A stretch of 64,000 bases of DNA from Sorghum bicolor (taxonomy: Eukaryota; Streptophyta; Magnoliopsida; Poales; Poaceae). A program made the position numbers and the translations under genes. Shown one piece after another: positions 1-64,000 of this stretch. Position 1 is the first letter of the stretch. Each line of letters starts with the position of its first letter. The notes beneath the pieces are model-generated. The model saw nothing but the letters and a program-made list of their open reading frames with translations, was not told the DNA's origin and did not search any database. The DNA lies in contig NC_012872.2 in assembly GCF_000003195.3 (NCBI RefSeq), positions 23,460,066-23,524,065 of the forward strand, written 5' to 3'.

Positions 1-1048
1 GGCCGGAAGACCGGCAAGTATAAAGTGCGCACTACCGGAGGAAGTGCGGTGTGCGGGGGACCATTGGCGTAAGACCAAAGGCAGGTGAGTTAAAAGTCCT
101 GACCTCTCTGGCAGAGTGGTAGCCCTAGGAGTGCGGCGCTGATCGGAGCCACGATTCCTAAGTCGTATCAAAGGTGGCCCGCTTGCTCTCCGACGGGGGA
201 TGCTTGGGTGAGTGCTAGGAATAACCCACCAGCTGGATAGGAATCGATTCGAATCGTCGTCTCTCCCGGATAGTGAGAACTTGACAGAGCAGCGGCAAAC
301 GTAGCATTCACTAAAGTACAATGGTTCGTGATAATGATGATAGCAACGAATAATATATGATGAACTTGATATGGTTATTATTGTTTGTATTAATCAAGTG
401 AATTGCTTTAGTACAGGTGCTAATCTATTGATAGGCTAATAAAGATTAAATGGATGCCTTTACAAATGGTATGGTAATCACTTAAGCTTTTGGCAAATGA
501 TGAGTCAAGCCAGCTACACTTTATACTTAGCCTTGCAGGATCCTTGGTGTCTTTTATGTTTTACTAGATGGGTAAGTCTAGCTAAGTACATCCTCGTACT
601 CAGGGTTTATTCCCACCTGTTGCAGATGATATCTTTTATGATGGCTTTTGCAAGACCTGTCTCCATCCCGCTGGGGATGAGGACTAAACCGTTGGGCACG
701 GTTCTCTAACTACTTCGTACCTGCTGCTTTTGATGGACGACATGAGACTCTGGCAATAACAAGAACTTGGAAAATGTGTATTGTAAACTATTTTGCTTCC
801 GCTACTGTAAACTTCTGTTGTAATAACTAAATAACTCCGATGTGGTGCCGCTTCGACGGCAATGAATGACTGTGTAACATTCACTGTGTTAGGTTGAACT
901 ATTACGATCTTGGTTTGTTGCAAGTTGGTTTGAAGTCCTTCATGATTTCAGTTGACTACCGGGATTATATGGGCTCAAGTCTGGAAACTTGATTGCTAGT
1001 TGATCATTTCTACACTTGAACTCTTATAATTTGGCCGGTTCTGTGACA
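1..1048 (+). mobile_element. 3' part of a long LTR, family D
   Basis: The segment is the reverse complement, at roughly nine in ten bases by eye, of 52007-53066. It ends in GGTTCTGTGACA, matching the terminus seen in the LTRs of element A and of D at 52007. It is therefore the 3' end of an LTR in + orientation, entering from outside the window. The next bases are the antisense-gene region of a Tat-type element rather than a primer-binding site, so this is a solo LTR or a 3' LTR inserted just upstream of that gene. It contains the 12-bp palindrome CGATTCGAATCG at 245-256, shared with the LTRs of A. No real coding capacity is seen. Confidence 0.8.
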
Positions 1049-1052
1049 TAGC

Positions 1053-4000
1053 GTCCTCAACACCTAGTCCAAAGCCCTTCCTGCTGCGACAATGGTGAAG
1101 AGCGATTCAAAGAAGAGGGCCGAGATGATGGCCAATGAGTGGAAAAAGTCTCGGAGCAGCACGAGGTCCCTCAACGACCTCGTCGGAATGGGACTCCTGC
1201 ACAACCAGGAGCTCTGTGGCTGGAGGGCACCAGAAGGAGAGAGTTACCGCGACCCCCGCACTGGTGAGATCGTAGTCTTTGAGGATTACTTCAAAAGGGG
1301 ATTTGGGGTTCCCATTCATCCATTTCTTCAAGGTCTTCTCCTTTACTATGAGATCGGGATTCGCAATCTACACCCGAACTCTATTCTCCTCATCTCTACC
1401 TTCATCCATTTGTGTGAGGCCTATGTTGGGATAGAGCTGCATTTCGATCTCTTCTATTATCTATTTTGTTTGACGAAGAAGGAAGCAGTTGGAGGCTCCA
1501 AGATTGCAGGTGGAGTATACCTCAATCTTCCTGACGGGATGAAGAATTGTTACCTCACCAGCCCATGGAACACCTACCTCACCGAGTGGTACAAGAGGAG
1601 GTTCTATGTCAGGGAGGAGTCGGGCAGCGCCATGTTCTGTGACGTCGGCTACGTTCCTGGGAAGAGGATTAGCTGGACAGATTGTCCAGAGTATACTAGT
1701 CAAGTGTCAGAGCTGATGAGCCTGATCGACTGGTCCTGCCTGGACGGACTAAGAGTGGTTGGGAACTTCCTCACCCGACTAGTGATGCCTTGCCAGAGGA
1801 GGGTGCCCTCGGCGTACGAGTACGCGGAGAGCCAAGACCCGACCAGGATGCACCGGGACAGCTTGAAAAAATCAGAGATCCAGCGGTTGATGAACGAGTT
1901 GTTTAACCTGGCTGACAGTAACTTCGTTCGAAGTGATGACCGGATGCATGCCTTCAAGCTAGGCCGACCAGCTCCTAAGGTAAATGAATACCTTAGTTTA
2001 ATTGTATTGCTATTTGAGTATTGTAACCTTTTGACTGATAACTTGTCACTTTTGTATCGTAGATAGGAGATATTGACCGGTGCTCGGTGTATGTGTCGCT
2101 GGCACCCGATATGGACCATCCAGCTAGGGTGGACCCGCCAGCAAACAATGTTGCTCGGTGTCTCCAATACACCAGCAACGATGAGGACCAGAGCCGTCCA
2201 GCACCGACCACGGATGACAGGGTAGCTGGGAAGAGGCCAATGGCTGTGGAGCCATCCCTCATGGAAGCAATTCCAACGGGGACGGCTACAGACCCTTCGA
2301 TGGGCTAAGGTTCAACCAGCCATGCCCCCAAGTGTCGCCGGCTAGTGACGATTGTCGACGACGACAACGAAGAGGACGAGACGGCCCCATCCTTAGTCCA
2401 GAGACCGCGCAGCCACCCTGATGTCGCGCCGATCGACGCGAGTCGGGTAACTAGGGACCCGCCTGCCGTGCACGTCGAGCCGATACGTCGTGGAGGGATA
2501 GGAGCGGCAGCGGCGGCTAGGCGGACCAGGACAAGGTTCTTCACGGCGGCGCATCGGAGCTCCAACCTGTAAGTTCGAGAAAATGTCTTCTGCGCTCTCT
2601 TTGTTTTTTATGAAGTTTGATGTCGTTATGGTAATTGGCATTATCTCTTCTTTATTAGTGCGGCCTCGGATATTGATCCAGGCAACATTGCTGGCCAGAG
2701 AATAGCTGAGCCGGCAGTTGCTGATGAAAATGCCGCCGAGCAGACCGCCCGCGAGGAGCCCGTGGAGCAGCCCGCGATTGTGACCGTGGCAAAGAACACC
2801 GAGGAGGAGCCGGCTCGAGATAAGGCCGAGGCGAGTACCCCGACAAGGGGTGGTGAGACCACAGGGACGCCTCCCCCGAGTAGCGTTGCAGAGGAGGGAG
2901 ACAAGGTCCCAACCCCCCTCCATCTGAAGAACAGAGGGCCCCAACTCTAGCCCCAGCAGAGGCTTCGACGCTGGAGGGCTCCCGTAGCTGGGGTAAGGGT
3001 CCTCGAACACCGGTTACCATGGCTGGGGGTAGCGCGGAGGGCGAGGGGACCTAGGTGGCCTCCGATGACGAAGTGGAAGAAATCCAGGGGCGCCCCCACA
3101 ATGGTCGCCAACATGTTTACGTGTGTTGCCAGCGTGGGGACCACTGGGCCGGCCACGAGGAGCTCACCGAAATCGAGGAGGCGGCGTGGGTAGAGCGCGC
3201 TGCTAAGCGGCTTGTTGATGAAGTTAAGGTGAGTGGTCTTATGTTCTGCTGGAGTATGTATATACTGTTGCTTGTTCACTGTGTAATATGTATATTTCTT
3301 GTAGGGTGCAATGAAAATGGCGAAGTACCGAAAAAGGTGCTTTGACCAAATTGAAGGTGTGGTCGCCGAGAACAAGGCCTTGACTGCACAGGTGGACCGC
3401 CTTTGGTTGGAGGCCGAAAGGGAGGCGGCCGAGAAGGCGGCGCAAGAGGAGCATCTGCTGGACCTGAATCGGCGACTAGCCGACAAGGACCATGAGAGAA
3501 GGGCTAAGTCAGGTGGTCCGAGTAGTTGCAATTAACCGTGTGGTCAGTTTTGATGACAAACAATTGTTGCTTCAGGTCTGGAGGAGGAGATCGAGCATCT
3601 CCGAAAAAAGAGGGACCAGCTCGACCAAGAGCTTGCCAGTGCGCTAGAGACCGAGCGCAGGGTTGACGAGGAGCTAAAGAACAAGAATCGGGAGTTGGCT
3701 GGTAAGAGCTGTTTCGTCCTTTTCGACCACGCAGTTCTCTCTCCTTTTGATACTGCCGTAGCATGTTGCTGACCGTTTGCTTGGTTCTTTCTTGAAAACT
3801 TTGTCGTAGTGCTTAAAGTCAACACTACGAAGCATCCCGATGAGCTGGTCAAGGAGCGCGACTCTTGGAAGACGAACTGCATCAAGCTCTAGAAAGGAGT
3901 TGCCCCAGTGCTTGACTTGATCAGTCCTGAGCTCCCCGAGGACCAGCCCCGCGCGCCGAAACTGACCCCAGTTAAGAAGGCACAGCAAGCATGGGGCTGG

Positions 4001-4316
4001 CTTCAGCAATTTGTCAAAGATGCCGGGGAGTTTCCCGGAGCGCACGTCCTTAGCATGGTACGCGCTCACTACCCTCTGGTCGATCTGTCCCGGTTAGAGA
4101 GGGGTATCCGAAAGAGGTTGGTCCGAAGGAGGCTGATGACCTTCATGTCAGTCTGCTCGACCTATCGTCGACAGTGATAGGCAATATAAACCTCTGTGGG
4201 ACGTCAACCCCCCCCCCATCAGCTGGGATCAGACAGGTCGGCTAGGGAGTTGTCGAGGGCGTCGATTGCGGGAGATGGGCGGTCGACGCCTGCGGTCTCG
4301 ACCAGCTAGGCGCCGG
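1053..4316 (+). pseudogene. decayed antisense gene (aORF) of a Tat-type element, copy C1
   Basis: This is the homologue of the gene at 41273-44521, with matching intron positions: exons about 1092-1979, 2063-2568, 2659-3228, 3305-3503, 3576-3701 and 3810 onward. Exon 1 encodes a 'putative gypsy-type transposon' (PF04195/transposase_28-like) domain with the characteristic stretch around FKRGFGVPIHPFLQGLLLYY. Later exons encode a disordered linker and a coiled coil. It is broken by TAA at 2306, TAG at 2948, a frame change between 2950 and 3055, a donor changed from GT to CT at 3504, and TAG at 3890. Similarity to C2 stops at about 4316, where LTR F begins without a clean target duplication, suggesting a deletion junction. 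The promoter is missing because LTR D ends at 1048. Confidence 0.8.
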
Positions 4317-7300
4317 TTCTCTTGGAACATCTCAGGGAACTTCACCTTTGAATCACCATCTCGTACCCATCCGGGATTTTTGATTGTTGAATGTAAAGCA
4401 AGTGTGAGCGCACCATACTCAACAAGTATAACATGAGGGGATGCAAGGCTCAAAAGGGTTATATTTGACTGTGATAAGCATTCTTAGTTGATCATATTTT
4501 ATTAATAAACCTATGTTGCTGGGTTATGCTTAAGCTCCCAAGGTGATAAGTATAATTATCATCAAAATTAATCATCACCGAAACCATCCATAGAACCATC
4601 TATCTCAAAAAGGATCCAGGCCACTCTTGATCGAAAGCACGGCTGATATATCAGTTTTTATAAGTCTGCAGAGTATGTACATCTTTACCCATGAGTCGTG
4701 ATTGCCCTTTTGCCCGAGGGGGCCAAGCTCTTGACTCACTTCGAAGGTAAGTCAGCAGGGATCACTACGTAACCTTTCACTAGACACCCTAACTAGTTAG
4801 TGGCCGCGAGGTTTCAGCGGCAAGTGTGCATAGAGACCTCCTCCAAGAGGCACATGGTGTCGCAGCACTGTACACACCAAGGTAGGAGCAAAACTATAGA
4901 CCACGAGGCACCCCTCTCTTGCGCCTTTCGGTAACCACTAACAAGCTAGAGACGTACTAGATACTTGATTAAGATCAGAGATATGTGATTCCCATGGTTG
5001 TACTGTAAGTCCTGGGTTGCCGCTTTAAGATTTAGTCCTTACGGAGGGCAGACTAGAGCACCCAAAAAGGCCCAATGCTCTAGCCCCCTTATATCCATGT
5101 TGCTTGAAAGCATCATTATATATTGATTCCATAATCCATTAGTCAAGATTAACTTTATATAGTTGGGTGATTGCAATCTAAGGCAAACTAACCATATGCA
5201 TAACCCAAAGGTAACAAGGAATACAAGTTAACAAAGGTTCTAGGTATAGTCCTTATAGGTTCACCATTTTAGACACATGTATATGAAAAAGTGATTAAAT
5301 GGCTATTGGGTAACAAGGGAACTCATGTTACACTTGCCTTCAACTGTTGCTCAAACTTATCCAACTTCTTCATCATCCTTATAGAGCTCCTCTTCTAACG
5401 ATAGCAACAACGATCGCAAGCATCACAGACAAGCCTAAAAACAGTACATCAATCATTGTAAAACATCATATAAAGGTCTTAAAACACTCGGGCTTGTAAC
5501 TACGATCGTTGAGTGCAAAAGCAACTAACATAAAAGTCATGATTAAAAGATATATGAGATAGAGACTAGAAGGTTCGATAAATGATAGGAAATAGAGTAA
5601 ACATGATGAACAGGGATGCAAGATTTATGGAGCACAAGGATCTATAGATGAGTTTTTTGATAACTATGGATTTGTGAAGAGGATACATGGAACATATTAT
5701 GACTAGTGGCTGCACTGATGAAATGTTACATAAAAGGGAAGCACGATGATGACGATTTGCACACCGGTTGAGCAAACCCAGTGGCGGACAGCGGTGGTTA
5801 TGATCACAAGGAACATGGTCTTAGCGGCACCAAATTGAGATCATTTTTGTGGGCTTGTTTTGGACTATATGGAGTATACTGTGGTAAAAGAACAAGTTAT
5901 TTTAAGTATTGGATGACTGGGAAACATGACTGTAAAATGACTTGCACTGTCGTCTGCTGGACAGCAGCGGTAGCGGTTACTGTGACCTCTGTATCGCGGC
6001 AACCATGGCACATATGGACAAACCAACTTGCAGAGGCATGTGCAAGTTTATGATACACAGGTGGGTAAAAGGATTTGACAAACGGAGTAGTGGATTTTCG
6101 GGAACGTACTGACCAATCGGCTGCAGCACAGCTGCAGGGCAGCAGGGACAGCGAGCACTAAAAGAATGATATATGGTTCGTCTTTGATCCTACAGCCATA
6201 AAACTTCACAGAGATGTGTGCAACGACATGAAACACATTGTGGTTGAAGGACATGGTCACTGGAGCAATGGAAAAATGGGAACATGCATGCCAATTAGCA
6301 ATAGCATGGCTGCAAGGTTTTTGGGGCAGCAAGCACAAAAATTATTATATCTCTTTCGTCTTGGATTTGCTGGCCATGAAACTTTGTGGAGGTGTGTGCA
6401 AGTATATGATACACATGTAGTTCAAAGGAATTGACAAATGGATGTGTGTACTGCAAGCAACATGCATGCCAACCGGCTGCAGCGCTGCTGTCCTCAAAGG
6501 ACATGGACATGATCTCAGGAAGACATTACCGGAATTCTAACAAATATAGACAAGGGTACGTGATTTGCAATAGGGATCAACATGTAAGGTAGAAGAGATG
6601 TTGATTGCTCACACTGGGCTTTCATGGTAGCATGGATGAAGCCAACAGCGGCAGCGACGAGAAGAGACAGACGCAGGGCTACTGCATATGTGTAACAACA
6701 GGGGCATAACTGCATCTCAGCGATGGAGATGATCATGAGCGCGTCCTCATGGTACTGCGATAAGAGAAGATCAAGAGAGGGATGATATCAATCACATACA
6801 AAGAGAGATGGAGGGTGACCTTGCTGTTTGGTGATGCTCAGCGACAGCTAGTGGTGATGATATTGACGTGAGGGCAAGGTATCGATAGAGCAGCAACGAT
6901 TCGATCACAAAGATAATCTTTATCATAGGAGAGATCAAGGAATGAATGAGAGGGTCATGGACTGCAAAAATTAGAGAGTGGAGTGGGAGAGACGTCCTCA
7001 CCGTGGTTTGCACAAGAGCAGCAGAGATGGCAGTCGATGAGTTTCTGTTGCAGGTTCTGGGAGACAAGAAAAGACATTGGGGTGACCTTCATGGAGCGCT
7101 GCAGCACCATGGTGTTGCCTGGCGGCGTCACAACATAGAGGGGGCATGATTAAATTGATTTGCATGAAAGAATGGAGAAAGGCATGACCCTTACCACAAC
7201 ATAATGCGAACGATTCCGAGTCTAGCTATGGGGATAGACGTCCAGCGGCACACAGATTCGTCTCAATGAGGGCATTGCATCATGATGGACAGGAGATAGA

Positions 7301-8824
7301 GGGAGGAAGGGACGAGAAAGGGGCGGCCATGGAACTATGTTCTTTCCTCTTCTTCACATGCAAGAGGGAGAGGGCCCAAGAGAGAGCTTCAGGGAGAGGA
7401 CAGCAGGGATGCAATGGAATTGTAGGGGTCAAGGAGGCACTATTTATAGGAGAAGAAGGAGAGGGAGCCTCCTGCGTGAGAGAGACAGGAAGGTAATATT
7501 GTTGTAGTTATGTGCATGCATGCAAATGAAACAATGGAGTAAAGCAATAGAAATAATAGAGGTGAGTCAGTAGGAGAATGAATGGGTGTACATTAATATT
7601 GAGTAGGAGGAGAAGGGAGAGGCGCCCTTGGCAGTAAGGGAGGAGGAAGAGAAGAGGTATGGCTACCTGTTGCATGCACACTGATGGGATAAAGGATACT
7701 CAAAGGAGAGGATTAAACAAAGGTGTTACCATTGTAATTTAAGGGGAAGAATTAGTTGTTGTTTTCTTGCATGAGAGAAAAAGGAGTAAACGTGGGGGTA
7801 GCCAGAGCATAGATGGCTGCATGCCATTGGAAGTAAAGGAAAACAAATGAAGGAGTGAAGTGTGTCTAAAAAAAATAAAATGAAAGAATTATTGAGCAGG
7901 CGCCATAGAGATGAGAAGGGTGATTTCTCCACATGAAGAACAGGCGTCATGAGGAAAAGAGAAAGAGATTCATGGCTGCCATTACATACAACTGATGAGA
8001 TGGGATAAAGATATACTTGATGGAGTCAAGGAAATTAATAGAGGAATTATCTTTGCATGGAGAAGAGAGAAAGTGTTGGTGTAGCTGCAAAAGTTAACTG
8101 CCCATGCATGGTGCTTTCCACATGCAGTCAATAAGATTATTAGTGAATTGAAAAGGAGGTATTAAGGAGGAATTAGTTGATGAAGTTTGTGCATGTAGGA
8201 AAAGATCAGGTGCTGCCCAAGGGGATGACGACACATGGATGTGAGGAGGGCTTCTATTTTCCTTTTTACATAAAAGAGAAGTAGAGGATCGTGGATGAGG
8301 TGGCAGAGAAAGATGGATGTTTTGGGCTGGTTTGGACTTGATCCAATGCAAGACAAGGAACTTTGCTTGATCAAAGTGATGATAGAATTGTGTAAACAAG
8401 GAGAGAGATATAGAGTGGTCATATAATTTAGATTTAAGGGGTTGGGAGGACTTGATCAAAAATAAGTAGGAGTCCAAAAAAGGAAGAGGAAAGCGAGAGA
8501 GGTAGAGGGTTAGGCTAGGGATTTAGTTTGTGGACAGAAGATTTGATTAGAACTTTTAGATATTGGTTTGATGTTTGGAAAGATGAAGTTGGGATCAACC
8601 CAAGGTGTATCTTGAAAACAAACAAAATTTATTTTTCAAGCACAAACACTATGCAACGGCATGAACGCAACAAACAAAAAAAATTTAGAAACCCACATTT
8701 TATTACTATCTAAAATGTTGGCAACATAATAAAGTTGGAACATTTTATAAAATATTAAAATCTTTGTCTTTGTTTTTAGTGTTTTCTAAGTCATATTCCA
8801 AAGTAGGAATTTTGGGGTGTGACA
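4317..8824 (-). mobile_element. long LTR, family F, Tekay/Del-like, left end truncated
   Basis: On the minus strand it begins TGTCACACCCC at 8824, a typical start for long grass Ty3/gypsy LTRs. Its layout resembles known Tekay-type LTRs, including a possible minus-strand TATA (CTATATAAAG) near 5153-5165. No gag or pol domain is present, and the ORFs inside are short and unrelated to known proteins. The left boundary is the point where similarity to the antisense gene stops; no left copy of the expected TSD (TCAGT after 8824) was found, so this is probably a truncated or solo LTR. Its age and exact left end cannot be set from this window. Confidence 0.65.
5846..6510. repeat. degenerate tandem repeat, period about 180 bp (or double)
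   Basis: Several phrases recur in order within LTR F: 'gtgcaagtNtatgatacaca' near 6045 and 6398, 'catgcatgccaa' near 6284 and 6462, 'cggctgcagc' near 6118 and 6474, and a 'cataaaacttcacag / catgaaactttgtgg' block near 6195 and 6376. Spacings cluster near 180 and 360 bp. Units are diverged, so ends are approximate. Confidence 0.6.
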
Positions 8825-8849
8825 TCAGTCTGTTGCATAAAAAGGGGCG

Positions 8850-8854
8850 CCTGC
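8850..8854. repeat. target-site duplication CCTGC of element B (left)
   Basis: CCTGC directly precedes the 5' LTR and recurs at 40966-40970 directly after the 3' LTR. This shows that everything between, including the nested elements, is one insertion. Confidence 0.95.
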
Positions 8855-9124
8855 TGTTGACGGTCCTTAAGTGCTAAAATTAATAATCAAATAAACATGG
8901 AAAAGGATCAATATGAAACAAACATCTAGAATTAGGGTTTTATCTGACGGAATTCCACGAGCTTTGGTGTTTATCTATTTCTGCAGGGGGTTATCAGAGA
9001 ATATGAAGAAAAGGCCCACATGTCATGTTTACAACGAGATAATTACGTGCCGCGCAATTTTCCTCAATCTAGAAGAGTCCAGAAGCCACGGGAACGAACG
9101 AGAAGGGAATCGGGCTCGGGGGCA

Positions 9125-9157
9125 GGGCGCCCGCCCACCCCCCTTGGGCGCCCGCCC
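9125..9157 (+). promoter_or_regulatory. paired GGGCGCCCGCCC module in LTR B
   Basis: Two identical 12-bp units at 9125-9136 and 9146-9157, 21 bp start to start, each containing the palindrome GGGCGCCC. They lie about 120 bp upstream of the LTR TATA. Seven further pairs with the same spacing occur in the window. Confidence 0.75.
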
Positions 9158-9276
9158 AGGGTTGGAGTCCAATCGGGACTCTGCTTTGGGGCTAAACTCC
9201 ACCGACCTAAAGGATCAATCTAAACCATACAATCTATGTCGGTTTGATCTGACGGCTCACGTTCACTTCAGGGGAC

Positions 9277-9283
9277 TATAAAA
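9277..9283 (+). promoter_or_regulatory. TATA box of LTR B
   Basis: TATAAAA in the context GGGGACTATAAAACCAG. The same box is seen in the 3' LTR near 39890 and, reversed, in B' near 56895, at the same offset from the GC module. Confidence 0.75.
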
Positions 9284-10377
9284 CCAGACCTCCTGGCCCC
9301 TGGAGGAGAGAGGAGAAGAGAAGAAATTATTATGCAGAGGTAGCCATCAAAGTTAGGGTTTAGAGCTTCTCTCCCACAGAGAATTAGAATTAGCTACTCC
9401 CTAATCCTTCAAGTTTAGAGGTTTGATTAGATAGCAATTAGAGAAGTAGAGCACTACGCTCTGGATTCGGATCTTCGGTAATAAAGATTGGTATTATTCA
9501 TATCTTTCTCTAATTCTTTGTTCTAATTGCATTATGTCTCTAATTATTATGTTCTTAGTTTGTTCTAGTTCTATATTTTATATAGTTCTAATTGATAATG
9601 AGTTTATGTATAAGTTTGCAAAGCGTTTAGCTCTTGACGCGAGGGAGTTAGGTGATAGATCACATGTGAGCGTGGTGCTTAGATGTTATTTATCTGCAAA
9701 TGTATCCTATTGGCCGGGTCGTGTGGTAGTTCACGATAGTGACAGCTTCGTTGATTCTTATATAGTCCACCCTCCGTTGATAGGATAAGCAGAACCGGAA
9801 TTGTGGAGTAAGTCATGCGATGCTCTGATTTACTTTATCAATGTTCCTTATACATGAATGAAGAGTCTTTTATGCTATACATGATCTTGTAGATAACTTG
9901 AGTAGATTATGACATAGTAGTTAGTAGATAACTTAGAATACATTCTCTAGCTAATCCGACATCACCTACATATATGAGGAGTAGTCTATTTTCTAATCGC
10001 TGTGTTATTTATCCCTCGAACTTATAATTCATTATCATTATCTTTATGGTTTACCCCCTGCTAAAGTAAGTGACTGTGTGACGAGTTTCTCATTAGTAAT
10101 CATGTTCTTGCAAGTTTATCTCTAGTTTATGCCTTGATAGATTTGGCCCTTAATTTAATCTCCTTAGATCCCTTGAGCAAAATAATAAATAACGATACCT
10201 GGAATACTTATCCTGGTGAAATGCTACAATGAGGTGTTTTATCTGTGCGCTTGCAGATAGAATAGATTATTTTCTAGAGAGCCTTTATATTTATAAATAC
10301 CTTTGTACACTCTGGCACCATGCTGGGGATGACAACCTAGTATCTAAGTGGTGTTAGCTAGTGTCAACAAGCATTTC

Positions 10378-10395
10378 TGGCGCCGTTGCCGGGGA
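10378..10395 (+). other. primer-binding site, tRNA-Asp type (element B)
   Basis: TGGCGCCGTTGCCGGGGA is complementary to the 3' end of plant tRNA-Asp(GTC). It lies 8 nt after the LTR end. The spacer AGCATTTC is identical in B, B' and E. Confidence 0.88.
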
Positions 10396-10705
10396 ATCTC
10401 ATAAGAAAGTCATAAAGGGAACAAAAGGGTAATACTTAGTAACGCTAAGGAAAGCCAGTAAATAAATCAAGGTTATTCATATAAAATATTAGACTAGACT
10501 ATAGAGAAATAATTGCATAAAAACAGCTACTAAGTGAGAAATCATAACAAGGCACCTCTGCTTTTGCAGGTTCACCCTGTGTGTTTTTCTATGTTTATAT
10601 TTTTATACAGGGTATATCAGGATTGACTTTGGGTACATTCAACTCTTCATCATCAGAACCAAAGCAATCAAGAGAAGAAGAAGCTAGCTACCAATTGCTG
10701 AAGCT
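10396..10705 (+). other. leader of element B
   Basis: Untranslated leader between primer-binding site and gag ATG. It is AT-rich with no ORF of note, and the only recognisable signal is a TTTTGCAG|G acceptor-like site near 10570. Confidence 0.5.
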
Positions 10706-12659
10706 ATGGCACTGAAGACCCTACAAGAATTCTCTGCTCCAAGCCTTGAGAACAGTCCAACTGGTCCAAGATTTGCAGTAGAAGGAGTACCCGAGTTTGA
10801 GCTCAAGTCAAGCCTCATCAATTTGGTGCAAGCTACACAATTCAGTGGAAAGGCACATGAAGATGCTAGTGCACACTTGCAGAATTTCTTAGAGATTGGG
10901 AGCACAATCCACATCAACGGAGTTGACAAAGACGTCATACTGCTTTGCCTTTTTCCATTCTCACTAGAAGGGAAAGCGAGGAAGTGGTTCTACACTCATC
11001 AAGATAACATAAACAACTGGACGAACTTGTCAGAAGCCTTTCTATCAAAGTTTTTTCCTATAGGCAAAACAACTGCCTTAAGAGGAAATATTCTCAGTTT
11101 TCAACAGTAGAAGATAGAAGCCATTTCAGAAGCATGGGAGCGTTTTCAAGGATACATATCAGATTGTCCTCACCATGGAATGGCCACATGGTTACTTATG
11201 CAGACCTTCTACCATGGATTAACCTAGAAGGCTCGTGAGTGCCTAGATGCATCTGCTAAAGGATCATTCTTGGAGCTTACAACTGGAAAAGCAGAGATAC
11301 TTTTGGATAAGATAGCAGAAAACCAAAGCTGGTGTTGCCTGATAAAGCTCAACAATGTCATCAAACTGAAGAAATACCAGAAGAAGTAAATGCATTATCA
11401 ACTAAGATGGAAAATCTGCTCCATTGGATTGACCAGAGGGCCAAGTTTAAAGAAGATCAAAGGGCCATTGAGACAGCATACAAATATCAACTAACTTTGA
11501 GTCAACCCAATAGCAAAGGTATGAACTCAGGTAATACTTTCAAGCAACTTTCATTAAAAGAGATAATTGCTCAACAAACCAAAATTAATGATGAAGTTAA
11601 ACAAAGGCTAGATACAAATGAATCATCTCTAAAAGATATACACAATAAAATGGATTTTCTATTAACTGCCTTTGATGAGCATAACGCTCTTAATAAAAGG
11701 GTAGAGCTTAAATTAATAAAGATAGCTGGTGCAGTGCCTGTTGCTACTAACATTGAGCAGGTAAAGAATATAACTACTAGAGGAGGTAAAACCACCAGAG
11801 ATCCCCATATCCAAAAGAGAAACAAAGAACATCAGCACCAGTGCAACCAGCAGTGATAGAAGAAGAAAGCCCAGTTGAAGTAGAAGATCTGTTACAACCA
11901 CCAAGAACTGGAGAAATGAGGAAAGATTTTTATGACACCAACTATTTGCCATTTCCCAGAAGAAACAGAGGACTGCAGTCAGATGAGCAGTTTGGTAAGT
12001 TTGTAGAGGTCATTCAGAAATTATATGTCAACATACCTCTGCTCGATGCCATACAGGTACCTACATATGCAAAGTACATGAGAGATATTCTTAACAAGAA
12101 GAGACCACTGCCCACCACTGAGGTTATCAAGCTGACAGAAGAATGTAGTGTGGCCATCCTCAACAAGCCACCAAGGAAGAAGGAAGATCCAGGATGCCCC
12201 ACTATTGACTGCTCGATCGAAAACCAACACTTTAACAATGCACTTTGTGATCTCGGAGCAAGTGTCAGTGTGATGCCAGTATCAGTCTACAAAAAGCTTG
12301 AGCATGCGACCCTGGAACCAACATCAATGTGCCTACAACTAGCGGATCAATCGGTTCGACACCCGTTGGGCATCACCGAGAACAGTCCAGTCAAGATCAG
12401 AGATTTCCTGATGCCAGTAGATTTCATAGTACTGGACATGAGTCCTGACTCAAAAGTGTCCATCATCCTTGGAAGGCCATTTCTGAGCACTGCCAATGCC
12501 CACATTGATGTCGGAAAAGGAGAAATCAAGTTCAACATAAACGGTCAAGAAGAACACTTCACATTCAAACCCAGACCAGAGAGAGACTCTACAGTGAAGG
12601 AAGTTCATGAAGAACCACTGGAGACACCATCTCCGGAGGAAGGTAACTCAGAAGATTAA
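10706..12659 (+). pseudogene. gag-protease of element B, broken
   Basis: The N-terminal half is a plant Ty3/gypsy Gag of Athila type (capsid core around LFPFSLEGKARKWFYTHQ). The C-terminal part (11841-12659) is a retropepsin with active site ALCDLGAS and a downstream IILGRPFLSTA motif. No zinc knuckle is visible. Comparison with the near-intact copy at 61302-63257 shows TAG codons at 11108 and 11225, both CAG in B', and a net 2-nt gain near 11330 that shifts the frame. The ATG at 10706 matches the start in B'. No RT follows: the sequence passes to a 0.9-kb spacer and then to a separate ORF. Confidence 0.88.
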
Positions 12660-13545
12660 AAGATTTGGAGGTCCGGCTTGGGGGACCTAAAAATCCCAAA
12701 CCCTCACCGGGAGGTAAATCGGTATTTATCCGCATTATTTTTCTCATGTTTAAATTCTTGCATAATTAATTCTTGCATTAGTCATATATATTCATAGCAT
12801 TAGTATAATAAGCAAAAGCCCCATATAAATAATATTCATGGTGTGTAACAACCCATATTTATTAATTATTGTGGAGGCACAAAAATATTTTCCATTATCA
12901 TTTTAATTTTCAATTCTCATAGATTTTTCTTGCATTATATTTAATAGTAACCTTCTAGAAGCATGACCCACACTCCTTGGGTCCCACATGTCATACACCA
13001 CACCTCACATACATCCCATCACATAATTTCATCCACCAATATGTTTCCACTCACCAGACATCTTTCCACCATCCAACAACCACCACACAACATTATTCTG
13101 CGTGAGATCAAAGCAAGGAAGCAAGTGGAGGAGGCACACCCAGGATGGACACCAGGAGTGGGCGCCCGCCCACCTACCAAGGGCGCCCGCCCTGCTTCCT
13201 CTTCCTCCTATAAATAGCCACCTTCTACCTCCATCCTCTCCACACAAGCACTCTAGAAAACCACACAAGTATCAGTTTCCAGAAGAGCTCTTGTAGTGAA
13301 GAGAGAAGAGAGTAGAGAGAAAGAGAAGAGTGGGAAAGAAGTTGATAGAGAGTGAGTATCACCTAGCAAGAAGTGATCCCGCTGTCTAAGCAGAAGTAAA
13401 AGTTGTTTAGGGGGAGGCTCTACCAAAATAGAAACTTGTCTTGAACGATTAACCCCTAGACTACTGATATTCCGGACAGCTGACAACTAACATTTTCTCT
13501 CACAATTTTCCACTAGTTGTGTTTTTGCCAACTTTTGTTTGCAGG
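12660..13545 (+). other. spacer between gag-pro and second ORF of B
   Basis: A polypurine-tract-like GCTTGGGGGA at 12676-12685 lies just after the gag-pro stop, followed by AT-rich noncoding sequence. Next come the paired GC module (13160-13192), a TATA (13209-13216) and a 5' untranslated region. A GAGA|GTGAGT donor-like site near 13350 and TTTTGTTTGCAG|G at 13544 could define a leader intron. Confidence 0.6.
13160..13216 (+). promoter_or_regulatory. internal promoter candidate of element B
   Basis: GGGCGCCCGCCC units at 13160-13171 and 13181-13192 (21 bp apart) are followed 17 bp later by TATAAATA at 13209-13216. The ATG of the second ORF is 330 bp downstream. The same order is present in B' (60788-60730). 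This is the same module used in the LTR, so the second ORF probably has its own transcript. Confidence 0.65.
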
Positions 13546-15078
13546 ATGTTTAAGAAGGTGAAGAATGCAGGAAAGGCTCTCAAAAACATTGGTACAAGGA
13601 GTTCAGCCCGACACTCCCCACAGCCATCAGAGATGAGCGTCGACCCGACACCCACACAAGCTCCATCATCTTCATCAGGTTAGCAAGTTAAGGTCCTTCT
13701 CAAGATAGGAGACCTTGGACTGAAGACCCGAAGGGAGAAAGAAGTATATCAGCAACTGAAGAACAAAGATTTCATTCACACCCCTACTCTTGATCCAATC
13801 TTACTACAAGAAACAGGTATGGACACTGAATTTGACATAATTTTCCAGATGTTAGGTTGGACAAATTTTTGGAATATAACTGAGCTGGGTTCTCGTCTTC
13901 TCACCCTTGAATTTCTTTGTACCTTACAATACTATGAGGGGGGAATTGTTTTTCGGATGTTCAAACAGGAAATTATGTTGTCTTGGAGAGAGCTGAGCGA
14001 CCATCTTGGTTTCTCTTCAAGATGCATCCTGAACATTGACTCCGACCTACCTAACTTTGAGAGACACCAGTTTTGGAGAGAAATATCTAGAGATAATTTT
14101 TATAGTCAAGCTCGAACCAGTGACATGGAACACCCCACTCTTAGGATGTTCCACAAATGGCTTGGGTACAATCTTTTCTATCGTGATGATATTAGGAAAG
14201 TAACAGTAGGAGATTTACAACTTTTATATGCTGCTATTAGTAAAGTACCCACTTCACCTGTGGCACTTCTAGTGTCTCATTGGCTTAGTATACCTAGTCT
14301 TCAGGGACCAGTAGGATGTACTTCAGTTATCACTCGCCTAGCCTTTAATCTTCACTTACTAGAAAACTCATCATTGGATCTCATAGAGGAATTAAGAATT
14401 TACAATGGCTATGACACATTTAGACAAGCTCGGATGTTAAAGAAAGAGGGGAATGTAATGTATATGCTATATGATGATAAAGGCAAGATTCGGTTACCTA
14501 ACCCGAACCTTGGACTCTACGTTGTTCAAAATCTTTTGATTGAGATTGCAGCAACACCAGTGAACCAGAGAGCTCCACAACGAGTGGCATCTGAAAGGAT
14601 GACCACCCATCGAGAACGCACCTGGTATGGAGCTAACCCTGGACTAGAAGAAGCAGCGCACCTGCATTATTGTGATTACAACCCTCGAGTCCTTCGAGAC
14701 CTATGGGTTCGTCATGCGCAACCACAAGAGCCAACAGAGGAGACATGGCCGGAGAGCCAAGATCACCAGAGCACAAACCCGCCTTTTCATACGGGCAGGT
14801 ACTCCACTGATCCATATGGAGCTTCAGGATCTAGACCTCCACCCCAATTTGATGCAGGAACATACTCCGACGCCTCCTACGCTTTCACGAATGACTACTA
14901 TCAAGAGGCCGGTGCTTTCTTCACTCGTACCGACAACACCCTCCTCGACATCCAAAACACGCAAGCAGAACATGGAAGACTCCTGGAAGAGCAACAAAAA
15001 TGGAACCAGGACCATGCCGCTGCAGTGCAAGAACTGAGACAAGATACAACAACAATGAATGACAACATCACAACCATG

Positions 15079-15083
15079 ATGCG
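15079..15083. repeat. target-site duplication ATGCG of element A (left)
   Basis: ATGCG precedes the LTR and recurs at 37963-37967. Removing A and one copy restores the end of the second ORF of B exactly as in B'. Confidence 0.95.
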
Positions 15084-17669
15084 TGTAACAAAACTGACCA
15101 AATTATAAGAGATTAAGCCTAACAGCGACCATTTGCATAGTCAAACCATTAGGCTTAAGCCCATATAATCCCGGTAGTCCGTGAAATCTTGAAGGATTTC
15201 AAACCACACATCGTACAACAGCCAAGATCGTAATAAGTTTAGCGGTCGCCATCCACAAATACATCCAGATTACAACATTCATAAAACACATCGGAGTTCT
15301 AAAAATTATTACAAACCAAGTTCTTCAAGTAGCGGAAGCTTCAAAGTTCGAAAATACAACATACACTCTTAGTCTGATACAGTGCCATAGTTCGGTCATT
15401 CCCACAAAAGCAAAAGGAGAGACGGAGTGACCATCGCCCTTGGTCTAGTCATCACCCATGGCTGGGTACAGACAGAGGATGCAATAACCATAGTACATTT
15501 GACCATCTGCAAAACAACATGGGAGTAGAACCCTGAGTACGAGAAGGTACTCAGCTAGACTTACCCGTCATAAACTTAAAATAAAGACTCATCAAGGATC
15601 ATGAAGGCTATATAGTGGGGTAGCTGACAACCATTTTTGCAAAACCGCAGGATTTTACTATCATAACCTTCATAAGTCTTTCTTCTTTTAATTTGCTCAA
15701 GTTGAAAGTATCATTACCTATCATCTAGCTTTGCACCTGCACTATTACAAGCAAGTATAAGGCTATGATAGTACCTCATCATAGCATTCATAAACCATTT
15801 GTCATTATAACCCAAGTCTTCCCTAGTCCTTACTACGAGGACGAAGCTCATGTCAAGTGCTCACTATCCAGGAGTGATGACGATTCGAATCGATTTCTAA
15901 CCAGCTGGCGAGGTATTCCCCACACAAACCACACTCACTGATCAAGTGAGCTACAGATCACCGTATTACACTATCCAGGACCAATTCGTGGGTTCGGCAG
16001 GCACCGCCAGTACCCGAGGACCGTTCCGGCGACCGAGGTATCCAAGGTATACCAAGGTTGCGCGCCGCGCCCTCGTCGTTCTCCTAAACCATCACCAATA
16101 CAGCGCATGGCGGCTCGATTCCCGGCCCGGATAGTGTTCAGGCTTCGCGGTCGGAACGACTTATCCTTCCAGTTAAGTGTGGGGCATGCGTTCAACATGA
16201 CAAGAGGGCCGTCAACGATCGGTCCTTAATCGACGTAGGCAGGGGCACTATGGTCAACCCACCATAAGACCCTGCCCGGTCTCCAGTTACATTCCACACT
16301 TGGTTATTCTTTTCCCCAAGCAACCAAGGCTTAATCAAGCAGGTATCCACCTATTTCTCGCAGGTGACAGGAAATCACCCGACTTCTACCGGACTTAGCA
16401 AGCTAAGCATAGACTCCGTGCCTATCTACATAGGACAATGTAGGTGAACGAGTAGGGGTAACAAGGAGTGTATATGCATCAACGGTATCAATCAAATCCT
16501 ATCACTTAGATGCAATATAGTAGAACAATTATAGTGCATCATATAAGTTAGCGAGAATAGGGAGACTTAGAATGCTCTGGGGCTTGCCTTTCTCAAACGT
16601 GCTGGGTCGGTGATCCGGACACTCCTGCAGCTCCTCTCCGGGTTCCTGTGCTTCCGGAGGTTCCTGCTCCTGAATCTCCTCAGGTTCCTCGGGTCCCACT
16701 TCGTTCTCCTGCGTGCCTGTATGATGCATGTGTGCTTATGAGTGGAGTGCGAGATGCCCGAGTGGATGCTTGTATGAGAAAGTACCAAAGGAGTCATGAC
16801 ATGACGCATATGTAATGTACTCGGTCATGCTCATTACAAGGTAGTCCACATCATCCAAGAACAAACAATTGAATCAAACATCTATTGCATTCCCTTCTTT
16901 AAATATGTTTCAAATGCAACCAGCAACCCACATGATGCTTCAAAGATACACCAAACCCAACTTATTCTATTCAACCTATATATACAACGATTCATAATTT
17001 TCTTTATTCATTTCTAGGCCCATTAAAATTCACATGCAGTTCTGTTCATCAATAAATTCCACAAAAATTACAGGAGACTACCAGTCAAGCATAGAGTCTA
17101 CTGCAAAATTTTCATAATTTTTGGATACTTATTTTGAGCCACAAAAATCACAAGATTAATTCATAGGGTAAGTATAATTATTCTACTGTGATATAAGTGT
17201 CAAACAACAGATTTCATATTTTTACAATTTGTCTAACATCATAAGAAACACCCACAAAATTTTCCAGATTTATTGCATGATCCAATTAATTATTAAAAAT
17301 CATAAATCACTGCCATGCAAGCATTTAAATTACCATAAATTCATTTATACACCAAATAATATGTAGCAATATTTTCCCAGTGAGTAAACATACATGCAGA
17401 GCCAACAAATCAAGTTTCTCATTTTTCTGAACCATATTATATTTACTATGCATTTTCCAAGTTTAGCAAAAGCATGGATTAAATATATTCATTCAGAAAA
17501 GTTACTCAAACATGACATGCAATTACAACAAACTATAGATCTGGAAATATAGAGCACACCAAAATTTATTTCATCCAATTTGGAGCTGTAGAACTCAAGA
17601 TATAAATTTTACAAGTTTTGAATCAATTTCTAGAAATCATTTATTCAAGAAAACCGACGAAAAAGGCTA

Positions 17670-17674
17670 CGCGT
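17670..17674. repeat. target-site duplication CGCGT of element E (left)
   Basis: CGCGT flanks E on the left here and on the right at 26992-26996. The undisturbed right LTR of A reads CGCGC at the same place. Confidence 0.93.
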
Positions 17675-18907
17675 TGTTGATATTTGGGAACGCAATAAGG
17701 AATTGATCCACAAGCGCACGGATATCGGTGAGCATTTCACCCGGAAAATTATCCAGAGTATCGTATTTATTTTTTTACCACTAGGAGAAAGAGTGCATCT
17801 GACTAACCGGTCTATTACTACTAACCTTTAGGCACAAAGAATGTCTTTCGATGTGAGTGAAAAATAGAGAAGACTGCAACTGTAGTCTCCTTCTAACCTT
17901 GGTAAGGATGATCTACTGTTCTAATGGGGAGGCTAACGGAATCTAGACACCACAAAGGATGTTCGACCCGCACCTATAAACCCTATCCTTCCTGCTAACG
18001 AGATGTGATCTACAAAGGTAGCTCGGAAATGTCACGTTCCTCACTACTACCACGGTCCAGCTAGTCAGGGAATATCTATGAGTACCCCAGCCTAAACACC
18101 ACGTTTACGCCAGCAATGATTACTCTAAACTCTACGCGAAGAGATTAAAGTAAACTCATAAACCATAAGAACAATAAAACAAGAACTTACTAGAATTTAG
18201 AAGTCAAATTACTGAAGAATCCTAGGAGCAAGCTTCGGGTTAGGAGAACTTGATCCCGCAGGTACAAGCTTGGAGTAGACACCGACAGGCCGGGTTTCCT
18301 CCACTCTACACCTCCACTCTATATCTCTCAATCTAGTAGAAACTAGAAGATCTATTTCTACCTTACATTGATTGCTAAGCCTAAAAAGAAATATTAATTA
18401 GAGAAGAGGTTTTCCTTCGAGGGCACCCCTCAGTCTCTATGATAATTTCTTCATGTCTTCCAGGGGCCAGGGGGGCCTCGCTTATATAGTCCTCCCCTTC
18501 TATGCGTTTTTGGGTCGATAGCCGAGGTGGTACTATGTTTTTCTTGATCCAATAGGTCGGTGGAATATCCCGAGCGAAGGAGTCCTGAATTGGCTCCAGC
18601 AGGGGGGCGGGCGCCCAGGCTACCAGGGCGGGCGCCCTGGGCCTGGCCCAGCTTTGCCTCCGCTTCGGTCTCGTGGCTTCTGGAGTCTTCTAGATGATGT
18701 AAAATTGCGCGGTGCGTTGATATCTCTATGTAATCCTGACATGTGGGCCTTTCTTCCTTATTTCCTGATAACCCCCTGCAGAAATAGATAAACAACAAAA
18801 CTCGTGGAATTCTGTCAGATCAAACCCTAATTCTATGTGCTGGTTGCATATTGGTTCTTTCTTTTGTTTATTTGATAATTAAAATTGATACTTAAGAACC
18901 GTCAACA
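17675..18907 (-). mobile_element. 3' LTR of element E
   Basis: 1233 bp. On the minus strand it begins TGTTGACGGTTCTTAAGT and ends ATATCAACA. The minus-strand TATA (CTATATAAG) lies at 18482-18489, about 116 bp downstream of the paired GC sites at 18605-18637. An open frame at 18798-18451 lies across the promoter and is not considered a gene. Confidence 0.93.
18605..18637 (-). promoter_or_regulatory. paired GGGCGCCCGCCC module, 3' LTR of E
   Basis: Units at 18605-18616 and 18626-18637, 21 bp apart, both perfect. Spacer bases differ from those of B. Confidence 0.75.
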
Positions 18908-20201
18908 AATACCCCCATACTTAGGCTTTTACTCGTCCTCGAGAAAAGGATGGTTAAGAAAAATATCTGGGGTAAAACATTTTAAAGCATTTTATATTTG
19001 TAGGGTGTTAAAATTTCCACTGTGTACCATAGTCAGGGAAGTATATGATTAAGAGTAAAGATCCTTTCTTCTCAATCCTGTCACTTGGAGTTTTTGTATA
19101 TTTTTAAAAGAAAGTTAGCATACCTTTTTATCCTCATAGGTTCTCTCAGATCACTCATTATCTTTTATATATATCTCACTGATGTTGTTTTAATTTTGCA
19201 AGAATTCTCAAGCATACTTACTTTGCATTTATTGCCTGATCAAAACGGGATCCAAGGAGGGGAATGTCATACTCTTAGATCAAAGACTTTAAAAACTTTG
19301 TCAACTCTTGCTGGCATATTGCTTATTAGAGGGACCATGGGCTATCATATTTTTTTTTAAGTGGATACCGAGGTACCCCTAATTCTACTGCCGGACACTT
19401 GTCCATTTTTTCTGCGAGGTTGTCGAGCACTTGCTCCTTTTTATTTCCTCGAAATATCTTCTATTTTTGCATAGCCCATGCCTCTAATGCAATAATACTT
19501 CGAAAGAGTGAATCTTTCTGAAATAATGTCTTGATCTTGGGAGCATGATAAATCTCTCAACAAGGGTCTAACTTATTTTGAACAAACTCAATACAGAGCA
19601 GATAGCTTTTATAATCATAATTAATATTTCAGTTTTATCACGCATATAAAACACTGAGGATGGTAGCTAGGAATTTGAATATTTTGAAATAAATTCTCCA
19701 AGCAACAATGATATCAAGAATAAGAAACTTATACTCTATCATCACATATTCCATTTGACTTAAGTAACACAGGGTTTTAAAATGATTTTATAATAATTGC
19801 AAGTTTTCAGGAAATATCACAGATTGAGATTAATCATGATTAGAAATATTTTAATCTTTTTAATTTATCATGTCGGAAACAGTAATCTGCATAATCCAAA
19901 ATATGTGTAAAGTAAAGTGTGCAGAGTGTGTACCTGAATCGTGGAGTGGTGTAGTCGGAGTGTGTTTGGCATGTTGAGGGATCTCCCCCATACTTGTTTT
20001 CTGCTTTCTTGCACAAAAATAAAGTAGAGACACACAAAACATAATAATAATAATACTCTTTATTGATCTTGAGGCATTTATTACAAAAGACTGATAGCAA
20101 ACTGATAACAAACTGATAATAATAGCAAACTTATAAAAGCAAACTTAAACCGAATTTAAAGATAGATAAGATGTATTGCCTCAAGGTCTAATCTAGATAA
20201 C
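18908..20201 (-). other. 3' noncoding region of element E with palindromes and PPT-like tracts
   Basis: No convincing gene. It holds a purine-rich tract at the LTR edge (GTATGGGGGT, complement of 18910-18920), a second GTATGGGGGA at 19984-19993 and two palindromes: GGACACTTGTCC (19393-19404) and GAGCACTTGCTC (19425-19436). The stretch around 19370-19480 is homologous to the 3' noncoding region of B at about 38720-38900. A plus-strand frame at 19085-19360 is incidental. Confidence 0.65.
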
Positions 20202-20831
20202 TTAGCGGCGCTCTAATTCTTTGATCTTCTTGTTGGCACTGGCAAGATCCTGCCTAAGGCCTAGTATAACGGTGTTGTGGTTAGAGAGCTGCCTAGTGAG
20301 GGAATTAATCGAGGACTGGAGGTCTATGATAATTCTATCTAGCCTGCGAACTTCCTCATCAATATCCATTATAGTCTTGCGACGCTTGGGAGGTGTCTCA
20401 AAAGCATTGAGAGCGTGCTTCGGGGCTGCCTTTGGAGGGATAAAACGGACTTTGGCTGCTCTAATCCCTTCAAAGTAAGGCCTTTCCTCCTCCGTAGTGT
20501 AGCGAACGCTACTGATCTCGCCGCTCCGGTTGGTCTTGACTCCAACGACCCTCTCATTGGGTCTAGGTGGAAGGACTCTTGTGCCGATTGGCACCTTGAT
20601 AGTGGTCCTCGTCTTAGATGATGATCCTTTGAGGAGTAGGGGTTGTGGTGGTGCGGTGAGAACTGGTTGAGCATGGTAAGATTGGGCGGAGCCGCGTTGG
20701 CGTAATGGTATGGCTTCTAGCTGACGCTCTGTGTTGGCCGGGACGAGAGCACGGGCATCGGGGTCTCCCACTGGCTCCATGTTGAGGTTGAAGGGGACGA
20801 CTTCCCAATCATCGTGGTACTTCTCGGCCAT
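20202..20831 (-). CDS. extra ORF of element E: proline-rich, coiled-coil protein
   Basis: Complete 209-residue ORF in the env position, after pol and before the 3' LTR. The N-terminal two thirds are Pro/Arg-rich and probably disordered. PPKRRK at residues 147-152 is a likely nuclear localisation signal. Residues 156-209 form a heptad-patterned coiled coil (VRRLDRIIIDLQSSINSLTR). There is no signal peptide or transmembrane segment, so it is not a classical envelope. ATG at 20831 is the first Met; a minus-strand TATA (CTATATAAAC, 20939-20949) sits about 110 bp upstream, arguing for its own transcript. Function unknown; a nuclear or RNA-binding accessory is possible. It is unrelated by eye to the second ORF of B. 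Confidence 0.75.
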   Translation of the reverse strand: MAEKYHDDWEVVPFNLNMEPVGDPDARALVPANTERQLEAIPLRQRGSAQSYHAQPVLTAPPQPLLLKGSSSKTRTTIKVPIGTRVLPPRPNERVVGVKTNRSGEISSVRYTTEEERPYFEGIRAAKVRFIPPKAAPKHALNAFETPPKRRKTIMDIDEEVRRLDRIIIDLQSSINSLTRQLSNHNTVILGLRQDLASANKKIKELERR

Positions 20832-21232
20832 TGGAGTAGCAAGGAAATAAAATTTTAATTAAAGACGAGCTAATCAAGCTCTAATTGAAGGAGAGAAAGC
20901 TTGAGGGCTTGGTGTTTGAAAACTGTGGTCAGGGGTCTGTTTATATAGGGGTCAAAAGGGTGCCTCTATGGGTTGTTCGGGTTACTCCCGTCGACTTGCG
21001 TTGGAAACTTTCCATCCGAGGGATTATTCGGATCACCCTAAGTGCATTTTCCATAACAGAGAAAGTCGGGACCGAGGGGGAACAGGGGCAGGGCGCCCGC
21101 CCACTTGACCTGGGCGCCCGCCCTCTCTCTGGCCCCTCTGTGGGCCCACTTTTCCGAGCGTGTTTCTAGATGCGAAATTATTTAGAAAAATATATATATG
21201 ACCCAAAACCATCAGACCAAAAGTGTCGGGCT
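20832..21232 (-). promoter_or_regulatory. promoter region of the extra ORF of element E
   Basis: It contains a TATA (20939-20949, minus strand) and, about 145 bp further upstream, the paired GC units at 21091-21102 and 21112-21123 (21 bp apart). The pair is in the opposite orientation relative to E compared with the LTR copies. The plus-strand frame 20885-21169 crosses this region and is likely incidental. Confidence 0.6.
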
Positions 21233-24200
21233 CTAATTCTCTATGGGAAGGTAAAAATGGACTACATCTATTTCTTCAAATTCCTCATTGGGCTCTAAAA
21301 ATAATTTAAGACGTTGACCATTTACCTTGAATAACGTACCTTCGTTATTTTGAAGTGTGATAGCTCCGTGGGATGATGAATTGATTAACTTGAATGGTCC
21401 TTCCCATTTGCTCCGGAGTTTTCCATGCCCGAAAAGCTTCACCCTGGAATTAAAAAGTAATACCTTATCTCCGGGTGTGAACTCCTTCTTCTTGATTCTC
21501 TTGTCATGCCACCTCTTGACTCTTTCTTTGTAGATTTTTGAATTGTGATATGCCTTCTCTCGCCATTCTTCCAATTCTGATAATTGCATTCTTCTATAAT
21601 CTCCAGCAACATCTAGGTCCATATTCCATCTCTTTATGGCCCAGTGTGCTTTGAACTCTAGTTCAACAGGTAGATGGCAAGTCTTCCCGTACACCAATTG
21701 GTATGGAGACATTCCGATTGGGGTCTTATATGCTGTCCGGTATGCCCAGAGTGCATCGGGTAACTTGTCTTTCCACGCCGTTCCCATTTCATTTACTGTC
21801 TTCTGAAGAATATTCTTGATTTGTTTGTTGAAGTCTCTGCTTGGCCACTTGTCTGAGGATGATAAGGGGTAGCGACATTGTGACGGATTCCATGTCTTGA
21901 TAGATATTGCTTGAAACGTTTGTCGATGAAGTGTGCTCCTCCATCACTTATCACTACTCTGAGAACTCCAAATCTTGGAAATATAATTTCTTCAAACATC
22001 CTCTTTGAACTGACGTTGTCGGCATGCTTGCAAGGTAATGCTTCTACCCACTTGGAGACATAGTCAACCGCCACCAAGATGTACTCGCACTTCTTTGATG
22101 GAGGAAATGGACCCATGTAGTCTATTCCCCAGACATCAAAGAGCTCAATCTGAAGGTTGTTGGTGAGTGGCATTGCATCCCTTGTATTTATGTTTCCGTG
22201 CCTTTGACATGGCCCACATCTTCTGATATATTGCTTCGTGTCTTCATACAATGTAGGCCAATAGAATCCACACTGCCAGATCTTTGAATGTGTACGGAAT
22301 GCTCCATAATGACCTCCATATGGTGATAAATGACATCTGTCGATGATCTTCCATCCTTCCTCAGTGGTCACACATCTCCTGAGTAAGCCATCAGAGCATA
22401 CTCGGAAGAGGTATGGCTCATCCCATATATGTGAACGACTTTCTTGAGTAAGCTTCTTCTTGTTTGCTCCTGGTGGTACATACCCTGAAACCATAAAATT
22501 AACAATATCTGCATACCAAGGGTCAGACCTCTTAATCCCGTAGAGCATGTCGTCCCGGAGTGAATCATTGATAGGGGTTTCCTGTGGACTCTTAAAATAC
22601 ATTCTAGACAAGTGATCAGCAACAGAATTTTCTACTCCTTTTTTATCTTTTATTTCTAAGTCAAATTCTTGGAGTAATAAGATCCATCTAATCAGGCGAG
22701 GTTTAGCATCTTTTTTAGTGAGCAAATATTTTAATGCAGCATGATCAGTGTAAACAATTATTTTAGCTCCAACTAAATAAGATCTAAATTTATCAATGGC
22801 AAAGACAACAGCTAGAAGCTCTTTTTCAGTGGTTGCATAATAAAGTTGAGCTCCTGTCAAAGTTTTACTGGCATAAGCAATTGCATGATGCTTCTTACCT
22901 TTAGTTTGTCCCAATACTGCCCCCACAGCATAATCACTAGCATCACACATAATTTCAAAAGGCAACGACCAATCAGGGGGTTGAATGATTGGTGCAGAGA
23001 TGAGTGCTTTCTTTAATAAATTGAAAGATGTTAGACATGCATCATCAAATTCGAAAGGAGCATCCTTGGCTAGCAAAAGAGTAAGTGGTCTAGCAATAAA
23101 TGAAAAATCTTTTATGAATCTACGATAAAAACCAGCATGGCCAAGAAAGCTTCGAATTCCTTTTATATTCACAGGTGGAGGTAGCTGTTCAATTACTTCA
23201 ATTTTAGCTTTGTCTACCTCGATCCCTCTTTCAGACACTAAGTGTCCTAGCACTATTCCTTCTCTAACCATAAAATGACATTTTTCCCAATTAAGGATTA
23301 AGTGCTTTTCTTCACATCTTTGCAAAACCTTGTCTAAGTTTTCAAGACAACTATCAAAAGTTTTTCCATAAACAGAGAAATCATCCATGAAAACTTCCAT
23401 AATCTCTTCAATCATATCAGAAAATATAGACATCATGCATCTTTGAAAAGAAGCTGGTGCATTACATAACCCAAAAGACATTCTACGGTAAGCATAAGTT
23501 CCATATGGGCATGTAAAGGTGGTTTTGCTTTGATCATCAGGATGGATCGGGATTTGGTGATATCCTGAATATCCATCTAAGAAACAAAAGAATGAATGGT
23601 TTGCTAACCGCTCTAGCATCTCATCTATGAAAGGTAAAGGAAAGTGATCCTTTCTCGTGGCTTTGTTTAATTTTCTATAGTCTATGCACATCCGCCATCC
23701 TGTGACGGTGCGTTGCGGAATTAGCTCATTCTTTTCATTCATAATAACTGTCATGCCTCCATTTTTAGGCACAACTTGTACTGGGCTTACCCACTCACTG
23801 TGCGGCATAGGATATATAATCCCTGCATGCAGCAACTTTATAACTTCCTTTTTAACTACCTCTCTCATAGTGTTGTTAAGTCTACGTTGGGGTTCTCGAG
23901 AGGGTGTAACAGAAGGATCTGTTGGAATACGATGGGTACAAATCATAGGACTGATTCCTGTAAGGTCTTGAAGTGAGTAGCCGAAAACTGAGTGATGTTT
24001 CTCAAGAACGGTCTTTAATCGCAGAGTTTGATCCTGATTGAGTTTATCGCTAATGATCATAGGGAATTCTGGATTATTGTTTAGGAAAGCATAGGTAAGA
24101 CCGGGTGGTAAAGTTTTAAGCTCTATAGGGGGTCTAGGTGTTTCTGCAAACTCATCTAAGGGTTCAGGCTCGGAAGGTTCGTCTTCTTCTTCTGTGAAGA

Positions 24201-24522
24201 AAGGAGTTTCGTCTTCTAAGTCTGGTTCATCTAAAAGCTCTAGAGATGCAGCCTTTACTTCCTCCATAGGATCAGGCAAAAGATATGACTCGGCCTTATT
24301 ATTTAAGGAGTGTGAAATTATCATTGGGAATTGAAAAGTTTTTCCAAAAGAAATGTGTAGCTTTCCAGTATGACCTTCATAAAGGAGTCTTCTAAAAGGT
24401 TGTCCTATCAATAAGTCGAAGTCCCATGTATCAAAGATATAGAAGTTCAAATGAACCATGGAGCCTTCTACCGTAAGAGGTAGGACATTAATAATTCCAA
24501 GACTGGGGACTAATCGTCCCAA
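21233..24522 (-). pseudogene. pol of element E (protease part, RT, RNase H, integrase), one frameshift
   Basis: The first segment (24522-21793) holds, in order, the distal protease region (LLIGQP), RT with the catalytic block [11 protein letters not shown] and [17 protein letters not shown], RNase H ([14 protein letters not shown], then [11 protein letters not shown]), and the integrase zinc finger [15 protein letters not shown]...CGPCQRHG. The integrase core follows, with D in [10 protein letters not shown] in VISDGGAHF and E in GQAE. One missing A in an A-rich run near 21838 shifts the frame; the C-terminal integrase continues at 21787-21233 ([22 protein letters not shown]). All catalytic residues of RT, RNase H and integrase are present, so a sister copy could be active. 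Confidence 0.9.
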
Positions 24523-25625
24523 GAATCCTTTATGACCTTTGTTGTGGGGGTTAAGACAAGATTTTTAAATAGTTTAAGTGCAAAAGATTCAGACATAATG
24601 TTGATCCCCACAACAGGATTATAAAGAGCATTAAATCGATCAGAGTTATAAGCACAGCGTATAGTTATAGAGGGTGTGTCCAAACGGATCACATCAGAGG
24701 AAAGCTCTGATTCCTCCAACCATTCGCTACTCATCACTGAGATAAGCTCTCTCAATTGATATTCACTTGGTAAATAATTGCTAAACTGGCCGTTTTGGGG
24801 TTTGTCAATAGAATGGTAGTTTGAAATATTTCCAAAATCGGCAAAAAGATCGGATTCTATATCCAGCATGAAGTCCGGTACTGGAATTTCTTCCTCTTGT
24901 GGCTCAGAACTTGGGATAGCTAAAGTAGATGAAAAATTTGGCAGAGTGTCTACTTCGGCTTCGTAGGTTTCATCATGAAGGGTATTATCCATCTCAGCTT
25001 CTAGGATTCTATCTAGGATCACTCTAGCTTCATCAGCAGGGATGCGAAAGAAAGAACCTCTAGACATTGTGTGTAGCATTTGTTTGTGATTTTTATGAAG
25101 ACCTCGAAAAAAGTGAAATAAAAGAACAGGGTCTTCAAGATTAAGGTTTGGACCAGATTCTAAAAGATCAGAAAAACGTTTCCAGGATTTTCCCAAAGTT
25201 TCATTATCTTTTTGTTTAAAAGATAGGACTTCGAGTCTAAGGTCGGCTATACGGTCAAGGGAATAGAAATCTAGACAAAAGTTGGCTCGTAAAACTCCCC
25301 ATTCACCTTGTTGTTGACTTACCTTCTGACTGTACCATTGTCTAGCTTCTCCCTTTAGAGAAAAAGGAAAAAGCTTCCAACGTAAAGTCTTATCAGAAAT
25401 GCCTTCAATGCGAAGACAATCACATGTTTGCTCAAAATCTCTAATATGAAGGTAAGGGTTTTCGTCTTCCTTTCCCGAAAAATATAGGTTTCGAATCATG
25501 GCAATCAACCTAGAACTTAACTTATACTGGGATGTTTGGATAGGCTGTGATGATTCCCATGGTAAAAGGTCAGTTGCTAAAGGGATTACAGACTCATGGA
25601 TCGATTTAGAATTTTGGTTTTCCAT
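24510..25625 (-). CDS. gag with start of protease region, element E
   Basis: The start is taken as ATG at 25625 (MENQNSKS), because upstream residues in the same frame are a hydrophobic translation of leader sequence. The capsid core carries [18 protein letters not shown], typical of Athila/Ty3 Gag. No CCHC knuckle is found. The C-terminal end enters the protease region, but where D-T/S-G is expected the sequence reads LYNPVVGIN, so no catalytic Asp is visible. The frame ends at 24510 and pol continues in another frame overlapping by 13 nt. This is either a single-base mutation or recoding; a mutation is more likely. Confidence 0.82.
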
Positions 25626-25732
25626 AAGGTAAGAATAAAGAAAAATAAATAAAGAATATATAAGATAAGAAAAGATAAAAGTATAGATACAAGCTAATAG
25701 CAAGACATAGGTTATCTCAGCAACCGTCTTTC

Positions 25733-25750
25733 TCCCCGGCAACGGCGCCA
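25733..25750 (-). other. primer-binding site, tRNA-Asp type (element E)
   Basis: Minus strand TGGCGCCGTTGCCGGGGA, 8 nt from the LTR edge at 25759, with the same spacer octamer AGCATTTC as B and B'. Confidence 0.88.
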
Positions 25751-25758
25751 GAAATGCT

Positions 25759-26991
25759 TGTTGATATTTGGGAACGCAATAAGGAATTGATCCGCAAGCG
25801 CACGGATATCGGTGAGCATTTCACCCGGGAAATTATCCAGAGTATCGTATTTATTTTTTTACCACTAGGAGAAAGAGTGCATCTGACTAACCGGTCTATT
25901 ACTACTAACCTTTAGGCACAAAGAATGTCTTTCGATGTGAGTGATAAATAGAGAAGACTGCAACTGTAGTCTCCTTCTAACCTTGGTAAGGATGATCTAC
26001 TGTTCTAATGGGGAGGCTAACGGAATCTAGACACCACAAAGGATGTTCGACCCGCACCTATAAACCCTATCCTTCCTGCTAACGAGATGTGATCTACAAA
26101 GGTAGCTCGGAAATGTCACGTTCCTCACTACTACCACGGTCCAGCTAGTCAGGGAATATCTATGAGTACCCCAGCCTAAACACCACGTTTACGCCAGCAA
26201 TGATTACTCTAAACTCTACGCGAAGAGATTAAAGTAAACTCATAAACCATAAGAACAATAAAACAAGAACTTACTAGAATTTAGAAGTCGAATTACTGAA
26301 GAATCCTAGGAGCAAGCTTCGGGTTAGGAGAACTTGATCCCGCAGGTACAAGCTTGGAGTAGACACCGACAGGCCGGGTTTCCTCCACTCTACACCTCCA
26401 CTCTATATCTCTCAATCTAGTAGAAACTAGAAGATCTATTTCTACCTTACATTGATTGCTAAGCCTAAAAAGAAATATTAATTAGAGAAGAGGTTTTCCT
26501 TCGAGGGCACCCCTCAGTCTCTATGATAATTTCTTCATGTCTTCCAGGGGCCAGGGGGGCCTCGCTTATATAGTCCTCCCCTTCTATGCGTTTTTGGGTC
26601 GATAGCCGAGGTGGTACTATGTTTTTCTTAATCCAATAGGTCGGTGGAATATCCCGAGCGAAGGAGTCCTGAATTGGCTCCAGCAGGGGGGCGGGCGCCC
26701 AGGCTACCAGGGCGGGCGCCCTGGGCCTGGCCCAACTTCGCCTCCGCTTCGGTCTCGTGGCTTCTGGAGTCTTCTAGATGATGTAAAATTGCGCGGTGCG
26801 TTGATATCTCTATGTAATCCTGACATGTGGGCCTTTCTTCCTTATTTCCTGATAACCCCCTGCAGAAATAGATAAACAACAAAACTCGTGGAATTCTGTC
26901 AGATCAAACCCTAATTCTATGTGCTGGTTGCATATTGGTCCTTTCTTTTGTTTATTTGATAATTAAAATTGATACTTAAGAACCGTCAACA
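25759..26991 (-). mobile_element. 5' LTR of element E
   Basis: 1233 bp, same length as the 3' LTR. Differences noticed include positions equivalent to CCACAAGC/CCGCAAGC, GTGAAAAA/GTGATAAA and CTTTGCC/CTTCGCC. The paired GC units are at 26689-26700 and 26710-26721. Confidence 0.93.
26689..26721 (-). promoter_or_regulatory. paired GGGCGCCCGCCC module, 5' LTR of E
   Basis: Two perfect units 21 bp apart on the minus strand, about 116 bp upstream of the LTR TATA near 26566. Confidence 0.75.
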
Positions 26992-26996
26992 CGCGT

Positions 26997-27850
26997 ACCC
27001 AGATCTACACCCACCGGGGTCCCCTTGCGACTGACAGTGGGTCCCCGACCCCACCGGTCAGCGAGACCGAGAGGGAGCTCACCTCCGACGAGCAGATCTC
27101 GCCGGCGGTGAGGTCTCCGGTCACGGGGTAAGCACCAACGTGCTCCCCGCAGCGAGGCGCACCCAACGGTACCCTTGGATTGGCCGGAGGATGACCGGAA
27201 CACCTCCGACGAGCAAGCATGGCGGCACGGCGGCGCTGCTCGCCGTGGCCAGGCCGCTCCGGTGCGGTAGAGCGTGCGCAAACGGCTCTCCGAGCTTCCT
27301 CACCACCCTACCGACATAGCGCACCCAAGAAACAGCGAAATGAGGCAGAGAAACACAAGATCCGTCGCGGCGGAGCACTCCGGCGAGCTCGGGGTAACTC
27401 CGGCGAGCGATTCACGGCGCTCGACGGACTCTCACCTTGGTAGAACGCGCACACAAGCTTACCCTAACGATGGCGAAGGCGCTGGTGCTCTCGGCGGTGA
27501 GCTTGAGGCTCTGGTGCGGTCGGCGGCGAGCGGCGGGGCTTTCTCCGGCAATGGCGCGCGGAGGAGCTGCTGTTGCTGCGCGGTGCGAGCGGAGGGAGGA
27601 AGGAGAAGGAGGGCGCGGGGGACAGAACAGAGGAAATGGCCTGGGAGCCTGAGCCGGCATCCCGACCAGGGGGGGTTGGAGGCCGGCCGCGGCGCGTCCA
27701 ACGCCGGCGTACGGCCGCCACGTGGCCGGCGCTGGGTGGAGCGAGGCACGTCCGCGCGCGCGGGAGAGAGGGGAAGGGGGAGCAGGCCGGGCCGCTCGCT
27801 GGGCCGAAAGGGGAGCGGGGTTGGCCCAGCAGCGCCTGCCCCTTTCCCTT
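26997..27850 (-). other. CpG-rich gene-like segment of LTR A (left copy)
   Basis: Strongly GC- and CpG-rich block with many overlapping open frames on both strands and GTGGGTCCCC-type motifs typical of grass gene leaders. The same block is at about 36640-37490 in the right LTR, and a diverged one is in LTR D (55010-55800). No frame shows a known domain, so I do not call a gene. Confidence 0.55.
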
Positions 27851-28332
27851 TTTTTTGAATTTCTTTTCTCCAAATTCTTTCTAAATTCATTTGGACCAAT
27901 TTAAAATCACTTTCACCTCTTGCTCCCAAAAACAAAGTTGTTCCAAAACAAAAACTCTACAACTTTGCTTTAATAAGCAAGACCAAATTCCAACTAGAAT
28001 TTGAATTGCAAATTAAAACTTAGCTCTAGGTTTTTAAATAAATTCAATTTGGAAATCTTGTATAAATTCCATTTCTCAAATTCCATAGCTCCAAAATTTA
28101 CACAAAAATACTCTAAATTCTTCTTACACATAAATCAACCTAGTTTGAATATTTTACATTTTTAGAAGCAAGCATCATATGTTTAACATAATTAAAACAC
28201 ATGAAATAAAGCACATAAAATCATGTTTTGGGATGAATGACATGCTCATGATGCTATGCTTGATGAGAATGCTTATGCATGTTGTGATAGGGCTAAATGC
28301 ATGCTTAAGACCTAGGGTGTTACAGCCCTTCC

Positions 28333-31300
28333 TTAGGGAAATCTCGTCCCGAGATTTTGGGTTACTAACCATTTCTTATGAAATTTTGGATAAACTGTTT
28401 TCAAGTAATCCTCTGTTTCCCAGGTGGCATCCCTATCGTCATGATGACTCCACACCACCTTATATGTTCTGACAATTCTGTTTCGTGTTACCCGTTCCTT
28501 GGTATCCACAATTCCCACTGGTTGCTCCTTATACTCTAAGTCTGCTTTTATTTTGATCCCTCGAGGTTCAATTCTTTGCTCAGGTACTTTCAAACATTTC
28601 CGCAGTGGCGACACATGGAAGACCGGAAAGATCGAGCTCAACTCTTCAGGTAACTGGATCTTGTAGGCCACGGGGCCTTACCTCTCCAGTATTTGGTACG
28701 GTCCCACATACCTGGGTGCAAGCTTGCTTCGAACTCGGAAACGTTGGACTTTCTTCATTGGCGTAACCTTGAGGTACACATAGTCACCTACTTTGAATTC
28801 AAGTGGCCTTCTTCTCTTATCAGCATAACTCTTTTGTCGTGATTGCGCTGCTTGCATATGCTGCTGTATGATTTGCACCTTCTTCTCAGCCTCATTCACG
28901 AAGTCGATACCATAGTATCTTCTCTCACCAGGTTCAACCCAGTTTAACGGAGTTCTACATCTCCGACCATACAAAGCCTCGAACGGGGCCATCTTGATGC
29001 TCTCTTGATAACTGTTATTGTAGGAGAATTCAGCCAGAGGTAACCATGATTCCCATGATCCCTTGGACGATAGCACACAGGCCCTCAGCATATCTTCTAA
29101 CACTTGTTTTAGCCTCTCCGTTTGGCCTGAAGTATGGGGATGATACACCGTGCTTCTTATCAGACTGGTCCCCAAATTCTTATGCATCCGCTCCCAGAAG
29201 TGAGCGGTGAACTGTGGTCCTCTATCTGATGTGATGGTCTTGGGAATGCCATGCAACTTGACAATCTCAGCCATCTTGCATCAACACACACCCCAGGCCA
29301 CTCTTCGATGCGTCGTAAAACACATCAAAAGGCTTTTCGATATTAGGTTGGGCCAGAACGGGAGCAGTGGTTAGCAACTTTCGCAAGGTGCGGAAGGCTA
29401 ACTCACACCCTTCCGTCCAGACAAACTTATGGTCCTTTTGTAGCAAACTTGTCATTGGCTTGGCAATCTTGGAGAAGTCAGGTATGAATCGGCGATAATA
29501 CCCGGCCAGACCAAGAAAACTTCTAACTTCCGAGATAGAAGTTGGTGGCTTCCAGTCCATGACTTCCTGCACTTTTGACGGATCCACAGCAATCCCTTCT
29601 TCAGACAGAATGTGTCCTAGGAAAGGAACTTTCTTCAACCAGAGCTCACACTTGCTGAACTTGGCATATAACTGATGCTCTCGTAATCGTGTCAGCACGA
29701 TTCTCAGATGCTCGGTGTGATCTTGCTCATTTTCTGAATAAACCAGAATATCATCGATAAACACCACAACAAACTTATCCAATTCTGGCATAAAGACTGA
29801 ATTCATCAGGTACATGAAGTATGCAGGAGCATTCGTCAATCCAAAGGACATGACAAGATACTCGTACAACCCATATCTGGTGGAAAAAGCAGTCTTTGGG
29901 ATATCTTGCGGACGAATCTTGATTTGGTGATACCCAGACCTCAAATCTATCTTAGAAAACACTTTTGCCTTGGACAACTGATCAAACAGGATATCAATCC
30001 TTGGCAAAGGATACTTATTCTTAATTGTCACTGCATCGAGTGGACGATAGTCCACGCACATGCGCAATGACTGATCCTTCCTTTTCAGAAACAACGCTGG
30101 ACAACCCCATTCCGACGAGCTTGGCCGGATGAACCCTTTATCCAGTAACTCTTTTAGTTGATTCTTCAACTCAGCGAGTTCGTTTGGTGGCATCCGGTAC
30201 GGCCTTCTAGATATTGGTGCTGTACCCGGTATCAACTCGATTGCAAACTCTACTTCCCTATCTGGGGGAAGTCCTCGTAATTCCTCAGGGAAAACATCAG
30301 GGAACTCACAGACTACTGGGATCTGTGGTAATGGAACCACGTGCGTAGCACAAGAGATGCTAGCAAAGTCAAGACGATGGGGCAGAGGTACTTGAAAAGA
30401 GGTGCTGCCCTGTGGTTCTCTGAGAGATAACATCCTCTTCCCAGTATCTATGACAGCATCCCATTCTCTCATCCAGTTCATGCCCATGATAACATCCAAA
30501 ACTAACCCAGGCATGACCACTAGATTTACCCTAAAAACTCGGCCACTTATATCCAGGGTTGCCCCTCGGACCACTCTATTGGTCAACACATCTGCCCCTG
30601 CTGAGCTGATGCGGTAGCCATAAACCGGATGTGTAACTAGTTGACTATGCTTTTGTGCAAATGCTTGGCTCGTGAACGAATGCGATGATCTAGAATCAAA
30701 CAAAACAACTGCGAGATGTTGGTTGACAGGAAACATACCAGCTGTTACCGGTTCTCCTTCCGGGATCTCCTCGATCGAGGTATGGTGCACACGAGCTGGA
30801 TAGGTTGGCTGCTGCCTCTTGGGGTAGGGACATTCCTTAGCGAAGTGCCCCATCTTGTGGCAGTTATAGCACGGACCCTTGGGCGCATTGTTGACGGCAG
30901 GTGCTGCAGCTTGAATTGCCTTTGGCTTGGCAGGGGCTATTGCCACTTTGTACGGTTTCTGCTGTGTTGGATGCCCGATGTTCCTTCTCTGCGGCGGTCG
31001 GAACCTAGCACCTGGGGCAGGAGGATGATACTGCGGTCGCCCTGTCACGGGTGCCCTGGACTGGGATGATCCGGCTTCAAAAGCCCTCTTACGTGACTTG
31101 GATGCACTGTAGTTGTTGTTATTGTTCTCTTGGGTGAGACAGTCACTAATGTAAGCATTGAAGGTAGCCCTGGCCCCTGTACCCATGGTCTTCAGCATCT
31201 TTGGATTCAAGCCCCTCTGGAAACTAGCAATCTTCTTAGCCTCCATGTTTACAAATTCAGGGGCATAGCGAGCGAGATTATTGAAAGCATGTAGATACTC

Positions 31301-31897
31301 CTTCATCGATTTCGTCCCCTGGGACAGCCTCATGAACTCCCCAACCTTCATTTCAACCACACCCGGAGGAATGTAATTTCCCCAGAAAGCTGTGGTGAAA
31401 CGGTTCCAGGTAATTGGGGTCCCCTCTGGGTAGGTGGTACGGTGATGGGACCACCAAATCCCAGCGGGTCCTTGCAACTGATGTGCCGCATACTCAGCCT
31501 TAAGTTCTTCTGTCATTCGGAGAAGACGAAACTTCTACTCCATGGTGTTGATCCACTCATCTGCCTCAAGCGGTTCCAAAGCCTCTTTGAAGATTGGTGG
31601 CTTGGTATCCATGAAGTCCTTGAACGAACTGTACTGGTTGACCTCTCAGCCACCCTGATTATCCCCACGACGGGTGTTGTCAGCTATGTTGCGCAGAGCT
31701 TCTTCCATGTTGCGCTGCATCTATTCCATGTTGCGTTGGCTCCCCAGAAGCTGTGCGAAAAACACGTCCGCAGTGTACGGAGGAGGCGGTGGTGGTGGCG
31801 GTGTTGGTGCTCTGTCCTCATTCCGTTGAGCCCCACCTCCGGACGTTCCTGCTCCAAGGCCCGGATTGTTGTTACCCCCGCCACGTGTTTACACCAT
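28333..31897 (-). pseudogene. gag-pol of element A (Tekay chromovirus), multiply broken
   Basis: Gag starts at ATG 31897. Stops occur at 31889-31891, 31721-31723, 31646-31648 and 31535-31537, all explicable by C-to-T changes. The long open part (31516-29267) has a capsid region, the zinc knuckle [14 protein letters not shown], a protease with DSR in place of DSG, and RT with YRRFIPDF and [10 protein letters not shown]. After the block [20 protein letters not shown] it jumps near 29277 straight to the second half of integrase ([21 protein letters not shown]), so RNase H, the HHCC finger and the first catalytic Asp are gone. After a stop at 28678, the C-terminus (28671-28333) carries a chromodomain-like segment (VTRNRIVRTYKVVWSHHDDRD) as in Tekay elements. 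It cannot encode a working polyprotein. Confidence 0.93.
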
Positions 31898-32219
31898 CTG
31901 CATACGTCAATCATAAGCAATCGTTAGGAGTTGCCAGCAACGGTAGAAATGTGTAGAATCATGCCGTACTGAATTTACTGAGGGAATAAATTCACACAAT
32001 AAACAGAGGCACAACAATTCATCATCTACGCACAACATCACTAATAGATTACATAACATTCACGCAACAAGGTTCGCGTACATCCAACTTGCCAGCATAC
32101 ATACACTGGACTTTCAGCACTAACTCATAAAGTTTTACATAGCCCAGATCCAAAGGTACAAGACATGCCATGCAACATATATCTCAAAAGAAGAAGGACT
32201 AGGTCTAGAGCCATAGCAT
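31898..32219 (-). other. spacer between extra ORF and gag of element A
   Basis: About 320 bp, AT-rich. A TATGCAG|ATGG sequence just before the gag ATG could be a splice acceptor used to bypass the upstream ORF. Nothing else recognised. Confidence 0.45.
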
Positions 32220-33263
32220 CTACTCGCTATGATCACTATCCATGCCGGAGCCATCCTCATCCTCATCTGCACTAGAAGCTGCTCCTATCGCGGGATCCGC
32301 ATCCATCTCGTCCTCAAAGTCTAGCTCAGCTGCTCCAGGCAGGTGGTGAGGGTGGAGCTGGTTATGCAGCTGGTGGATCTCCTCATGCAAGTTCTCATTG
32401 TACTCCTCGGCATTAGCTAGCTGCTGCTCTAGCTCTAGCTGTCGGGCCCTCAAAGTGTCCTCCTCGTACCAGGCTTCATTCCTCTGACCAAGCACATGGA
32501 CTAGCATGCGCTCGCAGTTCCTGTGAGCAGTAGTCACCCTATCCTTCTGCTCCCGCACTGCAAGCAGGTCCTGACTCAGCTCACTGTTCTTCTGGACTGC
32601 CTGATCTCTCTCTGTGGTCACACGGGCCAACTCTGCCTGCAGCCTCTCAACCTCTGAGTCAAACTCATGCTGCAACTGACGCTTCTCATCCTGGACGGTG
32701 AGAAGAGACCTGAACAAGCGACCCAAACAACGCTCCAGGCCTCCATAGGTCTTCATCAAGGCGTACATGGCACTCATAGCTGCGCTGTCACTGTGCTGGT
32801 CCTCATCCGCACTCCTCTCTAGAGCATTCACCTCGGACTGATCCCACACTGAAGTGTAGGGGTCACCCCGGGGAAACACCCCAGCGAAGGCGTGGGCCAG
32901 CTCCTGTGGAAACCTCTCCATGAGGTCCCTCAGAACTGCGAAAGCTGCCCTGCTGGCACCATGGAAAGGCGTGACACCTCGGGACTCGTACACCCAGCCG
33001 CCCCAAGCAGGGTCTCCTCCACTGGTAGGGACAACTGCCTCGATCCCCACCAGGGTCTCGTCACCAAGCGGCTCCTTATCCCAATAGTAGCGAGGCTCCC
33101 TTTCTTCGGGATACCCCATCGAACTGAGCACCCTCCAAAGCAAAGTGGGCATCCCAAACTCCTCCAGGAACTTGCTCTTATGCCGCGAGCTCCTAGCTGC
33201 CAACGGATGGCGAGGGGCCCGCCCACCAGTGGACTTGCGAGCGGTGAGCCTAGTGCGTGCCAT
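32220..33263 (-). CDS. upstream accessory ORF of element A: histone-H3-tail-like N-terminus, coiled coil, acidic tail
   Basis: Complete 347-codon ORF between the primer site and gag, in sense. The start is ATG at 33263 (an in-frame TTG three codons upstream is ignored). Residues 2-18 read ARTRLTARKSTGGRAPR; aligned to histone H3, 16 of the first 21 residues after Met are identical. Lys9, Ser10 and Thr11 are kept, while Lys4, 14, 18, 23 and 27 are R, R, H, R and H. Residues about 33-118 look globular (helix, strands, then GASRAAFAVLRDLMERF), loosely like a double-stranded-RNA-binding fold. Residues about 189-306 are coiled coil and 311-347 strongly acidic (SADEDEDGSGMDSD). There is no histone fold. 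It is intact although gag-pol of the same element has at least five stops and a large deletion. Role unknown; an H3K9-tail mimic acting with the element's chromodomain or on host silencing is an inference. Confidence 0.85.
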   Translation of the reverse strand: MARTRLTARKSTGGRAPRHPLAARSSRHKSKFLEEFGMPTLLWRVLSSMGYPEEREPRYYWDKEPLGDETLVGIEAVVPTSGGDPAWGGWVYESRGVTPFHGASRAAFAVLRDLMERFPQELAHAFAGVFPRGDPYTSVWDQSEVNALERSADEDQHSDSAAMSAMYALMKTYGGLERCLGRLFRSLLTVQDEKRQLQHEFDSEVERLQAELARVTTERDQAVQKNSELSQDLLAVREQKDRVTTAHRNCERMLVHVLGQRNEAWYEEDTLRARQLELEQQLANAEEYNENLHEEIHQLHNQLHPHHLPGAAELDFEDEMDADPAIGAASSADEDEDGSGMDSDHSE

Positions 33264-34083
33264 CTGTTGCAAATGGAATACCGTGGGTAAGAGCGAGGAT
33301 TACCTTTAATTATTTTATTTAGAATTGGGACAGATTAAATTAAGGGGGAAAGTAAGCAATGATATGAAATGAACATGATGCATGCACGAACTTACGATCT
33401 CACAAACTTAGAAACAAGGTTAACACTAAGCGGTATATGCGGTGGCACACAACGTTCTCTTATAACGTAACTAGCGTTCTAAGCGAGAACGTGGTTAGTG
33501 TACCTGCAGAAAACTCATTTCAGCCCACCCACAGTATGACCGTGCAGAACAAGAATTTAAAACTATGCACTCCACATACACGGACACCCGTCCATGCATC
33601 TGACGTGTCACTACCCACATCATCGCCCTAATGACGGCATCGCCTCTCAGGATGGAATTCCCAACATGCGGTACTGTTTCCAAGACACACCAAAGCATGT
33701 GTGCATGACACAGTACCTAACAACACTTCCCTAGACCGGCAGTGTATCCGATCATGCTCTCACAGCTCCCACTTACCATGGCGTAGAGGAAAAATGGATC
33801 CATACATTACCACTCAAATGAATGGTACTCATACTATTGCACGCCGTATGAGCGACGAAATAAAAATATGATGCATTAACCCCCAAGTCAGTACTTAGCT
33901 AGCCACCTTAGAGTCCTTAACTGGGCATAAAGGATATGACCGTGGCACACTAAATAGTTTCCCAAAACTTAGTTTAACACCTTGATCATTATTAATTAAT
34001 AAAATCCTTTATTAGACCGGTTTAGATTTTGTTTAGAACGTACTTATGAACAGTAACTCGCTAAACCTTGCTCCGATGCCAGC
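33264..34083 (-). other. leader of element A with hairpin and primer-binding site
   Basis: About 820 bp without a credible gene. The minus-strand TGGCATCGGAGCAAGG at 34081-34066 is an imperfect match to the tRNA-iMet primer site used by Tekay elements. At 33452-33492, ACGTTCTC and GAGAACGT form a stem. A tighter alternative, CGTTCT-AAGCG-AGAACG at 33475-33491, is nested inside. Confidence 0.6.
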
Positions 34084-37000
34084 TGTAACAGAACCGACCA
34101 AATTATAAGAGATTAAGCCTAACAGCGACCATTTGCATAGTCAAACCATCAGGCTTAAGCCCATATAATCCTGGTAGTCCGTGAAATCTCGAAGGATTTC
34201 AAACCACACATCGTACAACACCCAAGATCGTAATAAGTTTAGCGGTCGCCATCCACAAATACATCCAGATTACAACATTCATAAAACACATCGGAGTTCT
34301 AAAAATTATTACAAACCAAGTTCTTCAAGTAGCGGAAGCTTCATAGTTCGAAAATACAAAACACACTCTTAGTCTGATACAGTGCCACAGTTCGGTCATT
34401 CCCACAAAAGCAAAAGGAGAGACGGAGTGACCATCGCCCTTGGTCTAGTCATCACCCATGGCTGGGTACAGACAGAGGATGCAATAACCATAGTACATTT
34501 GACCATCTGCAAAACAACATGGGAGTAGAACCCTGAGTACGAGAAGGTACTCAGCTAGACTTACCCGTCATAAACTTAAAATAAAGACTCATCAAGGATC
34601 ATGAAGGCTATATAGTGGGGTAGCTGACAACCATTTTTGCAAAACCGCAGGATTTTACTATCATAACCTTCATAAGTCTTTCTTCTTTTAATTTGGTCAA
34701 GTTGAAAGTATCATTACCTATCATCTAGGTTTGCACCTGCACTATTACAAGCAAGTATAAGGCTATGATAGTACCTCATCATAGCATTCATAAACCATTT
34801 GTCATTATAACCCAAGTGTTCCCTAGTCCTTACTACGAGGACGAAGCTCATGTCAAGTGCTCACTATCCAGGAGTGATGGCGATTTGAATCGATTTCTAA
34901 CCAGCTGGCGAGGTATTCCCCACACAAACCACACTCACTGATCAAGTGAGCTACAGATCACCGTATTACACTATCCAGGACCAATTCGCGGGTTCGGCAG
35001 GCACCGCCAGTACCCGAGGACCGTTCCGGCGACTGAGGTATCCAAGGTATACCAAGGTTGCGCGCCGCGCCCTCGTCGTTCTCCTCAACCATCACCAATA
35101 CAGCGCATGGCGGCTCGATTCCCGACCCGGATAGTGTTCAGGCTTCGCGGTCGGAACGACTTATCCTTCCAGCTAAGTGTGGGGCATGCGTTCAACATGA
35201 CAAGAGGGCCGTCAACGATGGGTCCTTAATCGACGCAGGCAGGGGCACTATGGTCAACCCATCATAAGACCCTGCCTGGTCTCCAGTTGCATTCCACACT
35301 TGGTTATTCTTTTCCCCAAGCAACCAATGCTTAATCAAGCAAGTATCCACCTATTTCTCGCAAGTGATAGGAAATCACCCGACTTCTACCGGACTAAGCA
35401 AGCTAAGCATAGACTCTGTGCCTATCTACATAGGACAAGGTAGGTGAACGAGTAGGGGTGACAAGGAGTATATATGCATCAACGGTATCAATCAAATCCT
35501 ATCACTTAGATGCAATATAGTAGAACAATTATAGCGCATCATATAAGTTAGCGAGAATAGGGAGACTTAGAATGCTCCGGGGCTTGCCTTTCTCAAACGT
35601 GCTGGGTCGGTGATCCGGACACTCCTGCAGCTCCTCTCCGGGTTCCTGTGCTTCCGGAGGTTCCTGCTCCTGAATCTCCTCGGGTTCCTCGGGTCCCACT
35701 TCGTTCTCCTGCGTGCCTGTATGATGCATGTGTGCTTATGAGTGGAGTGCGAGATACCCGAGTGGATGCTTGTATGAGAAAGAATGTACTCGGTCATGCT
35801 CATTACAAGGTAGTCCACATCATCCAAGAACAAACAATTGAATCAAACATCTATTGCATTCCCTTCTTTAAATATGTTTCAAATGCAACCAGCAACCCAC
35901 ATGATGCTTCAAAGATACACCAAACCCAACTTATTCTATTCAACCTATATATACAACGATTCATAATTTTCTTTATTCATTTCTAGGCCCATTAAAATTC
36001 ACATGCAGTTCTGTTCATCAATAAATTCCACAAAAATTACAGGAGACTACCAGTCAAGCATAGAGTCTACTGTAAATTTTTCATAATTTTTGGATACTTA
36101 TTTTGAGCCACAAAAATCACAAGATTAATTCATAGGGTAAGTATAATTATTCTACTGTGATATAAGTGTCAAACAACAGATTTCATATTTTTACAATTTG
36201 TCTAACATCATAAGAAACACCCACAAAATTTTCCAGATTTATTGCATGATCCAATTAATTATTAAAAATCATAAATCACTGCCATGCAAGCATTTAAATT
36301 ACCATAAATTCATTTATACACCAAATAATATGTAGCAATATTTTCCCAGTGAGTAAACATACATGCAGAGCCAACAAATCAAGTTTCTCATTTTTCTGAA
36401 CCATATTTTATTTACTATGCATTTTCCAAGTTTAGCAAAAACATGGATTAAATATATTCATTCAGAAAAGTTACTCAAACATGACATGCAATTACAACAA
36501 ACTGTAGATCTAGAAATATAGAGCACACTAAAATTTATTTTATCCAATTTGGAGCTGTAGAACTCAAGATATAAATTTTACAAGTTTTGAATCAATTTCT
36601 GGAAATCATTTATTCAAGAAAACCGACGAAAAAGGCTACGCGCACCCAGATCTACACCCACCGGGGTCCCCTTGCGACTGATAGTGGGTCCCCGACCCCA
36701 CCGGTCAGCGAGACCGAGAGGGAGCTCACCTCCGACGAGCAGATCTCGCCAGCGGTGAGGTCACCGGTCACGGGGTAAGCACCAACGTGCTCTCCGCAGC
36801 GAGGCGCACCCAACGGTACCCTTGGATTGGCCGGAGGATGACCGGAACACCTCCGACGAGCATGCATGGCGGCGCTGCTCGCCGTGGCCAGGCCGCTCCG
36901 GTGCGGTAGAGCGTGCGCAAACGGCTCTCCGAGCTTCCTCACCACCCTACCAACCTAGCGCACCTAAGAACCAGCGAAATGAGGCAGAGAAACACAAGAT

Positions 37001-37962
37001 CCGTCGCGGCGGAGCACTCCGGCGAGCTCGGAGTAACTCCGGCAAGCGATTCACGACGCTCGACGGACTCTCACCTCGGTAGAACGCGCGCACAAGCTTA
37101 CCCTAACGATGGCGAAGGCGCTGGTGCTCTCGGCGGTGAGCTTGAGGCTCTGGTGCGGTTGGCGGCGAGCGGCGGGGCTTTCTCCGGCAATGGCGTGCGG
37201 AGGAGTTGCTGCTGCTGCGCGGTGCGAGCGGAGGGAGGAAGGAGAAGGAGGGCGCGGGGGAGAGAACCGAGGAAATGACCTGGGAGCCTGAGCCGGCGTC
37301 CCGACCAAGGGGGGTTGGAGGCCGGTCGCGGCGCGTCCAACGCCGGCGTACGGCCGCCACGTGGCCGGCGCCGGGTGGAGCGAGGTGCGTCCGCGTGCGT
37401 GGGAGAGAGGGGAAGGGGGAGAAGGCCGGGCCGCTCGCTGGGCCGAAAGGGGAGCGGGGTTGGCCCAGCAGCGCCTGCCCCTTTCCCTTTTTTTTAATTT
37501 CTTTTCTCCAAATTCTTTCTAAATTCATTTGGACCAATTTAAATTCACTTTCACCTCTTGCTCCCAAAAATAAAGTTGTTCCAAAACAAAAACTCTACAA
37601 CTTTGCTTTAATAAGCAAGACCAAATTCCAACTAGAATTTGAATTGCAAATTAAAACTTAGTTCTAGGTTTTTAAATAAATTCAATTTGGAAATCTTGTA
37701 TAAATTCCATTTCTCAAATTCCATAGCTCCAAAATTTACACAAAAATACTCTAAATTCTTCTTACACATAAATCAACCTAGTTTGAATATTTTACATTTT
37801 TAGAAGCAAGCATCATATTTTTAACATAATTGAAACATATGAAATAAAGCACATAAAATCATGTTTTGGGATGAATGACATGCTCATGATGCTATGCTTG
37901 ATGAGAATGCTTATGCTTGTTGTGATAGGGCTAAATGCATGCTTAACACCTAGGGTGTTACA
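34084..37962 (-). mobile_element. right (5') LTR of element A
   Basis: 3879 bp, uninterrupted. On the minus strand it begins TGTAACACCCTAGG and ends TTCTGTTACA. It contains the CpG-rich block (36640-37490), a conserved palindromic block near 34880 (one base changed here), and a conserved short acidic frame (35729-35529) shared with LTR D. Confidence 0.93.
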
Positions 37963-37967
37963 ATGCG
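37963..37967. repeat. target-site duplication ATGCG of element A (right)
   Basis: Right copy of the duplication at 15079-15083. Confidence 0.95.
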
Positions 37968-37986
37968 GTTCTGGAACATCGGGTAA

Positions 37987-39537
37987 GACCGACGTCAACA
38001 TCCAGCTTGGGGGAGTTCCTCCCCAATTTATCAAGTAAGTTTTTATTTGCTCTTCTTATTTATTCTATTTTGTCTTAGTGTTTTATATATCTTAAAAAGG
38101 AAAAAACTTAGAAAACCAAATAAATATTTTATTGCTTTAATTTACTGCATTTTATAAATATGAAAACAAAATAAAAAGAGTATGTAGATAAGTGTGCTTT
38201 ATTTTATCTGTTAAGTGCAAATCTCTAGAAAAAACAAAAAGATCAAAAAGATGCATGATGGAAATGATGAATAGCTCCTCTGTTTGCTTACTTTCAAGTA
38301 CCTAGCTTTTATATTAGAGTTTTCCAGGAATTACTAAAACTAAAATTACTATCTTTGGGAAGCATAAAACTAAAGTCTAGGTAAGAGAAAGGCATGATAT
38401 AAAGTTGAGCTGCTGTTTATCTTGTTCCTACTACACTAAGTTCTGAAGATTTATTTTAAAACTTACAAATCACATGATGAGTTCCTAGCATAACAAATTA
38501 CCTACCACAGCCATACTTGCTATAACATCTTTCACTATATTTACATTGAGTTTGATCGAGCTGTGTAGACCCTTAGGAGCTTTTCATGTGGTTAAATTAA
38601 GATATTCACTTGCACACATCTACTACACCATCCATCACCATTCATTAAAATGGCTAAAAATATTATCACTCACTGTCCCAAATATTGTTATTTTCTCTCT
38701 CTAAAAAGATTCAATACAGAAGAGGCATGGGTTATGCAAAAATATGCGAGGAAATAAAAAGGGGCAAGTGCCCGGAACCTCGAAAAAGAAAGAAGAAGAG
38801 TGAGATGAGAGGTAAAAATGGACAAGTGTCCGGAGTAGAATTAGGGGTACAAAGATGCCCACTTGAGCGGAAAAAATGGACAAGTGTCCGACAGTAGAAT
38901 TAGGGGTATCTACTACCCACCTGAAAAAAAAGAAGAAAAAGAAAGAAAAGATAGCCCATGTTCTCCTAAAGCAAAGATCAAAGAGGAGGAGAGATAGCAA
39001 TATGAGGAGCAATGAGAATTAAGTTTTATTATCACTTATGCATTTTCACCATCACTATCATTTACTCCACCACACAAGCACATCTTGATTTAATTATATG
39101 TTGAGTTCCTTTGGATCCATGGCTCGATTAGACAACATATGTATGAGCTGTTTTTTTCACTCCTATGAGCTCCACTTAAATATTCCATTAGCTATAGGTA
39201 AGTGACATTATGGTAAGGATCCAGAAATACTACATATAGAGAGACTTGAGAGAATCATTGATGGGAACTCTGAGTTTTATTTTGAAAACTTATGAAAAAC
39301 TCTAGAACAAAGGTGAAGTATAGACAAGAGGAATAGTGCTTGACTTAATTATTTTGTCTTTCAATTACTTAAAACTTAAGTACAGGTACTAGACTCCATA
39401 ACACTTCACTCTAATCTGGAAGAATTTTATGTAAAAGCATGTGTGCCTATCAGGAAAGAAAACATCGAAGCAACTCCTGATCCGTCTGAGTTTAGCTAGT
39501 TGCTCAGGGACGAGCAAAGGTTAAGCTTGGGTGAGTT
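37987..39537 (+). other. 3' noncoding region of element B
   Basis: A PPT-like GCTTGGGGGA (38005-38014) lies just after the second ORF, within a near-perfect hairpin (38007-38026). Three palindromes at exact 58-bp spacing follow (38762-38889), and then the 3' purine tract AAGCTTGGGTGAG (about 39523-39535) next to the LTR. The rest is AT-rich, with no supported gene. Confidence 0.7.
38762..38889. repeat. array of three palindromes with 58-bp period (element B)
   Basis: GGGCAAGTGCCC (38762-38773), GGACAAGTGTCC (38820-38831) and GGACAAGTGTCC (38878-38889). Start-to-start distance is 58 bp both times. The arms change in a paired way between copies and between elements. Confidence 0.75.
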
Positions 39538-40965
39538 TGTTGACGGTCCTTAAGTACTAAAATTAATAATCAAATAAACAAGGAAAAGGATCAATATGAA
39601 ACAAACATCTAGAATTAGGGTTTTATCTGACAGAATTCCACGAGCTAATTACGTGCCGCGCAATTTTCCTCAATCTAGAAGAGTCTAGAAGCCACGGGAA
39701 CGAACGAGAAGGAAATCGGGCTCGGGGGCAGGGCGCCCGCCCACCCCCCTTGGGCGCCCGCCTAGGGTTGGAGTCCAATCGGGACTCTGCTTCGGGGCTA
39801 AACTCCACCGACCTAAAGGATCAATCTAAACCATACAATCTATGTCGGTTTGATCTGACGGCTCACGTTCACTTCAGGGGACTATAAAACCAGACCCCCT
39901 GGCCCCTGGAGGAGAGAGGAGAAGAGAAGAAATCATTATGCAGAGGTAGCCATCAAAGTTAGGGTTTAGAGCTTCTCTCCCACAGAGAATTAGAATTAGC
40001 TACTTCAAGTTTAGAGGTTTGATTAGATAGCAATTAGAGAAGTAGAGCACTACGCTCTGGATTCGGATCTTCGGTAATAAAGATTGGTATTATTCATATC
40101 TTTCTCTAATTCTTTGTTCTAATTGCATTATGTCTCTAATTATTATGTTCTTAGTTTGTTCTAGTTCTATATTTGATATATTCCTAATTGATAATGAGTT
40201 TATGTATAAGTTTGCAAAGCGCTTAGCTCTTGACGCGAGGGAGTTAGGTGATAGATCACATGTGAGCGTGGTGCTTAGATGTTATTTATCTGCAAATGTA
40301 TCCTATTGTCCGGGTCGTGTGGTAGTTCGCGATAGTGACAGCTTCGTTGATTCTTATATAGTCCACCCTCCGTTGATAGAACAGGCAGAACCGGTATTGT
40401 GGAGTAAGTCATGCGATGCTCTGATTTACTTTATCAATGTTCCTTATACATGAATGAAGAGTCTTTTATGCTATATATGATCTTGTAGACAACTAGAGTA
40501 GATTATGACTTAGTAGTTAGTAGATAACTTAGAATCCATTCTCTAGCTAATCCGACATCACCTACATATATGAGGAGTAGTCTATTTTCTAATCGCTGTG
40601 TTATTTATCCCTTGAACTTATAATTCATTATCATTATCATTATGGTTTATCCCCTGCTATAGTAAGTGACTGTGTGATGAGTTTCTCATTAGTAATCATT
40701 TTCTTGCAAGTTTATCTCTAGTTTATGCCTTGATAGATTTTTCCCTTAATTTAATCTCCTTAGATACCTTGAGCAAAATTGTAAATAACAATACCTGGAA
40801 TACTTATACTGGTGAAATGCTACAATGAGGTATTTTATCTGTGCGCTTGTGGATAGAATAGATTATTTTCTAGAGAGCCTTTACATTTGTAAATACCTTT
40901 GTACACTCTGGCACCATGCTGGGGATGACAACCTAGTATCTAAGTGGTGTTAGCTAGTGTCAACA
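39538..40965 (+). mobile_element. 3' LTR of element B
   Basis: 1428 bp. Against the 5' LTR it lacks 77 bp between two ACGAG direct repeats (8957-8961 and 9034-9038 in the 5' LTR) and 10 bp near 40001, which together account for the whole length difference. The paired GC units are at 39731-39742 and 39752-39763 (last base C to T). Confidence 0.93.
39731..39763 (+). promoter_or_regulatory. paired GGGCGCCCGCCC module, 3' LTR of B
   Basis: Units 21 bp apart; the second ends CCT instead of CCC. Confidence 0.72.
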
Positions 40966-40970
40966 CCTGC
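40966..40970. repeat. target-site duplication CCTGC of element B (right)
   Basis: Right copy of the duplication at 8850-8854. Confidence 0.95.
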
Positions 40971-41272
40971 TAACTGAACAGCCGCTCTTTGCACGGACCA
41001 AGAAAAGGAAACCAGCAATCATTCAGAAAGGCCACCAAATTAACTGCGATAATTCTTGAAAATCGAAACGCCACAATTGCCGCAAGATCCGCCCACTTCC
41101 CCAAAATGCGGGAAGTGGGAAAGGTGGGTTTCTATTATAAAAGGCTCGATGTTGCGTCCATATTTTTTACCCAACAGCTGCATAACAGCCTCCTGCCTTT
41201 GCTACTACTGCCTCCAGCCTTCTTCATCATTAGGTCCTCAACACCTAGTCCAAAGCCCTTCCTGCTGCGACA
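40971..41272 (+). promoter_or_regulatory. promoter and leader of the antisense gene of C2
   Basis: TATTATAAAAGG at 41133-41144 is a good TATA about 130 bp upstream of the ATG at 41273. It continues leftward into 8825-8854 across element B. The insertion of B about 165 bp upstream of the TATA may have removed distal elements. Confidence 0.65.
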
Positions 41273-44200
41273 ATGGCGAAGAGCGATTCAAAGAAGAGGG
41301 CCGAGATGATGGCCAAGGAGTGGAAAAAATCTCGGAGTAGCACGAGGTCCCTCAACGACCTTGTCGGAATGGGACTCCTGCACAACCAGGAGATCGGCGG
41401 CTGGAGGGCACCAGAAGGAGAGAGTTACCCTGACCCCCGTGCTGGTCAGATCATAATCTATGAGGATTACTTCAAAAGGGGATTTGGGGTTCCCGTTCAT
41501 CCGTTTCTTCATGGTCTTCTCCTTTACTATGAGATCGGGATTTGCAATCTGCACCCGAACTCTATTCTCCTCATCTCTACCTTCATCCATTTGTGTGAGG
41601 CCTATGTTGGGATAGAGACGCATTTCGATCTCTTCCGTTATCTATTCTGTTTGAGGAAGAAGGGAGCAGTTGGAGGCTCCAAGATTGCAGGTGGAGTATA
41701 CCTCAATCTTCGCGACGGGATGAAGAACCATTACCTCAGCTGCCCATGGAACACCTCCCTCACCGAGTGGTACAAGAGGTGGTTCTATGACAGGGAGGAG
41801 CCGGGCAGTGCCACGTTCTGCGACTTCGGCTACATTCCTGAGAAGAGGGTTAGCTGGACAGATCGTCTAGAGTATACTGGCCATGTGTTAGAGATGATGA
41901 GCCTGATCGACTGGTCCCGCCTGGACGGACCAGGAGTGGTCTGGAACTTCCTCGCCCGACGAGTGATGCCTTGCCAGAGGAGGGTGCACTCAGCGTACGA
42001 GTACGTGGGGAGCCAAGACCCGACCAGGATGCACTGGGACAGCTTGGAAAAATCAGAGATCCAGCGGTTTATGAACGAGTTGTTTAACCTTGCTGACAGT
42101 AACTTCATTCAAAGTGATGACCGGATGCATGTCTTCAAGATAGGCCGACCAGCTCCTAAGGTAAATGAATACCTTGGTTTAATTGTATTGCTATTTGAGT
42201 ATTGTAACCTTTTGACCGATAACTTGTCACTTTTGTATCGTAGATAGGAGATATTGACCGGTGCTCGGTGTATGTGTCGCTGGCACCCGGTATGGACCAT
42301 CCTGCTGGGGTGGACCCGCCGGCAGACAATGTTGCTCGGTGTCTCCAATACACCAGCAGCGATGAGGACCAGAGCCGTCCAACACCGACCACGGATGACA
42401 GGGTGGCTGGGAAGAGGCCAATGGCTGTGGAGCCATCCCCCACGGAAGCAATTCCAACGGGGGCGGCTACAGACCCTTCGATGGGCCAAGGCTCAACCAG
42501 CCATGCCCCCAAGCGTCGCCGGCTAGTGACGATTGTCGACGACAACGACGAAGAGGACGAGACGGCCCCGTCCGTAGTCCGGAGACCGCGTAGCCGCCCT
42601 GATGTCGCGCCGATCGACGCGAGTCGGGTAACCAGGGACCCGCCTGCCGTGCACGTCGAGCCGATACGTCCTGGAGGGATAGGAGCGGCAGCGGCAGCCG
42701 GGTGGACGAGGAGAAGGTTCTTTACGGCGGCGCACCGGAGCTCCGACCTGTAAGTTCAAGAAAATGTCTTCTGCGCTATGTTTGTTTTTTACGAAGCTTG
42801 ATGTCGTTATGGTAATTGGCATTATCTCTTCTTTATTAGTGCGGCCTCGGATGTTGATCCGGGCAACGTCACTGGCTAGAGAACAGCTAAGCCGGCAGTT
42901 GCTGATGAAAATGCCGTCGAGCAGACCGCTCGCGAGCAGCCCGTGGAGCAGCCCGTGGTTGTGACCGTGGCAGAGAACGCCGAGGAGGACCCGGCTCGAG
43001 ATAAGGCCGGGGCTAGTACCCCGACAAGGGGTGGTGAGACCACGAGGACGCCTCCCCCGAGCAGCGTTGCAGAGGAGGGAGTCAAGGTCTCGACCCCCCT
43101 CCATCTGAAGAACAGAGGGCCCTAGCTCCAGCCCCAGTAGAGGCTTCGACGCCGGAGGGCTCCCCTAGCCGGGGTAACGGTCCTCTGATACCCGTTACCA
43201 TGGCTGGGTGTAGCGCGGAGGGTGAGGGAACCTTAGCGGCCTCCGATGACGAAGTGGAAGAAATCCAGGGGCGCCCCCACGATGGTCGCGAACATGATTA
43301 CGTGTGGCGCCCGCGTGGGGACCACTGGGCCGGCCACGAGGAGCTCGCCGAAGCCGAGGAGGCAGCACTACGCTGGTAAGCGGCTTGTTGATGAAGTTAA
43401 GGTGAGTGGTCTTATGTTCTGCTGGAGTATTTATATACTGTTGCTTGTTCACTATGTAATATGTATATTTCTTATAGGGTGCAATGAAAACGGCGAAGTA
43501 CCGAAAAAGGTGCTTCGACCAAATTGAAGGTGTGGTCGCCGAGAACAAGGCCTTGACTGCAGAGGTGGACCGCCTTTGGTTGGAGGCCGAAAGGGAGGCG
43601 GCCGAGAAGGCGGCTCAAGAGGAGCGTCTGCTGGACCTAAATCGGTGACTAGCCGACAAGGACCATGAGAGAAGGGGTAAGTCAGGTGGTCCGAGCAGTT
43701 GCAATTAACCGCGTGGTCAGTTTTGATGACAAACAATTGTTGCTTCAGGTCTGGAGGAGGAGATCGAGCATCTCCAAAAAGAGAGGGACCAGCTCGTCCA
43801 GGAGCGTGCTAGTGCGCTAGAGACCGAGCGCAGGGTTGGCGCGGAGCTAAAGAACAAGAATCGGGAGTTGGCTGGTAAGAGCTGTTTCGTCCTTTTCGAC
43901 CACGCAGTTCTCTCTCCTTTTGATACTGCCGTAGCATGTTGCTAACCGTTTGCTTGGTATTTTCTTGAAAACTTTGTCATAGTGCTTAAAGTCAACACTA
44001 AGAAGCACCTCGATGAGCTGGTCAAGGAGCGGGACTCCTGGAAGACGAACTGCATCAAGCTCTGGAAAGGAGTTGCCCCAGTGCTTGACATGATGAGTCC
44101 CGACCTCCCCGAGGACCAGCCCTGCGCGCCGAAACTGACCCCAGTTGAGAAGGCGCAGCAAGCATGGGGCTGGCTTCTGCAATTCGTCAAAGATGCCGGG

Positions 44201-44521
44201 GAGTTTGCCAGAGCGCACGTCCTTAGCATGGTACGCGCTCACTACCCTCTCGTCCATCTGTCCCGGTTAGAGAGGGGGTATCCGAAAGAGGTTGGTCTGA
44301 AGGAGGCAGATGACCTTCGCGTCAGTCTGCTCAACCTATCGTCGACAGTGATAGGCGATATAAACCTCTGTGTGACGTCAACCCCCCCTCGATCAGCCAG
44401 GATCAGACAGGTCGGCCAGGGAGTTGTCGGGGGCGTCGATTGCGGGAGATGGGAAGTCGACGTCTGCGTTCTCGACCAGCTAGATGCCAGTGGCCCCGAC
44501 CCCTCCGGCGGGACAAGATAA
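41273..44521 (+). pseudogene. six-exon antisense gene (aORF) of element C2
   Basis: Exons: 41273-42160, 42244-42749, 42840-43401, 43478-43676, 43749-43874 and 43983-44521. All introns are GT-AG and 72-108 nt long. The junctions keep the frame, apart from the breaks listed next. The product would be about 940 residues. Exon 1 has the PF04195-like 'putative gypsy-type transposon' domain (about residues 55-150). Exons 2-3 are acidic and disordered with a KRRR basic patch. Exons 4-6 hold a long coiled coil and a conserved C-terminus. Stops at 42877, 43123 and 43646 and an 8-nt loss near 43369 make this copy defective. AATAAA at 44629-44634 is a suitable poly(A) signal. Together with the TATA at 41133 it forms a complete transcription unit opposite to gag-pol. 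Function unknown. Confidence 0.8.
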
Positions 44522-44966
44522 CCGTGCGGGTGATCAGCCCGAACAGTAGGTTCATAGAGTAGTCTGCAGGAGTAGACTAGAAGCCGCCCAGAGGGGTGTT
44601 TATTGTAAACTTTGTATATAAAGTTTGTAATAAAGTTTAAAATTTGAGAACTATGGTTTTGAGCGCTGTGAATACATTTGCTTGAGTGATGTATCACTGA
44701 ATCATATTGATTGACCTTGAGGAGCTTGTTAAGGAAAGTTATTGTAGCACTTGTCAAGTATTCTGCACATGTAAAAGTATATGGCAAAAAAGGCAAACTT
44801 TATTATTATTTATCAAAAAAGATTTACAAGTAAAATGTACTGAAACTTAGGGACAGAAGCGTCATAGTTTGACTATGTGCCAGGAGTTGGGTAGGCGTGT
44901 TCCGTCTGGGTACGCCAGTCTATAAGATGTAGGGCATGTCACTTTGGCGACCACAAAAGGTCCCTC
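44522..44966. other. convergent 3' regions of antisense gene and pol (C2)
   Basis: Noncoding, about 445 bp. It contains the plus-strand poly(A) signal AATAAA (44629-44634) and AT-rich sequence. The two transcription units converge here. Confidence 0.6.
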
Positions 44967-47900
44967 CTAGGGTGTAGATAACTTGTGCATTCCCTCCTGG
45001 CTTGTTTTCCATTTGAGTACCAGATCACCGACCACGAAGGAGCGGTCTTTGACGTTCCTATTGTGGTATCGTCTAATGGCCTCGAGATACTTCGCTGTTC
45101 GAAGGCAGGAAGTCAGGCGTCTCTCTTCTGTGCAGTTGATTTCGAGTTCTCTGGCGAGGTCTGCTGAAGACTGGTTGAAATGTTCGACTCTTGGAGATCC
45201 AAAGGCTACGTCCGAGGGGAGCACTTCCTCAGCCCCATAAACCATAAAATAGGGGGATACACCTATGTTTCGACTAGGCTGTGTTCGGAGACCCCAGACC
45301 AAGGCTGGTAACTCTTTCATCCACCGCCCTGGTGCCCTATCATTTTCCATGTACAGCCTTTTCTTTAGAGCATCAATAATCATTCCATTTGCTCGCTCGA
45401 CTTGACCGTTGGCTCGTGGATGGGCTACCGACACGTAATTTATGACTATGCCTCTCTCATCACAGAAGTCCCAGAATGTTGTGCCGGTGAACTGAGTGCC
45501 CAGGTCGGTGATTATGCGGCTGGGAACCCCAAATATGTGTATGATTTGATTGAGGAATTCCATAGCCTTCTCGGAAGTTGCTTTGACCAGTGGCATGTAC
45601 TCGATCCACTTCGAGAACTTGTCGATTAGCACGAACACAAATTTGAAATTGCCGGGAGCCGGTTTCAATGGCCCGATCATGTCAATACCCCAACAGACGA
45701 ATGGCCAAGATGACAGAATCATCTGGATCTCATGAGCAGGTACGTGGGTCCGCTTGGCGAAGAACTGGCATCCTTCGCAATGCCGGACCAGTTTCTCGGT
45801 GTCAGCGACTACGGTTGGCCAGTAAAAACCTGCTCGGAAGGCCTTTTCAACCAGTGTTCTAGAGGCGGCGTGGTTGCCGCAGGACCCAGCGTGTATGTCA
45901 TCCAGTAACTTGATGCCATCGTCTTGAGATATGCATTTCAACAAGACTTCTGAGTTTGCATTCTTACGGATGAGTCTTCCATCGACCAGTATATAATTTT
46001 TGGAGCGCCGGATAAGGCGCTCGTTCTCCGTTTTGTCTTGAGACCCCAAGCCGTCCGAGAGATACTTGACGAAAGGAGTGCGCCAGTCATGGCTGCTGGC
46101 TGTCGGAGTGGCGTGCCGTACGAGCAGTGCCTCGTTCTGTGGCTTGTCGACCAGGTCCGTTCTGACGCTTGGCATGTGAATGTCCTGAACAAAAACACCT
46201 TGCGGAATATGGGCCCAGGATGATCCTATCTTTGACAGTGCATCTGCTGCTTGGTTGCTGTCCCGAACCACGTGGATGTACTCTATGCCATGGAAATTTG
46301 ATTCCCACCTCTGGATTTGTTTGCAGTAGAGGTCCATCTTCTCGTGAGTCGTGTCACACTCCTTATTTAGCTAGTTGATGACCAAGGCAGAGTCACCGTA
46401 GTTGTAGAGGCGTTTGACTCCTAGTTCGACAGCCAAACGAATGCCATGCAGGCATGCCTTGTATTCGGCGATGTTGTTGGATGTTGGAAAGAGGATCCTA
46501 AGGACGTAGCGAAGTTTGTCCTTGTTTGGTGAAATAAAAAGTATTCCGACACCGGCTCCATTGATGTTTAAGGACCCGTCAAAGAACATTGACCAGTGAT
46601 CGAAGACATCTACAGAGGGTGGTGCGTTGAGGTCCGTCCATTCCACAATGAAGTCGACCAGGGCTTGAGACTTGACGGTAGTGCGCTCTGAAAATCCAAA
46701 GAAAATGGGCATAATTCCATGGCCCACTTTACAATTCTGCCGTTGGCATCCTTGTTACGCAAAATGTCACCCACGGAAAACTGGTAGTAACTAAAACCCG
46801 ATGGCCGTCGAAATAATGCTTCAGCTTTCTTGAGGTGATTAAGATGGCGTAGATTAGCTTTTGTATCTGAGGATACCTGGTCTTGGATTCTTTTATGACT
46901 TCGCTTACGAAGTATATTGGCCTCTGGACTCTGTAGACATGGCTAGGTTCGTCTCGCTCGACCACAAGCACCGTGCAAACGACCAGATCAGTTGCGGCTA
47001 TATAGAGGAGCAGGTCCTCGTTAGGTTGAGGTGCAGTGAGGACGGGTGGTGAGGTGAGAAAAGTTTTGAGCTCGGTGAACGCTGCGTTGGCCTCCTCTGT
47101 CCAGGAGAACTTTCCAGATGCTTTCAGAAGTTTAATGAAGGGGACCCCTTTTCCCCCAGCCTGGAGATAAAACGGCTAAGAGCAGGCATGCACCCCGTGA
47201 GCTTTTGAACGTCTTTGACGTTCCTGGGTGGTCGCATATCGAGCACCGGCTTGGCTTTTGAGGGGTTTGGCCGTATGCCGCCGCGACTGACGACGTTACC
47301 GAGTAGTATACCAGAGGGAACCCTGAAGATGCATTTTTTGGGGTTAAGCTTCCACTTGTATTTATTCAGCGCTTTAAAAGTGCAGTCTAAGTTGTTGATC
47401 AGGGTGCTTGCATCCCTGGTTTTGACGAGGTCATCACGTATCTCATCGTGGAGGCATTGCTGAATAGCGCGTTGATAGGTGGCTCTAGCGTTTTTGAGTC
47501 CGAAGGACATGGTGGTGTAGCAATACGCGCCGAAAGCAATGATGAAGGAAGTTTTGATCTGGTCGTCTTTCTTTAGTGAGATCTTGGGGTAACCTAAGTA
47601 ACAATCGAGAAAAGAGAGTAGTTCGCATCCAGCCGTTGAAACGACCACCTCGTCGATACAGGGGAGACGAAAAGGATCTTTAGGACAGTGTTTATTGAGA
47701 TCAGTGTAATCAACGCACATTCTTCATTCATTATTCTTTTTTCTTACAAGGACTGGATTAGCGAGCCAATCAGGGTGATACACTTCTTTGATAAATCCGG
47801 CTGCTAAAAGCCGTGTAATCTCTATCCTAATAGCCTCCTTTTTGTCATTACCGAACTGTCGTAGCTTCTGCTTGAGAGGTCTTGCGGTCTTCGAGACGTT

Positions 47901-50900
47901 TAAGGAGTGCTCGATCAGTCTTCGTGGCATGCCGGGCATGTCTCCGGGTTTCCATGCGAAAACGCTTACGTTGTCCCTTAAAAAGCTGACGAGCGTGTCT
48001 TCCTATTTGGTATCCAGGTTGGCCCCAATGAGAGCTGTCTTCTCTGGGCTGCCGTCAACCGGTTGTTTTTCCTTGTGCTCTTTAGACATGGAGCTTTTTC
48101 TGGGAGTCTCTAGCTCAGGTAGTTGGAGCTGGTCGGATGGAATTTGCGTGGCTTGTGCTACAGTTTCTGCCATGCGAATCGAGAGATCAATTGCCTCGGT
48201 GATCTTGAAGCTTTCTTCTTCGCAAGTGTACGCGGTGTAGACGTTGCCTCTAACAGTTATGATGCCCTTCTCGGTTGGCATCTTGAGGACCAGGTATGAG
48301 TACTACAGAACTGCCATGAACTTTGGAAGCGAAGGATGGCCTAGAATTGCGTGATAAGTCCGGTCGAAGTCGGTGGCCACAAAGTTGACGAACTCCGTGC
48401 AGAAGTGGTCTAGTGTTCCGAACTGGACGGGCAGCGTTATCTGGCCAATGGGTACTGAACTTTAACCTTGTAAGATGCCCCAAAACTGAGCGTCATACGG
48501 TTTCAGCTACGTCGGGGTTAGCTTGAGAGCAGGCAAGCTGTTGCGAAAAAGTATATCGATGGAGCTACCCCCATCAACGAGCATGCACTCAAATCTGACG
48601 CTGTTGATGTACGGGTCCACGATCAACGGTAAGCGTCCTGGTTCTGGGATGGCGGCACACTGGTCCTGCCTGTTGAAGGAAATCTCTTTGTGCGACTAGG
48701 GAGGGAAATTAGGATCAGTGATCAGGCCATCGGTGCTGTCCTCATTGAGGCAAGCCCTCTTTAAGAGCTTTCTTTCTCGTTTTGACTCGATGGAGACTTT
48801 ACCTCCAAAGATGGAGTGTACCACGTCAGTGGGACTGACATATTGATGTCGTGGGTCCCTATCCTGGTCGTCATCTTCGTCTTCCTGATCGTGTCTGTCC
48901 TGTTTCTCATTTTTCTTGGCGGTATCCACCCAGAGCGGCCCGCTGTGTGTAGATGTTTCTGAGGACACGACATTCTTCCATCGTGTGGTTGGACTTGGGG
49001 TGTAGTTGGCACGGTCCTTTCAGCGTCTTGTTATAGTCTTCCTGGTAGTCTCGTCATCCATTAGGACGCTTGACTGTGTTCACCTCGTGATCGTTATCGC
49101 AAGGTCGTTTTCCTTCGAAATCGTCGCGATTATCATAACGCCTGTCCCATCCTTCTCGGTGGTCGCGGTTGTCGCCGCGGCGGGGATTCCGGTTGTCGAA
49201 ATGCCCACGGCTGTCGTCTCGTTGGGGAGGCTGCTCGGCTCCTCTTACATCTTCGTGGATGAGCTTTTCTGCGTTATCGGCATCGGCGTAGTTTTTGGCC
49301 GTGGTGAGGAGCTCAGCGACCGTGGTCGGCCATTTGCGTAGTAGCTTGCTTCTTAATGCTTCATGGAAGCGTAGGCCCTTGATGAAGGCCAATATGGCCT
49401 CGTCATGAGAAATCTTCGGAATCTTGAAGCGCATATATGAGAAGCGTCGGATGTAATCATGCAAGGGCCTGGCTGCTCGCAGGTAGCAATGAAATTATCA
49501 ATAAAAGCGTGGCGCAGTTCCTCCCAAGAATCAAAAGAGTCCTCGGGTAGACCGAGGAGCCATTGGTGGCCGGCTTGGTCGAGGACGACTGGGAAGTAGT
49601 TTGCCATGACGTGTTCATCCCCTGCTGCTGACCGGACTGCGATCTCGTAAAGAGTGATCCAGTTTTTGGGATTCTCCTTGCCATCGTATTTTTTGAGCTT
49701 CTCAAGCTTGAAGTTACGGGGCCATACGACTTGGCGGAGGTGGGACGAGAACTGTCTTAGGCCGGGGGGCCATGTGCTGCATCGTACTCAATGAGTCGCA
49801 CGTTTTTGTGTACTGCTCGTTCCGTAATACGCCTATTGATGCGTTCGCGGACGTCCTTAGGAGGGATGTTGTGTTGTAGATCCCAGTTTTGGTTAACCTC
49901 CTAACCGCGTCCGCGTCATTGTTCGTGGTAACTGCCAGCATCCCGACCACGATTGTCGTGACAGGTGTCCTTCCTTCGGTTATTGACGGGTGAACGACTA
50001 CGATGGTGCCCACCAGATCGCAGTGAGGTGCGGCTGCGATGAGTCTGGTAGGAGGTGACCTCCGTATAAGAGATGGCTTGGACCCTTTTGAGCAGAGTAG
50101 CGGTCTGTCCCATGGCCGCAATCAGATGCGCCCGTATGTTGGTTCGATTGTTCTGATATTCCGGAGCATCGGAAAAGCGATCTAAGTTTGCCATGGCGAC
50201 GGCCACATTGGCGCTTGGTGTCTTGTAGACCTGCTGATTTCTGACCATGTCGAAAGCATCGCCAAGATTATTTGGGGCAAGTTGTCGCTCCTCGTCTGCT
50301 CATCATTGGCCACGGTCGGCGTTGCGCTACTCTCGTTGTTGTCTCTATTCGTCGGTTTCGCCTTCAACAACTGGTTCGTCATTACTGACGTTGAGAACTA
50401 GGTCTCCTCGCTGAGGTGGAAAGACCGGGAAGCGGGAGAACCCCGGGGGTTATGGTGGCGGATCTAAATCATAGTCTTCATCCTTAGGGTGTAAAACCTT
50501 GGTAGGGACAGACCTTGTACTGGAGTTTGTACTGCTGGACTTGTATTTTGGCAAAGTGCGGATGGAGACCATATTGACGAAGTGACGGGCTGGTGGCCTG
50601 TTTTGGCTCAGCGACAAACCTGCCTTCTCGAATAGAGATTGGGTATGCTGCAAAAACTGATCAGCCGCGTTGCTCAGACCATATGGGCAATTCTGGTCTG
50701 GGAAGGCTGTCTTGAGCTTGACGGTCCGTCCCGCGGTGGTCAATGTTATCGTCAAGGATGTCTCTAGACGTTCGTGCGTGGAGACACGAGTTGGTCGACA
50801 GGAGTCGAAAAAGTTTGTTGTTGTCGCCTGATTGGGCCTGCGTGGAATCGAATCCACCAAGTTGGAGGCTTCGAGAAGTTTGTGGTCGGCATGATCGAGG

Positions 50901-51139
50901 GCTTGAAGAAGATCCGAGATGTTGACTCGCTTTGCTCTGTAACGAGGGAACGGAGGTTGAGTCCTCGGAGTCGGCGTGATCGGGGTCGACGCCTCTGCTG
51001 TCCCACATTGGATCTGGGTTTCTTCTAGAGTCATGGTCGTAAGGCCATCACCACGAGTTGTCCAAGTGATCTGCCCGACGGTGAACGTGAGACCTTCAGC
51101 CACGGCCACGGAAGCTGGAACGATGACCATCTTGTTCAT
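44967..51139 (-). pseudogene. gag-pol of element C2 (Tat/RIRE2-like), decayed
   Basis: Gag starts at ATG 51139 (MNKMVIVPASVAVAEG). It continues in pieces to a capsid domain (about 49700-49350), an Arg/Asp-rich linker and a zinc-finger-like CQLHPKSNHTMEEC near 48990. The protease shows LVDGGSSIDILF near 48575, the DGG type usual in Tat elements. RT (47720-47124) runs from MCVDYTDLNKHCPKDPFRLP to the thumb, but where YVDD is expected it reads LHDEIRDDLVKT: about ten codons around the catalytic motif are missing. RNase H is split at a stop near 46370. Integrase (within 46337-44967) is complete by motif: HHCC (HAGSCGNHAASRT...CEGCQFF), D, D and E (GQVERANG). Many stops and frame changes make it non-functional. 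Confidence 0.88.
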
Positions 51140-51158
51140 CTGGGAAGCTGTACGCACA

Positions 51159-51177
51159 CCCCCTACCTAGCACGCCA
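51159..51177 (-). other. primer-binding site of element C2
   Basis: Minus strand TGGCGTGCTAGGTAGGGGG, one base from the LTR edge at 51179. TGGCG-GC-AGGTAGGGG is the usual form in Tat elements; I do not assign the tRNA. Confidence 0.7.
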
Positions 51178-51178
51178 C

Positions 51179-51702
51179 TGTCGATGAAAGCTAGTCGGCA
51201 GTCTACCTTGGGGTATATCCACGGTATTTATTTATCGGCAGACGGTGTGTAAGCTACGAACTTGATGGTGATGCAAGACACATACAAGGTTTTTATCTAG
51301 GTTCGGCCGCCGTGTGGGCGTAATACCAACGTCCTGCGTCTCATTGTATTGTTGTGGGTTGTGTTGAGTTGAGATGAGTTGTCCTAGGGGGGTCCCTTGC
51401 CTCTCTTTATATAGTCTAGAGGGCAGGGTTACAGATCTGGAAACTAATCCTAATTGGTTACAATTGCCATAAATAATACGATATCAATTCATATTCTAAC
51501 CAACTAGAATCTGCCTTGATCTCTGCGTCTTGTTTCCTTACGTAAGACTCCGAGCAGTTGGATCAAGCCCCGAACTGTCTCGTGATGGGCCAAGCCTCCA
51601 GGCCCAAGTCTAGCAGTAAGGGTATAGGGGTTTATAGTCCCACATGTAGTTACTTCCACAACGGGGTTACTCCAGTAGTTACCTGCATCAAACATGTCTA
51701 CA
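51179..51702 (-). mobile_element. 5' LTR of element C2
   Basis: The inner edge (CATCGACA on the minus strand, 51179) is set by the primer site. The outer edge is taken at 51702 because it gives a TGTAGACA start resembling the inverted TGTCGA end; 51643 and 51660 are alternatives. A minus-strand TATATAAAG lies at 51405-51414. Confidence 0.65.
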
Positions 51703-52006
51703 AGATTTGCAGATTCTAATCATTCCGGTTGTGATGGTATAATGAGGTTAGTAGCAGGAACAGCAGCAGCTATTTAATTTAACTAAGATTCAATCATTTT
51801 ATTAAAGCTAATTTGATTCTTGATGGTAGTAGACAAATTATCCATTTGTTGATACAAAAGTAAATCTGCAAACACAAAGGGCTAATACCCGATTTAAACA
51901 TTAAGGCGTGCCAGCCGATTTGACTTTACAACCGACAAAGGTGATAACTCGAATACTTTGGTCCTGACAACAACGATGCACCCAGATGCCACGGCCAAGA
52001 GGTATT
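51703..52006 (-). other. internal remnant of element D
   Basis: About 300 bp between the C2 LTR and the D LTR. A minus-strand GTGGCATCTGGGTGC near 51995-51981 vaguely resembles the primer site of element A (CTGGCATCGGAGC), suggesting that C2 inserted just inside the 5' LTR of D. No gene. Confidence 0.45.
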
Positions 52007-55000
52007 TGTCATATAACCGACCAAATTATAAGAGTTCAAGTGTAGAAATGATCGACTAGCAATCAAGTTTCCAAACTTGAGCCCATATAACCCCGGTAGT
52101 CAACTGAAATCACGAAGGACTTCAAACCAACTTGCAACAAACCAAGAACGTAATAGTTCAACATCACATAGCGAATGTTACATAGTCATTCATTGCCGTC
52201 GAAGTGGCACCACATCGGAGTTACTTAGTTGTTACAACACATGTTTGTAACAGCGGAAGCAAAATAGTTTACAACACACGTTCCAAAGTTCAGTTCACAA
52301 GTTCTTGTTATAGCCAGAGTCTTATGCCATCCATCCAAAAGCAACAGGTACGAGATAGTGAGAGAACCGTGCCCGATGGTTTAGTCCTCATCCCCAGCGG
52401 GATGGAGACAGATCTTGCAGAAGCCATCATAAAAGATATCATCTGCAACAGGTGGGAATAAACCCTGAGTACGAGGATGTACTCAGCTAGACTTACCCGT
52501 CTAGTAAAACATAAAAGACACCAAGGATCATGCAAGGCTAAGTATAAAGTGGAGCTGGTTGACTCAACAGTTGCCAAAAGCTTAATTGATAGCTACATTA
52601 TTGTAAAAGCATCATATTAATCATCATTAGCCTACCACTAGATTAGAACCTGAACTACAGCACATCACTTAATTATTACAAGCAATAATAACCATATCAA
52701 GTTCGTCATATGCTCTTTCTTGCTATCATCATTATCACGAACCATTGTTCAATAGTGGATGCTACGTTTGCCGCTGCTCTGTCAAGTTCTCACTATCCGA
52801 GTGAGACGGTGATTCGAATCGATTCCTATCCACCTGGAGGTTTATTCCTTGCACTCACCCAAGCATCCCCCTTCGGAGAGCCAGCGGGTCATCTTTGGTA
52901 CGACTCAGGAATCGCGGATCCGATCAGCGCCGCACTCCCGGGGCTACCACTCTGCCAGGGAGGTCAGGAATTTTAACTCACCTGCCTTTGGTCTTACGCC
53001 AATGGTCCCCCGCACACCGCACTTCCTCCGGTAGTGCGCACTTTATACTTGCCGGTCTTCCGGCCTGAGTCATACTACTAGGCTTCACGGTCGGAACGAG
53101 TTATCCGGCCAACTAAGTGTTAGGCATGCGTTCAACATGATAAGAGGACGTACAACGATCGGTCCTTAGCTGCCACAGACGGAGTTACTACAACCTTGCG
53201 AAACTTCGTCCGGCATAAGTCATTTTAAATAGGTTACGTCCACGATAGCACATATAGACAATCGTGATCCGACACAACCCTATCTCGCGCAGGTGACAAG
53301 ATATCACCCGACTTCTACCGATTAAAGCATGTCTAAGCCACTACTTGATCCTAACTCTATAACCAGGTAGTGTAAGATATCTGGACAAGGATTGAGTAAA
53401 ATGCAGCAAAGGTTTCATCACAACTCCTATACGTAAATGCATCAATAAATATAACATAATCAAGTAAGCTTTCAAATTAAAGTGGGAGACTTAAGATGCT
53501 CCGGGGCTTGCCTTTCGCGAACGATGCAGGCTCGTGATTCGGGCACTCAACCTCCCCTTCGGGCTCCTCGTATCCGGCTTGCTGGACCTCCGCTTCCGGA
53601 TTGCCCTCCTGCCTTCGGGGTTCTCCTGGAGCTCGAAAGAAGCTGTCGCATCCGGTGCACCTATTGCATGTATGATAAGTAAGAATGGGTGCATACGGGA
53701 TGGGAATGAATGCTTGACAATGCAATTAGAACTTCACTGGACACTCATTTACTGAGTAAACTTCTAAGGTAAACTCACAAAGGATAACTAATTAGCTTAG
53801 CAAGACTTAGCAAGTCAAACTATAAACAGCAAACATCACATAACAGAACAGCTCAGTAAACAGGTCATAACTATTGCTATAGAGATCCAACAAACATAAA
53901 TGAGGACATTCTGGAAAGCTTATGATATTGTCTACATTTCATCTTTAAACATCACAGCAAGATTCATAAGTTAAACAAGTCATTTAAACAAAGTTCCAGG
54001 TTCTGTCCCAGAAAAACAGAGAACACCTATTTCTGGAACCCAACTTGGAAAAGCCATAACTTTTAAACTATTGGACCAATTGACCCCAAATTTAAACCAC
54101 AGCTAGTTCATAAAGTTTACAACAACTTTGATTTATACAAGTCTTCCAGAAAACCAAGTTATCAATAAGCAAAGATTGGATTACTCCCTTGCTGTCTAGA
54201 ACAGCTCTTAACCCTCTAATTAATTATTTAATGACATAGCCAAAGCATATCTAGTGCTAACCAAATGGCTTACAAGCACAAGCACAACATAAGACAACCA
54301 GAACATCATATGTTAACCACTAGATATTTAATAACAAGGCATTTATCAATTTAATTTTATAAAGGGACATAATTACAAGATACTAGCAAAAGTGCTCAGA
54401 AAAATCTACAAAAATTACAGAAGCACAAGCCTAGCATCTTGACCTTACCATAAACATTTCAGAGCAATTGCACATGCCAAACTTAAGATAAATATTTAAC
54501 ATGTAACAAGGTGCTTATTTCACAAATTAAGAAACATGGCTTATATAGTGTCAAACAACAGATTTCAGATTATTTACATGTTACTAATACCATAAGCAAG
54601 TTTGACACCAGAGTAGAGCACCAGCATAAGCACTAATTATTTGCCATGATTTAAATAAGAAAACAAGCTATAGAATAAACATAAATTACATATCACAGAT
54701 ATATCATTCCAAAAATCATGAAATATTTATCATAGCATTCTCATACCACTCAGAGCCTAGCATAAAAGTTTCAGAACAAAAGGAGCAATATATCAAGAGA
54801 TATGAATTTACACATGAATAACAAGATTAATTCCTAATAATTATTTATCCCACAAAACATGGTACATTTTATATTTTTATTAAAAACTATCCATCTCAAG
54901 GAACATCACAAAAGTTGTTTCACAATTTTTGGATCTCAGAAACTGGAGATATGATTTTTGCAATAAAGCCAAAAACCTGGATTTGAATAAAAGAAAAGGA

Positions 55001-55807
55001 GGGAAACGATGTGACACTGACAGCGGGCCCCGCATGTCAGGGTCGTCTTCCTCACGGCCGAGGCGACTCTCACCGGCGATTTCTCTGCGACGGCGAGGTC
55101 TCCGGCCAAACCAAGGGCACCAACGTGACTCCCAGACCCTTGCGAACCGATTGACCCCCTTTTCCCCGCGGTGGAGCCACCAGAAATGGCTTGTTGTTGA
55201 CCATGGCGGCTCGACAGAGGTGCTCGGCGTTACGCCGAAGCTCTCAGGCTGGTAGAGCGCGACCTAGGGTTTCCTACAGCATGAGCGGACTACGGCGAAG
55301 CTTCCTGGGTAGGCGACTTGGCTTGAAACGGTGTGGAATGAGCTGGCCAAGAGAGAGCCCAACTCCGGTGGAAACACGGCGGCGCTGCGCGTCGTGTCCG
55401 GCGACGGTGAGCGCGGTAGAGCGTCCACCAAGTGGCGCAAAGATTCGCTAAGGACCTAAGCTACCTCTAGGACCTAACCAGAGGAGCTCGGCATTGAGTT
55501 CGCCGGAGAAGAAGGTCACGGCGACCCGATTTGTGGAAAGTTGGAAATGTCGGCCCACCGGAGGGTTTCACGGCGAGTTAGCGGGTGGAGGGTGGAGAGC
55601 GGTTCACGGCGGAGCTGTGGGCAAGTTTTGGTGAGCAGCAACGCAGCGGCGAGCACGATTGAGCTCGCCAGAGTGAGCTCGCGACGGTGAGCTCACTGCG
55701 GTCGCTTTTCTGGCGAGAGAGCGAGAGGAAGGAGAGAGTGGACGCGTCCACTGCGTCCGGGGCGTCGCCGTGGAGGTCATGCGCGCGCTGGGAGCTGATG
55801 AGCGGGG
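52007..55807 (-). mobile_element. long LTR of family D, interrupted by B'
   Basis: It begins TGTCATATAACCGACC at 52007, homologous over long stretches to LTR A (TGTAACAGAACCGACC) but clearly another family. The first 1.06 kb matches 1-1048 in inverted orientation. It has the palindrome GATTCGAATC at 52811-52820 and the short acidic frame 53725-53477. A GC-rich gene-like block spans 55010-55800 and is cut at 55807 by the LTR of B'. The outer end lies beyond the window. Confidence 0.82.
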
Positions 55808-57320
55808 TGTTGACACTAGCTAACACCACTTAGATACTAGGTTGTCATCCCTAGCATGGCGCCAGAGTGTACAAAGGTATTTATAAATGTAAAGGCTCTC
55901 TAGAAAATAATCTATTCTATCCGCAAGCGCACAGATAAAACACCTCATTGTAGCATTTCACCAGGATAAGTATTCTAGGTATCATTATTTATAATTTTGC
56001 TCTAGGGATCTCAAGAATATGGAATTAAATCAAGGGACAAAATCTATCAAGGCATAGACTAGAGATAAACTTGCAGGAACATGATTACTAATGAGAAACT
56101 CGTCACACAGTCACTTACTCTAGCAGGGGGTAAACCATAAAGATAATGATAATAAAGTATAAGTTCATGGGTAGATAGCACAGAGATTAGAAAATAGACT
56201 ACTCCTCATATATGTAGGTGATGTCGGATTAGCTAGAGAATGGATTCTAAGTTATCTACTAACTACTAAGTCATAATCTACTCTAGTTATCTACAGGATC
56301 ATATATAGCATAAAAGACTCTTCATTCATGTATAAGGAACATTGATAAAGTAAATCAGAGCATCGCATGACTTACTCCACAATACCGGTTCTGCCTATCC
56401 TATCAACGGAGGGTGGACTATATAAGAATCAACAAAGCTGTCACTATCGCGAACTACCACACGACTCGGCCAATAGGATACATTTGTAGATAAATAACAT
56501 CTAAGCACCACGCTCACATGTGATCTATCACCTAACTCCCTCGCGTCAAGAGCTAAGCGCTTTGCAAACTTATACATAAACTCATTATCAATTAGAACTA
56601 TATCAAATATAGAACTAGAGCAAACTAAGAACATAATAATTAGAGACATAATGCAATTAGAACAATAGAATTAGAGAAAGATATGAATAATACCAATCTT
56701 TATTACCGAAGATCCGAATCCAGAGCGTAGTGCTCTACTTCTCTAATTGCTATCTAATTAAACCTCTAAACTTGAAGGATTAGGGAGTAGCTAATTCTAA
56801 TTCTCTGTGGGAGAGAGATCTAAACCCTAACTTTGATGGCTACCTCTGAATAATGATTTCTCCTCCCTCCTACAGGGGCCTGGGGGTCTGGTTTTATAGT
56901 CCCCTCAAGTGAACGTGAGCCATTGGATCAAACCGACATAGATTGTATGGTTTAGATTGATCCTTTAGGTCGCTGGAGTCTTGCCCCGAAGCAGAATCCT
57001 GGTTGGCTTCCTGGCCAGGTCGGGCGCCCAAGGGGGGTGGGCGGGCGCCCAGCCCCCGAGCCCGAATCGCCTCCCGTTCGTTCCCGTGGCTTCTCGATCC
57101 TTCTAGATTGAGAAAAATTGCGCGGCACGTAATTATCTCGTTGTAAACATGACATGTGGGCCTTCTCTCCATATTTTCTGTTAAACCCCTGCAGAAATAG
57201 ATAAACACCAAAACTCGTGGAATTCTGTCAGATAAAACCCTAATTCTAGATGTTTGTTTCATATTGATCCTTTTTCATGTTTATTTGATTATTAATTTTA
57301 GTACTTAAGGACCGTCAACA
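55808..57320 (-). mobile_element. 3' LTR of element B'
   Basis: 1513 bp, close in length to the 5' LTR of B and without the 77-bp deletion of the 3' LTR of B. The paired GC units are at 57018-57029 (one mismatch) and 57039-57050. Confidence 0.93.
57018..57050 (-). promoter_or_regulatory. paired GGGCGCCCGCCC module, 3' LTR of B'
   Basis: Units 21 bp apart; the left unit has a single change (plus strand GGTC for GGGC). Confidence 0.72.
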
Positions 57321-58836
57321 AACTCCCCCAAGCTTACCCTTTGCGCGTCCCTGAGCAAACAGCTAAACTCAGACGGATCAGGAGTTGCTTCGATGTTTTC
57401 TTTCCTGACAGGCACACATGCTTTTACATAAAAAATTCTTCCAGATTAAAGTGAAGTGTTGTGAAGTTTAGTACCTGCACTTAAATCTTAAGTAATCGAA
57501 AGACAAAATAGTTAATTCAAGCACTATCCCTCCTGTCTATACTTCACCTTTGTTCTAGAGTTTTTCATAAGTTTTCAAAATAAAACTCAGAGTTCCCAGC
57601 AATAATCTCTCAAGTCTCTCTATATGTGGTATTTGTGGATCCTTACCATGATATCACTTACCTATAGCTAATGGAATATTTAAGTGGAGCTCATAGGAGT
57701 GAAAACAGCTCTTACATATGTTGTCTAATTGAGCCATGGATCCAAAGGAACTCAGCATATAATTAAATCAAGATGTGCATGTGTGATGGAGTAAATGATA
57801 GTGATGGTGAAAATGCATAAGTGATAATAATAAAATTTAGTTCTCATTGCTCCTTATATTGCTATCTCTCCTCCTCTTCTGATCTTTGCTTTGGGAGAAC
57901 ATGGGCTATCTTTTTTTTTCAGGTGGGTAGTAGATACCCCTAATTCTACTGTCGGACACTTGTCCATTTTTTCCGCTCAAGTGGGCATCTTTGTACCCCT
58001 AATTCTACTTCGGACAGTTGTCCATTTTTACCTCTCGTCTCACTCTTTTTCTTTCTTTTCCGAGGTTCCAGGCACTTGCCCCTTTTTATTTCCTCGTATA
58101 TTTTTGCATAACCCATGCCTCTTCTGCATTGAATCTTTTTAGAGAGAGAGAATAACAATATTCGGGACAGTGAGTGATATTTTAATGATTGATGAATGCT
58201 GTGGTAGATGTGTGCAAGTGAATATCTTAATTTAACCACATGAAAAGCTCCTAAGGGTCTACACAGCTCGATCAAACTCAATGTAGTAAAAGATGTTATA
58301 GCAAGTATGGCTGTGGTAGGTAGTTTTGTCATGCTAGGAACTCATCATGTGACTTGTAAGTTTTCAAAATAAATCTCTAGAACTTAGTGTAGTAGGAACA
58401 AGATAAAAAGTAGCTCAACTTTATATCATGCCTTTCTCTTACCTAGACTTTAGTTTTATGCTTCCCAAAGATAGTAAGTTTAGTTTTAGTAAGTCCTGGA
58501 AGAACTCTAATATAAAAGCTAGGTACTTGTAAGTAAGCAAACAGAGCAACTGTTCATCATTTCCATCATGCATATTTTTGGTCTTTTTATTTTTTCTAGA
58601 GATTAAACTTAGCAGAAAAATAAAGCACACTTATCTACACACTCTTTTTATTTTGTTTTCATGTTTATAAAGTGCAGTAACATTAAAGCAAGAAAATATT
58701 TATTTGGTTTTCTAAGTTTTTTTCCTTTTAAGATAAATTAAATACTAAGACAGAATAGAATAAATAAGAAGAGCAAATAAAAACTTACTTGATAAATTGG
58801 GGAGAAACTCCCCCAAGCTGGATGTTGACGTCGGTC
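57321..58836 (-). other. 3' noncoding region of element B'
   Basis: PPT-like tracts (plus strand TCCCCCAAGC) lie at 57324-57333 next to the LTR and at 58809-58818 just after the second ORF. Palindromes at 57954-57965, 58012-58023 and 58070-58081 are again exactly 58 bp apart. No supported gene. Confidence 0.7.
57954..58081. repeat. array of three palindromes with 58-bp period (element B')
   Basis: Plus strand GGACACTTGTCC, GGACAGTTGTCC and AGGCACTTGCCC. The middle copy changes only the two central bases, and the last has one arm base that would still pair as G-U in the sense RNA. Confidence 0.72.
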
Positions 58837-60392
58837 TTACCCGATGTTCCAGAACCGCATCATGGTTGTGATGTTGTCATTCATTGTTGTTGTATCTTGT
58901 CTCAGCTCTTCTACTGCAGCGGCATGGTCTTGGTTCCATTTTTGTTGTTCTTCCAGGAGTCTTCCATGTTCTGCTTGCGTGTTCTGGATGTCGAGGAGGG
59001 TGTTGTCGGTACGAGTGAAGAAAGCACCGGCCTCTTGATTGTAGTCATTCGTGAAGGCGTAGGAGGCGTCGGAGTATCGTCCTGCATCAAATTGGGGTGG
59101 AGGTCTGGATCCTGAAGCTCCATATGGATCAGTGGAGTACCTACCCGTATGAAAAGGCGGGTTTGTCCACTGGTGATCTTGGCTCTCCGGCCATGTCTCC
59201 TCTATTGGCTCTTGTGGTTGCGCATGACGAGCCCATGGGTCTCGAAGGACTCGAGGATTGTAATCGCAATAATGCAGGTGCGCTGCTTCTTCTGGTCCAG
59301 GGTCAGCTCCATACCAAGTGCGTTCTCGGTGGGTGGTTATCCTTTCAGATGCCACTCGCTGTGGAGTTCTCTGGTTCACTGGTGTTGCTGCAATCTCAAT
59401 CAAAAAGTTTTGAACAACGTAGAGGCCAAGGTTCGGGTTAGGTAACCGAATCTTGCCTTTATCATCATATAGCATATACATTATATTCCCCTCTTTCTTT
59501 AACATCCGAGCTTGTCTAAATGTGTCATAGCCATGATAAATTCTTAATTCTTCTATGAAGTCCAACGATGAATTTTCTAGTAAGTGAAGATTAGTGGCTA
59601 GACGAGTGATAAGTGAAGTACATGCTACTGGTCCCTGAAGACTAGGTATACTAAGCCAATGAGAAACTAATAGTGTAACAGGTGAAGTGGGTACTTTACT
59701 AATAGCAGCATATAAAAGTTGTAAATCTCCTACTCTTACTTTCCTAATATCGTAACGATAGAAAAGATTGTACCCAAGCCATTTGTGGAACATCCTAAGA
59801 GTGGGGTGTTCCATGTCACTGGTTCGGGCTTGACTGTAAAAATTATCTCTAGATATTTCTCTCCAAAACTGGTGTCTCTCAAAATTGGGTAAATCGGAGT
59901 CAATGTTCAGGATGCATCTAGAAGAGAAACCAAGATGGTCGCTCAGCTCTCTCCAAGATAACATAATTTCCTGTTTAAACATCCGAAAAACAATTCCCCC
60001 CTCATAGTATTGTAAGGTGCAAAGAAATTCGAGGGTGAGAAGACGAGAACCCAGCTCAGTTATATTCCAAAAATTTGTCCAACCCATCATCTGAAAAATT
60101 AAGTCAAATTCAGTGTCCATACCTGTTTCTCGTAGTAGGATTGGATCGATAGTAGGGGTGTGAATGAAATCTTTGTTCTTCAATTGCTGATAGACTTCCT
60201 TCTCTCTTCGGGTCTTCAGTCCTAGGTCTCCTATCTTGAGAAGGACCTTAACTTGCTGACCTGATGAAGATGATGGAGCTTGGTGGGTGTCGGGTCGACG
60301 CTCATCTCTGATGGCTGTGAGGAGTGTCGGGCGGAACTCCTTGTACCAATGTTCTTGAGAGCCTTCCCTGCATTCTTCACCTTCTTAAACAT
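58837..60392 (-). pseudogene. second ORF of element B' (Athila ORF1-like), one frameshift
   Basis: Start ATG 60392 (MFKKVKNAGKALKNIGTRSS). A one-base loss near 60286, in the ACCCACC run, shifts the frame relative to B. From 60183 to 58837 the frame is fully open, including the globular domain and the C-terminal FWNIG end. The codon that is TAG in B is CAG here. About 90% or more of the residues match B, and the changes are spread out. No RT, integrase or membrane domain is seen. As in B, an own promoter is likely. Confidence 0.78.
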
Positions 60393-61301
60393 CCTGCAAA
60401 CAAAAGTTGGCAAAAACACAACTGGTGGAAAATGTGAGATAAAATGTTAGTGGTCAGCTGTCCGGAGTGTCAGTAGTCCAGGGGTTAATCGTTCAAGACA
60501 AGTTTCTATTTTGGTAGAGCCTCCCCCTAAACAACTTTTACTTCCGCTTAGACAACGGGATCACTACTTGCTAGGTGACAATCACTCTCTCAAAAGAACT
60601 CCAACCTTCCCTTCCAGTCTCCTCTTTCTCTCTACTCTCTTCTCTTCACTACAAAAGCTCCTTCTCGGGAAACTAAGATTTGTGTGGTTTTCTGAAGTGT
60701 TTGTGTGAAGAGAAGGGAAACTGGAGGTGGCCTTTTATAGGCTGAGCAGGGGACAGGGCGGGCGCCCAAGGTAGGTGGGCGGGCGCCCACCCCTGGTGTC
60801 CATCCTGGGTGTGCCTCCTCCACATGCTTCCTTGCTTTGATCTCACGCAGAATAATATTGTGTTGGTAGTGGTTGGACGGTGGAAAGATATCAAGTGAGT
60901 GGAAACATATTGGTGGATGAAATTATGTGATGGGATGTATGTGAGATGAAGTGTATGACATGTGGGACCCAAAGAGTGTGGGTCATGCTTCTAGAAGATC
61001 AATATAAATAAATATAATGCAGGAAAATCTATGAGAATTGAAACTTAATTAAAATGATAATGGAAAATATTTTTGTGCCTCCACAATAATTAATAAATAT
61101 GGGTTGTTACACACCACAAATATTATTTATATGGGGCTTTTTGATTATTATAATTATGCTATGAATATATATGACTAATGCAAGAATTAATTATGCAAGA
61201 GTTTAAATATGAGAAAATTAATAATGCGGATAAATACCGATTTACCTCCCGGTGAGGGTTTGGGATTTTTTTAGGTCCCCCAAGCTGGACCTCCAAATCT
61301 T
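60393..61301 (-). other. spacer of element B' with internal promoter and PPT-like tract
   Basis: The paired GC units at 60756-60767 and 60777-60788 and a minus-strand TATAAAAGG near 60731-60739 form the internal promoter. A splice-acceptor-like TTTGTTTGCAG lies just before the ATG of the second ORF. A PPT-like tract is at 61276-61285, just after the gag-pro stop. Otherwise AT-rich. Confidence 0.62.
60756..60788 (-). promoter_or_regulatory. paired GGGCGCCCGCCC module at internal promoter of B'
   Basis: Two perfect units, 21 bp apart, 17 bp upstream of the TATA on the minus strand, as in B. Confidence 0.75.
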
Positions 61302-63257
61302 TTAATCTTCTGAGTTTCCTTCCTTTGGAGATGGTGTCTCCAGTGGTTCTTCATGAACTTCCTTCACTGTAGAGTCTCTCTCTGGTCTGGGTTTGAATGT
61401 GAAGTGTTCTTCTTGTCCGTTTATGTTAAACTTGATTTCTCCCTTCCCGACATCAATGTGGGCATTGGCAGTGCTCAGAAATGGCCTTCCAAGGATGATG
61501 GACACTTTCGAGTCAGGACTCATGTCCAGTACTACGAAGTCTACTGGCACCAGGAAATCTCTGATCTTGACTGGAATGTTCTCGGCGATGCCCAGCGGCT
61601 GTCGAACCGATTGATCCGCTAGTTGCAAGCACATTGATGTTGGTTCTAAGGTTGCTTGCTCAAGCTTTTTATAGACTGATGCTGGCATCACACTGACACT
61701 TGCTCCGAGATCACAAAGTGCATTGTTGAAGTGTTGGTTTCCAATCGAGCAATCAATAGTGGGACATCCGGGATCTTCCTTCTTCTTTGGTGGTTTGTTG
61801 AGGATGGCCGCACTACATTCTTCTGTCAGCTTGATAACCTCAGTGGTGGGCAGTGGTCTCTTCTTGTTAAGAATATCTCTGATGTACTTTGCATATGTAG
61901 GTACCTGTATGGCATCAAGTAGAGGTATGTTGACATATAATTTCGGAATGACCTCTACAAACTTACCAAACTGCTCATCCGACTGCAGTCCTCTGTTTCT
62001 TCTGGGAAATGGCAAATAGTTGGTGTCGTAAAAATCTTTCCTCTTTTCTCCAGTTCTTGGTGGTTGTAGCAGATCTTCTGCTTCAACTGGGCTTTCTTCT
62101 TCTATCACTGTTGGTTGCACTGGTGCTGATGTTCTTTGTTTCTCTTTTGGGTATGGTGGATCTCTAGTAGCTTTACCTCCTCTAGTAGTTATATTCTTTA
62201 CCTGCTCAATGTTAGTAGCAACAGACAGTGCAGCAGCTAACTTTATTAATTTAAGCTCTACCCTTTTATTAAGAGTGTTTTTCTCATCAAAGGAAGTTAG
62301 TAGAAAATCCATTTTATTGTGTATATCTTTTAGAGATTATTCATTTGTATCTAGCCTTTGTTTAACTTCATCATTAATTTTGGTTTGTTGAGCAATTATC
62401 TCTTTTAATGAAAGTTGCTTGAAAGTATTACCTGAATTCATACCTTTGCTATTGGGTTGACTTGAAGTTGGTTGATGTTTGTATGCTGTCTCAATGGCCC
62501 TTTGATCTTCTTTGAACTTGGCCCTCTGGTCAATCCAATGGAGCAAATTTTCCATCTTAGTTGATAATGCATTTACTTCTTCCGGTATTTCTTCAGTTTG
62601 ATGACATTGTTGAGCTTTATCTTGGAACCAGCTTTGGTTTTCTGCTATCTTATCCAAAAGTATCTTTGCTTTTCCAGTTGTAAGCTCCAAGAATGATCCT
62701 TTAGCAGATGCATCTAGGCACTCACGAGCCTTCTGGGTTAATCCATGGTAGAAGGTCTGCATAAGTAACCATGTGGCCATTCCATGGTGAGGACAATCTG
62801 ATATGTATCCTTGAAAACGCTCCCATGCTTCTGAAATGGCTTCTGTCTTCTGCTGTTGGAAACTGACAATATTTCCTCTTAAGGCAGTTGTTTTGCCTAT
62901 AGGGAAAAACTTTGATAGAAAGGCATTTGACAAGTTCGTCCAGTTGTTGATGTTATCTTGATGAGTGTAGAACCACTTCCTCGCTTTTCCTTCTAGTGAG
63001 AATGGAAAGAGGCGAAGCAGTATGACGTCTTTGTCAACTCCATTGATGTGGATTGTGCTTCCAATCTCTAAGAAATTCTGCAAGTGTGCACTGGCATCTT
63101 CATGTGCCTTTCCACTGAATTGTGTAGCTTGTACCAAATTGATGAGACTTGACTTGAGCTCAAACTCAGGTATTCCTTCTTCTACTGCAAATCTTGGACC
63201 AGTTGGAATGTTGTCAAGACTTGGAGCAGAGAATTCTTGCAAGGTCTTTTGTGCCAT
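61302..63257 (-). pseudogene. gag-protease of element B', single stop
   Basis: Start ATG 63257 (MAQKTLQEFSAPSLDN). The capsid core LRLFPFSLEGKARKWFYTHQ, a coiled linker, and a retropepsin with ALCDLGAS and IILGRPFLSTA are all present. One TAA at 62337-62339 (TCA in B) interrupts the linker; otherwise the frame is open for about 650 codons. A working protease with no RT beside it is the family's hallmark. No zinc knuckle is seen. Confidence 0.88.
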
Positions 63258-63610
63258 AGCTTCAGCAATTGGTAGCTAGCTTCTTCTTCTCTAGATTGCT
63301 TTGGTTCTGATGATGAAGAGTTGAATGTACCCAAAGTCAATCCTGTTATACCCTGTATAAAAATATAAATATAGAAAAACAACAGGGTGAACCTGCCAAA
63401 GCAGCGGTGCCATGTTATGATTTCTCACTTAGTAGCTGTTTTTATGCAATTATTTCTCTATAGTCTAGTCTAATATTTTATATGAATAACCTTGGTTGAT
63501 TTTCTGGCTTTCCTTAATATTACCCTTTTGTTCCCTTTTATGACTTATTCCTGAGACTCATATAATTCCTATAATTCCTATAAGTCCCCGGCAACGGCAC
63601 CAGAAATGCT
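63258..63610 (-). other. leader and primer-binding site of element B'
   Basis: Minus strand TGGTGCCGTTGCCGGGGA, one change from the tRNA-Asp site, set 8 nt from the LTR edge at 63611 with the AGCATTTC spacer. The remaining leader is AT-rich and homologous to 10396-10705. Confidence 0.8.
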
Positions 63611-64000
63611 TGTTGACACTAGCTAACACCACTTAGATACTAGGTTGTCATCCCTAGCATGGCGCCAGAGTGTACAAAGGTATTTATAAATGTAAAGGCT
63701 CTCTAGAAAATAATCTATTCTATCCGCAAGCGCACAGATAAAACACCTCATTGTAGCATTTCACCAGGATAAGTATTCCAGGTATCGTCATTTATAATTT
63801 TGCTCTAGGGATCTCGAGAAGATGGAATTAAATCAAGGGACAAAATCTATCAAGGCATAGACTAGAGATAAACTTGCAAGAACATGATTACTAATGAGAA
63901 ACTCGTCACACAGTCACTTACTCTAGCAGGGGGTAAACCATAAAGATAATGATAATAAAGTATAAGTTCATGGGTAGATAGCACAGCGATTAGAAAATAG
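63611..64000 (-). mobile_element. 5' LTR of element B', truncated by window end
   Basis: The first 390 bp, in plus coordinates, match 55808-56200 with few differences (for example GGTATCATT/GGTATCGTC). The promoter part lies outside the window. Confidence 0.92.

Follow-up and report, generated by a model that had tools for sequence, protein, structure and literature searches.

Introduction

Lysine 9 of histone H3 is the site that hosts mark to silence transposable elements of the kind described here. Histone mimics such as influenza NS1, SARS-CoV-2 ORF8, and the self-methylation site of G9a are short motifs, and the anti-silencing proteins known as VANCs belong to DNA transposons. VANCs are sequence-specific and are encoded by Arabidopsis VANDAL elements (PMC10398659, PMC5735166). 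In the same plant, KYP and SUVH5/6 write H3K9me2, CMT2/3 recognise it, and SHH1 captures it for RdDM, while ADCP1/AGDP1, whose mechanism resembles that of the SHH1 SAWADEE domain, reads H3K9me2 in combination with a K4 that is unmethylated (PMC7218100). LTR retrotransposons, which fill much of grass genomes, have to escape H3K9me2- and siRNA-based silencing for long enough to amplify.

Some grass LTR retrotransposons carry an accessory reading frame, ORF0. The Retrosat2 family, in which it was described, comprises Retrosat2, RIRE3, RIRE8, FRetro3, ZMsat2, Sorsat2, and Brasat2 (Gao et al. 2012, PMC3485330). According to the same article, ORF0 occurs in grasses only and evolves fast, the Sorsat2 and Retrosat2 versions being ~10% similar; metabolic-enzyme functions were proposed for it from homology models, and the word "histone" is absent from the main text (PMC3485330). 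Here, we describe an ORF0 whose protein begins with a copy of the histone H3 tail. Judged from its sequence, the protein may act as a nuclear decoy for the host writers and readers of H3K9 methylation, a reading that we prefer but put forward tentatively.

Structure of the element and assignment of ORF0

The window, i.e., the whole 64,000-nucleotide stretch of Sorghum bicolor DNA that was analysed, contains a minus-strand LTR retrotransposon that extends from 37962 to 15084, as established by comparison of the window with itself and from the sequence at the joins (Table 1). The pentamer CGCAT is duplicated just outside both element ends. At the commonly used grass rate, the divergence of the LTRs presumably corresponds to roughly a million years. 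An earlier layout with a 1.3-kb LTR and a 3.4-kb leader was dropped once the match taken for a leader turned out to be the remainder of an LTR that a nested element divides. The window copy looks dead, since an early stop codon interrupts its gag and part of pol has been deleted internally, yet its ORF0 is open. The gag start is open in most other copies examined. The nested element contains gag-pol-like ORFs on the same strand, as well as a 209-aa ORF (20202-20831) whose Pfam matches are weak and of the coiled-coil type.

Table 1. Features of the element and of its ORF0 protein, in window coordinates
Feature	Position	Strand	Remarks
5' LTR, 3879 bp, TGTAACAC...TGTTACA	34084..37962	(-)	self-comparison
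PBS-like TGGCATCGGAGC	34081-34070	(-)	follows 5' LTR
Splice-acceptor-like stretch directly before ATG	33264..33278	(-)	CATTTGCAACAG in window; CATTTGCAGCAG in most of 59 distinct copies
ORF0-type accessory gene, 347 aa	32220..33263	(-)	first ORF after 5' LTR, same strand as gag-pol
Histone H3-like N-terminal tail, residues 1-31 (H3-like part 2-22)	33171..33263	(-)	net charge +10, predicted disordered
dsRBD-fold domain, residues 36-118, alpha-beta-beta-beta-alpha	32910..33158	(-)	structure model; net charge -4, no KKxAK-type lysines
Long helix / coiled coil, residues 159-303	32355..32789	(-)	predicted; mean pLDDT 90-98 over residues 181 to 300
Disordered acidic C-terminal tail, residues 304-347	32223..32354	(-)	predicted; net charge -15, ends MDSDHSE
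gag-pol	28325..31897	(-)	gag, protease, RT, chromodomain-like C-terminus recognisable; gag start directly after GCAG
3' LTR, first part	26991..28324	(-)	96.4% identical to 5' LTR, 1334 columns; interrupted by another LTR element
Second LTR element, nested in 3' LTR	17674-26991	gag-pol-like ORFs (-)	LTRs 1234 bp, 99.35% identical; ACGCG both sides
3' LTR, second part	15084..17673	(-)	97.0% identical to 5' LTR, 2590 columns; beyond nested element

The ORF lies ~820 nt from the 5' LTR, is the first long ORF after it, and precedes gag-pol on the same strand. Its place and the features of the LTR mark the protein as the ORF0 of a Retrosat2/Sorsat2-like Tekay chromovirus. With the Retrosat2 family, which has a sorghum member, the element shares the extra ORF upstream of gag-pol, an LTR of more than 3 kb, and a similar start of the LTR, which is TGTAACACCC in the window element and, in the published description, TGTCACACCC in Retrosat2 and RIRE8 (PMC3485330).

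The N-terminus of the protein matches the histone H3 tail

Translation of the minus strand from the ATG at 33263 to the stop codon at 32220-32222 gave the 347-residue protein, labelled P0001, that the sequence-only reading had claimed. After Met it reads ARTRLTARKSTGGRAPRHPLAARSSRHK, which is identical to H3 residues 1-21 at 16 of 21 positions in the native N-terminal register. Relative to H3, the changes K4R, K14R, K18H, K23R, and K27H are present and K9-S10-T11 is retained, exactly as had been read from the letters. Two further lysines, Lys28 and Lys30 in H3 numbering, stand just beyond the H3-like part.

In a phmmer search of 177,635 PDB sequences, the top matches were H3 peptides (E 5.7e-4, query residues 1-24), and when residues 2-31 were shuffled 300,000 times, the best score was 10/21. 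The likeness of the tail to H3 thus exceeds chance. The same register recurs in divergent relatives, which, together with these scores, makes it very improbable that the resemblance is accidental or convergent and has neither an H3 origin nor a function. The register and the length of the identity point to capture of an H3 gene as the likely origin of the tail. A histone-fold protein was also considered and rejected: the H3 matches (the best 60 of 132) end by residue 32, no histone family was found in Pfam, and the fold modelled after the tail is a dsRBD followed by a long helix.

The tail is retained in relatives outside the sorghum genome

Protein searches yielded 42 relatives, and 239 for a short form (120 listed), nearly all of them from metagenome-type sources; P0043 is labelled Miscanthus floridulus. 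We examined 148 proteins, namely the window's own, the 42, and another 105 taken from the 120 listed. The H3-like tail was present in 40 of these: P0001, a second long form (P0012), and 38 short forms, which lack the dsRBD-like domain and pass straight from the tail into the coiled coil. Thus, the tail travels with the coil. In the other 108 proteins the predicted start lies further in, several times at the internal Met38; these are uninformative on the tail, and families that lack it may therefore exist. A query of residues 1-50 alone returned six candidates and two matches and missed even P0012, and three pattern matches in the viral contigs scanned for relatives were not confirmed.

P0012 is 52% identical to the window protein at 88% coverage and carries the tail with Lys9. 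Identity between P0001 and P0012 is 17/21 in residues 2-22 and 7/13, 47/83, 22/40, 66/137, and 12/30 in the segments that follow. Of the charged H3 residues, R2 occurs in 29 of the 38 short forms, K4 in 37, R8 in 30, K9 in 37, and R17 in 20, and of the uncharged ones, A1 in 37, T3 in 35, A7 in 36, S10 in 37, G12 in 34, G13 in 38, A15 in 34, P16 in 37, L20 in 38, and A21 in 37; T6 is kept in 35, T11 in 7, Q19 in 10, and Q5 in none. Seven positions between A1 and S10 are therefore kept in 35-37 of the 38, and positions 13, 14 (as Arg), and 20 are invariant. Many of the Arg losses would fit the decay of methylated CpG. Position 18 is His in 36 of the 38 short forms, and the Arg14 and His18 that short and long forms have in common point to one origin of the tail.

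The sequence-only reading had described the tail as having Lys9 as its sole H3 lysine. This holds for the H3-like part of the window tail and fails for the wider family, 37 of the 38 short forms having Lys4. Lys4 is changed in the window lineage and in P0012, both of which are long forms, and since the relatives retain it, the supposed refinement to Lys9 alone is a trait of the lineage. The broader claim, that the accessory protein of a retrotransposon starts like H3, is supported, and Lys9 is kept nearly wherever a check was possible: in P0012, in 37 of the 38 short forms, and in every distinct copy from the element's own genome (below).

Selection on copies in the own genome

In the genome of the window, 117 ORF matches were scored out of 3278 first-look candidates, and 99 of the 117 had no in-frame stop; the window's match aside, they are 95-97% identical to the window ORF. 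From 80 loci fetched, 59 distinct ORFs remained after identical cut-outs were dropped, the window's included, and the pN/pS values and tree counts are based on 58 of them, L061 being omitted for its internal deletion. Position 9 is Lys in all 59 tails, with both Lys codons in use, and position 4 is Arg in 58 and Lys in L065. A search of the same genome for short forms (150 of 3257 candidates scored) found none, and the one match that started from query residue 1 was L061. This locus (C4:27028300-27029300) is an internally deleted long form. It has an open frame of 173 codons in which the tail and the first part of the dsRBD-like domain run straight into the second half of the coil, and it resembles the short form found elsewhere.

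Over the 58 ORFs, pN/pS was 0.13 when the whole ORF was counted; it was 0.24 in residues 2-31 and 0.55 in residues 2-22, the latter with a low pS. Parsimony on the tree placed 180 synonymous and 62 nonsynonymous changes of the whole ORF on internal branches (0.16 relative to opportunity). For residues 2-22, the counts were small, four synonymous and seven nonsynonymous (dN/dS 0.89), and four of the seven were His18/Arg18 changes. Terminal branches gave 0.36 for the whole ORF, a value that includes decay after insertion. Thus, the ORF as a whole was under purifying selection while the family spread, as the pN/pS of 0.13 also supports; for the tail, such selection is not shown at this shallow depth. 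The codon-level check that the sequence-only reading had proposed for the tail gave a divided answer, with a ratio not far below one on internal branches and with the tail as the best conserved segment in the comparison with P0012. Residues His18 and Arg18 alternate, with several changes on the tree, and Arg is found in eight of the 59 distinct copies (L011, L012, L013, L014, L021, L029, L064, and L067).

These data bear on a rival explanation, that the tail derives from H3 and is now just a short basic peptide used in nuclear import, RNA or DNA binding, or capsid packaging, Lys9 being kept by chance or for its charge. The replacement of K14, K18, K23, and K27 by Arg or His, which keeps the positive charge (net +10 for the tail), is consistent with it, as are the recurrent His18-Arg18 changes and a tail dN/dS that is not clearly low at shallow depth. 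However, the uncharged H3 residues listed above are kept as well as the charged ones in the short forms, and a simple basic patch would need neither these residues nor the exact N-terminal register. We consider this explanation possible, if doubtful.

Predicted structure of the body of the protein

Structure predictions were made from alignments of 20 and 15 hand-chosen sequences. The sequence-only reading had foreseen a body that lacks a histone fold and consists of a globular part, a coiled coil, and an acidic tail, and the models agree with it, the globular part being a predicted dsRBD fold. Plant dsRBDs of DRB7.2, DCL4, DRB3, DCL3, and HYL1 were among the structure matches to the modelled domain, and the closest were dsRBDs solved with protein partners (DRB7.2, DCL4). 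In a viral structure library, matches were weak, and several of them were to annotated dsRBD proteins. At the sequence level, Pfam gave no family above the curated cut-off for the whole 347-aa protein, the seven families returned for P0001 did not include a dsRBD family, and a search with the dsRBD-like domain of one member gave no profile match at E up to 10. By hand alignment, the sequence TPFHGASRAAF in P0001 (TPxEGAxRAAF in relatives) stands where the last helix begins and where lysines of the KKxAK type would be expected; these lysines, the usual dsRBD RNA-binding motif, are absent. The domain is thus like the plant dsRBD proteins DRB7.2, DRB4, and DCL4 in predicted fold, and unlike them in having neither a sequence-level match nor, by this alignment, the RNA-binding lysines. 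Several divergent long forms (P0001-P0003, P0006, P0010, and P0016) share DSDH(S/D)E as the end of the acidic C-terminus (32223-32260).

The published ORF0 proteins were described as enzyme-like by homology modelling (PMC3485330), whereas the window ORF0 combines an H3 tail, a predicted dsRBD fold, and a coiled coil. We have set aside the enzyme assignments of Gao et al., given the modelled dsRBD fold and the Pfam result for the whole protein.

The matches to plant dsRBDs could mean that the dsRBD-like domain and the coil carry the main activity, interference with small-RNA proteins or packaging of RNA, and that the tail is an accessory localisation signal. This would leave unexplained the 38 short forms that keep the tail and have no such domain, and the net charge of the domain (-4) and the missing lysines also argue against it; we give it little credence. 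On the other hand, the absence of RNA-binding lysines and the kinship of the closest models to domains solved with protein partners leave room for a second arm of the protein that would bind DCL/DRB proteins.

A proposed decoy model for the H3-like tail

We return to the reading that we tentatively prefer, in which ORF0 would occupy host H3K9 writers and readers. The initiator Met is expected to be removed before Ala, by an established rule. Its removal would present Ala1-Arg2-Thr3 and A7-R8-K9-S10 as they are presented in H3. The long helix could assemble the protein into an oligomer displaying several tails, whose Lys9 would be methylated or bound by host writers of the KYP/SUVH type and by readers of the CMT2/3, ADCP1, or SHH1 type. 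With these proteins occupied, silencing would be blunted during expression of the element. In long forms, the dsRBD-like domain might add the second arm, so that a two-armed inhibitor, with the H3K9 tail mimic directed against SUVH/CMT/ADCP1/SHH1 and the dsRBD against DCL/DRB proteins, would hit both the H3K9-directed and the RNA-directed silencing loops and would have been carried across divergent relatives. We regard this extended version as rather unlikely.

In favour of the decoy model are the 16/21 identity to H3 starting from exactly residue 1, the retention of the tail in the divergent long form P0012 and in the 38 short forms, Lys9 in all 59 own-genome tails, the whole-ORF pN/pS of 0.13, the modelled dsRBD fold, and the existence of host readers that take H3K9me2 with unmethylated K4. 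The 108 of 148 proteins in which no tail is visible count against it. Against it also stands the ratio of nonsynonymous to synonymous changes in the tail on internal branches (7:4, or 0.89), compared with 0.16 for the whole ORF, as does the pN/pS of 0.55 for residues 2-22. The reader-contact residues R2 and R8 are kept in just 29 and 30 of the 38 short forms and are not the best-kept positions, and Q5, which H3K9 readers contact, is kept in none of the 38. In the window lineage, Arg4 cannot carry Lys4 methylation, and the K4R change may spoil recognition by readers that depend on both K4 and K9.

A partner other than the host's proteins was suggested by the sequence-only reading, namely the chromodomain of the element's own integrase, which the tail would dock or help to steer to H3K9-marked chromatin. 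The same element does encode a chromodomain-like C-terminus, and one element RNA would yield both proteins. This C-terminus aligns to the chromodomains of Clr4 and CDY, and its third cage position is His, compared with Tyr in Clr4; the first was read by hand. By this reading, the first and third aromatic cage residues are missing, which makes docking through methyl-Lys9 unlikely, and the whole alternative is in our view improbable. Plant type II chromodomains are described as lacking the first and third cage aromatics, and their partner is reported not to have been found (PMC6317226, PMC3350952).

The proposed decoy can be set beside two kinds of known protein. Like the mimics NS1, ORF8, and G9a, ORF0 is a non-histone protein with a linear copy of the H3 tail that surrounds a modifiable lysine; it differs in the length of the copy (~20 residues), in its native N-terminal register, and in its location in a plant LTR retrotransposon. 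Like the VANCs, it is a transposon-encoded accessory protein with an anti-silencing role, which for ORF0 is a proposal, but the portions of the VANC reports drawn on here mention no histone tail (PMC10398659, PMC5735166). ORF0 as an accessory ORF and histone mimicry in viruses and host proteins are already known. In literature searches capped at 8-20 papers each, no title or abstract opening reports a plant retrotransposon ORF with a histone tail or a dsRBD fold. An H3K9-type tail beside a dsRBD-like fold provides a specific functional hypothesis for ORF0 of the Retrosat2 type and, if true, would place plant retrotransposons beside viruses and host proteins as users of histone mimicry.

Leader sequence and possible expression of ORF0

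The leader (33264-34084) contains 20 upstream ATGs in the window, which would hinder scanning. Across 56 loci with 35 distinct leader ends, the acceptor-like CATTTGCAGCAG before the ORF0 ATG is for the most part conserved, the window copy having CAACAG, and donor-like sites lie at about -243 and -514. TATGCAG precedes the gag ATG in 26 of 27 distinct copies. Both ATGs thus directly follow AG, which suggests alternative splicing, and from sequence it is a reasonable inference that a single RNA could be spliced to either ORF0 or gag. In many short forms, the upstream frame reads ...FLLQ before Met, which is compatible with an acceptor ending in CAG.
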